From Platanthera guangdongensis (lineage: Eukaryota > Streptophyta > Magnoliopsida > Asparagales > Orchidaceae): 64,000 nucleotides of DNA. The stretch lies in contig CM077152.1 in assembly GCA_039583875.1 (NCBI GenBank), forward strand, positions 20,063,538 to 20,127,537. The letters are read 5' to 3'. Each line of letters begins with the position of its first letter. The stretch's first letter is position 1. Shown here one piece after another: positions 1 through 64,000 of this stretch. The notes beneath the pieces were generated by a model. The model made no database searches. It was not told the DNA's origin and saw only the letters and a program-made list of their open reading frames with translations. The translations under genes were made by a program, and so were the position numbers.

Positions 1-151
1 TCTTTATATTTTAAATATTAATTACTCTCCCCCTCTCTCCTCTTTTCTCTCTCTCTTCATCTCTCATGGATGGATGATCAGATTTGATCCGATGGTCCAA
101 ATCAAAAGTTTGGTGTGCTCCAAATATGTATATTACTTTATAATATATAAG

Positions 152-206
<55 letters not shown>

Positions 207-300
207 AGAGAGAAAGAGAGAGAGAGAGCTATTTTAGGTTGACTCCGGGTAAATTTCAGGGTAAAAGTAAAATATCATACACCAGCAGGTAGGATAAAAG
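1..300. repeat. CT-rich plus (AT)n/(GA)n low-complexity module
   Basis: A CT-rich stretch at about 25-65 is followed by about 90 bp of mixed sequence, an (AT)n run at about 154-203 and a GA run to about 228. The same order (CT-rich, then text containing 'ctccaaatat' and 'tatattg/ac', then TA-rich) recurs at 29530-29820. The two look like diverged copies of one dispersed repeat of unknown class. No gene is seen. Confidence 0.5.
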
Positions 301-1012
301 ACATCCTGAAAATAGGGGCAAGGGCGGTGTAAATAAACCTTCCCTGAACAGGAGAAGGCCCGTAGTAGGGATGTCTACTGTTTCTAGTAAACAGTTTGCA
401 CATTCATGCACATGTTACTACAAAAAAAACAAGGAGTATCCAACTCAAACCCAACATATTCAAGCGAAGATGCCACATAGGACCTATAAAGTATAAGACT
501 AAAGCAACACCCCTTCAAGCAGAGCAGCAACTGACGTGGGCGGCACTAACTCATTGAGGAAAATTCAAACAACAAAGGCGCACACGACATATGTTTCCGC
601 CGTGGAAAGCCATGTAGATACAAAAGGCGTGGGTCCGGAGAATCTGGCGCTCATACCGAGCAAAGGATAGTCCAACTCAAAACCCATCGATTAGAGTGGA
701 GAGGCCCCCATGGTCTATAAGACACAAAGGGCAACCCAGGAGTACATGATGAGAGAGATTAAAGTAACACTCCATTACACAAAGAACCAACAGTCAGCAG
801 ACACAAGCCATGTCAAAGATAATCCAAACAAAACGTGGTGTTGCATTATGCATGCTCTTGCCATGGAAACCTCCAACAACTACAAGATTTTTTTTTTCAA
901 ATGTTCCATTTGATGATAGAATGTTTCTAGGAAAATATGCTTGAAAGTGATAATTTTTTTAAAATAAAAGATATGTTTGATTTGTCAAAATTCTCCAACA
1001 AATGCATATTTC
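301..1012. other. Unassigned sequence without a recognisable gene
   Basis: AT-moderate sequence between the left-edge repeat module and copia A. Short open frames here show no recognisable motifs. I looked on the minus strand for the missing last exon of the REVEILLE-type gene and did not find it. It may be intron or 3' flank of that gene. Confidence 0.4.
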
Positions 1013-1017
1013 TTTAG

Positions 1018-1189
1018 CGTAAAGAGAGGCCTCAAACCTTGTATATACTTCTTGAATGAATAGTTACAAATATACATCCACTTATATAGGAGAAGAATGA
1101 GGAGAGAAATCCTAATACAAGATGTGAGACTAATAAAAGAAGAGAGAAAGAAGGAGAAAACATAGGCCCTTAATTGAGCTTTTCTAACA
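1018..1189 (-). repeat. 3' LTR of copia A
   Basis: 172 bp, nearly the same as 6263-6434. The outer terminal dinucleotide has mutated from TG to CG on the plus strand. It is preceded on the coding strand by a purine-rich tract. Confidence 0.93.
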
Positions 1190-1490
1190 CTCCCCCGCAA
1201 GCTGGAGCGTACAAGTCGTAGGCACCAAGCTTGGATAAAAACTGATAGTATAGCGGCCTGGAGAGAGCTTTCGTCAGGATGTCCGCAACTTGGTCTGTAG
1301 CAAGAACATGCTCCAAATCTATCTTCTTTAACTGAACCTTTTTCCGGATAAAGTGACAGTCAACTTCGATATGCTTTGTGCGTTCGTGAAAAACCGGATT
1401 CTTGGCAATATGAATTGCTGCCTGACTATCACAAAATAAGGTCGCCGGAGATGAGAGACGAACACCCAGGTCTCCCAGAAGTCCCTCAAG

Positions 1491-3757
1491 TCAGGTTAGC
1501 TCGGAAACAAGCGCAACCATAGCCCGGTACTTGGCTTCAGCAGAAGAACGCGCAACCACAGTCTGTTTCTTGATACGCCAAGTTATGAGGTGTCCACCAA
1601 AGTAAGTACAAAACCCAGTTGTGAAGCGCCTATCATCAATAGATCCTGCATAGTCAGTGTCAGAATACGCGACAAGAGATAGAGATGTGGATGACTTGTA
1701 CACAAGTCCTTGTCGGGGGCGCTCTTGAGATATCGAAGGATGCGCTTGACAGCTTGAAGATGAGATGTCCGAGGAGCATGCATGAACCGACTCACGACTC
1801 TCACAGCAAACGAGATGTCCGGTCGAGTTACCGTAAGGTAGATCAGCTTCCAAACCAAGCGCCTGTAATATTCCGGATTTGTAAGCAGCTTGTCAAAGTC
1901 AGAGCTATGGGCCGAGAGCTTGTGATTTGCGTCCATAGGAGTCTCCGCAGGTTTGCACCCAGAATAACCGGCATCATGAAGGAGGTCCATACAGTACTTC
2001 ATTTGAGATAACACAAGACCATCAGAGCGTCGTGCAACCTCGAGCACAAGAAAATACCGAAGGTTGCCCAGATCTTTGGTCTGAAAGGCGGAATTTAACT
2101 GCTCCTTGATCTGTTGTATTCCTGTCGTGTCATTGTCAGTAATCAGGATATCATCAACGTAGACCAGAAGAATCACAGTCCCGGTTGACCGGTGTCGGGT
2201 GAAGAGAGAAAAATCAGCCGAGCTCCGAGTGAAGCCACTAGCACAGACAACCTTACTGAATTTTTCAAATCACGCGCGCGGGGACTGTTTGAGACCAGAA
2301 ATGGATTTCCGAAGGTGACATACCAGAGACTCCCCCGTGGTCTCAAATCTGGGAGGTTGCTGCATATAAACCGTCTCATGTAGATCGTCGTTGAGGAAGA
2401 CATTCTTAATATCCAGCTGATAAAGGAGCCAGTGACGATGAACAGCTAAGGAGAGAAGAACGCGGACGGTGTTCAATTTGGCCACGGGAGAGAGGTTTCC
2501 TCGTAATCAAGGCCATGTTGCTGAGTAAAGTCTCGTGCCACGAGGCGGGCCTTCAGACGGTCAATTGTGTCATCCGCCGCATGTTTAATAACAAAGACTC
2601 ATTTGCAGCTAACGGAGGCGTGGCCTGCAGGAAGAGGAACCAGATCCCAGGTCTGGTTAGCACAGAGAGACCGCATTTCATCGTTCATGGCTGCTCGCCA
2701 CCCTGGGTGTTGAAGCGCCCCCTGCACAATGTTGGGAATAGAAATAGAGGAAAGAGAGGTGGCAAATGCGTAGAGAGGCGGCGTCAGCCGATGGAGAGAG
2801 ACGTAGTTGGCCAAGGGATGAGCTGTAGATACGGGAGCTGGATCTGTCGTAGCCGAGGGATCGCTGGTAGCGGGGAGCTGGTGCACGGGAGCATCCTTGG
2901 ATGGGCGACGAGAGTAGACACAGATAAGAGGTGGAGGAACCCGAGGAGGGGCATTGTGAGAGGAGGAAGAAGCCTGCAGAGAAGATGGCATGACTAGTAC
3001 GGCACGCCGAGGAAGAGAAGGAGCAAAAGACGAGGTGGGGCAAAGTAAGTGGAAGGGCTGGTTTTCACAGAAGGTGACATCCGCAGAAACGACCAGCTTG
3101 CCTTCCGAAGGAGAGTAACAGACATACCCCTTTTGAGTCCGGGAGTAGCCAACAAAAATATACTTGGCGGCCCGAAGAGCAAGTTTGTCGGAAGGAGAGC
3201 CAAGAAGATGGACATAACAAACACACCCGAAGATCCGCGGTGTGAGAGAAGTGGGGTTTCTGGAGGGATAGAGGAGTTTGATTGGTGAGGCAAAATTAAG
3301 CACAGACGAGGGAAGGCGGTTGATGAGATGACAGGCGGTGAAGAAAGCAATGTTCCAATATTCGATTGGAACGTGCATTTAAAACATAAGTGAGCGCGTC
3401 ACATCGAGAAGATGTCAATTTTTTCGTTCTGTCACCCCGTTTTGCTGAGGAATATACACACATGAAGTTTGATGGATGACACCAAACTCGATGCAGAGAT
3501 TGGAGAAGGTGCGACCCATATACTCGCGAGCATAATCAGTGCGAAGGACTTTGAGGGGGGTGTCGAACTGCGTACGCATCTCAAGTAAGAAGGCGTGAAA
3601 CATAGAGGTAAATTTAGTTCGATCATGTAGTAAATAGAGTCACGTGGTACGCGAGTAATCATCAATAAACGTGACAAAATAGCGAAAGCCAAAAATACTG
3701 GGGACTCTATAGGGACCTCATACATCAGAATGAACTAAAGATAAAGGAGTACTACTC
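1491..3757 (-). pseudogene. Copia A integrase, reverse transcriptase and RNase H, frameshifted
   Basis: The rest of pol is spread over several frames. Integrase core and C-terminal parts lie at about 3603-3415 (HQTSCVYIPQQNGVTERKN) and 3378-2599 (LINRLPSS, FVGYSRTQKGY). RT lies at 2485-2270 (YQLDIKNVFLNDDL, GLKQSPRA) and 2176 onward, with the catalytic box LLVYVDDIL. RNase H reaches 1491 (SYSDTDYAGS-like and SSAEAKYRAM). Several frameshifts separate these blocks, so the copy is not autonomous. Confidence 0.85.
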
Positions 3758-5308
3758 CTAGTATAGACATGGGGAAGGAAGAACGATGCTGTTTGTCGTA
3801 GATACAAGATTCACAAGAGAACTCCTGTAGAGGAACATCAGGGAGAGCCCGCTTGAGAATCGGAAGGGGAGCATGCCCAAGGCGGTGATGTCAATCAACA
3901 GTGGAGACGCAGAGAGAAGAGTGGGTGGGATATCCAAGATGTACAGCCCATTCAACAGCTGCCCCTTACCAATGGTACTCCGGGTGCGGCGATCCTGCAT
4001 AAGAAAAGAAGAAAGTGAAAAGGTAATGCAACAATCAAGGTCGTTTGAAAGACGAATAACAGACAATAAATTGAAAGGAGATCCCAGAACATGAAAAACC
4101 GAGGAAAGAGAAAGGGTCGACGTAATCTTAAGAGCAGCGGTGACAGAGACGGGTAGGGTGTCACCGTTGTCCACAGTGATGCAAAGAGGATGAGGCGTTC
4201 GTAGGTACTCTGTGGGCTTCTGGGAGGTAATATGGTGGGTAGCGCCGGAGTCAACGATCCAGCAAGGACTACGAGAAAGACAGGTTATTCCTTCCGCAGA
4301 AAAGGACGCAATGGAGCCGGAGGAGCGGCTGAGGGCACCCTGAAGCTGTTGGAGTTGGATGCGGAGCTCATCAATGTCTTGGCGGGTAGTGGGGGCCGGA
4401 TCAGTGGCAGAAGACCCAGTGGGAGCCGGAGTAGCAGAGGTAGTAGCAGTAAGGTGAGGAGGTAAACCGTGCTTGCGGTAACAGGTAGGCTCAAGATGAT
4501 TATCCCGACCACAGTAGGTGCATTTCATAGAAGAGTGACCACCACGTCCTCGTCCCCGAGACGGGGGTGCCCCCCCCCCCCGAGTGGAAGATCCACGAGT
4601 AGGAGGAGTCGGAAGGAGAGGCTGCTGAAGAAGAGCCGAGGCAAAACCAGGAGGACCCTCGGAGGGAGGCGTGACTTTTAGTAGCATGGAGCAGACATCT
4701 GGCATTGAAGGAGTTGTGGCGGAGGATAGAATCTGGGTCCAAACACTATGCAGGTGAGGAGGAACTCGAGACATCATCATGGCGATGGCGACAACTTCTT
4801 TCTGGTTCCGTTGAGTGGCTAGATCGATAGTAGGAGTCTGATGTTGAATCCAAGCCTCTGCCAAACTCTTAGCCTTAGCCACAAAGGAGAGCATATTGTC
4901 AGGAGCACCCGCGACAAGATTCTGAAGATCGAAAATGATATCATATAGGTGTTGTAGGCTGTCATGGACAGAGTAAAAAGAGTGAAGCTCCTCCCACATG
5001 GTCTTAGCCGTGTCATGATACATGGTCATCCTGTAGGGCTCAGTGTCCATAAAGTTGAGAAGTCGGGACTGGACTCGACCATCATCGCAAAGCCAGTCAT
5101 TGGAGGGAGCAGTTGGAGTATCGCAGGTCAAGTGATGAAGAAGACCCTTCGTCTGCAGAACCCGACGAACCGAGTGAACCCACTCAACGAAATTCTTTTT
5201 TCCAGTTAGAGAGATAGTAGTAATCCGTAACTCGTCACAGAGTTCGGAAGCTGTGGCAGCCGCACGGGCTGGTGGAGCAGAAGTAGCAGCGGAAGTATCG
5301 GAAGCCAT
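3758..5308 (-). pseudogene. Copia A gag, zinc knuckle and protease
   Basis: An open frame of 516 codons begins at 5308 with MASDTSAATSAPP. It holds a copia-type Gag core, a CCHC knuckle (CTYCGRDNHLEPTCYRKH) after a GRGRGG linker, and an aspartic protease with the active site kept as WIVDSGATHHIT. It would form the capsid-like particle and cut the polyprotein. The frame stops near 3758, before the integrase core, so full Gag-Pol cannot be made without repair. It is the longest open copia frame in the window. Confidence 0.85.
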
Positions 5309-6262
5309 GCGCGGCCAGCAGAAGAGAGCGGGCGGTTAGAATAGGTAGTCGCACGGTCTCGGCGGACACACCAGCGACCAGGAGATCGCGACCAGAATGT
5401 GACTAGGAGAAGGAGGCCGAAGTGAGAGGGAGAAGTCGGCAGAGAAGATAGTCGCACGGTCTCGGCGGGTACACCAGCGACAAGCGGGGTCGCGACCAGA
5501 TGCGGCTAAGAACAGAGAGGAGAGCGCTAGCGACAAGGCAAGCCGCAGGATGCGAGTTGATAGAGACCGCGGCGGACAGGACAACGGGTAGGAGAAGCCG
5601 CGAGAAGAGGTCGCGAGTAGCAGAACTCAAGCGACAAGATGTGAGGAGAAGCTGGTCGCGGCGAACTGAAACAGTCCGCAGGAAGGAGAGGCAGGTCGCG
5701 GAGAGCAGGAAAGACGGGTCGTGGCAAACAGGAGAGGCAGGTCGCGGCGAGCGGGAGAGGCCGCAGCGGATAGAAAGAGGCCACGCGGGAAGAGAAAGTA
5801 GAGGAGAAAGTGGACCCACGTGAGAGAGGATTATAAAAGGAGATATGGTAGGAAGGAAGGAGGAGGTGGAAGCCACAAGAGAAGTAGAGTTGTAGGCTAA
5901 GGGAAAGCCGCGCGGACAGAGAGAAAAAACAGGCCGCAAGAGTCCGTGGCTATCGATAAGGAGCCCGAAGAGAGACAAATGAGGTCGCGATGACCATCAA
6001 GGGCAAACCGCGCAAACCGCAGCGAGTTGTCCAATAAATGGGGCCCACGGGGGCGCCTATAAAAAGAGAGGAGAAGGGAGGGAGGAGGGAAACAGTGGAG
6101 CCACATACGGGAAGGCGGGTAGGAAAAAGAGACCACAGAGAGGCCGCGAATAGGACCGGAGACCGCCAAAGAAGAGCTCGGGCGGTTAGGAAGAGGGAGA
6201 CCGCGAGAGGCCGCAAACAGAAAACCGTAAACCCAAGGAAGAGGTCAGTGGCTCTGATACCA

Positions 6263-6434
6263 TGTAAAGAGAGGTCTCAAACCTTGTATATAATTCTTGA
6301 ATGAATAGTTACAAGCATACATACACTTATATAGGAGAAGAATGAGGAGAGAAATCCTAATACAAGATGTGAGACTAATAAAAGAAGAGAGAAAGGAGGA
6401 GAAAACATGGGCCCTTAATTGGGCTTTTCTAACA
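6263..6434 (-). repeat. 5' LTR of copia A
   Basis: 172 bp. Read on the minus strand it begins TGTTAGAAAAGC and ends TTTACA, directly followed by the initiator-Met-type primer site TGGTATCAGAGC. Confidence 0.93.
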
Positions 6435-6439
6435 TTTAG

Positions 6440-7154
6440 CAATAGACATTACACATAAAAACTACAAAGAACAGTGAATTCACATCTTGCGAGAAGATAA
6501 TTTTCAGAGTTCTATAGCACCATACATAGTATTGTACAGCATATACCTTAATGAAATTTCAACTTTAATGAGGAAAAGAAGGCATGTGGGATTGATGGGA
6601 TTCCCTGACGCAGGGCAAATCTATCGGCGGCGGATGAACGATAACCTAACTCTACATGCAATGCAAATTCGACGGCGAAATAAAAAAATCAGATAATAAA
6701 TAATTAAATTGCACACATGATTATAGCAAAAGCAAAACAATTTCTTTAGACAAGTGGATTTAAGCTTTCCTCCGTGTGGAGGATCAAATCAAGAGCACAC
6801 GGCGAACAAGTCCTGCAAACCACAAAATAATCTAGAATAAAATACTACGGTTCTATTTATCCAAACCAATATAAGATCACAACACAATATTTAAAATACT
6901 GAAAACAAGAGTTCGGACAACAAGAAAACTCACAAATGTATGAGAGCTGTCGTAGGAGAGAAGATTCGGAGATGTGAGACACAATAGGGACGATCTGGAG
7001 AGGAATCAGAGGCGGGATAACAACGAAGACGACTGGATTTGGCGGAGGGAAGCGGGATCGGGCCGGAGAGGGGTAGATCCGCCTATATGGTGGCGGATCC
7101 GGATGGTGGGAGGGTGGATCTGGCGGTTTGGAAGCGGATCCGGGTTGTGTGTGT

Positions 7155-7194
<40 letters not shown>

Positions 7195-8680
7195 GGCGGT
7201 AGCGGGAAATAGGAGCTCAGAGAGGGACGGCGGCAGTGGATAGATCGGGCGGGGAGGGCTGATGGTGGCTCCACGAAGGGGGTGGGGGAACAGTGGCTGC
7301 GGGAGGCTGGTAATAGTAGGAATATAGGCGCGACGGAGGCTGCTATTGGAGGCAATGGATGAGGAAGCAGAGGGGTTTGGAGTGGGAGGAAGGTGTCTAG
7401 GGTTGGGTAGTACCTTGAGAAGGAATATGAGCGCCTAGGAGTCGTCAGAGAGGGTTCTACGGAGTTGACACCGTAGGATGATTGCAGGATTCCCAGAATA
7501 CTAATCTCCAAAATCTGCAATAACCTATAATAGCCCTCGTACACTCTTATTTATAAAAAAGACATATTAGGGCATCCCACCATCGACGACTATGATTGGT
7601 CGGAGATGATCTAATCCGATTACATCAAAAATAAAGAAAAAATGACAATGTAATATATGAAATCATGTCGGAACGACAAGCCGAAAGCATCCATGGAGTC
7701 GGATCATCGCTCTGGGTACGACATATATGATGAGTAGCCAAACGGCCCCGAACGGGCCCAAACCTCTTCCTCCGCTGTGGATCCGCGTCTCCTATCAGAA
7801 TCTTTTCACTTAAAGATTCCCAAGCTAAACCGGACCGAAGTGCTCAAACAAGTCGACCCGACTAAATGAGACGCGCGCACGAGCTGCGCTCGCTCAGACG
7901 TCCTTAAAGTCGTCTCAAAGTGGATTCTCCCCGAGCACTTAACCGTCGTCGGGCACAAGTACTCGGGGCATGTGCCGCACACACACCACCGGTGGGGAGC
8001 GCGACCAGTGTCGCGTGCCCTCCCTCACGACGCACGAGGGAGTGATCTGCGCGCAAGCACGCGCGCTCCCGGGCCCAAGGCAGCCGCACACACCCGGGGC
8101 AGGTATGCGCGCCCCATGCGCGTGCGTACTTGACACGCACGCGCGTATGCTCCCCTCACGCATGCGCTGTCGCGTGCCAGCGGACTCTATCGCCTCTGGT
8201 CGTCGTCGGGCAACTTGCTCGTGCCGCTCGAACCGCCGGGGGGGGGGGGGGGGATATTCTTCATTTCGGAAAAATTGGTGATCTGGGTGACGGGAACAGA
8301 GCAATGTCATTCGCCAACTCAGGGCTCAGCCAGACGCAATTACAAATGCGGTTTTTCAAGAAAGTTATAAAAAAGCCCTCAAGACTTCATTTGAAGACAA
8401 GTGACTTGAGAGACTGAAGAGAGCTCTAAGATTTTCCGTCAAAGACATGGGACTTGGATCGTTCTATCGCTCGGAATTCGCTCTGCTCCCTTTCTAGTCT
8501 GTTCACGCTTAACACACTCGCGAGCGCAACAACAGGCGTGGGAAAGTACTAACAGGAACGCACTCGTGGAATCTCCAGCGAACGCTCACTTCAAAGCTTT
8601 GTGGACTTGGCCGTTTTCCCCACTTTTTTTATAATTAACGCTTGTAACGGAGAGGTGACCAGTCACCCTCCAGGAAACTA
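6440..8680. other. Unassigned GC-rich region; no recognisable gene
   Basis: After the copia A target duplication the sequence is AT-rich to about 6960. It then becomes strongly purine-rich and GC-rich, with repeated GGATCCGG-like and GGCGGA-like words, up to about 7480. A TATA-like TATAAATA lies on the minus strand at about 7548-7555. A frame of 153 codons on the minus strand (7544-7083) is mostly the proline run produced by the G tract and resembles no family I know. From 7880 to 8250 the sequence is rich in CGCGC words, and a 16-base G run lies at 8238-8253. This may be a decayed LTR or the 5' end of an element, but I found no paired copy in the window. Confidence 0.4.
7155..7193 (+). repeat. 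39-base poly-G tract
   Basis: Uninterrupted G run. Other long G/C homopolymers occur at 8238-8253 (G16), 27632-27654 (C23), 48504-48517 (G14) and 50920-50934 (C15). The true length is uncertain because such runs are hard to sequence. Confidence 0.85.
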
Positions 8681-8681
8681 A

Positions 8682-8901
8682 GGCTTCATTTGGTTTGGCG
8701 GTGGCGGATCGATCCGACGGGTGGAAACGGAGTGTTCGAATCGGAGGGGGGAGGTGGCTTCTCCAAACGGAGCTTTTTGGGGCGTTTCGCAAGGCGGGCG
8801 GGTGGAAATGGAGCAAATGCCGCCAGAGGTTCATTTGTTTACCCGCCTTCCGGCGGCGTTTGCCTCAAACGGAGCGGCAAAACGCCAAATCAAATAGAGC
8901 C
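8682..8901. mobile_element. PIF/Harbinger-type (Tourist-like) MITE
   Basis: 220 bp. The ends form imperfect inverted repeats (GGCTTCATTTGGTTTGGCG at the left; the right end reads GGCTCTATTTGATTTGGCG on the minus strand). It is flanked by TAA at 8679-8681 and 8902-8904. The 3-bp TAA/TTA duplication and the lack of coding capacity fit a non-autonomous PIF/Harbinger element. Confidence 0.75.
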
Positions 8902-8996
8902 TAAAACACTTGTAAATTAAAGGAATATAGTGGATTTTGGCACCGATCCGGTCATGCAATTTTTCACCTTTTTGGGGGTTTTCACATTAAAACACC

Positions 8997-9264
8997 GCCG
9001 TGTCATTGTTGTTTAGATCTCTTCTGACTGTTTGGCGCCCAGCCCGACTCGGAGCTAAAGCGGTCTGATTCTCCGGACCGAAGGAAAACCAGGCAACCTG
9101 CAACATGGACAAAGAGTGGTGCAATTTTCCAAAATAGGATAATACTCAATGGACTAGATCAATCCAACTCATTTGATAATTCAATATACGAGAATACACA
9201 TTCTTGCTTGTATGTTGACACAATGGATCCAAAAAGTAGATACTCATATTTGTAAGGTGTAGAT
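8997..9264. repeat. 260-bp direct repeat, copy 1
   Basis: Clearly similar along its whole length to 16981-17250, from 'gtgtcattgttgttt' to 'tatttgta.ggtgta'. The copies bracket copia B and its immediate flanks. They lack LTR-like TG..CA ends, so they look like a duplicated genomic segment or the remains of an older element. Confidence 0.8.
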
Positions 9265-9403
9265 TGTGAGGACTGCAGGCTCGTCCCGCTTCGCTTAGGA
9301 CTTATCGGCCCGCTTCGCTTAGGACTTATCCTGGCAAAATGCACAAGACTTGTCTTCGCCAGGATAAGTCCTGAGCAAAGCGGCCGAGCATGGAGTCCTC
9401 ACA
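9265..9403. mobile_element. Foldback/MITE-like element
   Basis: About 139 bp bounded by perfect 10-bp inverted ends, TGTGAGGACT and AGTCCTCACA. Inside is a second strong inverted pair: 'cgcttaggacttatcctggc' against 'gccaggataagtcctgagc'. The whole segment should fold into a long hairpin. I could not read a convincing target duplication. It begins exactly where repeat copy 1 ends. Confidence 0.55.
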
Positions 9404-9476
9404 AAAAAATGCACTTTTTATTGTGACGACTCAGGATTTACATTGCCTTCGCGCAAGGATTTTTCCTGGCTTCCTG

Positions 9477-11050
9477 TGTAAAACATTTCTAAAGCGGGAG
9501 CTGACTGAGGTAGCAGGAACACTCAATGACAACCGAAGCCAAATAAAAGAAAGCAACAACAGTAGCACAAGAGTTTTCAATTGAAATTAACTTCTATTGC
9601 AGTGTGAGGTATACATTGCAAGACATGATTTTACAATATAAGCTAGGAAACCAAAAAAAAGCAACAAGAAGAAACCGCGCGGACTGAGTCCAGTAACAAC
9701 ACAAGCCGCCTATTCGCCACCTGAGTCCGCTGAGATCGCCGAAGCCGCCTATTCGTGGCAAACCGCGCAGACTGCAGTTATTGAAATGCTGAGCCAGGAA
9801 CAGAACCCACTGATTGACCTGGAGAACTGCTTCACTTTTCCGCAACTCCAAGGAAGAGATCAAGCCACAAAGAACGCGACCTGTTGCCTAACCGCTGATT
9901 GTATCCGCGAACTGCTCCACACCAACGTTGCGCTAGTCGCCTAGCCGCCTGGTGTTAACCGCACAGCCTGCACGGAACCAACTTCCTTAGTCGCAGAGGT
10001 TAGAAAACCGTAACCGCAAAATCAAGCGCGAGCTCATTCTTACTGTTCACTGCCTCTTTAGGATGAGCCGAGGGGTCCTATTTATAGATGTGAGGAGCAG
10101 TGCCGTCGCCACCTACACCGATATGATAACCGCCCATCAACCCTGTCGGGTAACACTTGTATCCGCACAGCGCGGACACCAATACCAGATCACCAGGTCA
10201 CGCCTATCTACAATGCCGGATAGACGACCAGTCTGCCAACCCCGCCGACACTGTTACAAGTCCGCGCATCTCGCTGCCCGTGACTTGGACAAAATCCGTC
10301 CAGCCAATACTGCCGAACTCGGCGAATACCATAGCAGTCTGCACCAGGCGAACTCGGCGAATACCGAGCAGTCCGAACTAGACGCACTCGGCAAATACCA
10401 AGTAATCTGCACTAGGCGAACTCGGCGAATACCGAGCAGTCCGCAACAAGGCGAACTCGGCGAGCTAGGCAACTAACTGGACTTAGTCCTCACACCAAGT
10501 CCACCAAACTCCGCGATCTCCAATCGAAACCGCGCCACCTGATACCAAGATCGTGCCTTACTGAACAACTTCAGTCCGCTACTATGTGGACTGCTCCATC
10601 AGTCTGTGCGACCTCCAAGCAACCTGTCCGCACAACAGTATCAACTCCACGATCTAACATCCAGATCGGAAGCACAGAACCATGTCGGACACCGGCGAGC
10701 TCCAGAAGAGTTCACAACACCAACCATGTCGAACTCGGCGAACTCCAGATTGAGTCTGTCACACCTGTAGCCGGAACTTGTCAAAAAATGACCAAGTCCA
10801 TACCAGCGAACTCAGCGACCTCCAAATGAGTCTGCCACTACCCGTGGATGACCAATCTTATCCGTTCAGTTACTCCACCAGAGTGCTTGCTGGTCCAAAC
10901 CGCCAGAGAAGAACCACAACCGAAACCGGCTGCCCGGCTAGGCTATCCGCCAAAGCTATCCACCTAGTCTGCGTGGTCTTATGCGGTCTGTGCGGACTCC
11001 CCAATTTGTCAGCCCGACTTCCACCACTTTACACTTCAACAATTTCAACA
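9477..11050 (-). repeat. 3' LTR of copia B
   Basis: 1,574 bp, paired with 15203-16740. Contains a tandem motif of about 44 bp built on 'cgaactcggcgaataccga' at about 10309-10470, which is also present in the other LTR at about 16009-16170. Confidence 0.9.
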
Positions 11051-11200
11051 CTCCCCCTTGAAGTGAGAAGTGAAAATCAGCCCGAACAACTCCCATAACC
11101 GAATAAACGACCCTTTCGGCAACGACTTGGTAAAAATATCTGTCATGTTGTCCTGACTCCGCATGTAGTTAACCATCAAAGATCCCTCCAGCACCTTCTC

Positions 11201-14200
11201 CTATATGAAGTGTTGCTCGATCTCGATGTGCTTCGTCCGTGCGTGACAAACTGGATTATTCACCAGTTTAAGAGCACTCTCATTGTCGCCACGAATCAGA
11301 GTAGGACGCTGCACCTTCTCATGGATGTCATCCACTATCCGCCTAAGCCAAATGGCTTCCTGAGCAGCCAAGGCCGAGGCCTTGTACTCTACTTCAGTAC
11401 TGGAGACAGACATCGAGTCCTGCTTCTTACTGCATCACGAGACTGTTGCCGATCCCATGAAGAAGACATAACCAGATTTCGACTTCCGATCATCTGTATC
11501 TCTCCCATAATCAGCATCCGGGTAGCCATGCAGACAAAAGTCTATGACCCTCTTATACAAGAGACTCAACTCCAAGGTGGACTTGACGTACTTCAAGATA
11601 CCTTTAGCCACCACCAAATGAGATTTACGAGGCTCCGCCATATACCGACTCATCCGGCCAACTGCATAAGCAATATTCGGCCTAATAATAGTCAGATATA
11701 TAAGACTCCCCACGAGAGCCCAAAACAACGAAGGGTCTGGAAGAACCTTCGCTCATCCCGCCGAAGTTTTAAGCCAACCTACAGCGGAGTAGAACTGTTC
11801 TTCCCTTCCCCCATGCCGAATTGCTTGACGTTCCTCTCCGCATAGCCCTTCTGGGAAACGAGCATGCCATTCTTTTGCCTCTCCACCTCGAGCCCAAGGA
11901 AATGTTGAAGCTCACCCAGATCCTTCATCTCGAACCGAATAGCTAGCTCAGCCCGGATCCTCCTCCGAGTTCCCGGTGACGATCATGTCATCAACGTACA
12001 ACAGAACGAGGCCCTGAAGCTCCCACTGCTTCTTGACGAACAGAATGTAATCTGAGTCTGAAGCAAAATACCAGCAGAACTGGAGATATTCTGCGATCTT
12101 TTCATAACACGCCCGAGGCGTTTGCTTCAAACCATAGAGAGCCTTCTTCAGCTTGCAGGCGTGCCCTGTATATTCTTCAGATACGAAACCCGGTGGCTGC
12201 ACCATGAAAATATTCTTGTCAATCTCGTCATAAAGAAAAATATTTTTCACGTCGAGTTGTCATATATTCCACCCATGGCAAGTCGCCAAGGAGACTACCA
12301 CGCGTACTGAAGTCATCTTGGCCACTTGGCTAAACGTCTCCTCATAATCCTCCCCGAACTGTTGAGAAAACCCCCGAGCCACAAGGCGAGCCTTGTACCG
12401 CTCGATACTCCAGTCAGCCTTCTTTTTTAACTTATACACTCACTTGCACGTCACAGGAGTGATGCCTTCGATTTTGGACACAAGAACCCAAGTCTCATTC
12501 TTCCTAAAAGCAGTCATCTCCTCATTCATAGCATCATCCCACTACTTGACTCCAGTGGCGTTCTCAAAGCACGAAGGCTCGTGTTCATCCAAAGGACCTG
12601 CGAAGAAACATGAAACAAAACTCACCATAATTCCGTCCATATACCGAGCTGGTGGAATAATAGTCCTTTTGGACCTCCGCAGGGCTTGACCCTGATCCAC
12701 CACTCATGTTGCTTCTTCTATGCTAGCTCTGATCCTAGACATATTAGGAGCATCGCTCCCCCTGCTTCGAAATCCAGAAGCCTCCGCCCCAGAACTAGTT
12801 GCCGCCGGAGCACCTGGCGACACAGGCAACTCCACCAGAAGATCCCGAGCAGCATCTTCTTGTCCTCCGTCAGACTTTCTCTCCTGTAACTTCACAGATG
12901 AGCTACCTTGGTATGACGTTAACTCGTCAAATACCACATCCTGCGCGACAACAAATTTTTGTGTTTCTGAATCCATGCACTTCCATCCCTTTTTTTGCTC
13001 ATCATATCCAACGAAGACTAGCTTCCTTGCTTTCACATCTAGCTTTGTCTCAGCGAGTCTGGAACGTACATATAGCAAGTCGACTCGAACACCCGAAGAT
13101 GTTCCATGTTGGGCTTCTCCTTGAATATCAACTCATAAGAAGACCTCATGTTGTTAGGACTGAGGGGCATCATGTTGATGACGTATATCGCACAAGCCAT
13201 TCCCTCCACCCAGAAGGCCCTGGGAATGCCTTTGGCATGAAGCCAACATTTGTAGGTTTTCGTCAGATGACGGATCTTCCGCTCAGCAATCCCGTTCTGT
13301 TATGGAGTGTGAGCACAAGTAAGTTCCTGTTGGATGTCGAACTTTCTGCAGAAGTTAAAGAAATCATGCGAAGTAAATTCCTCGTCATTGTCCGTTCTCA
13401 GCTTCTTAACCCGCAGACCGAGTCGACCCTCCACAAGCTCCTTGAACTACACAAACTTCCTAAACGCTTATAACTTCTCCTTCAGAAAGTATACTCATGT
13501 ATACCTGAAAAACTCATTAACAAGAACAAGCATATATCTGTTCCCGCCGAGACTGGTCGTGACGGTAGACCATGTTAGATCACCGTGGATGCATTCCAAC
13601 GATACTCTACACCTAGTCTACAATATGTCAAATTGAAGACGATGTGCCTTTCCATACTGACAATCGGTACAGACATGACCGTCGTCGTAGGAAGAAAGAC
13701 TAGGCAGATCATAGATCATGCACCAGACCTTTCACCGTCATAGTATTTAGCTTGTCTATCCCAACATGCCCTAACCTCTCGTGTCAGATAGCAGCGCTAT
13801 CATTCGCCCTCATCTTTTCAACATAAGAAACTTGTCGTCAAAACAAACAAGTCTTTCACCCTTCTCCCAACATGAGTAACGTCAGCTTTCACAACTGAAA
13901 CATTTCTGAGAAACCTCACTTTTGTCGGGCTGAACAGAACGTGATATCCAGCATCCACCGCATTGGTCAGCGAAAAGAGATTTTTCTTTATCTCAGGCAC
14001 GTGATACACACTCCGCAAAGTGAGTGACCCTCTATCACTGCCTAAAGAAATTGATCCCTCTTGCTCCACCGCATGCACAGTATCATCGACAGTAATAATA
14101 GTAGCAGTACCTTTATACTCCTGCAGAGACGAGAACTTGGACACGTCCCCGGTGAGGTGATGACCGCATCCGGAGTACACGATCCAGACCTCCTGATAAT

Positions 14201-14237
14201 CAATGGAGGAAAGTGCCCGGACACAAGTGCCCGTCAT
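11201..14237 (-). pseudogene. Copia B protease-integrase-RT-RNase H remnant
   Basis: The protease block starts near 14237. The active-site position reads WIVYSGCGHHLT, so the catalytic Asp is replaced by Tyr. The integrase tail lies at 13078-12704 (VFVGYDEQKKGWKC). RT lies at 12250-11948 (FLYDEIDKNIFM, GLKQTPRACYEK, LLYVDDMIV). RNase H lies at 11728-11201 (DADYGRDTDDRKS, TEVEYKASA, CHARTKHIEIE). Stops and frame changes between the blocks make it non-functional. Confidence 0.8.
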
Positions 14238-14299
14238 GAAAGCACTTCCTCATCCTTCCTCCTCAGGCTTCGACTCAGCCTCCTCTGCAGCATGCCCCA

Positions 14300-15132
14300 A
14301 CTGAAGTTTAACCCAACAATCCTTGCGGATGTGACCGAGCTGGTTGCATCTGGAGCATACCCCGCTTCTTCCCGTCGTCAGACTTAAGAGGCTTGCTCAT
14401 ATCCTGCCGTGATGAAGAAGACGGATCATCGCTAACAGACGTCTTCTTCTTCACGTCTCATCTCTTCTTCTTGCAAGAGAAAAGAACATTGTCGTCTCCA
14501 TTAAAGACCGACACTCCAGCCATCTACTTTGTCAAGCTCTCCTGCAAAGTTAACAGGTTCTCCAGTTCCAGCAAAGATGGTTGATTGGCTCAGCCCTAAA
14601 CAAAAGTTACAAAGGCCACATATTTCTTCCGCAATCCGCGGATGATGTGCCTTCTCAGCTTCGCCTCTGAGATAGGCTCTTCCGGGTCCAGTGCTGAAAT
14701 CTCAGCGCATATGTTCTTCATCTTTAAGAAGGAATATGACACTGACAGCTCCCCCTGAGTGGCCTTAGCCAACTCATTCTCCAAGAATTGTAGCCGAGCT
14801 ACATTCTTCTTGTTCAGCAGGCTATCCAAGGCCATCCAGATCTTAGCTGCCGACCGATAATCAATAATGTGGTCGAACAGTTACGGTGAAACAACCCGCT
14901 TTAGAGCGAATGCAGCCTTAGCATATGTTCGCTTCCACGCCTTCACCGCCTCAACATTGCCTCCGATAACGACCACTTCTTGTTGGTTGTCCCCACCAAC
15001 AACCTCCCACAGATCCTCGCCAAGAAGGTAGCTCTCCATGCACGACCTCCAACGCTTGAAGTTGGTCGGCGTCAAGAGCTCAATCTCAATCCCTCTTACG
15101 TAATCGGCTTCCATTGCTATCAGCTGAATCAC
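14300..15132 (-). pseudogene. Copia B gag remnant
   Basis: Gag-type sequence begins near 15132 with motifs such as LLTPTNFKRWRSCMESYL and VKAWKRTYAKAAFALKRV. After a stop it continues from about 14835 to 14596 (ENELAKATQGELSVSYSFLKM). A decayed zinc knuckle follows at about 14350-14300 (GHIRKDCW-like). It represents a copia capsid domain that can no longer be translated through. Confidence 0.75.
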
Positions 15133-15202
15133 TTGAACTTCAATAAAGGTATAACAATCTTAGATCGGTGAACTTCTACTCTTCAACACTCCTTTGATAC
15201 CA

Positions 15203-16740
15203 TGCAAACAATTTCTAAAGCGGGAGCTAATTGAGGTCGCAGGAACACTCAACCACAACCGAAGCCAAGTAAAAGACAGCAGCAACAGTAGCACAAGAGT
15301 TTCCAATTGAAATTAACTTATATTACAGGGCGAGGTATACATTGCAAGACATGATTTTACAATGTAAGTCAGGGAACCAAAAAACAACAAGTAGAAACAG
15401 CGCAGACAAATTCCAGTAACCGCACAAGTCGCCTACTCGCCAGCTGAGTCCACCGAGACCGCCGAAGTCGTCTATCCGCGGCTAACCGAGCGGACTGTTG
15501 TTATTGAAATGCTGAGCCAGGAACAGAACCCGCTGATTGACCGGGCGAACTTCTCCACTTATCCGCAACTCCGAGGAAGAGATCGAGCCGCAAAGACAGC
15601 GATCTGCTGCTTAGCCGCTGACTGTATCCGCGAACTGTTCCACACAGCCTGGTGTTAGCCGCAAAACCTGCACAGAACCAACTTCCTCAGTCGCAGCGGT
15701 TAGAAAACCGTAACCGTAAAATCAAGCGCGAGCTCGTTCTTACTGTTCACTGTCTATTTATGATGAGCCGATGGGTCCTATTTATAGATGTGAGGAAGAG
15801 TGTCGTCACCACCTACATCGATAGGATAACCGCTCATCAACCCTGTCGGTTAACACTTGTATCCGCACAACGCGGACACCAATGACAGATCACCAGGTCG
15901 CGCCTATCTACAATACCGGATAGACAACCAGTCCGCCAACCCCGCGGGCACTGCTACAAGTCCGCGCATCCCGCAGCTCGTGACTTGGACAAAATCCGTC
16001 CAGCAAATACCGTCGAACTCGGAGAATACAAGATCAGTCTGCACCAGGCGAACCCGACGAATACTGAGCAGTCCGCACTAGACGAACTCGGCGAATACCG
16101 AGCAGTCCTCACTAGGAGAACTCGGCGAATACCGAGCAGTCCGCAACAAGGCGAACTCGACGATCTAGGCAACTAACTGGACTTAGTTCCTCCCAGACCA
16201 AGTCCACCAAACTCTGCGGTCTCCAATCAAAACCATGCCACCTGATACCAAAATCGCGCCTTACTGAACAACTCCAGTCCGCCACTATGCGGACTGCTCC
16301 ATCAGTCCGCGCGACCTCCAGGCAACCTGTCCGCGCAACTGTGTCGACTCCACGATCTAAAATCCAGATCGCAAGCACAGAACCATGTCGAACACTAGCG
16401 AGCTCCATAAGAATCCGCAACACCAACCCTGTCGGACTCGGCGAACTCCATATTGAGTCTGCCACACCTGCAGCCAGAACTTGTCAAAAGATGACCAAGT
16501 CCATACCAGCGAACTCGACGACCTCCAAATGAGTCCGCCACTACCCGCGGATAACCAATCTTATTCACCTGATTACTCCACCAGAGTGCTTGCTGGTCCA
16601 GACCGCCAGAGAAGAACCACAGCCGAAACCGGCTGTCCGGCAAGGCTATCCGCCTAGTCCACGCGGTCTTCTGCGGTCTGTGCGAACTCCCATATCTGTC
16701 TGCCCGACTTCCACCACTTCACACTTCAACAATTTCAACA
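15203..16740 (-). repeat. 5' LTR of copia B
   Basis: 1,538 bp. Read on the minus strand it starts TGTTGAAATTG and ends TTTGCA, followed at once by the primer-binding site. It differs from its partner by many substitutions and small indels, so this is one of the older insertions. Confidence 0.9.
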
Positions 16741-16875
16741 TCCTGGGCTTTACCTAGCACCGTCACCGGGCTGCAGCCCAAGCACCCAACCCATCTCTGG
16801 CCTACTTCCGGGCACAGCGGGTTGTTGGAGGCTTTTTGCCCCCCTTTTGATGAGAAAACTCCATAGTTCAGCGAG

Positions 16876-16946
16876 ACCTACGGGGACTTCCCAGCAGGTC
16901 ACCCATCCCGAAATTTCTCTGACCCGAGCACGCTTAACTATGGAGT
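16876..16946 (-). pseudogene. 5S rRNA-like fragment
   Basis: On the minus strand 'agttaagcgtgctcggg' and 'gggatgggtgacctgctggg' followed by 'aagtcc' match the internal promoter region (A box to C box) of plant 5S rRNA. The 5' third of a 5S gene is absent. The fragment lies inside an inverted pair: 'gatgagaaaactccatag' (from about 16850) and 'ctatggagtttttcacttc' plus 'tcatc' (to about 16962). 5S-derived sequences are known in Cassandra-type TRIM LTRs and as dispersed pseudogenes. No flanking LTR pair could be shown here. Confidence 0.65.
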
Positions 16947-16980
16947 TTTTCACTTCTCATCCCGAAATTTCTCTGGCCCT

Positions 16981-17250
16981 CCGTGTCATTGTTGTTTGGA
17001 TCTCTTTTAACTGTTTGGCGCCCAGCCCGACACGGAGCTAAGGCTGTCCGATTCTCCGGACCGGAGGAAAACCAGGCGACCCACAACAGGGATAAAGAGT
17101 GGTGCACTTTTCCAAAATAGGATAATACTAAATGAACTAGATCAATCCAACTCATTTGATAATTCAATATACGAGAATACATATTCTGACTTGTTTGCTG
17201 ACACAATGGATCCAAAAAGTAGATACTTATATTTGTAGGGTGTAAATACA
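16981..17250. repeat. 260-bp direct repeat, copy 2
   Basis: Second copy of the segment at 8997-9264, in the same orientation. It is joined on its left to the 5S-like stretch and on its right to AT-rich sequence. Divergence is visible but alignment is continuous. Confidence 0.8.
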
Positions 17251-17516
17251 TATGTTTTTTAAGTACATTGGTTAAAAGTACTTAAAATAGAATCTGGCAT
17301 TTCTTCCTAGACAAACTATGTCAAATGGAATCATAGAAGCTATATGACACGAACTATAATTTCTGGCTTAAGTAAAGAATAAACATTACAAAATGAAGTT
17401 CACAAACATCCCTCAATTAACCAGCAAGATCATTTAAAAATTCAGTAATTTGACACCAAAAAGTTCAGTAATTTGCCACCAAATGGTACTCTAGCCTTCA
17501 GACTTGACTGAAAAAT
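17251..17516. other. AT-rich non-coding sequence
   Basis: About 265 bp between the repeat copy and copia C. No gene, repeat pair or splice-compatible exon was recognised. Confidence 0.4.
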
Positions 17517-17521
17517 GTTCG

Positions 17522-17703
17522 TGTTCATGTGCATTTAGCACAAAATGGTGTGTGTATAGTGTCTTCCCTCTTGTAATTAGTCTCACATCTCCAATGTAGT
17601 TTTTTGGCTCCCCTCCCAAGTGTATAAATTGGGGGGCAATGTAAGAGGAAAAGAAATAATAATTACGGGAATAATAAAAACTTTAGTCCTTTTATTTTTC
17701 ACT
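17522..17703 (+). repeat. 5' LTR of copia C
   Basis: 182 bp with TATA-like 'tgtataaattgg' in the middle. The pair can be aligned over its whole length with a few short indels. Confidence 0.88.
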
Positions 17704-18383
17704 TGATATCAGAGCTAGGTTCGAAAAAATCCATTTTTCATATCTTTCTTTTTCTACTTCCTTCTGTCGAGGCAAAGCCCCATTTCATTTGTGCCTTCGA
17801 AGTGTGTCATCCGGCAAGAAAGGATTTCTATTAGGGTTTAGGGTTAGGGCATGAGGAAAAAAATTGCACGCCGCAGGAGGAACAAGCGGCAAATTCGGCG
17901 CACTTAGCGCATCAGAGGAGCGTGCGTACAATTGCGGGAGAGCTGAGGTGGGAGGAGTGCGCAGGAGGAGTGCGCAGGGGGAGAAGCATCAGACGCGACA
18001 TTACGCAACAGTGTCGTGTGCGGCTGTGGAGAAGGAGCACACGATAGATCGAAAGCAGGAGATGGAGCGCATGCGGTTGTGGAGAAGGAGCGCATGCGAC
18101 TTCTAAGGAGTGTGCGACAGGGATTTCTGCGAGTCGCCTGGGTGAAAGCCATATAACCTAATCGGCAGGAGACGAAGCTCGTAACGTTGTGGAGAAGGAG
18201 CACATGCGGCTTTTGAGAAGGAGTATGCGACAGGGATTTCTGCGGCTTTGGAGTAGCACGCGACAGGAATTTCTGCAGTTGAGTAGATCGACGCACAGCG
18301 TCTTGAAGGAGCAGCATCGTCGTGGGGGCGGCTACAGGAGCAAGTAGGTCTCTATGGTAGAGTGTCGAATCTAGTGCGGCAGT

Positions 18384-19320
18384 GTGGCGCGACAGTCAAA
18401 GCAGATTTGCATGTTACGCATGGAGAAATTGATTGCCAAGATGGAGGCGGGTCTAAAAGTGTTCTTTGAGTTCCTGCATATGTCAAAAGCCGAGGGATTG
18501 GCTCAGTCGTCGTCGACTCTGAAAAAGTTGGATCTTCCTCCTGTGGAGCCGAAGCTCGATGGACCAGGTACATACTTAAGTTGGTCATATCGGGTGAAAA
18601 GGGCAGTCTCCGGAAGGAACCTTGAGGGCTATCTGACCGACAAGAAGAGGGAGCCAAAGAATGACTCAGATGGGTACAATGAATGGAAGACTACACACAG
18701 TCTGTTACACACTTGGCTCCTAAACTCAATAATCGTGTTTATCGCTATCACGGTAGATGGCATGGAGACTGTAAGCAATGTTTGAGGGAAGTTACAGAGG
18801 CTCTATGCAGGAGTCGACAACAACATGCATGTGTTTCAGATCGAACGAGAGATTGAGACTGTAACCCAGGGAGATTGTTCGATTTAGGAGTATGTCGCAG
18901 ATCTGTACCGACTGTGGGCATCCTATGATTATTTATCACCAGCCGTATGTTGCAAAGAGCATGAATGCACAAAAGGGGAGCAAGATGCTCAACGGAGGAC
19001 TATGCACTTTATGAGGGGGTTGAACTCGACATTTGAGCAAAAGAGTGCAATGTTTCTCGCTCAACCAAAGATTCCTACTCTGGACGAGACAATCTCAGTT
19101 ATGATGCAAGAGGAGAGCCGGATTAGGCTTCAGTCTGGTGCAACTACACCTATCGGGGTGAAATCAGCCCTAATGATAACCAATCCTAGGCACACATGAT
19201 AAAAGAGTGAGACACGATAATGTTATAATTGTGGCGAGATAGGTCGCCTACGACTGGCTTTGTCCCAAACCACCAAAGGAACTGGATGCAGGTGGACAGG
19301 GAAAAGGAGGCTACTATGGT
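18384..19320 (+). pseudogene. Copia C gag remnant
   Basis: A Gag-like frame runs from about 18412 (KLDGPGTYLSWSYRVKRAV, KNDSDGYNEWKTTHSLL) and, after in-frame stops, continues to about 19199 (MRGLNSTFEQKSAMFLAQ, ISVMMQEESRIR). A degraded CCHC knuckle follows at about 19229-19290. This UBN2-type Gag layout is usual for copia elements. Confidence 0.75.
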
Positions 19321-19374
19321 TGCGGCCGTGGGGGTCGCAAAGATGGTGGAAGAGGAGGCTACCGAACAAACATT

Positions 19375-22300
19375 ATGATAGTCGAGGATGAGACAGACAA
19401 AAGTAGGGATGAGATGGGAAATTCAGAGGAACGGGAGATTTTGAACGCTTACTCCCAACTGATGCGGAGAAAGCAGAAGGGAGTGATTGACGATGCACTC
19501 ATGCCAACTTCATCAATGGGTAACGCTGTCTCGTTCGCTCATTCAACCACAAGTACTGGAGAGACTCATGCCCTCGCATATATATCCAATATTAGATCAC
19601 AATATTGGGTAGTTGAATCGGGTGCTTCTCGACATATCACTAGGGATGCTAGGGAATTCCTTTTGTATACTCCTCTAGCAGTCCCAGAGCGCATCTATGC
19701 TACTGATGACACAACTCAGCTAGTGGTTGGTAAGGGTACCGTGCAATGTACCAACACTTTGACTCTGTCCAATATTTTGCATGCTCCTTCATTTCATGTG
19801 AATCTCTTATCCATTAGTGTTATCATATCTCAATTAAATGTGTTGTTGTGTTTGATATCCCGAAGATGATCTTCAAGGAGGAGACCGACAGAAAACTTGG
19901 GACTAACACATGACATAGTGGCTTGTGGTACTTCGATTGAGAAAATATGGATTCAGCTCTTTCAACCTATGTTGCACCGACACCGACACGCGACACACAA
20001 CACGACACAACACGTGACTCATCAATTTTCAAAAAATATCATATTCCGACACACTGGGACACGTATATTAAATATTTATTTTTTATAATTATGAACATCT
20101 TAAAATATTTAACAAAAAATAATAATAAAGAACAATTAACAAAAATTCAAATAAACTAAGTCATGTTTAAATATTACTCATCAAATATTCAAATGCAAAA
20201 CTTAACAAAAAGTCAAAAAATGATAAAACATTAACGCATTACTATTATAAATTATCAATAAAAATAACGATTACTCAAGTAAATCTTTTCCCCCACTTTC
20301 AATCTTTCTTTTTTAGAAAAAAATATCCATCAGACTAGTAGATTCACTTTCACTACATGAAAAGCTAAGAAGTGGGCAAAACCACTTTTTTAGGAGCAAG
20401 ACTCGTTATTCTAACATTTACATCTTTTTCTAGTTTTTCCACCTAAAATAGATCATTCTTTGAAACTTTTACACATTTTTCATTTTTTTTCCACCAATCA
20501 TTAACAAATGTGTTCACTCTTGTATATGAACTTCTAAAATATTTTTCACAAAAATTGCACTTTCAAGACAAATTGTATCTCGCCTCACCATGAGTTGCTA
20601 GCTTTGGGACACGCGAGTCCCGCGTGAGCCAGCGTGTCGGACTTCTGATATTAGTGTCGAAGAGTCGGATGAGTGTCGGAGAGTCCGACACCGATACGCT
20701 AGACATTTTAAAGTGTCGGTGTTTCATAGCTTTCAACCATTATTGAAGAAGCTGCAAAAGTTGGAAAGAGTGCGAAGGGCATACTACTACTTCATCATCG
20801 TTGTATGGGTCATCCTTCTTTTGTTGTTTTGAGTCAGATGTATCCCCTTCTATTTAAAAAGGCAAATCAAAAAAAACTTGTATGTGATGCCTGTGAACTA
20901 GGAAAACACACCAGAAATTCTTATTCTAGTTCTGGAAGTAGGAGTTCTCATTCATTTAATCAGATACATTCTTTGTTTGGGGACCATGTCTCACGCCCAC
21001 TATAAATGGATTTCGGTATTGTGTGTCTTTCATTGACTGCTTCTCACATGTGACTTGACTCTATTTAATAAAAAACAAAAGTGATGTGGTTGTCTGCTTC
21101 AAGGACTTCCACAAAGGGATTTAACCTCAATACGGTGTGATTGTAAATTTATTGAGATCTGACAATGGGACTGAGTACACTAATAGAGCATTTGAAGAGT
21201 ACATGTCCTCACAAGGAATCGAGCATCAAACTAATTGTCCATATACACCATATTTAGAGAACATGAGCCATATTATTTCTCCCCAGCTGACATGCCTTTT
21301 AGGGACTCGCTCGTTACAAACACAATGAGACAAAAAGGGGAAGATAATTGCAGTAGTGAGAGGCAAATAATAAGTATCCCATGTCCTCTCGTACAAAAGG
21401 GTGTGGAGATGACTGCATACGAGGAAAATGAATCTGTAAAAAGAGGAACTTAAGCTCGGGGGGAGGAGAATGATTCTGCGAAAGGTGGACCTAAAGATCA
21501 GGGAGAGCTAAGAGCATATGCAAGAAGAAGACAACAAAGTGAAGCTACAATATCGACAATGCAGACAATGCCCCCCTGCCTGCTCTGACTCCTGAGACAC
21601 CTACCCCGTCCACCTAAATCTCAGACCCACGGGTAATATACTCCCACATCTCATTACTCTCACCCCCATACCGGTAAGGAGTTCTCGCAAAAATGCGGGA
21701 GTCTCACCTGATCGATATGGCTTTTCTCGTGATATTGCCCAATTTGTTTCTTATTTTCATATATCACCTATGCATGAAGCATACATTGCATCTTTGGACA
21801 CTGTCTATATTCCTAAGTGTTGACAGATTGCTAAGGGGGATCCATAATGGAAAGCTGCAATGCTCGAAGAACTCGGGGCACTTGAGAAGAATAACACGAG
21901 GGATCTGGTATCTCTACCACCAAGAAAAAAAGCAGTTGGATGCAAGTAAGTTTTCACGGTGAAACAAAACCCAGAAGGGCGAGTTGAATGCTACAAAGCT
22001 CGCCTGCTTGCAAAGGGATACAACCGGACTCATGACATTGAATATGATGAGACCTTTGCGGCGGTCGCAAAGATGAGCACGGTACAGACACTGATATCTT
22101 TGGCGGTAAATGGATGATGAAAAATACACCAGCTCGACGTGAAGAATGCATTTTTTCATGGGGATTTGATGGAAGAAGTGTACATGGAGGTACCACCAGA
22201 ATTTGACACGAAACAAACAACAGGTAAGGTGTGTAGACTCAAGAAGTCCTTGTATGGGCTAAAGTAGCCTCCTCGAGCCTGATTTGACAGGTTTAAGAGA

Positions 22301-23330
22301 TCCATGATTGATATGAGGTATGAGCAGACAAATGCTGATTATACGGTGTTCTTCAAGAAACATGGGATTCATACAACAATTCTTGCTGTGTATATGGACG
22401 ATAGGTTTATTACTGTTGATGATGAGAGCGAAATTGCTCAGCTAAAAAGAAGATTGGACAAGAATTTTGAGGTAAAAGACTTGGGGACTAAGATATTTCC
22501 TTGGGATTGAGATAGCTCGCGGTGCGGAAGGGATCATTTTATCTCAAAGGAAATTTATGCTAGATTTGCTCAAAGAGATAGTTGGGGTGCAGACCTGTAA
22601 TCGCTCCCATTGATCAAAATTCCAAGATCAGCGCTGAGGCAGGAAAGTCAGTTGTTAAAGAAAGGTACCAGAGGTTGGTAGGCCGCCTAATCTATCTAAG
22701 TCACACCCGTTCTGACATATCTTTTGTCGTGAATATAGTGTCCTGCTATATGCATGACCCAAGCAAGGGTCACATGAATGTCGTTTATCAGCTACTAAGG
22801 TACTTGAAGAGTGCACTAGGAAAGGGATTAATCTTCCAAAAGAATAAGCATCTAACTATCAAAGGCTATTATGATTCTAGCTGGGCTAGTTGTGCTGATG
22901 AGGGAAGGTCCATATCAGGATATTACATGTTTGTAGGGAGCAATCTAGTCTCCTGGAGGAGCAAGAAACAGACAGTAGTTACAAGATCTACAACCGAGGC
23001 AGAGTACAAAGTCATGGTCTTAGATGTGGGGGAGATGTTATAGTTGAACACCTTGATGGTTGAACTTCAGATGCACCAAGGAGGGCAAATGACATTATGG
23101 TGTGACATCAAGTAACCTATTAGAATTGCAAATAACCTCGTCCAATATGACAGAACCAAGCATATAGAAATCAACAAATTTTTTATCGAGAAGTTGGATA
23201 GTGGAATACTAAAGATGGGACATGTCGTTACAAAAGTGCAAGTAGCCGATTGTCTAACTAAAGGACTCAGTTCACTAGACTTATTTAGGTTATGTGAGAA
23301 GATGGGCTTTATAAATATCTTTTGCCCTTC
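19375..23330 (+). pseudogene. Copia C pol remnant
   Basis: The protease site reads WVVESGASRHIT (19600-19640), with Glu in place of the catalytic Asp. The integrase zinc finger appears after the inserted transposon, at 20790-20920 (HHRCMGHPSF and CDACELGKHTR). An integrase core fragment is at 21137-21250 (LLRSDNGTEYTNRAF). RT runs about 21990-22510, with the catalytic box read as VYMDDRFIT. RNase H is at 22582-23280. Multiple stops and gaps break it. Part of the integrase C-terminus appears missing between about 21330 and 21700. Confidence 0.8.
19968..20729. mobile_element. Non-autonomous DNA transposon (MULE- or hAT-like) inside copia C
   Basis: An AT-rich 762-bp insertion splits the copia GAG-pre-integrase region. 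It is flanked by CTTTCAACC at 19959-19967 and 20730-20738. The ends are short inverted repeats of 'tatgttgcaccgacac' type (right end reads 'ctatgaaacaccgacac' on the minus strand), with subterminal clusters of 'cgacac' words. A 9-bp duplication favours a Mutator-like element; if read as 8 bp it would be hAT-like. No coding capacity is seen. Confidence 0.7.
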
Positions 23331-23341
23331 TTGAAGGGGAG

Positions 23342-23527
23342 TGTCGGCGTGCATTTGGCACAGAATGGTGTGCATTTAGCATCTTCCCACCTTTTGTAAT
23401 TGGTCTCACATCTCCAATGTAGTTTTTTTGGCTCCCCTCCTAAGTGTATAAATAGGGGAGCAATGCAAGAGGAAATGAAATAATAATTACAGGAATAATA
23501 AAAACTTTATTCCTTTTATTTTCTACT
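23342..23527 (+). repeat. 3' LTR of copia C
   Basis: 186 bp, partner of 17522-17703, with 'tgtataaatagg' as its TATA-like core. It ends just before the right GTTCG target duplication. Confidence 0.88.
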
Positions 23528-23532
23528 GTTCG

Positions 23533-23754
23533 TTTATGGCAGGTTTCATATTCCAAAGCAAGGAAGGGAGATCTTATAAATTCAAAAAGAGGAGATACAG
23601 TGTAGCAAGCATATAATCTAACCAATACGATGCAAACAAATTAGTTATTTCCAAGTTCCTCCTATTAAAAATGAACTCCTTCAATCAGAATACAAACAAA
23701 GAAAAAAGTGTTCACCAAATAAAAGTTTAAGTGCGAGTACAGAAGAAGGCTCAC
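23533..23754. other. Host intron, start of the intron after RVE exon D
   Basis: Between copia C and the REVEILLE exon. It includes the intron 5' end (GTGAGC read on the minus strand from 23754). No further exon was found here. Confidence 0.6.
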
Positions 23755-23864
23755 CGTCTCAACATCAATAGGATCCATTTGCTTTAGCTTCTGTAAGTGT
23801 CCACTTGTGCTTGGGTCAAAAACAGTGCCAATGAAGCTATAAACTTGAGCAAAGTCTGGTAAAG
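23755..23864 (-). CDS. REVEILLE-type MYB transcription factor, conserved C-terminal exon (exon D)
   Basis: A 110-bp exon. It is preceded on the minus strand by an acceptor ending TATGAAG and followed by the donor GTGAGC. It encodes [17 protein letters not shown] and then [16 protein letters not shown], the conserved block shared by the RVE3/4/5/6/8 (LCL) group of clock-associated MYB-like factors; its role is not catalytic. Phase 1 on entry and phase 0 on exit fit the exon at 61025-61150, whose last base G completes an Ala codon. In the family this block is followed by a VLLLMRNLS-type exon; that exon is not visible in the 23.7 kb to the left. Expected to be a nuclear DNA-binding protein acting on evening-element-like promoters. 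Confidence 0.88.
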
Positions 23865-24087
23865 CTTCATAAGACAATAAAGGTTAAGCTAGCAGATAGG
23901 ACGAGAAATAATTGAAAAATACACACATGTTTGGGAATATAACATACTCGGTTTAAGTTGGTAAGTAGAAAAGAATCTATACAAATCAAGAAATGTTCTA
24001 AAGAAACACCCGGACTTGATGGACCGCTTAACATATTGCAAAACTGGTGTGTTTTCTAAAGTAATTAAAAGTGGATTGCATGACATG

Positions 24088-24214
24088 TGTTACGGAATTG
24101 GGAGAAAAATACTGAGTATCGCATATGGAGGTCTCACCCTTTACTTATATTAAAGTGGAGAACATAACATTAGCGATACATAGTGTGGGACAAATGTAAA
24201 TGCTTCTAATAACA
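24088..24214 (-). repeat. 3' LTR of copia D
   Basis: 127 bp, TGTTATTAG to CGTAACA on the minus strand. Very short for a copia LTR. Confidence 0.92.
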
Positions 24215-24221
24215 CTCCCCC

Positions 24222-27200
24222 TCAAGTTGGATCGTGGGAACTTCCCAGACCCAACTTGTTACATATGTAGTTCATTCTAATCTCCGTAACCCCTTTCGTA
24301 AAAATGTCTGCAACTTGCTCACCGGTCTTCACATGCTTTAGAGAAATAAGGCCTTCTTTATACTTCTCTCTAACAAAGTGGCAGTCGGCCTCTATGTGCT
24401 TCGTGCGTTCATGAAACACGGGATTAGTGGCTATCTGGATTGCAGCTTGATTGTCACACCATAGAGGAGTGGGATCTTGAACTGGATACCCGATTTCACA
24501 GAGAATCTGCCTCACCCACATGATCTCAGCAACAGTGTAGGCCATGGCATGATATTATGCCTCAGCACTAGATCTGACAACTGTGGTTTGTTTCTTGCTC
24601 TTCCAGGAGATGAGATTACCGCCCACGAAGACTGTGAATCCCGTGGTTGACTTTCGAGTTGCTAAGCATCCTGCCCAGTCAGAATCACTGTATGCCTCTA
24701 GATTGGAATGACCTAGACTCTTGTATGCAATTCCCAAACCAGGATCCTTCTTCACATATCTGACAATCCGAAGAACAGAGTCCCACTGAGACATAGTTGG
24801 CGTCGCCATGAACTGACTGACCTTACGTACCGCGCAAGCAATGTCAGGACGAGTCATGGTAAGATAGTTTAACTTTCCAACTATTCGACAGTACTTTTCT
24901 GGTGAATCAAACAGTTTGCTTTCGGCATGAAGACTATGTTCTCCTGGTTCCAGTGGGGAATCCACATGGCCACAGTTAGCCATCCCAAGATCAGATATAA
25001 GATCGAGAGCATATTTGCGTTGGCAAATAAAGAGAGAGTGGTCATCTTGAGTCACCTCAATCCCAAGGAAATACCGCAATGTGCCTCGATCTTTTGTTTG
25101 GAAATTAGAGTGTAAGAATGCTTTGAGATTTGATATTCTGTCTGTGATAACAATATCATCAACATATACCAGTAGCAGAATAGTACCAGCCGAGGAGTTC
25201 TGATAGAAGAGAGAGAGGAGTCTTTAGTACTCTTGGTAAGCCCGAACTGGGTAACAACGGCTCGGAACCGAGCAAACCAAGCCCGAGGGGATTGCTTCAA
25301 TCCATATAGGGAGGCGAGGAGACGACACACCTTGGTACGCTCCCCCTCGGCAACGAACCCAGCTGGTTGCTCCAAATACACTTCTTCATCCAGGAACTCA
25401 TGGAGAAAAACATTCTTGATATCCAACTGGTGTAAAGTCCACTGGTGGAAGGCGGCGAGAGAAAGGAGGATGCGAAGTGAGGACATCTTTGCAATCAGAG
25501 CGAATGTTTCATCATAGTCCACGCCATAAGTCTGAGCATAACCTTTGGCAACCAACCGAGCTTTCAGGCGGTCCAGAGAACCGTCCGCATGCACCTTGAC
25601 AGAGTAGATCCATTTGCATCCAATTGCCTTCTTGCCGAAAGGTCAGGGAACCAGATCCCATGTATGATTCTGTTGGAGAGCATTAAATTCATCATGCATG
25701 GCTGCCACCCATCCCGGATCGGCCTTAGCCTCCGCCACAGTGGAGGATAGACGATAGCGATAAAGAGTCGAGTGCAGCGCAGTATGAGAAGCAGACAAGC
25801 CCTGGTACGAGCTAACATAGAGTGGTTGTTCCCGACACACCCGAACTCCTTTTCGGAGTGCAATAGGAACCTCTAGGATTGCTGGCGTAACCGGAGGGGG
25901 AACAGGAGCAGGGTCTTCCGGAGGAAAGTCGGCGTATCATCGGTAACCGAGGTAGGCTGAGGTGGTGGCACCACTGTACTATCAGAAGAGCGACGAGAGT
26001 AAACTTACCCCCATAGAGGGGAGAACAGATCAGTCTGTGAAAGGATAGCAGTGTCAAGCCTAGGGACCAAGAGAGTATCAAGAGAGTGATCAGGATGGGA
26101 GGATACAGGAAAGAGATATGAGTCGGTATCCCGGAAGACGACATCAGCGGAAATAATGTATCGGCGGAGATCAGGAGAGTAACACCGATATCCTTTGGTG
26201 GTCCGAGAGTAGCCGAGAAAGATGCATTTCTGGGCGAGAGAATCAAGCTTGGAGACAGAGGGACGAGCGTCCCGAACGTAGTAAACACACCCAAAGACCT
26301 TCAAGGGAAGGGGGTGACCATGATGGTCAGGATAAAGAGTGTGCTAGGGTGTCTCACCCTGAAGGATGTGAGTGGGAAGATGATTAATGAGATGGGCAGT
26401 CGTGAGAATGGCATCACCCCAGAAGTGGTTGGGTACGTGTCGGTGGTGAAGGATTGCCCGAGTGACCTCAAGAAGATGCTGATTCTTGTGTTCAACAACA
26501 CCATTCTGTTGAGGGGTAGCCGGGCAAATAGTTTGGTGGATGATGCCTTTGTCAGAAAGAAAAAGAGACATGGACCGAGACAGGTATTCCCGACCATTAT
26601 CAGTACAGAGACACTTAATACGAACAGAAAATTGAGAAAATATTTCATTCCATAAATGCTGAAAAATAGAAGGTAGCTCAAAACGATTTTTCATTAGATA
26701 TACTCAAGTTGTTCGAGAAAAATCATCAATGAAAGTGACAATACTTGTGCCCAAACAATGTAGGAACAGGGCACGGTCCCCAAATATCTGAATGAAGTAA
26801 ATCAAAAGGTGCAGAAGCACGAACATCAAGACGAGGACTGTAGCTAACTCTGTGAAGTTTAGCAAACAAACAAGACTCACAATTGAGATGAGAAACTTTC
26901 CCGAGCTCAGGATACAGACAACGCATGACCTGCATAGACGGATGACCATGACGATAATGAAGATCCAGGAATTCGGTGGAGGCCGCGGAGCAAGCAAAGT
27001 GGGATACTTCCTCCAGGACATAGACACCACCACGTAGTTTCCCTCTACCAATAATACAACTCGTCGACTGTTCCTGAAAAATGCAACCAAACGAGGTGAA
27101 TATAGCAATACACTTTAAATCAGCTGTAAGTTTACTAATAAACAAAAGATTGTAGGCAGATTGACGGACAAGCGCCACTGAGGAGAGTGGCATATCAGGT

Positions 27201-27350
27201 GTCACATTGCAGCTACCAAACCCAACGATAGGGACAATTGAGACATCTGCAACAGTAATCGAGGCTCCACGATGAGGTCTGTATGTGTGTAAGATACCTG
27301 AGAAACTAGTCAGGTGATCAGAGGCGCCAGAATCAACAAGCCACTGGATC
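24222..27350 (-). pseudogene. Copia D protease-integrase-RT-RNase H, few lesions
   Basis: The protease keeps WLVDSGASDHLT at about 27345-27310. The integrase zinc region is at 27010-26850 and the core at 26694-26344 (CLCTDNGREYLSRS, CPATPQQNGVVEHKNQ). RT is at 25594-25060 (HQLDIKNVFLHEFL, GLKQSPRAWFARF), with a frameshift just before the YVDD box, which is readable in the next frame. RNase H follows to 24222 ([29 protein letters not shown]). A GAA-to-TAA change near 24552 interrupts it. These are few lesions compared with the other copia copies. Confidence 0.85.
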
Positions 27351-27382
27351 GGCCGTTGTGAGGTACAAGCGGGCTGAATGGT

Positions 27383-28386
27383 TTAAGCCACAACCGCACT
27401 AGGAGGCGGTGAGTCAACGTGTAGAGCTTGCAGGTGTCGATACTCATCTTCGGATATGTCAACAGTCCGCGATCCCAGAGGTAGAGCAGTAGAGTCAGCC
27501 AAGTGCGCCGACCGAGGTGGAGGAGGTTTGGAGGCCCATTCTGGCCGTCCATGAATCAGCCAATTTGTATGTCCCCGACGCCCGCAATGGGCACAATGTC
27601 GCGTGTCCGAGTCACGACCACGGCCAGAGCGCCCCCCCCCCCCCCCCCCCCCCCAACCTCCTCCTCGTGAGGCAAGAGCCATTGACTCGCCAGAGGACGT
27701 ACGTAGAGCAGACGACGAGGTACCGATAGAACCAGCCTTAGTAAGCTGATGGTACACACTAGCGGTCTGAAGAGTAGTAGGACTTGCGAGCATTTCAGTC
27801 TTCGTGGTGGAGAAGTGAGGATCTAATCCATTCAATAGCCATAGGAGCACAAGGTGTTCACGTTGAGTCTGATGCCCTTCCCTAGTAGAGGGAATCTCCC
27901 AAAGATCCAAGATCTCATCGGCGAGAACTTTCCACTCGGCAAAGTACTCGGTAACAGGACGCACGCCTTGGCGTAGTTCAGCGATCTTGGGGAAGAGAGC
28001 AAACCAAGACGAGAGAGGTTGTTGGCCTGAGAGAACATCATGTGAAGAGTGTCCCATAGTTCTTTGGTGTTGTCGCAGTTCTTGCACATTTGCTGGAGGG
28101 AGGGATCCATAGAACTCAGGAGAAGAGCAAAGATGCGACAATCATCACTATACCAGTCGTCATGTTCAGAACTCCCTACTGCATGGGTTGGGAGACGAGT
28201 AAGATGATGTGTACGGCGGATGCCTGCAAGAGACATAGTAACCCCCTTCTTCCATAACTGAAAATTGGAGTAGGTAAGGATCGTAGTCGCAATCCTCGCG
28301 TTTGGAGGAAAGGAGTTAAGGGAATCCCCGGAGGGAACCGGCGGTAGGTCGGCACTTGTTGCAGAGGAACCCATAGCGAAGAGCAA
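27383..28386 (-). pseudogene. Copia D gag, one frameshift
   Basis: Gag begins near 28386 or at the internal Met at 28374 (MGSSATSADLPPVP), with the copia N-terminal block (TYSNFQLWKKGVTMSLAGI). A frame change near 28050 leads into the second frame (VRPVTEYFAEWKVLADEI, HLVLLWLLNGLDPHF). A Gly-rich stretch encoded by the 23-base C run at 27632-27654 precedes a knuckle (CAHCGRRGHT) whose final Cys position is changed. The homopolymer makes this spot prone to slippage or sequencing error. Confidence 0.78.
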
Positions 28387-28804
28387 ACGGGCAGGAGTCG
28401 AAGCCTAAGCGGGAAGACGTTAGTAGAGCAGCGGGAACACCATGAATGTCGCAGGAGGTGGGGCTGGCAGACGCTACGGGAGGCTGTCACAACAGGAGAA
28501 GCCGCAGGAGGCGGCGCTGGTAGGAGGGAAGCGGTGCTGGCAGTAGAAGCCGCAGGGGGCGGTGCTGGCAGAAGCTACGGGAGGCAGCGGTGTCGGTAGG
28601 TAGCGTCGTCGCATCTAGGGTAGACGGCCGACATCACCTCGCCGGAGGCATGCCGCCGTCGTTACCGGGAGGTGAGCAGGGGAGCGGCGTGCGACGGCTC
28701 TCGAAGGCGAGCGGGAGCGGCGAAGGCGAGCGGGAACGGCGTGCGAAGGCGAGCGGGATGCGGGATCGAGCAAAAAAAAAACTAATTTCTCCCCTCTGAT
28801 ACCA

Positions 28805-28931
28805 TGTTACGGAATTGGGAGAAAAATACTGAGTACCTCATATGGAGGTCTCACCCTTTATTGATATTAAAGTGGAGAACATAACATTAGCGATACATAG
28901 TGTGGGACAAATGTAAATGCTTCTAATAACA
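28805..28931 (-). repeat. 5' LTR of copia D
   Basis: 127 bp, same length as its partner at 24088-24214 and about 97% alike by eye. Confidence 0.92.
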
Positions 28932-28936
28932 ACATG

Positions 28937-29183
28937 TATAAAAGAAAATACCCGACTCTCTAATAAATTTAACCAATGGTGCTTGTGTATCATAGAAAAC
29001 CAAAAAGGTCCCAAGGTTTAAGTTTCTACTAATGGTTTAAGTTATGGACATTTTGACATTAACTTTGTTGCGCTTGTTTATTATGTTGTTGAGAAGCAGA
29101 TATTTTGAATTGGTTGTCTTTGTTCAATATGGACTTGATTATGTTGCATGTCATTCTATCACTTTAAAAAATGTGCATATGCA
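28937..29183. other. Host intron sequence without recognisable features
   Basis: AT-rich sequence between copia D and the GC-rich minisatellite. Nothing recognised. Confidence 0.4.
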
Positions 29184-29430
29184 CATTATATATACGAGCA
29201 TCTTCGCACGGGCTACGCCCGTGCTCGATGCTCTCGGGCGGCCTTCGGCCGCATCCAGGCGGGCTTCGGCCGCTTCCGCATGGGCTTCGGCCGTGCTCGA
29301 TACCTCGTTGCGGGCTGCGCCCGCATCAAAGCGGGATGCGCCCGCATCAAAGCGGGATGCGCCCGCATCAAAGCGGGATGCGCCCGCATCAAAGCGGGAT
29401 GCACCCACATCAAGACGGGCAGTGTCCATA
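29184..29430. repeat. GC-rich palindromic block with 21-bp minisatellite
   Basis: Starts with short palindromes of the type 'gcacgggctacgcccgtgc' and 'cgggcggccttcggccgc'. It then has a 21-bp tandem unit 'gcgggatgcgcccgcatcaaa' repeated about five times (29330-29420). Flanks are very AT-rich (ATATATA on both sides). Open frames across it in all phases are a by-product of the repeat. CACGGG-rich ends occur in some plant Helitrons, but no Helitron termini were confirmed. Confidence 0.7.
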
Positions 29431-29529
29431 ATATATACATATGAATACTTAAAATGACCGCAAAAAAATATAAATCAATATACATTTTAATTTTATATAA
29501 AAAAATTACGTTTTGTCGTAAAAACATTA

Positions 29530-29860
29530 ATTTCACGGAATCTCTCCCTTTTTTTCTCTCCCTTCTCATCTCTCTCCCTCTCTCTCTCCCTCTCTCTCAG
29601 CCCCCTTTCTCCTCTCCCTTCCGCCAACTCTCTCCCTTTCTCTCTCCCTCTCTCTCCTCCCCTCTCTCTCTCTTTCTCTCTCTCCCTCCTCTCTCTCTCT
29701 CCCAACTCTGTCCCCCCATCTCATGATCTCTCTCATGATCCAATGGCTCTTGTTTAATCTATGGTGCGCCTCCAAATATCTATATTGTTTTATATAATAA
29801 GATATATATATATGTACACACACACACATATACATACATACGCGCGCGTGCACACACAAA
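29530..29860. repeat. CT-rich tract and TA-rich tail, second copy of the left-edge module
   Basis: About 190 bp of CTCTCTCC text, then 'tggtgcgcctccaaatatct' and a TA/CA-rich tail. It corresponds in order and in part in wording to positions 1-205. Confidence 0.5.
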
Positions 29861-30136
29861 TGCATAAAATTATGACGAACATGTCAAGGGAATGTGTAGT
29901 GGGCCAGTGGCTGGTAACCACACCCGTACAGTGCTTCATCGATTATGAGGTCCTATAAATTTTGAGCAGAACTTCTGAACTGAAAAAAATAGTTTATGTA
30001 CACTGGCAAACTGAGTGACCAGTTCTCTTTAATTAAGGATGACAGTGGACACTCCCCAGTTCTTAAGGACCGAACAGGTTGGATACAAGATAAAATAGAA
30101 AATGTGGGCCTAGGTGTAACCCTAAGAAGAACATGT

Positions 30137-31119
30137 TGTTGGGATATAACGCGGAAACTATCCTCTAGGCATAACCAAATAAATACAGAGATACACGAAC
30201 GCATAAATTTGAACAAACCACTGCATACAAAATTAATGTAACTGCAATAAAATACATAAAGAAGTGTACCGACGTCCGTCACAGAAAACACCGCGGAGAG
30301 CCGGACTCGCTCGATCCGCGGGAGAGAGAATTATCTGAACTGCAATCCGCTAGCACAACGGACGCACAAGGTTCGCCGAGAACCTTCGCCGTCTGATAAC
30401 GACCAAACCACCTGCTACCATCGGAGAAGCTCCGTCGAGGCCAACTGCACCCGCGCACGCTATTGACACCAAGCCGCACCACTGGAGAAAAACACCATCA
30501 AAGTCACTGCACTCCCGCATGCCTTCGCCGCCACGCCCGCACCGCCTGAGAGAAACTCTGTCAAGGCCACTGCACCACCGCAAGCCTTCGCCGTCATGCC
30601 CGCACCGCCATCATCTCCTCGCTTCGCCTCCATCGCACGGTGTTGCACCCACAACAACCACCGGCGGCATCCTACAGGGGTCTCCCACCCCTCGCGGCAC
30701 CAAGAGCAAGACGACGGAGGCGGCGACGGCGGCTCCGCCCTCCAACGCTAGCAAAGTCGGCTTCCTTTTACGCCAAAAGAAACCCAGGCGGCTGTTTCAC
30801 CTCTAAATGATTCAGGGGCTTCATTCACCTCTCTACTGTGAACTATATATATAGATATAGATATAGATATATATTCATATATATTGATGGCTGATGTAGT
30901 TTTTCCCCTCCACGTGAGGACCTCCTATATATATATCTATATATAAAATTTTGATTTTCCATAAAGTTCAAGAGAGGGCTCTCTCTCCCCTAAAATAAAA
31001 CCATTAAATGATGGAGATTTATATTTGTGACTCACTAATTCTCATGTCATCCATGGTGTTTCCCCAAAAAGGAAATACTGGATCTGTTTTGGATCCGAAT
31101 CCGAACCAAAAACATAACA
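30137..31119 (-). repeat. 3' LTR of the LARD-like element
   Basis: 983 bp. GC-rich in its first half; a TATA-rich stretch (30842-30890 and 30925-30945) lies near the other end and could serve as promoter on the minus strand. It is longer than its partner mainly because of extra 'gatata' repeats and a GCGACGGCG insertion. Confidence 0.88.
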
Positions 31120-32294
31120 ATCACCACCTTTGTTCGGGATTCGGAGCCACCATCTGCACGAAACATCCACTTCACACAGCAACAACTGCACCGAGCAACA
31201 ATGCACGTAGCACCGCCTCAGCCCGAGGCATCAGCCGACCTGCTCCAGTCGAATCATCTCTGCTCGGGCTCAACCCGTGAACATCGTCGCAACCAGATCG
31301 TAGAAACTGACTCCCATAACCGGAGTCCCAGAAGGACGATCCTCTGTACCACCACGACTATCCACCATGTTGGCCGCAGAAATCATGAGCATACCACCAC
31401 ACGTCATGGTCCCCATCAGTCGGTACAAACTACCGCGCTACACAGCTCTCCTGAGCATTGTATGTCCTCACTCCACCATAAGAACTCCACCTCGGGCAAC
31501 CCAACTGTCGCCACCTGAATCAAAACCGCTCAAAACATCTAGCTGTCAGAGTCGCACCGACTCTTAGTGATGGTGAGGACCTCATCACTCTGCACCATAA
31601 CCCAGCTGTCACCCTGTCCACACCCGAGCCTCGAGGCCTTTTTGCACGCTGCGAACTCGCACTCCTGTGTGACTGCAATGTCTGCAATGGTAAAAATATC
31701 ATACCCTCCTTTGGCCCAGATCGAGACCGTGCTTCACTCAATCCCTTGACAAACTGCCTCTCCTTACCCATTTGCTGCTGCCAAGATGTGACCGCCCTCA
31801 GGAGTAGGGCTCACTAACATCTGTCTGGATAGCACTGCAATCATGACCTCCACTAGCTCCATCGTATCCTTCTCATACAAGAGCATCGTCACTAAGGCCG
31901 GGTAAAAAAAGTGAGCGAGGTAAGAGTGAAACGGGTTTTCACGTCTCCCTCCGTCTCTGCAACAACTGCTTCTAACTGACATAGAAACCGTCTGAACACA
32001 CATCGTGTTCCCACAGATAATCTTCTCTCTGTAACATATCCACGGTTATCATGACTTTCTCATGCAGTACCACCTGTCATAGGTCAAATCCGCCACAGTC
32101 ACACTTCTTCAAAAACACTGTTCAGATTCACGTTCTTCCCTGTCATGGTTGTCCTAGGGCACGACTAGGAGACCTGATTAATTCAAAGGTCGGATTTGAA
32201 AAGATGGGGAGCGGACTTAGTCGTCACCCACCGCAGTTAAATCGTTACTCGAATGTCCAATCAGTCGCCTACAGAACCTGCCTCTGATACCACT
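31120..32294 (-). other. Interior of the LARD-like element, no recognisable protein
   Basis: Only short open frames on both strands, none with RT, integrase, protease or Gag motifs. On the minus strand the region runs from the primer site near 32294 to the purine-rich 'aaaggtggtgat' next to the 3' LTR. Confidence 0.6.
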
Positions 32295-33249
32295 TGTTGG
32301 GATATAACGCGGAAACTATCCCCTAGGCATAACCAAATAAATACAGAGATACACAAACGCATAAATTTGAACAAACCACTGCATACAAAGTTAATGTAAC
32401 TGCAATAAAATACATAAAGAAGTGTACCGACGTCCGTTACAGAAAACACCGCGGAGAGCCAGACTCGCTCGATCCGCGGGAGAGAGAATTATCTGGACTG
32501 CAATCCGCTAGCACAGCTGACGTACAAGGTTCGCCGAGAACCTTCGCCGTCTGATAACGATCAAACCACCTGCCACCATCGGAGAAGCTCCGTCGAGACC
32601 AACTGCACCAGCGCACGCCATCGACACCAAGCCGCACCACCGGAGAAAAACACCATCAAGGCCACTGCACTCTCGCATGCCTTCGCCGCCATGCCCGCAC
32701 CACCGGAGAGAAACTCTGTCAAGGTCACTGCACCACCGCAAGCCTTCGCCGTCATGCCCGCACCGCCATCATCTCGTCGCTTCGCCTCCATCGCACGGTG
32801 TTGCACCCACGACAACCACCGGCGGAATCCTACAGGGGTCTCCCACCCCTCACGGCACCAAGAGCAAGACGACGGCGGCTCCGCCCTCCAACGCTAGCAA
32901 AGTCGGCTTCCTCTTACGCCAAAAGAAACCCAGGCGGCTGCTTCACCTCTAAATGATTCAGGGGCTTCATTCACCTCTCCATGGTGAACTATATATATAT
33001 ATTCATATATATTGATGGCTAATGTAATTTTTCCCCTCCACGTGAGGATCTCCTATATATATATCTATATATAAAATTTTGATTTTCCATATTAAGTTCA
33101 AGAGAGAGTTCCCTCTCTCCTAAAATAAAACCATTAAATGGTGGAGATTTCTATTTGTGACTCACTAATTCTCATGTCATCCATGGTGTTTCCCCAAAAA
33201 GGAAATACTGGATCTGTTTTGAATCCGAATCCGAACCAAAAACATAACA
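32295..33249 (-). repeat. 5' LTR of the LARD-like element
   Basis: 955 bp and closely alike to 30137-31119, suggesting a recent insertion. Confidence 0.88.
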
Positions 33250-33254
33250 CATGC

Positions 33255-33806
33255 AAGAACTAAAACAATAACAAAATACAAGGCAAGAAAGTTATTGCAT
33301 TAAGCTCAAAAGACAATCCCCTTCAGCACCCCATTTTTATACTTGATTATTACAAATTCAATAACATTCTATAACATTCTGTAACATTGTATAGCAATAA
33401 AAAGTCATATAGCATTCCACGAGTTTCCACAATATTCTATAACGTTCCACAAAGTTTCATAAAATTCCTTGTGATACAAAAAATTCTAAAGGTTCCATGA
33501 GATTTCATAATGTTTCAAAAAATCCAACAAGATTTCACGAAATTTCACATCGTTCCAAAACATTTCACATGATTCTATGAGGTTCTATAGTATTCCAAAA
33601 CATTCTACAAGGCTCCAAGTGATTCCATAGTATTCAAGAAAATTCCATTAGGTTCCATGAAATTCCTTGATGTATTATAACCGTTCATAATCTGACTGAG
33701 TTGAGAAACCCATGGAATGTATATGACACTGTCAGTAGCAGGGAATACAACTGCAATGACACGTCCTTGAGAATTGTAAGAAGAAGGTAACGTTTGACCA
33801 AATAAC
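33255..33806. repeat. Intron sequence with an irregular short repeat
   Basis: From about 33355 to 33670 the sequence is a run of imperfect units of roughly 12-15 bp built on 'attccataa', 'gtttca' and 'gttccatgag', without exact periodicity. No gene is seen on either strand. Confidence 0.6.
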
Positions 33807-33809
33807 TTA

Positions 33810-34001
33810 GGCTCCGTTTAGAAAGGACCACGCGGTGGTGGCGGTCGTAAACGAATGAGTTAAACCATCATTCGTTAAGGATTATCTAACAAACATCATC
33901 TCCTTGAACATAAAAGTGGATGAAGTTCCTTAGGCGGATCGTTAACAAATGACAATTTAACCCCCGTGTTCATGACCACCACCACCATGCCAAACGGAGT
34001 C
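33810..34001. mobile_element. PIF/Harbinger-type MITE 2
   Basis: 192 bp with inverted ends GGCTCCGTTTAG and CCAAACGGAGTC. It is flanked by TTA at 33807-33809 and 34002-34004. Subterminal 'ccaccacc' and 'ggtggtgg' words pair with each other. Confidence 0.78.
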
Positions 34002-34004
34002 TTA

Positions 34005-34197
34005 GGTTGCGTATGGCGCGGCTTATCACGGCTTATTTGCTCTGGTGAGGCTGGACAAAAATGTCATTGTCATACCAAAATCTTATGCCTCAAACTAGTT
34101 TCTTTTTTGTAACATTTGTGATACCAAACATATATTCTATGAAAATGACGTTTTTGTCCAACCTCACCGGAGCAAATAAGCGGTGTCAAACGCAGCC
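34005..34197. mobile_element. PIF/Harbinger-type MITE 3, adjoining MITE 2
   Basis: 193 bp with inverted ends GGTTGCGTATGGCGCGGC and the right-end counterpart GGCTGCGTTTGACACCGC (minus strand). A long inner pairing follows ('tttgctctggtgaggctgga' against 'ccaacctcaccggagcaaa'). It is flanked by TTA at 34002-34004 and 34198-34200, so it shares one TTA with MITE 2. Confidence 0.78.
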
Positions 34198-34200
34198 TTA

Positions 34201-34502
34201 ATCTATTGATGTCTTAGAATGGATTTGATCGGCCTTGTAAGAGTAAACGGCCAGCATCCGAAATTTTGAAGGAATTTTTTTTTATAATATGTCAACGAAG
34301 GTACGAGTAGCTCGGGTGGCTCGTCCAACATATAATGCATATGAGGATTTTCGGAAAATCCTTAGAGGAAGAAGGCAAGTTCACGAGTAGTGTTCATGAA
34401 TCTAGGGTGCAAAAATGCATGAAGATGTGGATCCAACAAATGAGGTGATTTTCAGTCACAAGAGGCGAAGCCGGTGCGTTGTTCCCCAATAGGTCACATA
34501 TG
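34201..34502. other. Host intron sequence without recognisable features
   Basis: Sequence between MITE 3 and the AATAA target duplication of the Tat element. No gene or repeat was recognised. Confidence 0.4.
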
Positions 34503-34507
34503 AATAA

Positions 34508-35149
34508 TGTTGAAGCCAAAAATTGGCCTCAACGAGAGTTCGGACCTTGGGGTGTAGCTAACACCTACTTCTCTCAAACCTTGACTCCTGACAAGCGACT
34601 AAGAACCTGGAACTGACCCTAAGCCTCAGCTGGGAGGTCCCTCCACTAACACAGAAGATCTCTGAGCGTTTTCCCTCCAAAGCCAATTGCTGGGCTAGGA
34701 ATACCTCAGAAAGCACTAGAAGGACTTAGGAAAATATGAAAAACTTGCCTTCTGAGGTATCCTGTGGGTCATATTTATAGATTTTCAGTATCTTGTCTGC
34801 CAACAGCGTAATTTCGTTGTGCAAAAAGAGTTAACTGCAGACCCGAGGGTATTCTGGTAATTTTACACGAGGATATTCAGGTACCTTTACCCGAGGGCAA
34901 TCTGGTAATTTTACCCCCGGCCCGCACTGGGCGGAAGCCCTTCCGCCGCTCTGTAAGTTTTTCGTCTGCCCCATACCAACCTTGAGAGGATCCCGCCTAC
35001 CGGGCGCAAGCCCTCTCGCATGCCCTGGGCGGGAACCCTCTCGTCCACCTGCTAGTTGACTCGGCCTCTAGGTTTAAGCTAGCCTAAGGGTGACCCAACC
35101 CTGGTCCTTTGGGAATCTAGGTTCCACCCAACGAATATGGGGTTGTACA
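34508..35149 (-). repeat. 3' LTR of the Tat element
   Basis: 642 bp, TGTACAACC to GGCTTCAACA on the minus strand. TATA-like 'ctataaatatgac' lies near the middle. It has about three copies of a 24-bp 'gggtattctggtaattttac' unit, against five or six in the other LTR. Confidence 0.92.
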
Positions 35150-36620
35150 CAATCATCGCTCTTTGTGAGCTAGCCTTGCGCTCAGAAAGACACGTCCTAC
35201 CCCAGATATTCGCTGGGCACTTGCTGACCTGGAAGGAAATCATGAGTGAGCCCCACCTTGGCCCTGTATATATATGCCGCCAGACCAGCTCTCAGGCCAC
35301 TGTTGTTGCCGTCACCTTCCACTTTAGCTCCCGCAAGGTTGCCAAGATGTATGTCAAGCGTAGCGAGAAGCCACTCTCGAAAGAATTCCAAGACCGTCTC
35401 GTCGCGGCTCAGGCGAGAGCCGGTGCCATCTGCGCCGGGGTTGCCACCTGGCTCATGAGCGAGAGGCCGGCCAGCTCGTCTTCCCGGCCGAAGAAGAGGA
35501 AGGCTAAGTTGGTTAGGCGAGACCACTCAAAGAAGGATCTTGCCTCGCCCTCCCCGACTCCCGATCGCACCGAGAACCCTTCTTCCCCGTCGAAGGTACT
35601 CCTCTCGCTTCACTCTTTGGTGTAACCCCGCTTTGCTGCGTCTGACACGTCTCCCTTCTCGCCGATAGGTCCCGGAAACTGCCGCTGAGAACCCTCCGGC
35701 GAATACCGAGTCAGTTCATCCCCTCGGCGAGAACCTGTCGCTGGTCTCGGAGGCCGTTCCCCCGACTACCCAAGTCCAGCCCGCGATCCAACCCAGTAAC
35801 TTTGTCTGTTAATCTTGCATGGCTTGCCTTCTTTTTGCTGATTCGTTTCCTTGCAGCTCCTTCCATCGACAGCCCAAGGCTCACCCACCGGGCCCCCCAA
35901 ACTCCCGCGCTCAACGATCCCGAGAACGCAATAATCGGTCTTCCCCTCTCGCCCGGGAGGTTGTTACTATATCAACCGCTCCCGCGTCGGGGTCTCGGCC
36001 ACCGGCGGAAGGAGGTACCGCTGCTCCCCAACTGGCCGAAACCATCGCGCTGGAGCGCACAACGTACCCCCCGGGACGAGGCAAACCGCTCCACCTCCTT
36101 TTTGGAAAAAGCACGGAAGGGCAGTCCGGCCCCTCTCGCTGATCTGCGGCTGAGGGACCGCCCCCTGGCATAGGTAAGCGGTCCTTGCCCAGTCTTTTCA
36201 CCCTTGCTTGATTTGACTAGATTTTTCCTATTAGATCCGATGGCTGCGAAGGCGGAAGGCGATGAAGAAGAGGGGACGATCTCCCCCTGCCTTACCCCAG
36301 CGACATGGAGGAATATCTAGACGCCGACGGGAGCGGCAGAACTCGGCGAAAGCGGATAACGGAAGTCCTGACAAAGCTCGTGGGGATGCGCCAAGCCGAT
36401 TCGCTAGGGTTGACGAGACTCGAGAAGTCGGTCGAGCGGCGGATGGCTGTGATCGAGAGGGACTACACTCACCTTCTCGGCGAGCAGGAGCGCCAGGTCG
36501 AATGCGAGGAGACATCCCCTGGAAGGCATATCGCGCGAGTCCGGGATCAACTGCGCTTGGCCAACCACGGGCTCACCGCCCTGACCTCCTACCACTACCT
36601 GCGGGTGCCGCCGAGATCAG
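35137..36620 (+). pseudogene. Antisense reading frame 1 of the Tat element, apparently spliced
   Basis: Plus-strand frame opposite to gag-pol, starting at the LTR edge (MGLYTIIALCELALRSERHV) and containing a basic Ser/Lys-rich stretch (SSRPKKRKAKLVRRDHSKKD). Three GT-AG introns are suggested: 35596-35668, 35796-35856 and 36174-36234 (61-73 bp). Across the first two, phases match and the frame stays open from exon 1 to 36173. There TAG sits at the exon end, probably from CAG before GTAAG. Downstream is a charged coiled-coil-like stretch (TRLEKSVERRMAVIERDY) in a shifted frame, cut by the Athila-type insertion. I do not recognise the family. Confidence 0.55.
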
Positions 36621-36625
36621 GAAGG

Positions 36626-38005
36626 TGATAACTTCTCAATTGAAGTTATCTAGTCCACTAGTTTTACATAATCGTTGTGATAAATGAGAAGAAATGATTT
36701 AAATTAGTATAAATGTCCATAAATTAATAGTCATTTTATTCACGCTTAATTAACTTATTTTGCCTATGTTTTTCTTATTAGAAATGACGTATAAATCGAA
36801 CCGGCAAAGTAAGTGCAGGAATTATATTTTGGCTGTGCAGTTGTTACAGAAACCTGTTGCAGTTGTTATAACAAGTCTGGGCGGTTTTAAAATTCGAATT
36901 TCGAATTTTGCGCCAAAACTAAATATGGAAGGAGACATCTATTGGAAAAGGGCTGCTCGTTTTTAACAGGAGATTTTCATTCCTAAAGGGGACGAAAAAT
37001 TAGAGAGAGGAGAGGGACCTTAGAGCCATCATCTTGGAGAAGAAGAAGAGGAAGAACGGCTAGGGTTTGGACGCACCGGCGAGAAGGAAGAAGGGTCTAA
37101 GCGAGATCTACACGCATATTCCTGCAGCATTAAAACTCATTAAGCATGTTTAGTAAGACTTTCTTTGTTGTGTGGTTTCATTCCTCTAGCATGAACTAAT
37201 TGTATGGATCTTGTATGATGTGAGTACCTTGTTTTATTGTGATGATTTTACTTTAAATTTATTTTATGGTTGTTTGAATCGCTATCTTTATTGGGTTTAT
37301 GTTCCTTGTCAGTGGAAATTTTTGAGCAAGCGTTCATCTTCTAATTAGCATGACGAGATTCGAGAGAGGAGTTATGCTAATTTAGGGTTGAATCCGTTAT
37401 TCTACGCGGCGAGATTCGAGAGAGGAGTTGCATAGTTTCTAATTCAAAATTCCATCTTTTTACTGCGCTGCAAGATTCGAGAGAGGAGTGGCGTAAGTGT
37501 GACATAAACTCCAATATAGCGTCAAGAGAGAAAGAGATTTCCTCTTGAGTTAGCATCATTGATTTTTGCTCGTCACATTATTTACTTTCCACCTAAGTTA
37601 GAGTTAACTAGGGGAAATTGGGTAACGGAATTCTGAAATCGAGAGACGATGAATTTCAACTTAAAATCGATGCAAGATAGTAATGAAGAGAACCATTAAA
37701 TATCACTAGAAATCTCATCACAATAGGCAAGAGAAAACAACATGCAAGATCATTTCTCCAACCCTGATAAAAGTATTTTCTAAGAATCGTGTTTAGTTTT
37801 ATCATTATTAGTTTAAGTTTTCTTTATTATAAAATTAACCCACTAAAGAAAAAGTATCTCACTTGCATTCACGGAACGGGTAATGCTAGTAATTACGAGC
37901 ACTAACGTTGCACTTCCTCTAGGAACGATAACTCAACTCATCATTTTATTACTTGATTCGACACGTGCACTTGCGTGATTACGTAGATCCATTTTGGCCG
38001 TATCA
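36626..38005 (+). repeat. 5' LTR of the Athila-type element
   Basis: 1,380 bp with TGATA..TATCA ends. It contains three spaced copies of 'agattcgagagaggagt' at about 37349-37480. Confidence 0.88.
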
Positions 38006-38151
38006 AGTTTTTGGTGCCGTTGCCGGGGAAGCGCAACTGGTTTAGTGTTTTATTTCTCGTAATATTAGTTAAATCTTAGTAGTTGGAGATCAAGTATTTT
38101 GTTTTTAATTGTTTTTCTTGTCTTAGCACTTATTTCGAAGCTTTGTGGTGT

Positions 38152-40275
38152 ATGTCAAGTTATAGAAACCCGGAATTGTTGTCACTAAACTTAGAAATAG
38201 AGCGCACATGTAGACAAAATCGAAGAAACCGTAGAACGGAAAACATTGATCATCCTGAGATGGATAATAACGGACAACAAGTTATCGATGACATAGAGGG
38301 TCACGTGAACCATAACGGGCAAGCGAATCCAAATAATCAACACGTGCCACCTCGAATGACATGTAGGGATTACAACACACCTTTTAGGGGAGGTTTGCAC
38401 ACGAGTATTGCCCGACCACCTATAGAAGCTAATAATTTCAAGATGGACCCTTTCATTATGCAACAAGTTCAACTAAATAGATTTGGGGGTCTTAACCATC
38501 AAGATGCAAACTCTCATTTAAAAACCTTCTTAACAATATGCGACATGTTTAAGGCAAATGGTGTGTCCGCAGACGCAATTCAACTAAGAGCATTTCCTTT
38601 TTCCTTAGAAGGTCGAGCAAGGGATTGGTTGGACTCTTTACCCGATGATGCTATCACCACATGAGCCCAATTAGAAGATAAATTTTTAAATAAGTATTTT
38701 CCACCTTCTAAGACGGCTAAGTTGATTAGAGATATCACTACATTTATACAACATCATGGGGAGACTCTTTACGACGCATGGGAGCGTTTTAAGGAGCTGT
38801 TAAGAAAATGTCCACACCATGGGTTAGCACAACACCAACAAGTATCCACGTTTTACAACGGGTTGCAAACCGCAACCATGATTCTAGTAGATGGAGCCGC
38901 GGGAGGTTCCCTAATGAAAAAATATCCGGAAGATGCGTACGCCATTTTAGAAGATTTAACGTCTAATAATTATCAAACATATGAAAGACAAGCAACAAGT
39001 AATCCAGCAGGGGTGCACCATGTAGATCAAATCACATCCTTAGCCGCCGAAATAGCATCACAATTCAACTTGATTAACAAGAGGCTAGATTCATTATCTA
39101 ATCCTGCGTCTAGTGCACCACTAACGGTGAAACAATTAAATCTATTAACGGAGGAAGTCAACTATATAGGAGGACAACAGAGGCAAATTCCACCGGGATT
39201 TGCTAATCATTATCACCCCGAGTGGCGACATCACCCTAATTTCTCTTGGAGAAATAATCAAGGAGTGAACCAATCGCCGGGATTTCATCAAAATCTGAAT
39301 CCCACCCAAGGGAATCCTCAAAACAATCCTAGGAAGTTAACTGAAGAAGTTATTGTGGGGATGTTCCAAAAGAATGAGTCTAGGATTGGAGGGATTGAGT
39401 CATCTCTAAGATCTTTAGAGACCACATTGGGGCAATTAGCAACCACGTTAAGCAAAAGGCCGATTGGATCATTACCTTCGGATACCATGTCTAACCCAAT
39501 AAGAGAGGAACCTCCTAATCATTGTAATGCAATCGCTTTAAGGAGTGGGGTGGAAATTCAAAGTGGAGATGGGTTGTTAGAAAAAGCTAGAGATGACGAG
39601 AGGAAGGAACAAGGAAATGAACCAAGGGGGATGCAAGAAGAAGAGCCCGTAGAAGTTAAGGAACCGGAGATAGTTGAAGTCCAACCACTAAATAATAAAA
39701 AGAAAGAAATCATCTATCCTCCACCTCCCTTCCCATCTAGATTAGCGAAGACAAAGCTCGATAAGCAATTCCAAAAGTTTATGGAAATCTTTAAGAAATT
39801 AACTATAAATATTTTGTTTGCTGAGGCTCTTGAACAGATGCCTAGTTATGTCAAGTTTATGAAAGACATCTTATCCAAGAAGAGGAAATTCGTTGAGAGG
39901 GAGATAGTCGCCCTAACGGAAGAATGTAGTGCAATATTACAAAAGAAACTACCTCAAAAATTAAAAGATCCAGGTAGCTTTACAATACCATGTTTGATAG
40001 GAACAACATTTTCAGGGAGAGCATTGTGTGACTTGGGAGCTAGCATCAATCTGATGCCCTTATCTATTTACACAAAATTAGGCCTGGGAGAAATTACACC
40101 AATATCTCTTACTCTACAGTTGGCTGATAGGTCTTTAGCTTTTCCTAAGGGAATTTTTGAGGATGTACTGGTTAAGGTGGATAAATTCATCTTTCCAGCC
40201 GATTTTGTGGTGCTAGATATGGATGAGGATAAGGAAGTTCATATTATTCTAGGAAGACCATTTTTAGCCACATGA
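38152..40275 (+). pseudogene. Athila-type gag and protease
   Basis: The likely start is MSSYRNPELLSLN at 38152. The Gag core has NNFKMDPFIMQQVQLNRFGG and RARDWLDSLPDDAITT. A TGA at about 38662 replaces the expected Trp, after which the frame runs on open to 40275. The protease near 40020 reads FSGRALCDLGASINLMPLSI, with the catalytic Asp present, and ends HIILGRPFLAT before a TGA. No CCHC knuckle was seen, as is common in Athila elements. Confidence 0.85.
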
Positions 40276-42084
40276 CGCACACTTATAGATGTACAAACGG
40301 GAGAGCTAACAATGAGAGTCAACGAAGATGAGGTAACCTTCAATATCCTTAAGGCCATGAAATTCCCTGAAGATAGAGAAGAATGCTATTTAATTAAAGA
40401 GGTTGAGGTGCCCTCTAGGTTGACACACGGGGAAGAAGATTTTGATCATAGATTGTTAGACATCTTAGTTAACGACGAGGGTGAAGAAGATAAAGTAATG
40501 GAAGAAGTTGTTCACATACTCAATACATGTGAAGGGTTGCCACCATATAAGAGTTTTGAAGTGATAACTAGGACAAGCGAACCAAGAATGATAAAACCTT
40601 CTATCATTGAATCACCTAAGTTGGAATTAAAATCACTACCTGAACATCATAAGTATGTATTTCTAGAGGAAGATAACACTCTTCCGGTCATAATCAATGC
40701 ATCATTAAGAATGGAAGAAAAGTTAAAATTAATTGAGTTACTAAGTGAGTTTAAGGAAGCGATTGGTTGGACTCTTGCCGACATCAAGGGGATTAGCCCA
40801 TCCATCTGTATGCACAAAATTCTATTAGAAGATGGGGAGAAAGGATCCATCGAACATCAACGAAGGCTTAGTCCTCCAATGAAGGAGGTGGTGATGAAGG
40901 AAATCATTAAGTGGCTGGACGCGGGCATTATTTATCCTATTTCAGATATCAAGTGGGTAAGCCCGGTGCATTGCGTACCAAAGAAGGGAGGGATAACACT
41001 TGTTAAGAATGAAAATAATGAACTTATACCTACTAGAGCTGTCACGGGATGGAGGATATGTATTGATTATCGAAAATTGAACAAGGTGACTAGAAAAGAT
41101 CATTTTCCGTTACCATTCCTTGACCAAGTCTTAGATAGATTGGCAGGTGACCAGTATTTTTGCTTCTTGGACGGATATTCAGGATACAACCAGCTTATGG
41201 TTGCACCAGAAGATCAAGAGAAGACAACATTTACATGCCCCTTTGGTACATTTGCATTTAGGAGACTACCATTTGGATTATGCAACGCTCCCGCCATATT
41301 TCAGCGTTGTATACTGGCAATACTATCCGACCTCATCGCTCGAGGCATTGATCCGGCAGAGTATGGAATCGAGGTATTCATGGACGATTTTTCCATCTTT
41401 GGTAAATCGTTCGATGCATGTTTGGCATGTCTGGGGAGGGTATTGGCCCGCTGTGTTGAGACTAACTTAGTACTGAACTGGGAAAAGTGCCATTTTATGG
41501 TACGTGAGGGCATTGTATTAGGACATAAGGTATCGAGTCAAGGACTAGAAGTGGATCGAGCAAAGATTGAAGTGATAGAAAAACTTTCTCCGCCAACGAA
41601 TGTCAAGGTCATTCGTAGTTTCCTCGGTCATGCCGGATTCTATAGGCGGTTCATTAGAGATTTTTCAAAAATCACAAAGCCTTTATGCAATTTACTCGAG
41701 AAAGATACACCTTTTATTTTCAATAACGAGTGCTTAGAAGCATTTCAAATGTTAAAAGAAAAATTAATCTCGGCACCCATTGTCAAGACACCCGATTTCT
41801 CATTACCCTTCATTCTCTTGTGCGATGCGAGCAACTATGCGGTGGGAGCCGTGTTGGGGCAAATGCACGACAAGGTTTTCCACACCATTCATTATGCTAG
41901 TAAGACTCTTATTAACGCCCAAGTGAACTACACAACTACAGAAAAGGAACTCCTAGCGGTGGTTTTTGCGTTCGACAAATTCCGCGCTTATCTGATTAGT
42001 TCTACAGTCATAGTTTACACGGACCACGCGGCAATCCGATATCTAGTGGAGAAAAAGGAGGCTAAACCTAGGGTTATTAGATGA
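40276..42084 (+). pseudogene. Athila-type reverse transcriptase and RNase H
   Basis: A 590-codon open stretch runs from 40312. RT motifs are [53 protein letters not shown] and the catalytic [10 protein letters not shown]. RNase H has [16 protein letters not shown] and [20 protein letters not shown]. The frame is opened upstream by a TGA at 40273 and closed by a TGA at 42082. Both positions lie inside conserved text, so they are recent lesions. Confidence 0.88.
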
Positions 42085-42780
42085 GTTCTACTCCTCCAAA
42101 AGTTTGATTTTGAGATCAAGGATCGTAAGGGGGCAGAAAACCCGATTGCCGACCACTTATCGATATTAGAGAATGTGTGTGAGAAAGACGTACACGTTGA
42201 GATTAAGGAAAGTTTCCCAGATGAGAGTTTACTTGCAGTCACAGAAGGGAGCATCCCATGGTATGCTGATTTCGTTAACTATATAGTTAGCAAAGTTTTT
42301 CCACCGGATTTTAGCTACCAACAAAGGAAGCGATTCATTCATCAGGTGAAGTTTTACCTATGGGATGAACCGTATCTATTTAAAATTTGTGCTGATCAAA
42401 TTATTCGTAAGTGTGTGCCCGAGATGGAAGTTCATAGTATTCTAGAAAAGTGTCATGCATCACCCTATGGAGGACACCATAAGGGAGACCGGACAGCGAG
42501 GAAGGTTTTAGAGTCAGGATTCTATTGGCCAACCTTATTCAAGGACTCTCATCACTTTGTAGGACAGTGTGACCGTTGTCAACGGGTTGGAAATCTTCAG
42601 CGGGGAGCAAGCATGCCCATGAATGGAATCCTTGAAGTAGAAGTCTTTGATGTATGGGGGATTGATTTCATGGGCCCCTTTGTCAACTCCGATGAAAATT
42701 TATATATTTTGCTAGCAGTAGACTATGCGTCGAAGTGGATTGAGGCGATAGCCACCCAAAGGAATGATGCCAAGGTGGTG
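42085..42780 (+). pseudogene. Athila-type integrase, truncated
   Basis: Starts with FDFEIKDRKGAENPIADHLS. The zinc finger reads CHASPYGGHHKGDRTARKVL and CDRCQRVGNLQRG. The first part of the catalytic core follows (VWGIDFMGPF, LLAVDYASKWIEAIAT). It breaks off just after DAKVV, so the rest of the D,D-35-E core and the C-terminus are missing. Confidence 0.85.
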
Positions 42781-43013
42781 CAACAGGTTTCTGTAACAAC
42801 TGCACAGCCAAAATATAATTCCTGCACTTACTTTGCCGGTTCGATTTCTACGTCATTTCTAATAAGAAAAACATAGGCAAAATAGGTTAATTAAGCGTGA
42901 ATAAAATGACTATTAATTTATGGACATTTATACTAATTTAAATCATTTTTCTCATTTATCACAACGATTATATAAAACTAGGGGACTAGATAACTTCAAT
43001 TGAGAAGTTATCA
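42779..43013 (-). repeat. Inverted copy of the LTR start at the right end
   Basis: Reverse complement of 36626-36861, nearly identical. It joins the integrase sequence at a 'tgca'-like microhomology and ends exactly at the GAAGG target duplication. Confidence 0.92.
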
Positions 43014-43425
43014 GAAGGCGAGGTCGGGGCCGATAGCGTTGGGAGCAGTATTGAACCTCGTAGGGTCTCGCATTGCCTACCCCCAACCTCTCAGCCTACC
43101 CTTCCCGCGTTGTACCCCCAAAACATTCGCAATTTTATTATTATTATTGTTTTTAAGGCTCTCGCCCAGCGAGACGCCCTTGATACTTATTTATATGTTC
43201 TTTGCTATTTTATCTATCCTGTCGAGTGCCTGATTTTCGTACTTTTTCTGTGTTTCGTACATGTATACTGCCTTGCTCTTACCAGGGACCGCTCCCGAAA
43301 GCTTTTCATCCTTTGCAGGTGCGAGAGACGTCGACGAGGCGGGGTGGAATACGAAGAGTCAACTATCAAAATTCGCTAACCGCACTTCCGCCGCCCAGAA
43401 GATCCATAATGATTACTTCTCTTTC

Positions 43426-43434
43426 TATAAATAG
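43426..43434 (+). promoter_or_regulatory. TATA box ahead of antisense frame 2
   Basis: TATAAATAG lies about 140 bp upstream of the ATG at 43570, followed by pyrimidine-rich sequence as in plant leaders. It is internal to the element, so the antisense frame could be transcribed from its own promoter. Inference from sequence only. Confidence 0.45.
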
Positions 43435-43569
43435 GCAAGTCCACCAACAACATTTATTTCTTTTTGATTTCGCGCCTTCGTCCTTCTCTTTACCTTACTC
43501 GTGCTGCCCTCTACAACTCAGAGCCTCTCGCCTACTAGTCTTTCCTCTTCCCTTCCACCTTTCATCAAG

Positions 43570-45363
43570 ATGTCTGGCGAGACCGAGGGCCGCTCTAAGT
43601 GCGCGCAAACCATCCCGGACCATAACTTTCGCTCTGTCGGTTGACCCAGGAGGAATATCTATCGATAGTTGAGAACTTCATCGCGTCGGAGGCGAACCCT
43701 GGGAAGGAGGACAGGGTCAACCTTGCGCCGGAAGGGGAGCTCACAATCCCTTTAGAACATTTCGAGGTAGGGTTCCGCCTACCCCTCTGGCCGTAGGTGC
43801 GCCAGGCCCTTCGCTACTACGGGGTAGTGCCAGCCCAGCTCAACCCCAACTCCGTCGCCATCCTGATAGCTTTCGCCTGCTATAAGCGGGCGGGAAGGAT
43901 CGAGTTCAGCCTGTCCGTCTTCCGGAAGCTGTTCAACTTCCGGTCTAAAGGGGGACAGTTTTCTTTTCTGGGCAATCGGTGAAGACTGGCGGTCTCGCCA
44001 ACAAAAACCACCATTCGGCCCAGAAATTCATCTTCGTTTTCGGGCCTTTCAGCAATATTCCCCTCACGCTCGTCCAGTATGACGAGGCTACCTACAAGCC
44101 TCCCTCCCTTGGAGGGCGAGAGGGCGCCCTTGTCGAGTTCTTCGGGTCGAAGGCTTTCGACGTCCAGTTCCTTCAGCGTGACCTAGACTCTCTTCTGTCA
44201 GTCCCTCCCGGAGAAGGTACTTTTTCGGCCCGTTTTCGCAATCCTTCGTCATAGGTTATGAGTTTTAATCATTAAAGCCTTCGCAGGTGAACGGGAATTC
44301 CCCTCCGCCAGCCCTTCGATGAGGCTAGGGATTTCTCCAGCACCTTGGCTCTCGCCAAATCCGGTGCCTAGGCCTGCCGAAAGGAGCCCAGCTCCTCATC
44401 CGCACCAAGTGGCCGAAAGCGGAAGCCCAACTCCCCTCCTCCGGCTCCTCCCAAGAAGAAAATAAGCGCGGCGGACAAGGGCAAGTCCCTCGCCGAGACC
44501 CCGGCCGAGACCCCACCTGCCGCTGGCGAAGCGACTGTCGCAGGGCAAGCTGCCGAGACCCCCGCCAAGGCTCTCACCAAGCCAGTGCCGAAAGGGCATC
44601 GGAACTTTGACATCGGCGGGAAGTTCGTTGATGAAGAGGGTCAGCCCCTGCTCTAGTGGGACCCCGAAGCCAACCGGGTTTCAGTCTCCTCACTTCTCCC
44701 CACCTGGGCGGAGCGAGACACAGTCACCCGCGAGGCCTTCGCGCTAGGCTTCGGGCTTTACAACCGGAAATATGCTCGCGCGTTCGACCAGGAGCTTACC
44801 CGGTCTCTCGCCTACGACACCGCCAGAGCCCAGATGCACGCGTTTGTGCTCGCGCACAAGACTGCGCGTCGTGGCATCACCCTCGAGTGCAACCTTGTCG
44901 ACGCGATCAAATCAAGGGAAACCACCGTTGCTGAGACGGCCACCCCGTAGGCTGAACTAGCGGCTTCCCAGTAGCTTCTCACCATTCGCCCGACGGCTGA
45001 GGTATGTAAACCTTCAAAGGCCTTTCGCCTTACGACAATCTCATGCTAATTCTAACCCCAAAATCCTCGCAGGATTCCGCCCAGGCCCAGCTTTTGCGCG
45101 CAAGGGCGGCCGACCTCGAATGCGAGAACAAGTTGTTGAAGACGGAGCTCAAGTTTGCGCAAGGAGTCAAGGCGCCGGTCCCGCCTTCCCTGGCTGAGAG
45201 GCTCAAAAGTCGTCACTTCTCAGAGTACGAGATCGAAGTGATGATGCAGGAGAACGTGCAGAAGGCGTCTGCGATAGTGATCAATGTGTTGCAGGAATCG
45301 GGCTTCTTGAACGAAGGTGGCGAGACCCTCACCGCGTGCGGGATCCTGCCCTGGCTGTTCTAA
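43570..45363 (+). pseudogene. Antisense reading frame 2 of the Tat element, Transposase_28-like
   Basis: Plus-strand frame starting MSGETEGRSKCAQTIPDH at 43570. After a frame change it contains TIPLEHFEVGFRLPLWP and VRQALRYYGVVPAQLNPNS, which resemble the 'putative gypsy-type transposon' domain (Pfam Transposase_28) found in plant elements with an extra ORF. Pro/Lys-rich linkers follow, then a block with FALGFGLYNRKYARAFDQEL and a C-terminal coiled coil (ARAADLECENKLLKTELKF). Two GT-AG introns fit: 44217-44286 (phase 1) and 45002-45072 (phase 0). Single stops and frameshifts show decay. Extra ORFs of unknown role are known in Tat elements. Confidence 0.65.
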
Positions 45364-45929
45364 CCCATCCCCAAGCCTGTCGGGGAGGAAGAATCTCAAG
45401 GCGGAGATGAGGCATTGGATCGCGGCTAGAGCGACGGGTTCGGCGGCGAATCCTCCAGCGAGAGCTCCAGCGGGAACCCCAGCGGCTCTGTCTGACGGCC
45501 TCTTGCCCAACTCCTCCTTTTACTTTGTAATTTCCTTCTTTCCTTCATTTCTTCTTTGAATTTTTATGTAATGGGCGAGATGCCTAGGAACATGCAACGT
45601 CTTGGGATACATGTATATAAAAAGTTTGATCTCTGCTTTTCGCCGAAAGGCTTTTAATTCATGTTCATCCGCTTTTTTGTGTTGTTATCGTTCGCAAATG
45701 TTTTCGCGGCCATGTTTGGACCCAATGCTCTTAGGCGATGACCGCGGCTCGTTCATTGCGTAGATTATCTAAGTTGATTTCGCCGAGAGGGGTAAACGAA
45801 TAGACTTGCCGGGAAGCATTTGCCGAAATGCTGAGCTGAGAAGCCATGAGTTCTTCCCTCTTAACTTTGACTGGTAATGGCTATCTGCAACCCTCACTAG
45901 TAAGGCTCTTTGCAATGTTCGTCCTGGCT

Positions 45930-47080
45930 CCAGTTGCCCCGTCAGCTAGGTGAGAACCTGACGGCGGGAGTGAACCTTAATTTAGTTATTCTTCCTTTCC
46001 GTTTCGTCACCGGGCGAGCCTTCAGCCCGGCCGGCTTGATGGGAGCCCGGTCAGCGGGCCCACCTGGTGCCACCAGAAACCACAAATCATATCCCTTTCC
46101 CCCCAAGCGAGCCTACGACCCTGCCAGCTAGTGAGAGTCTGACAGCGGGTCTACTCGGGGCCGAGTGCATCTTCCAGCCCTGCCAGCTAATGGGAGCCTG
46201 CGCAGCGGGATCCTCTCGGGGTCTTGCAAACTACCAACCTCTTTCCATTTCCCCCTAAGCGATCCTACGGCCCTGCCATCTAGTGAGAGCCTGACAGCGG
46301 GTCTACTCGGGGCCGAGTGCGCCTTCCAGCCCTGCCAGCTATTGAGAGTCTGACCAGCGGGATCTTCTCGGGATATTCCCTTACCCCCCAAGCGAGCATA
46401 CGACTCTGTTAACTAGTGAGAGCCTGACAGTGGGTCTATTCGGGGTCGAGTGCGCCTTCCAGCCCTGTCAGCTAATGGGAGTCTGACAGCGGGATCCTCT
46501 CGGGGTCTTGCAAACTACCAACCTCTTTCTCTTTCCCCCCAAGCGAGCCTAAGACTCTGTCAGCTAGTGAGAGCCTGACAATGGGTCTACTCGGGTCCGA
46601 GTGCGGCTTCCAGCCCTGCCAGCTAATGAGAGCCTGAGCAGCGAGATCCTCTCGGGGTATTCCCTTACCCCCCAAGCGAGTCAACGACCCTGCTAGCTAG
46701 TGAGAGCCTGACAGCGGGTCTACTCGGGGCCGAGTGCACCTTCCAGCCCTGCCAGCTAATAGGATCCTGACAACGGGATCCTCTCGGGGTCTTGCAAACT
46801 ACCAACCTCTTTCCCTTTCACCCCAAGCGAGCCTACGACCCTGCCAGCTAGTGAGAGCCTGACAGCGGGTCTACTCGGGTCCGAGTGCGCCTTCCAGCCA
46901 TGTCAGCTAATGAGAGCCTGAGCAGGGGGATCCTCTCGGGGTATTCCCTTACCCCCCAAGCGAGCCTACGACCCTTCCAGCTAGTGAGAGCCTGACAGCG
47001 GGTCTACTCGGGGCCGAGTGCGTCTTCCAGCCCTGCCAGCTAATGAGAGTCTGAGCAGCGAGATCCTCTCGGGGTATTCA
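45930..47080. repeat. Tandem array between pol and the antisense ORF of the Tat element
   Basis: A two-part repeat. A unit of about 59 bp (core 'ccctgccagctagtgagagc' then 'ctgacagcgggtctactcgg') alternates with a longer related unit (same core with 'aatgggag', then 'gatcctctcggggt' and 'caagcgagcctacga'). The joint period is roughly 135-150 bp, repeated about seven to eight times; the first copies at 45930-46060 are degenerate. Its core also occurs in the array at 62281-64000. Confidence 0.88.
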
Positions 47081-47172
47081 AAATCACAAACTTTCTTTCC
47101 AATTCTCAAAAGAAACAAACATGAGACAATTCAATGAATTCATTAAAAAAAGAGTTACAATCTTACCACCCA

Positions 47173-50100
47173 CTAAGGGTAGAAGCGCTTCAGGTCGTCG
47201 CCACTCCATGTGTGGCTGATGAGAACCTCTTCCACATTCTGGAGGTGGTATCCCCCTGACCCCAAAGCCTTTTTTATAGTGTAGGGTCCTTCCCAATTGG
47301 GGTTGAGCTTACCAACGGCCGCCGACCTTCCTGCGGCGTCGACTTTCTTCAGGACTAGATCCCCCTCCCTGAACTGCTTGATTCTGATGTGTTTATCAAA
47401 GTACCTAGCCATTCGCCGCTTGACCTCCTCTTGCCTGACCGCGGCCACATCGCGAAGTTCTTCCACCATATCCAATGAGAGCCGCAGCTCCCCTTCATTC
47501 TCCTCCCTCCATGTCTCATCTCCTCTGCTGGCGGCTGCCACTCGTGGGGATCGAACCTCAAACTCCACAGGCAGGACCGCCTCACAGCCATGCGAAAGCT
47601 TGAAAGGGGTCTCTCCAGTGGCCGTGTTCGGGGTTGTCCGCAAAGCCCACAACACCGAGGGGAGCTGCTCCACCCAGCTCCCCCTCAAGTTCTTCACCTT
47701 CTTTTTGAGCAAGTTTACAATGATTTTGTTTGTCGCCTCCACCTGGCTGTTGCTCCTTGGGTGGTGGACGGAGGCAAACCTGAGGTCGATCCCTAGCTGG
47801 GTGCAGAAGCTGACGAACTCCTCACTGGCAAACTGCGGCCCATTGTCCGTGACAATGACCTGAGGCAACCCGTGCCTAAATATGATCTCTCCCCAAACGA
47901 AATTCCTAATGACCTAGGAGGTTACCTTGGTCAACGCCTTGACCTCTAGCTATTTTGAAAAGTAGTCAATCAGGACCAAAAGGAACCTTCTCTGCCCGCT
48001 GGCTGGAGAAAACGGTCCGACTAGATCCATCCCCCAGATGGCAAAAGGTCATGGCGTCGTGATGTTTCAGAGCCTTTGAGCGGGCAAGAGTTGGAGGGGG
48101 CGTATAGTTGACACTTTTGGCACCTCCTCGCAAACTCCGTCGCATCCTTCCTCAGGGAGGGCCAGAAGTATCCCTGCCTAACTACCCTTGCTTCCAAAGT
48201 CCTTCCCCCGGAATGACTGTCGCATTCGCCCGAGTGCACTTCCTCCAGGATCCTTGGGATCTCTTCCTCTGTCACACATCGTGTCAGGAGCCCTGACAGC
48301 ATCTTCTGATGTAACCCTAGTTCATGCATGAGGTAGTGTGTCGCTTTGTACCGGAAGCCTTTCGCCTCCTTGGTCCCTTCAGGAAGGTTGCCTGTAGTGA
48401 AGAAGGCTATGAAGGGATCCACCCACGAGGGTCGCCGATCTACTTCCATCAACACCCCCTCCCCAATTGCCGGATGAAACAGCTCGGTCAAAGTCCCCCC
48501 CCTGGGGGGGGGGGGGGTCCAAACTTGGCCAATCGGTCGGCCGCTTCATTCTCCTCCCTGGGGGCATGCTGGATTGAGAACGCTCGGAACCCATCAACAA
48601 TCACCCTCATCTTGGATAGGTACTTCAGGACGGTGGGCTCCCGGGCTTCATATTCACCCCTGATCTATGACGACACCACTAATGAATCCGTAAGCACTTC
48701 TACGTCATGAATCTCAAGCTCTTTGACCAACCGCAACTCGGCTATGACAGTCTCACACTCCGTTTGATTGTTTGTGATCGGGAAGTGCATCATCACTCTT
48801 TGCTTTATGATGACCCCCTGAGGGCTTACCAATACTACCCCTCCCCCCAGGGAATGCTTCCTTGGGGATCCGTCAACGAACATCTTCTATGCTTCTCTCG
48901 ACAGTGCTTCCTCTCCCTCCATCTCTATGACGTAGTCAGCCAAGAAATCAACCACTGCATGCGCCTTGATGGAGAGCCTTGGTACAAAGGTGACGTCAAA
49001 CTCGTTGAGCTCGATGGACCACTTGGCCAACCGCCCTGAGAGCTCCACCCCCTCAAAAATCTTGCGCAGTGGATGGTCTGTCACCACCTTAATTGAATGA
49101 GCTTGGAAATACGGCCTGAGCTTCCTGGCCGAAGTGATCAGAGAGAAAGCCAACTTCTCTAGGATGGGGTAGCGGAGCTCCGCCATCTTCAAGATTCTGT
49201 TGACGTAGTAAATTGGCAGTTGTTTCTTCTCATCTTCCCTTACCAATACAGAACTTACAGCCTCTGCCCCTACCCGCAGATACAACGCTAGGTCCTCCCC
49301 TTCCTTCGGGCTTTGAAGGAGCGGCGCTTGGAATAGTTAAGCCTTCAATGTCTCCTCACATTCCTCTGTCCACTCAAAACTTTTGGTTCCCCCGAAGCAT
49401 CTTGAAGAACGGTGAACACTTCTCCCCGGCACTGGAGAGAAACCGACTCAACCCGGCGAGCTTGCCCGCCAAACGCTGAACCTCTTTGGCGTTGCGAGGT
49501 GATTCCAACTCCACGATGGTCTTTACCTTATCCGGATTAGGCTCTACCCCTGCTGGGGTCAGAAAGTGTCTGAGGAATTTGCCTTAGCTTGCCCCAAAGA
49601 CACACTTCTGGGGATTCAGCCTCATCTTAAACTTTCGCAGCGTTGCGAATGTCTCCTCCAGGTCAAGTAGGTATGAACCCACATCCCCACTCTTCACCAT
49701 GAGGTCATCAACATAAACCTCCAGGTTCCTACCCCTCTGACTTTTGAACACCCGATCCATCATGCGTTGGTAGGTAGCCCCTGCGTTCTTTAGCCTGAAG
49801 GGCATCATCTTGTAGTTAAAGCATTCATCCCTTGTAATGAAGGAGACATCCTTGACGTCAGGGGGATGCATTCGAATCTGATGGTAACCTGAAAAAGCAT
49901 CCAAAAAACTCATAATAGAAAAACCAACGGCTGAATCAACCAGCGTGTCGATCCGAGGCAGGGGTTAGCAATTCTTAGGGCACGATTTATTTAATAAAGA
50001 GAAGTCCACACACATACGCCACCTCTCATCCCCCTTTTTTACCATTATCACATTGAAGACCCAGTCTGGATACTGGATCTCCGAGATGAAACCTGCGTCG

Positions 50101-50860
50101 AGAAGCTTCTTGACCTCCTCGCGGATGGGCTCCTCCAGCTTGGTGGCGATGATCCTCACCTTTTGGCGGATGGGACGTGTCTTGGGATCCAAGTTCAGAC
50201 GGTGGCACGCCACATCCACGTCGATGCACGGCATGTCTGCCGCGCTCCAGGCAAAGACGTCGACATTCCTCTGGATGCACTCCCGCATCCTCGCCTGGTC
50301 TTCTGGGCTCAAGCCGCCGCTGACCCGTACCCTCTCTGTCTTCCCTGCCTTGGTGAAGACCTCCATCTGCACGACCTCCTCTGCCGGCTCCAGCCGGGAC
50401 TGCTCTCGGCCGGCTCTCTCCTCCTCATGCCTAAACTCTTCCTACCCTCCTATTTCCTCCATCTCCATCGCCTCCAACGGGCTCTCCCCTGGCAACTCCA
50501 CTTCTCCACCCATCTGGGCCTCACCCCCAGCTTCTCCCCCTACCCCCGGCTCCTCCGAAGCCTTCTCTCCAGCCTCCCCTGGCTCGCTAATTCCTTCTCC
50601 ACAACATTCACTGCAGTCTCCTCTCCAGCCTCACCTAGGCTCACCTCCCCCTCCTCTGTAACTTCCTCCTGCGTCACCATTGTCATCTCCCTCTCTAGAT
50701 CCTCCTCCTCGGTCATCCAAGAAATGGTATTGACGGCAGTCACATAGCACTGTCGCGCCACCTTCGGATCCCCCCTGATCCGGACCTGCACTCCTCCGCT
50801 ACTGAACTTGAGACACTGGTGAAACGAGGAGGGAGCGCAATGAAAGGCATGAGAGGGCAC
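47173..50860 (-). pseudogene. Tat element pol: RT, RNase H, extra RNase H, integrase
   Basis: The protease-RT linker is at 50860-50540 (GDPKVARQCYVTAVN). RT runs 50372-49584 (RMCVDFSLLNKSCPK, SFLDAFSGYHQIRMHP, LEVYVDDLMVKS) with a stop near 49962. RNase H is at 49285-48887 (YPILEKLAFSLITSARKL). A second, distinct RNase H-like domain is at 48883-48665 (MFVDGSPRKHSLGGGVVL). The integrase zinc finger is at 48491-48021 (CDSHSGGRTLEARVVRQGYF, CQKCQLYAP) and the core at 47868-47173 (VTDNGPQFASEEF, KLNPNWEGPYTIKKAL). A few stops and frame changes make it inactive, but every domain is recognisable. Confidence 0.88.
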
Positions 50861-50915
50861 CCAAAAATTGCGTTGTAGCTGCTCGGAGCGTCAATGATGA
50901 CGAACCGACGGTTCC

Positions 50916-52728
50916 TCAACCCCCCCCCCCCCCCAACGTCACATGCAGCCCCATCCCTCCTTCAACTTCCTTCTGCTCCCCCGAGAACCCAAACAACGGC
51001 CCATCCGAGGCTAGAACCCTCCGAGCCTCCACCTTCATCTCATCGAAAGCTTTTTTGAAGATCACATTTACAGAGCCCCCATTGTCTACCAGGATCCTGG
51101 AGACCGTGAAATTTTCTACTGTCATCTGGATCACCAAGGCGTCACAGAACAGGTCTTCGTAGTCGGGCATTTCCTTTGCCGAGAAAGTGATTTTTTCTTC
51201 CTGAGGGGGAGTCTGGGAGGTCGAGGCGACGCTCCTTCGATACATGGTTTGGAAGCTCCCCTTATGGGTGGCTTCGATCCCCACTCCCCCATGGATCACC
51301 CTGATCCCTACTCGGACTCCCACATTCACCCGGTCCTCACATCTATCCTCTCCTCCTCCTTGCAGAACTTCCTCAATCCTCACAAGCGGCTGTTGCTGGA
51401 CCTGCCACCTAGCCCCTCTCATCTCCAAAAACTCTGAACAGGTGGCCGTTGCATGACCCTCCTCCTGATGGAAGTCACAAAAGGGAAACCCCACCCTGCC
51501 TTCTCTTCTCCTCGCTCATCCTCGAGCTCCTCTCCTTCCTCCTCTTTCTCTCACGATCTCCATAGCTTCCTGCTGCGGCGAGAGGGGGGCCCTCTATCCC
51601 TGCCTCCAGGCCGGCTGATTGAATCTCCTTTGCTCGCGGAAATTGTCCCTTCCTTGGAGACCACCACCCTGCCCCTGTGGGTGACCTTCCTGTGGCCTCC
51701 AACCCAACCTGTTGTTCGGCTCGTACTGCCCCCAACCATGGTATTGCCCCTGACCTCGGGGTTCCACCCTTCTTCTCTCCTCTCTCTGCTCCCTCTGTCT
51801 CCCTGCTTCTGACTCCTTCACATCATCCTCTGCCAACTTGGCTAGCTTCTTGGCAAACGCCAGATTGGCAGCCTCGATCTTGATCTCCTTCGCCGACCTC
51901 TCCATCAGCTCTTCGAAGGAGAGGGGGGAACTTCAGTTCCATGCTAAAGAAGCTTGGCCTAAACCCTGGGGTGAAGACAAGCATCATGGTGTACCACGAC
52001 ATCTCCTGGACCTGCAAAATTTCTTCCTGGAACCTATCCACATAACGTCTCAGCCCCTCTTCTGGCTTCTGCTTGATGTCAAACAAGCACTCCGCTCCTT
52101 TCTTCCTCTTCTTGGATGTTGAGAACCTTAGCAAGAACCAGCGTCGCAGATCCTCAAAACAGTAGATTGAACTCGCGGGCAACTGGTGGAACAAGTCTTT
52201 GGTCTTCTCCTTCAGAGTCATGTCGAAGAGCCTACACTTGAAGGCATCCAACATTTGCATTATAGAAACAACATCCTCGAACCACTGCACATGCTACACC
52301 GGGTCGTCCCGGCCGGTATAGTAGGACATGTCTGGCTCCCGGAACCCCTCCGGAACCGGAGCCGAGATGATAAGCTCACTAAAAGGGGTCCCGCCCCCAG
52401 CCTGCCGAGAGGGCTCGTCCCGCGACCTTGGCTCGTTGGCCCTGTCCGCACTGGTCTGCCCGGGGAATAGCTCCCGCCCGGCGACATCCCTCTCGGCAAC
52501 CTCCGACGGAACCTCCTTCCCAAGGCGCTGCCCGGGAGCGTTCTCGCCCAGTGACGGGGCCGCCACCACCGGAACCAAGGGTGTTGTCCCCTCGCTTCTT
52601 GCTGAGAAGGCCAAGTGGATGATCTGTAGGACCTCCCGTCTGAAGTCCTCCAACATCCCCAACGTCACCCCACTTCCCCGAGAGGGCGAACCTCCCGAGC
52701 CAGCTCCTTCTCCTTCACTCTCAGTCAT
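50916..52728 (-). pseudogene. Tat element gag and protease
   Basis: Gag starts at the Met at 52728 (MTESEGEGAGSGG). The core lies at 52290-51823 (LKEKTKDLFHQLPASSI, GLRRYVDRFQEEI). A Gln/Gly/Arg-rich region follows at 51900-51594. The zinc motif CDFHQEEGHATATCSEF begins at about 51480. The protease is near 51100-51050 (VSRILVDNGGSVNVIFKKAF) and keeps an Asp. Stops and a 15-base C run at 50920-50934 break the frame. Confidence 0.8.
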
Positions 52729-52786
52729 GAGACTTGACTTGAGATTTTCCTGTATCAGCTACGGTCCACGCTCACCACACCGGAAA

Positions 52787-53502
52787 TGTTGAAGCCAAAA
52801 ACTGGTCTCAACGAGAGTTCGGACCTTGGAGTGTAGCTAACACCTACTTCTCCCAAACTTTGACCCCTGACTAGCGACTAATAACCTGGAACTGACTCTA
52901 AGCCTCAGCTGGGAGGTCCCTCCACTAACCCGGAAGATCTCTGAGCGCATCCCCTCCAAAGCCAATTGTTGGGCTAGGAGTACCTCAGAAAGCACTAGAA
53001 GGACTTAGGAAAATATGAAAAACTTGCCTTTTGAGATATCCTGTGGGTCATATTTATAGATTTTCAGTATCTGGTCTACCAACAGCGTAATTCCGCTGTG
53101 CAAAAAGAGCTAATTGCAGACCCGAGGGTATTATGGTAATTTTACCTGAGGGTATTCTGGTAATTTTACCTGAGGGTATTCTGGTAATTTTACCTGAGGG
53201 TATTCTGGTAACTTTACCCGAGGGCAATCTGGTAATTTTACCCCCGGCCCGCACTGGACGGAAGTCCTTCAGCCGCTTTGTAAGTTTTTCGCCTGCCCCA
53301 TACCAACCTTGAGGGGATCCCGCCTACCCGGGCGCAAGCCCTCTCGCATGCCCTGGGCGGGAACCCTCTCGCCTACCATGGGCGGGAACCCTCTCGTCCA
53401 TCTGCTAGTTGACCCGGCCTCTAGGCTAAAGCTAGCCTAAGGCTGACCCAACCATGGTCCTTTGGGAATCTAGGTTCCACCCAGGGAATATGAGGTTGTA
53501 CA
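52787..53502 (-). repeat. 5' LTR of the Tat element
   Basis: 716 bp. It is longer than its partner because of extra copies of the 24-bp unit at about 53124-53236 and a duplicated 'gggcgggaaccctctcg' block near 53355-53400. Confidence 0.92.
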
Positions 53503-53507
53503 AATAA

Positions 53508-55302
53508 CATGAGGTGATTCTCCATGTAGTGGAGTCATCCGAGTTGACAATGTTGTCTGGAGCAAGCACACTCTCCGACAATCTCGCATCATCTTCATTT
53601 CTAATACTAATCATTGCTAATCACTAGCTCCATGTCCACGCCCATCGAACATTTTAGGATGTAGGGTCCTGATTTGTTCATGGAGTATGGATCTAGCTCT
53701 TACTAGAGGCCCACAGTCAGAGAATCAAATGGAGAGGTCGGAGCGATAAACTTAATTAAAAAAATTCATTATAATCCTCCATTATTAACCTTTCGAAAAA
53801 TAAGTACATGATGAAACATAACTCCAAAAAGAGGAGTCGACTGAGAAACTCTGATGCGGGACGGATGTATGGTGAATGTGCAATTGTTGCCTAAGGAAAA
53901 TCTAATGAATGTGTGTGTGCAAGTGCAGAGTTGAGGGGAATCTAAATGATGTGATACACAAGAAATTGTCCAACAATTAAATAATCATAAATTCTGAATT
54001 TAATAAAGAAATTTTCAAACTACAATTAATATTAGAGTACTAAATAAACAGGAAACTGCTAATCAAATTAAAGGTAAAAATACTTCAATTAAATATTAGG
54101 AGAATAAATCACGCAAACATAACAAGTAATAGACAAACAAATACGAATTAATATCTAAATAGCATTATTGTTCACCCAAATATTCAACAACTAATAAAAA
54201 CTTTGTACAAAAACATACTGATGGAGGGCTTCTAAATAGCATTATTGTTCACTCAAATATCTTAAATTTGTGGTGGTAAGAAACATTTTAGCATTTATAC
54301 CTATATTATCAAGTTATAATGTGCTCGAGTGCATTTCACAAATCTTTAGATGTGTGATATTGAAGTAAAACAATGTATAGACAATTGGATAAATCTTGAA
54401 GTATACGGTTCCTACAATGACATTCTACATCAACCAGATCTCTATAAAGAAGACGCCTAACATAGGTTTTAGTTGTGTTGGCACTAGAAGAAGATGGTGA
54501 TGGAAGTTAAGAAACTATTGAGGTTGCAGTTGTGTTGGCACTAGAAGAAGATGGTGATGGAAGTTAAGAAACTATTGAGGTTGCAGTTCCATTGACGTTT
54601 GTGTTTTCGGTCTGTTCTGAAGGTGCAAGTTTGAAAATAGCAGATAATAATTCAAGCGTGTTTAATCAATATTCAACTTGTGCTTGACACCAGCGAAAAC
54701 TAGTTCTGTTATACCTTTCCGATTTGATCTCCGCGGATCGTTGGAATTGCAAGATGTCATATAAAAGCTGGAATAAAATAAATCACAGCACATAAGAAAA
54801 TAAAGAAAACTATATTTTCTTTATTTTAGAAATTTATTTATTTATTATTCTTGAACTTTTCAAGGAATACGAAATAACAAGTTCTCATTGGTACTAGGCG
54901 GTTTATGGGATGATAGCTCAAAACAGCCCTTTCGCAAGACGTTAAAATGTGAAAATAACTTCTTTTTATTGATAAAATATTTGTTATATGATAAAATAAT
55001 TTTAATTTACCTTAAGAAATAAATAATAAAAATTTATACTTTTTTAAGAATTTTTCGAATATAAAATGAGTATTTAAAATGATATGAAATAAAATGTTAT
55101 AAAAAAATTAGGGAAATCAAGTTTGGGTAAGACGAGTGATTACTGCCTTAAAGAAGTTGCATGGTTTCAAACGATGTTCATTTCTGCAAATTACAATGTC
55201 CGGTTGGATCCCGAAACTATGATGTGCACGGATACTGAAAAACACAGAGTACCTGAACTTCTACTAGACTAAGCAAACGTAGAATAGAAAGAAACTAGAA
55301 TG
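53508..55302. repeat. Host intron segment, with a 57-bp tandem duplication
   Basis: AT-rich sequence between the Tat element and copia E. At 54471-54584 a 57-bp unit beginning 'agttgtgttggcactagaag' is present twice in a row without change. Otherwise no gene, LTR pair or exon was recognised. Confidence 0.6.
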
Positions 55303-55307
55303 GAAAG

Positions 55308-55496
55308 TGTTGGAAAAGCTCATATAACAAAGGGCCAATGACACATTCCTTTGTATTTTATTATTATTTTCTCTCATCTCTTTAGTCTCACATCATGTAT
55401 AGGACTTTCCTCTCTCTTTCTCCCTCCTATAAATATATACTCATACTTTGTATTTGATACTTGAGAAATTACATACAAGGTTCACGTTTTTCTACA
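55308..55496 (+). repeat. 5' LTR of copia E
   Basis: 189 bp, TGTTGGAAAAGC to TTCTACA, with TATA-like 'ctataaatata' at about 55430. Confidence 0.92.
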
Positions 55497-56648
55497 TGGT
55501 ATCAGAGCTCGCGGTCTCCTTGTCCGGCTAAAATTTTTTTTAGCCGCCTCTATCCGCGGTCTTCTTGCGGTCTCCGCGGCCTCCTTGTGGTCTGCCTTTG
55601 CCTCATACTGCAACCTCCTCGCGGTCTTCTTTTTCTACCCGCTCACCTGCTTGCGGTCTCGTTTCTTTCTCCTCCGTGGCTCCACCTTCTCTTCCCTTCT
55701 CCTCCCTCTTATAGACTTCTCCATTCTCTTACGTGGGCCCACTCCTCTTTGACCGGCGGCCTCTTCCGGTTTTTGTTTGCATGGCCTTCTGCTTTCCGTA
55801 GACTTATCTTGCACTATGGTGTTCCTGACGGTCTCCCTTGTGGTCCCTGCGGTCTGCTGGTTCCAAGGCGTTCTCTTTCTATCCGCTGCGGGCTCCCTTT
55901 TCTATCCGCTGCGGTCTCTTATTCTTGGTCGTGGCGTCTCTTGCCGCTGGTGCTTTGTTGTCGTGATCGCTGCAGAGTTCTCCTGTCTGATCTGCAGTCT
56001 CCTCCTACCATTACGGACCTCCTCTGTCCGCTTGGCTTGTCCTCTATCCGCTGCGGTCTCTTCGTGCGGCCTGCCTCTGTTCGTTGCGGTCTCTTCGCGT
56101 GGATTGTCTCTGTCTGCTGCGGTCTCTTCGCGCGGCTTGTCTCTGTCCGCTGCGGTCTCTTCGCGCGGCTTGTCTCTGCCCGCTGCGGCCTCCTTTCCTT
56201 TCGGGCTCTACACTTCGGTCGCGGCTTCTTTCTTGCCGCTGGTGCGACCACACCGTGACCGTGCGACCTGCAAACTTCTGCCTCGGCCTTCTCCTTCTCG
56301 TCGCGACCTCTCTGGTCGCCGTGCCTTCGTTCTGTTCCTCTGGGCTCCGCATTTTGGTCGCGGCTTCGTCCTTGCCGCCGGTGTGTTCACACCGTGACCG
56401 TGCGGCCTCGCATCTATTCGCGATGTCTCCCCTACTCGCGCGGCCTGCTCTGGGCTCCGCATTTTGGTCGCGGCTTCCTCCTTCCCGCTGGTGTGTTCAC
56501 ACTGTGACCGTGCGGGCTCGCCTCTGTTCGCGCGGTCTCTACTACTCCCGCGGCCTCCTCTCTGTCTGGGGTTCTTGCTCGTCTGGGTTGTTCGCGCGGC
56601 CTTCTTCTTCTGTTCGCTGGTCTTCTCGCCTAGCCGTTGTTTGTCTCC
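55497..56648 (+). repeat. GC-rich leader of copia E with a 33-bp repeat
   Basis: A 1.15-kb leader dense in 'ctgcggtctc' words. At about 56051-56185 a 33-bp unit 'gcggtctcttcgcgcggctt' plus 'gtctctgtccgct' is repeated about four times. The matching leader of copia A (5309-6262) has similar wording on the minus strand. Long open frames across it are low-complexity and not protein-like. Confidence 0.65.
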
Positions 56649-57300
56649 ATGGATTCTCCTTCTGACTCTCGGGGATGAGGTCGGGGTGGCCGGCTGCGAC
56701 CTAAGTGTTCCTTCTGCGACAAGGACGTGCACCTTGAAGCTACGTGCTATCGCAAGCATGGTCGTCCTCCTCGTCCGCTGGCCTCTGTTGCTATCACCGA
56801 CACCTCTACCCCTCGTACTAACCTTGATGAGGTTCGCCTTCAGCTCCAGCATCTCCAGGGCCTGCTCAGCCGCCCGCCTGCCTCGATTGCCTCCGCTGCC
56901 TCCATCTCCAATGAAGGTATCGCCTGCCTCTCCACTGGCACGTGATGGATTGTGAATTCTGGTGTTACTCATCATATCACCTCTGTTCGACCACCTCAGT
57001 ACTTGTCATCTCCTCATTCGAAGTACATTACTGTGGTCAATGGGGCAGTTGTCCCTGTCTCTGGCTGTGCTGATATTCTTCTCACCTCCTCGCTTTCCCT
57101 GCGCTCGGTTCATGTTCCGAGATCTCCATTCAATTTACTTTCTGTTGCTCGTCTCACTGCTGACTTACATTGATCTGTGACATTTACTTCTTCTTTTCTG
57201 ATACATGATCAGCAGACGCGGACTATCATTGGTAGGGGGCAACTGCAGAACGGGCTCTACCTTGTAGATAGCTCTCCTACTCTCCTCGCATCTTTCTCCT
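56649..57300 (+). pseudogene. Copia E residual gag knuckle and protease
   Basis: An ATG at 56649 gives MDSPSDSRG and a stop, then directly the knuckle text CSFCDKDVHLEATCYRKHG. The Gag core of roughly 300 residues present in copia A is absent. The protease site reads WIVNSGVTHHIT, with Asn in place of the catalytic Asp. Further stops lie at 56943, 57176 and about 57309. Confidence 0.82.
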
Positions 57301-57309
57301 CCGAGGATT

Positions 57310-59990
57310 GACATCGGCGTCTTGGTCATGCTCCTCTCCCTATCCTCCAGAAGGCTCTCCCCGATATCTCTCTTCCTGCTTTTCAGTGTGAAACATGTAT
57401 TTTTTGGCAAACAACCTCGTTCATCTTTTCCATCTCATTGTACTCGGAGCTCTGCTCCTTTTGTTTTGGTACACTCCAATATATGAGATCCGTACAAGAT
57501 TCCTAGTATTTCTGGCTACCGTTATTTTCTTACTTTTATAGATGACTATTCTCGCATGACATGGTTGTATCTCCTTCGTGATCGTTCTGAGCTTCCCCGC
57601 GTATTCCGGGCCTTCTTGGTTGAGACACACTCAATTCTCCGTGCCCATCAAAACTCTTCGCAATGATAATGCGTGCAGGTACACTGGCCATGATTTCGCG
57701 ACCCTCAGCTCTGAGTTTGGGGTAATTCACCAAACGTCTTGTGCTTATACCCCTCAGCAGAACGGTGTCGCGGAGCGTAAAAATCGGCATCTCCTTGATG
57801 TGGCTTGCTCTCTTATGCTTCAAATGCGGGTTCTTAAACCCTATTGGCACTTTGCACTTTCCACGGCCAGTTTTCTCATCAACCGTCTCCTGTTCTCCGT
57901 CCTCCACAATGCTACTCCGTTCAGCCTCTTATTTCCCTCCACTCCGGCCTTCTCGCTTACTCCCCGCATCTTTGGGTGCACGTGCTACGTTCACACCCTA
58001 GGCCCGTCTACGGACAAGTTGGATCCCCGTGCGGCCAAATATGTCTTTGTGGGCTATTCACGCACTCAAAAAGGTTGCGCGTGCTATTCACCCATTATCC
58101 GCAAGGTGACTATTTTTGCTAATGTCACCTTTCGGGTGGATCTTCCTTTTTTCTCTGCTCCGGATCCAGCACCTTTTACTGAGCCCGTCGTGCGCCCTGT
58201 CATACCTGTTCCTGAGCCCGTCGTGCACCTTTCTCCACCATCTCTCCCTCCTGCCCAACCTTCAGCTCTTCCCAAGCCGCCTGTCATCCAGGTCTATTCT
58301 CGCCGCTCTTCTCGTCTCGTTACCCCACTACAGTCGGCTTCAACCTCTGATGCTCCGCGGCTTACTGCTCCGACTCCAGTCTCCACCTTTCATCTCATGG
58401 CGAATTATGTCTCTCTTCATCCCCTCTCCACGCCACTTCGTCACTTTGACATATCATTATTCTCTATTTTTGTGCCTAATTCTGTGCAGGAGACTCTTCA
58501 ACATCCCGGCTGGCGGGCCGCTACGGAAGAAGAAATGACGGCCCTTTGGGCTAACCAAACTTGGGTCCTCGTCCCTTTACCTTCCGGTCAGACAAGTGGG
58601 TTTTCGTCATCAAACACGCTCCTGATGGCACCATTGACCGTCTGAAGGCCCGCCTGGTGGCCTGTGGCTTCACTCAACAACAGGGACTTGACTATGAGGA
58701 AATCTTCTCTCCGGTGGCCAAGCTCAACACCGTTCGCGTCCTTCTCTCAGTGGTCGTGTATCGCCACTGGCCCCTTCATCAGTTGGATATCAAGAATGCG
58801 TTCCTGAATAGCGATCTTCAGGAAACCGTCTACATGCACCATCCTCCCGGGTTTGAGACCACGGGGGAGTCTCGTGTGTGTCTTCTGAAGAAATCCATCT
58901 ATGGTCTCAAACAATCCCCCCGGGCATGGTTTGACAAGTTCAGTAAGGTTATTCGGGACATGGGTTTCACTCGGAGCTCAGCAGACGTCTCCCTATTCAC
59001 GCGACACCGGGCAAGAGGAACTGTTCTTCTGTTAGTTTATGTTGATGACATCCTACTTATTTAGGATGACTCGAAGGGGATTCAAGTGGTCAAACAACAC
59101 CTTAGCACCGTGTTTCAGACAAAAGACCATGGGCATCTCGCTACTTCCTCGGTCTTGAGGTCGCAAGACGTCCGGATGGACTTGTCCTCTCCCAACGGAA
59201 GTATTGTCTTGACCTCCTCAAAGACGCTGGCCAGTCTGGATGCAAGCCGGCAATTACTCCAATGGATGCAAATCACAAGCTATGTGCTCATGCCTCTGAT
59301 GCTGATCTGCTTCTCCAAAACCCGGAATACTATCGATGTCTTGTGGGAAAATTGATCTACCTAACGGTCACAAGGCCGGATATATCGTTCGTTGTTGGGG
59401 TTGTCAGTCGATTCATGCATGCTCCCCGAGTCTCTCATCTTCAAGCTGTTGAACGTATTTTTCGATACCTTAAAGCAGCTCCGGGTCAAGGACTGGTCTA
59501 CAAAACCTCCACCTCTATCCCAACATTGGTTGCATATTCAGATGCTGATTATGCTGGCTCCTTGGACGATCGGCAGTCAACCAGTGGTTTTTGTACATAT
59601 TTTGGAGGTCATCTCATTACATGGAAAAGTAAGAAACAAACAATGGTTGCTCGATTTTCAGCGGAAGCTGAATACCGATCGATGACATCAGTTGTCTCAG
59701 AACTCACATGGCTTGAAAGCCTCCTTGCTGATCTGGGGTGAAACTTCCCTCTTCTATTGCTCTATTTTGTGACAGTTAAGCGGTCATACACATAGCAAAG
59801 AATCTGGTCTTCCACGAACGCACGAAACATATCGAAGTAGACTGTCATTTTATTCGGGAGAAAGTTCAAATGAAGAAACTAGACTTAAAGCATGTTTCGG
59901 GCACTGATCAAGTTGTTGATATTCTCACAAAGGCTTTATAGAGTATCTTATTTTATCAGTGTCTGTCCAAGTTGGGTGCATATGACTTGT
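57310..59990 (+). pseudogene. Copia E integrase, RT and RNase H
   Basis: The integrase zinc region is degraded (57310-57400). The core runs 57578-58130 (TLRNDNACRYTGHDF, YTPQQNGVAERKNRHLLDVA, FVGYSRTQKGC). A frame change near 58600 leads to RT (FTQQQGLDYEEIFSPVAKLN, HQLDIKNAFLNSDLQETVYM, GLKQSPRAWFDKF, LLVYVDDILLI) ending in a stop at 59062. RNase H is at 59262-59741 (YSDADYAGSLDDRQS, SAEAEYRSM). The tail, with [17 protein letters not shown] text, reaches about 59940. Few lesions in RT. Confidence 0.85.
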
Positions 59991-60011
59991 ACGCTCCAGC
60001 TTGCGGGGGAG

Positions 60012-60201
60012 CGTTGGAAAAGCCCATATAACAAAGGCCCAATGACTCATTCCTTTGTATTTTATTATTATTTTCTCTCCTCTCTTTAGTCTCCACATCA
60101 TGTATAGGACTTTCCTCTCTCTTTCTCCCTCCTATAAATATGTACTCATACTTTGTATTTGATACTTGAGAAATTACATACAAGGCTCACGTTTTCCTAT
60201 A
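60012..60201 (+). repeat. 3' LTR of copia E
   Basis: 190 bp. Its first base pair has changed from TG to CG and its end from TACA to TATA; otherwise nearly identical to the 5' LTR. Confidence 0.92.
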
Positions 60202-60206
60202 GAAAG

Positions 60207-61024
60207 AATAAGAATATAAGAGAAAAAGATGAGAGAAATTTTATTGTGTCAATCTCATATTTCAGAAGGTTGTTTATAAGCTGAAAAATAATTTCAGAAT
60301 TTATTAAAATAAAGATCTAAATTATCGCACACGAGCAAGCACACTACTTTTAAGCTTTTCTCCATTTAGTGATAAACACTAAAAAAAATTCCAACATGAT
60401 CTTCATATGATCTTTATGTTGGAATCTTGTGATCTAAAAGTAGATAAGAGATTAGCCTCACAGCCAACATGATACGAGCCTATGAGGTCGCACATAAGGA
60501 CATGCAAAAATTGGAGTGATTGATAGTGTTGGATTATGAAACCAAGTCCTAAATATGTATATTAGATATACATTATATGATATTCGATTAATTAGGAATT
60601 AATCATAAAAGGAATTAATAAATTCGGTTTTGAACCGAAATGAAAATTCCCAACCATTTCTCTCTTGGCGGTTTAAAGTGAGTAGATGTGTCTTTTGTGT
60701 GGTAGAGTTAGCTTAGGCTCACCTTGGGTGTTGTGGGCACCATATCTTGTACATGTATATATATTACCATAGTTCATGTGAATACAATCATTCATTCCTA
60801 TCAGGGATATGATTCCCATCATCAACTGGTCACAAGTTTGCCAGGTATAGAGCCATATTATTCATCATATTAATGTGTCATTAGACATTTATAATTAAAA
60901 TGCTAATAAACTGCAATGTAAATGATAAAGTGCAGATGTTGCGCATATAATATGATAGGTGGCTAGAATTGTATTAAACTTTAAGTTACAGAAAAGAAAA
61001 TTCAGTAGATTTTGAGCCCTATAC
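60207..61024. other. 5' part of the large RVE intron
   Basis: AT-rich intron between copia E and the donor site at 61024. A segment from about 60527 starting 'tgttggattatgaaacc' resembles an LTR start, but no partner or target duplication could be shown. No exon is seen. Confidence 0.5.
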
Positions 61025-61150
61025 CGCGAAGTGATGGGGAATTATGCCCTTGATCAGCTGTTTCAAAATTCTTCCATGTTTTTGAAGGACTTTCAGTGCT
61101 GCTACGACAACAAGTATTAACCATTATAGCTCCTGCAGACCTAATATCTT
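61025..61150 (-). CDS. REVEILLE-type MYB transcription factor, exon C
   Basis: A 126-bp exon. The acceptor ATTACAG precedes AAGATATTAG and the donor is GTATAG. It encodes DIRSAGAIMVNTCCRSSTES and ends in HNSPSLR plus one base. The variable, Ser/Asn-rich text matches the linker in front of the conserved [12 protein letters not shown] block in RVE3/5/6-type proteins. Entry and exit are both phase 1. An alternative acceptor 45 bp upstream would run into an immediate TGA, which supports the chosen site. Confidence 0.8.
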
Positions 61151-61254
61151 CTGTAATATCAACGTAATTAGAACACATGTCAAAGAAATCATCCTGCTAA
61201 GAAAATGTAGGAACGAAAGATGGGGTGCAATGACTAATGATAGAAAAATTAAAC

Positions 61255-61431
61255 CTTTTATCATATGAGCTGGAATAACAGGCTGAGTAGAGCCGTGAGC
61301 CCAGGTATCACGTGTACCACTAGAAGAAGAATTTCTAAGGACCAGTGATGAATCTGACCTGACAGTATACCCTGGCTCAATCAGACACGAGGAAGTTTGA
61401 AAGGGTATTGTAGGTTGAGACACAATGTGAG
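61255..61431 (-). CDS. REVEILLE-type MYB transcription factor, exon B
   Basis: A 177-bp exon. The acceptor TTTTGCAG precedes CTCACATTG and the donor GTTTAA follows ATAAAAG. It encodes [20 protein letters not shown], then [19 protein letters not shown] and a [17 protein letters not shown] tail. The LIEPGY/LLEPGY motif is shared with RVE3/RVE5-like proteins, a hint to which branch this gene belongs. Phase 1 at both ends; introns on either side are 86 bp (61432-61517) and 104 bp (61151-61254). Confidence 0.87.
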
Positions 61432-61517
61432 CTGCAAAATATTGAGGTAAAACATACACTTAGGGAAGTTTAGTATTACAACCTCAGTAGAGGTAGAGAT
61501 AGTGTAGTAGCTCCAAC

Positions 61518-61641
61518 CATTTTTGGAAGCCTTTTGAGGATACGGATGGGTAGCTTTGCGCTTGGGCCGAGGAGGTGGAACATGCTCATGTGTTCCATTC
61601 TTCTGAACTTTCAAAAAGTATTTTTGTGCATGGCTTCTAAT
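61518..61641 (-). CDS. REVEILLE-type MYB transcription factor, SHAQKYF exon (exon A)
   Basis: A 124-bp exon preceded by the acceptor TTCTTGCAG. It encodes [17 protein letters not shown], the third helix of the single MYB-like repeat of LHY/CCA1/REVEILLE proteins, then [19 protein letters not shown], the Pro-rich motif typical of the RVE (LCL) group. This exon border before IRSHAQKYF is the usual one for the family. It ends in phase 1 with AAAAATG before GTTGGAG. Such proteins bind evening-element DNA in the nucleus and act in the plant clock. The exons for the first part of the MYB repeat should lie beyond 64000. Exact orthology (RVE3/5/6/8) cannot be fixed from this part alone. Confidence 0.95.
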
Positions 61642-61751
61642 CTGCAAGAATATTGTTCAATCTTTAGCATGTGAAGAATATCAATGATGAAGCCTGTCCT
61701 TCATAATTAGAAATGTAGAAAGTAAAAGAAATGAAACTTGTGGGTAGTATT
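61642..61751 (-). other. Intron upstream of the SHAQKYF exon
   Basis: The 3' end of the preceding intron, including the acceptor. The same intron presumably continues through the copia F fragment and the Tat-derived array to beyond the right edge (at least 2.36 kb). Confidence 0.65.
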
Positions 61752-62152
61752 TGTTGTTTAAACATCAAGTATGAATACAAATATATAGGAAGAGAAGAAG
61801 AGAGAAATCTCAAATCTACAATGTGAGACAAAACCTAAGACTACTATGCTCATAAATGGGGACCAAGAGCGCTAGGGTTCACAAGGAAAATTACACGGTC
61901 ATAAATCCCATATTTGGGGATAAGGTAGAAAACTTTTACATATTATTTCACTATCTTCTAACACTCCCCCGCAAGCTGGAGCATACGGCGGCTGGCCGGC
62001 TGCAAATCGTGTCGCCGGTGGCTGCGGGAAGCACCAAGCTTGGATAAAAACTGCTGATACAGTGGCCGAGAAAGAGCCTTAGTAAAGATGTCAGGAACTT
62101 GATCAAAAGCTGGAACATGCTCCAATTCAAGTTTCTTCAGTTGTCCCAGGAC
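61752..62152 (-). mobile_element. Copia F: 3' LTR and RNase H end, interrupted
   Basis: An LTR-like stretch ends at about 61971 (TGTTAGAAGATAG on the minus strand). It is followed by the purine tract of copia elements (GCTTGCGGGGGAG) and the end of an RNase H frame (LELEHVPAFDQVPDIFTKAL). The wording is close to copia A's 3' end. At about 62152 it is broken by Tat-derived sequence; the rest of the element is not in the window. The left LTR border is approximate. Confidence 0.75.
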
Positions 62153-62280
62153 CCTTGGTGCGGTGAGCGTGGAGAGTGACCAACACAGAAGATCTCGAGA
62201 GAGTGTCATGGCTGGAGGTCAAGGAGATAGTGATGATCTCGGCGAGCTCCCCAACCCAGGACCCTTTGTGGGAAGAGAAA

Positions 62281-62655
62281 GTCTCACCTCGAGATGGATT
62301 CCGCTTTCAGGCTCTCACTAGCTGGCAGGGTAGGTTGATCTCTCGGAGGGTGGGGTAGGTCTCACCTCGAGATGGATTCCGCTGTCAGGTTCTCACTAGC
62401 TGGCAGGGCAGGTTGATCTCTCGGAGGGTGGGGTAGGTCTCACCTCGAGATAGATTCCGCTGTCAGGCTCTCACTAGCTGGCATGACAGGTTGATCTCTC
62501 GGAGGGCGGGGTAGGTATCACCTCGAGATGGATTCCGCTGTCAGGCTCTCACTAGCTGGCATGACAGGTTGATCTCTCGGAGGGTGGGGTAGGTCTCACC
62601 TCGAGATGGATTCCGCTGTCAGTCTCTCACTAGCTGGCAGGGCAGGTTGATTGGG
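62281..62655. repeat. 78-bp tandem array, left block
   Basis: Five units of 78 bp, e.g. 'ggttgatctctcggagggtg', 'cacctcgagatggattccgc', 'tgtcaggctctcactagctg'. It ends at the LTR-like promoter region. Confidence 0.92.
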
Positions 62656-62666
62656 ATTGGGAAAAC

Positions 62667-62678
62667 TATAAATAGACT
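62667..62678 (+). promoter_or_regulatory. TATA box in the Tat-derived LTR
   Basis: 'actataaatagac' lies only about 15 bp right of the last repeat unit, so the array takes the place normally held by U3. Transcription would run rightward through leader copy 2. Confidence 0.5.
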
Positions 62679-63032
62679 CTTAGGGGTGCCTTGGAGGGCA
62701 TTACATTTTGAGCCACAGAAATCTCTTTGCTCTCTTCCTCCAAGGCACCTAGCTCAGCATTGGCTAGGGAGGGGGAGATTTCAAAGGTCTTCCGGGTGTG
62801 AGGTGGGACCTCCATGCTAGAGCCGAGGGTCTGTTCCTAGTTCCCCAAGTCTTTGGTATGTGACATTCCCCCGAGTGTAGTAGGTGTGAGGTCACCCCTC
62901 TTTTGGGACCCCGAACTCCACATAGGTCATTTTTGGCTTCAACACTTTTGGTGCGGTGAGCGTGGAGAGTGACCAGCACAGAAGATCTCGAGAGAGTGTC
63001 ATGGCTGGAGGTCAAGGAGGTAGTGATGGTGC

Positions 63033-64000
63033 GGTGAGATGGATTCCGCTGTCAGGCTCTCACTAGCTGGCAGGGCAGGTTGATCTCCCGGAGGGTGGGG
63101 TAGGTCTCACCTCGAGATGGATTCCGTTGTCAGGCTCTCACTAGCTGGCAGGGCGGGTTGATCTCTCGGAGGGTGGGGTGGGTCTCACCTCGAGATGGAT
63201 TCCGCTGTCAGGCTCTCACTAGCTGGTAGGGCAGGTTGATCTCTCGGAGGGTGGGGTAGGTCTCCCCTAGAGATGGATTCCGCTGCCAGGCTCTCACTAG
63301 CTAGCAGGGCAGGTTGATCTCTCGGAGGGTGGGGTAGGTCTCAGCTCGAGATGGATTCCGCTGTCAGGCTCTCACTAGCTGGCAGGGCAAGTTGATCTCT
63401 CGGAGGGTGGGGTAGGTCTCACCTCGAGATGGATTACGCTGTCAGGCTCTCACTAACTGGCAGGGCAGGTTGATCTCTCGGAGGGTGGGGTAGGTCTCCC
63501 CTCGAGATGGATTCCGCTGTCAGGCTCTCACTAGCTGGCAGGGCAGGTTGATCTCTCGGAGGGTGGGGTAGGTCTCACCTCGAGATGGATTCCGCTGTCA
63601 GGATCTCACTAGCTGGCAGGGCAGGTTGATCTCTCGGAGGGTGGGGTAGGTCTTCCCTCGAGATGGATTCCGCTGCCAGGTTCTCGCTAGCTGGCAGGGC
63701 AGGTTGATCTCTCGGAGGGTGGGGTAGGTCTTACATCGAGATGGATTCCGCTGTCAGGCTCTCAATAGCTGGAAGGACAGGTTGATCTCTTGGAGGGTGG
63801 TTAGGTCTCATCTCGAGATGAATTCTGCTGTCAGGCTCTCACTAGCTGGCAGGGCAGGCGTACCTCTCGTGGAAGTCCAGTTCCCTTTACTCTGATGACG
63901 GTTCCGTTGTCAGGCTCTCACTAGCTGGCGGGGCAGGCGTACCTCTCGTGGAAGCCCAGTTCCCTTTGCTCCGATGACAGTCCCGTTGTCAGGCTCTCAC
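63033..64000. repeat. 78-bp tandem array, right block
   Basis: About ten to eleven units of the 78-bp repeat to roughly 63850, then a related but different unit ('ggcgtacctctcgtggaag' then 'cagttccctttactctgatg') that keeps the 'tgtcaggctctcactagctg' core. It continues past the edge of the window. Confidence 0.92.

Follow-up and report, generated by a model that had tools for sequence, protein, structure and literature searches.

A Ty3/Gypsy retrotransposon of Platanthera guangdongensis with a U3 end at both termini inside an exact target duplication

Positions 36626-43013 of the window, by which we mean the whole 64,000-nucleotide stretch of the Platanthera guangdongensis genome analysed here, are occupied by an Athila-like Ty3/Gypsy element that consists of a full 5' LTR, a cut pol region and, as its right end, an inverted copy of U3. 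The exact LTR terminus TGATAAC stands at both outer edges in opposite orientations, and the pair is enclosed by GAAGG, read directly at 36621-36625 and at 43014-43018, just as the initial annotation of this DNA had it. A normal integrase product carries one U3 and one U5 terminus, whereas TGATAAC lies at both termini here; the element has a single LTR, with neither a 3' LTR nor a U5 end on its right side. A cDNA with outward-facing U3 on both sides would explain the exact termini and the duplication with no further events. We consider it likely that the element is a single integrase-made insertion of such a malformed cDNA, whatever the route by which the cDNA arose. The core of this idea, that integrase accepted a cDNA with two U3 ends, was already present in the initial annotation and stands as the best reading; what does not stand is the four-base junction homology ('tgca') attached to it, which native relatives of the element correct to TGC, or 3 bp.

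The left side of the element is complete. Its 5' LTR (36626-38005, forward strand, TGATAAC...GTATCA) measures 1380 bp by direct reading and by alignment with LTRs of the family, which agrees with the earlier description of a TGATAAC end followed by a full LTR. A hairpin with a 9-bp stem and a 6-nt loop can be drawn at the U3 terminus (36627-36650, forward strand), where the first 30 nt of U3 are the same in 35 of 38 family copies, and it is a possible candidate for a role in end recognition or self-priming. The primer-binding site (38012-38029, forward strand), read directly, begins 6 nt past the LTR end, and family copies read AGTTTTTGGCGCC... at this place. Six bases (38006-38011) thus separate the LTR from the primer-binding site and, given this spacer, more nucleotides would have to be trimmed from the native U5 end of the cDNA than from the U3 end. 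Downstream, a single gag-pol frame (38083-42781, forward strand), interrupted by three in-frame stops but by no frameshift ahead of the junction, encodes gag, reverse transcriptase (RT), RNase H, the zinc domain of integrase and the first part of its core. The truncated core (rve, 42646-42781, forward strand) scores 20.2 bits, under the family cut-off of 32.6. Here pol is interrupted inside the integrase core and gives way to the inverted U3 (42779-43013, reverse strand), with no 3' LTR beyond it, so that the inverted piece does occupy the place of later integrase and the 3' LTR, as originally described.

The order of domains, gag followed by RT, RNase H and a truncated integrase, is that of Ty3/Gypsy elements, as is the combination of LTR, primer-binding site, polypurine tract and short target duplication, the polypurine tract being present in relatives and missing from this copy. 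The lineage name Athila is carried over from the initial annotation as a putative assignment; among the 120 matches listed of 7968, no name states a lineage. Athila elements have an env-like gene downstream of pol, and the region after pol in which such a gene would sit is absent from this copy.

Several other repeats share the window. Direct repeats at 34506-35149 and 52785-53502, which are 83-84% identical and built on nearly the same 24-bp tandem unit, bracket the element and may be the LTR pair of an older host element. Related tandem arrays lie in opposite orientation at 46092-47082 and 62281-64000, with repeat units of about 133-152 and 78-79 bp, and two Copia-type elements, also in opposite orientation, occupy 1019-6434 and 55306-60199, their LTRs being about 171 and 190 bp long and 95% identical within each pair.

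To place the element among its relatives, the host assembly (4.25 Gb in 274 contigs) was queried with U3, and the best 40 of 674 candidates were scored; two of these were the element's own arms, and the other 38 were fetched for comparison. Among these 38, drawn from the best of the 674, 35 LTRs align over positions 1-1380, one aligns over 2-1380, and two end early, at 369 and 805. Identities range from 78 to 98%, and every one of the 36 that reach the LTR end closes with GTATCA. In family 3' LTRs a polypurine stretch, GGAGGTG, immediately precedes TGATAAC. An exact 5-bp duplication is the usual state in this family: it flanks all five of the same-element LTR pairs for which both ends were fetched (eight same-strand pairs are known), and four solo LTRs are likewise flanked by exact 5-bp duplications. 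Ten further 5' LTRs were traced downstream. Five of them proved to have a 3' LTR; the duplication was exact at four of these and differed by a single mismatch at the other. The remaining five showed no 3' LTR in the 9.7 kb examined, which lay roughly 6-16 kb downstream; three of these continue normally past the point that corresponds to the junction and two carry no element sequence there, and some of the five may have an aberrant right end. Separately, two of the 38 fetched LTRs, L024 (C19:128090078) and L054 (C2:187222433), are preceded by a polypurine tract and followed by a primer-binding site, and look like internal LTRs of tandem elements of the same family.

The junction itself appears to be unique to this locus. 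With a query of 120 nt across the junction, for which the best 40 of 597 candidates were scored, only one of the 40 places, this locus, matched from end to end. Eight native integrase places among the same 40 match up to 42781 and 31 U3 places match from 42779, and the two sets of matches therefore overlap by three bases, TGC (42779-42781), common to native integrase and to the inverted U3. The overlap was borne out at all five of the native integrase loci (out of eight) whose sequence was read; a longer homology was rejected, as native integrase diverges after TGC. Over about 1.56 kb, the element's integrase part shows 97.6-98.1% identity with the eight native loci, and a comparison of the integrase piece with viral contigs gave six pattern matches and no relatives. 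The initial annotation had proposed a genome search for further copies with inverted ends and intact duplications, and the best-scoring places of the genome are covered here. Since the junction occurs only here among the best 40 of 597, a multiplied family of such elements was rejected. Furthermore, 50 U3 places drawn from the best matches to this U3, a sample that yields no rate, contain nine U3 pairs closer than 20 kb, eight of them in the same orientation and 10.9-13.4 kb apart and one, the present element, inverted and 6.15 kb apart; no second inverted U3-U3 insertion was found among these nine pairs.

The relationship between the two arms bears on how and when the inverted end was acquired. 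The alignment proposed in the initial annotation, of the left arm (the first 236 bp of U3, 36626-36861, forward strand) with the reverse complement of 42779-43013, was run and upholds the claim that the right end is an inverted copy of this segment: 236 and 235 nt align at 97.9% identity, with four substitutions and one 1-nt gap, and the right arm stops precisely at the LTR terminus. Both arms carry T at U3 position 73, where all 38 other U3s (best of 674 candidates) carry C, which argues that both trace to one template. The arms differ at U3 positions 32, 42, 66, 130 and 167. It is the left arm that is odd at 32, 130 and 167, its T at 130 recurring in one of the 38 at a site otherwise split between C and A, and the right arm that is odd at 42 and 66 (the latter being the gap), with states seen in none of the 38 other copies. 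Four of the five differences are thus private to one arm and, to judge by this distribution, the arms look to have been identical at birth and to have changed separately since. The left LTR has 11 private changes in 1380 sites when set against 16 close copies, and the distance between the arms is 4/235; these values fit each other, and the right arm seems to be about as old as the insertion, few changes though there are behind the comparison. The unscored remainder of the 674 U3 candidates may include a parent that carries T at position 73, and the shared base would be equally expected had the right arm been copied from the left LTR at a later time.

Our favoured route to the two-ended cDNA, which we advance tentatively, is a polypurine-primed plus strand that jumped from U3 into integrase. 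The polypurine tract defines the start of plus-strand DNA in LTR elements, and priming there would accordingly set the exact TGATAAC end of U3. The plus strand would then copy some 233-236 nt of U3 and pause near the foot of a 12-bp palindrome, whereupon its 3' end, with three bases pairing, would move onto a sense strand inside integrase, either the second packaged RNA or plus-strand DNA. From there synthesis would continue as minus strand toward the primer-binding site, an ordinary second-strand transfer would complete the left LTR, and integrase would treat the two U3 termini like a U3/U5 pair and join them to the target. A point that counts against this scheme is that, for the left LTR to be completed, the particle would have to contain a further, normal plus-strand strong-stop DNA. 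The palindrome, TTGTTATAACAA (36863-36874, U3 238-249), is not part of the inverted copy and begins 2-5 nt past the U3 breakpoint, which lies at 233-236 with an uncertainty of 3 nt. A distance of 2 nt or less from the foot of a perfect palindrome of equal size holds for 1.4% of LTR positions (2.5% with short loops allowed), and part of the breakpoint interval exceeds that distance; the palindrome is a possible stall site noticed after the fact. Retroviral integrases can use U3/U3 pairs in vitro.

The jump may instead have run the other way, an alternative within the two-U3 cDNA reading that we regard as possible and somewhat less so than the favoured direction. A plus strand already in integrase would have switched onto plus-strand U3, offered either by strong-stop DNA or by the strand's own 5' end through fold-back self-priming, and run off its 5' end. 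An exact U3 end would likewise result if synthesis ran off the 5' end of a strong-stop DNA, and the same junction and arms are predicted; a slight argument for the favoured direction over this one is that the palindrome sits at the stall point of the former and not at the exit from integrase. Rather doubtful is the joining of two cDNAs before integration, in which a cDNA broken in integrase would have been end-joined to an inverted, broken U3 piece of a second. Such joining accounts equally well for the termini and the duplication, and the TGC microhomology at the junction suits it too, 3-bp microhomology also being usual in end joining. It needs two broken cDNAs, however, and the variant shared by the arms and absent from the 38 other copies (best of 674) demands that both came from the same parent. 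Both directions of the jump and the joining of two cDNAs lead to one and the same product.

Repair after insertion is less likely than a two-U3 cDNA, and we judge it improbable. On this account, a break in integrase was followed by loss of the 3' part, inverted copying of the 5' LTR from TGC, and a switch back at TATCA to the surviving end of the 3' LTR and its duplication. The initial annotation had held that no later event could leave an exact LTR end against an exact duplication, and this was too strong: native LTRs run from TGATA to TATCA and close with GTATCA, and a repair that copied in two steps could leave at TATCA just as it could enter at TGC. The T at U3 position 73 is expected here as well. 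Against this, the process involves two switches, and the second has to land precisely on the LTR terminus, when the sequences concerned (the reverse complement of the 5' LTR with 300 bp of flank, compared with this LTR standing in for the 3' LTR with 300 bp of flank) share 2753 matches of at least 5 bp, of which the terminus should be one. Moreover, the divergence of the arms is about that of the private changes of the left LTR, so any copying must have come early.

An assembly error is very improbable, given that the five differences between the arms make the right arm something other than a simple false palindrome of the left and that termini and duplication are both exact. Least probable of all are two separate elements in opposite orientation, one nested or adjacent, with a subsequent deletion and a fortuitous match as the duplication: tandem-like structures are known in the family (L024 and L054), but a 5-mer match between these flanks has a chance of about 0.0011-0.0012, and both arms carry the shared base at U3 position 73. 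A chance duplication was accordingly rejected at about 0.001, and two unrelated elements by the base common to both arms. Autointegration, whose product has an LTR terminus attached at an internal position of the element, was also rejected, for both termini face the host and the arm's inner end lies at U3 233-236.

Read as the insertion of a two-U3 cDNA, the element offers a natural test of whether integrase in vivo depends on a U3 end paired with a U5 end; in this instance a pair of U3 ends appears to have been enough. With due caution, we would read the locus as a natural instance of concerted U3/U3 integration by a Ty3/Gypsy integrase, acting on a cDNA that arose when a plus strand primed at the polypurine tract halted at a palindrome and resumed on a sense template as minus strand. 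LTR finders require direct repeats, so that further products of this kind may be arising without being noticed. We suggest pairs of U3 in opposite orientation between exact duplications as a searchable signature, which could measure the rate and the junctions of such reverse-transcription errors in large plant genomes and could separate errors made in the particle from later chromosomal damage.

A literature search, conducted mostly in journals that are free of subscription, recognised no inserted LTR element with two U3 ends, and passages from four further papers (PMC11302176, PMC2672092, PMC11624286, PMC2773423) say nothing on such elements. The nearest systems share some features with ours and differ in others, as far as the accessible portions of the respective papers describe them. 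HIV-1 proviruses with inversions or asymmetrical LTRs are presented as rearranged integrated proviruses (PMC9278108, PMC9238239), the asymmetrical LTRs being explained in one of these papers by a proposed transfer of strong-stop DNA to the second, deleted copy (PMC9278108); unlike the present case, those portions describe none whose right end is an inverted U3. Truncated EVD insertions in Arabidopsis mutants are internally deleted, and two of them have clear target duplications; their authors leave open whether they arose in the particle or after integration (PMC10462705). All are stated there to have two LTRs, whereas our element has no U5 end on the right. Tandem LTR-retrotransposon insertions of plants (PMC11899658) resemble it as single insertions with a target duplication and an aberrant LTR layout, but theirs is tandem and ours inverted. 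In the complex elements attributed to template switching (Sabot and Schulman, 2007; PMC1950507), three LTRs occur as direct repeats, the middle one common to two core domains. Like these, the present element is a proposed product of aberrant reverse transcription that went in as a single insertion, its outer ends similar and flanked by a 5-bp target duplication; unlike them as there described, it contains no internal third LTR and no second core domain, and has one LTR, no 3' LTR and an inverted second end. The element at 36626-43013 would add a U3/U3 form to the known aberrant products of retrotransposition.
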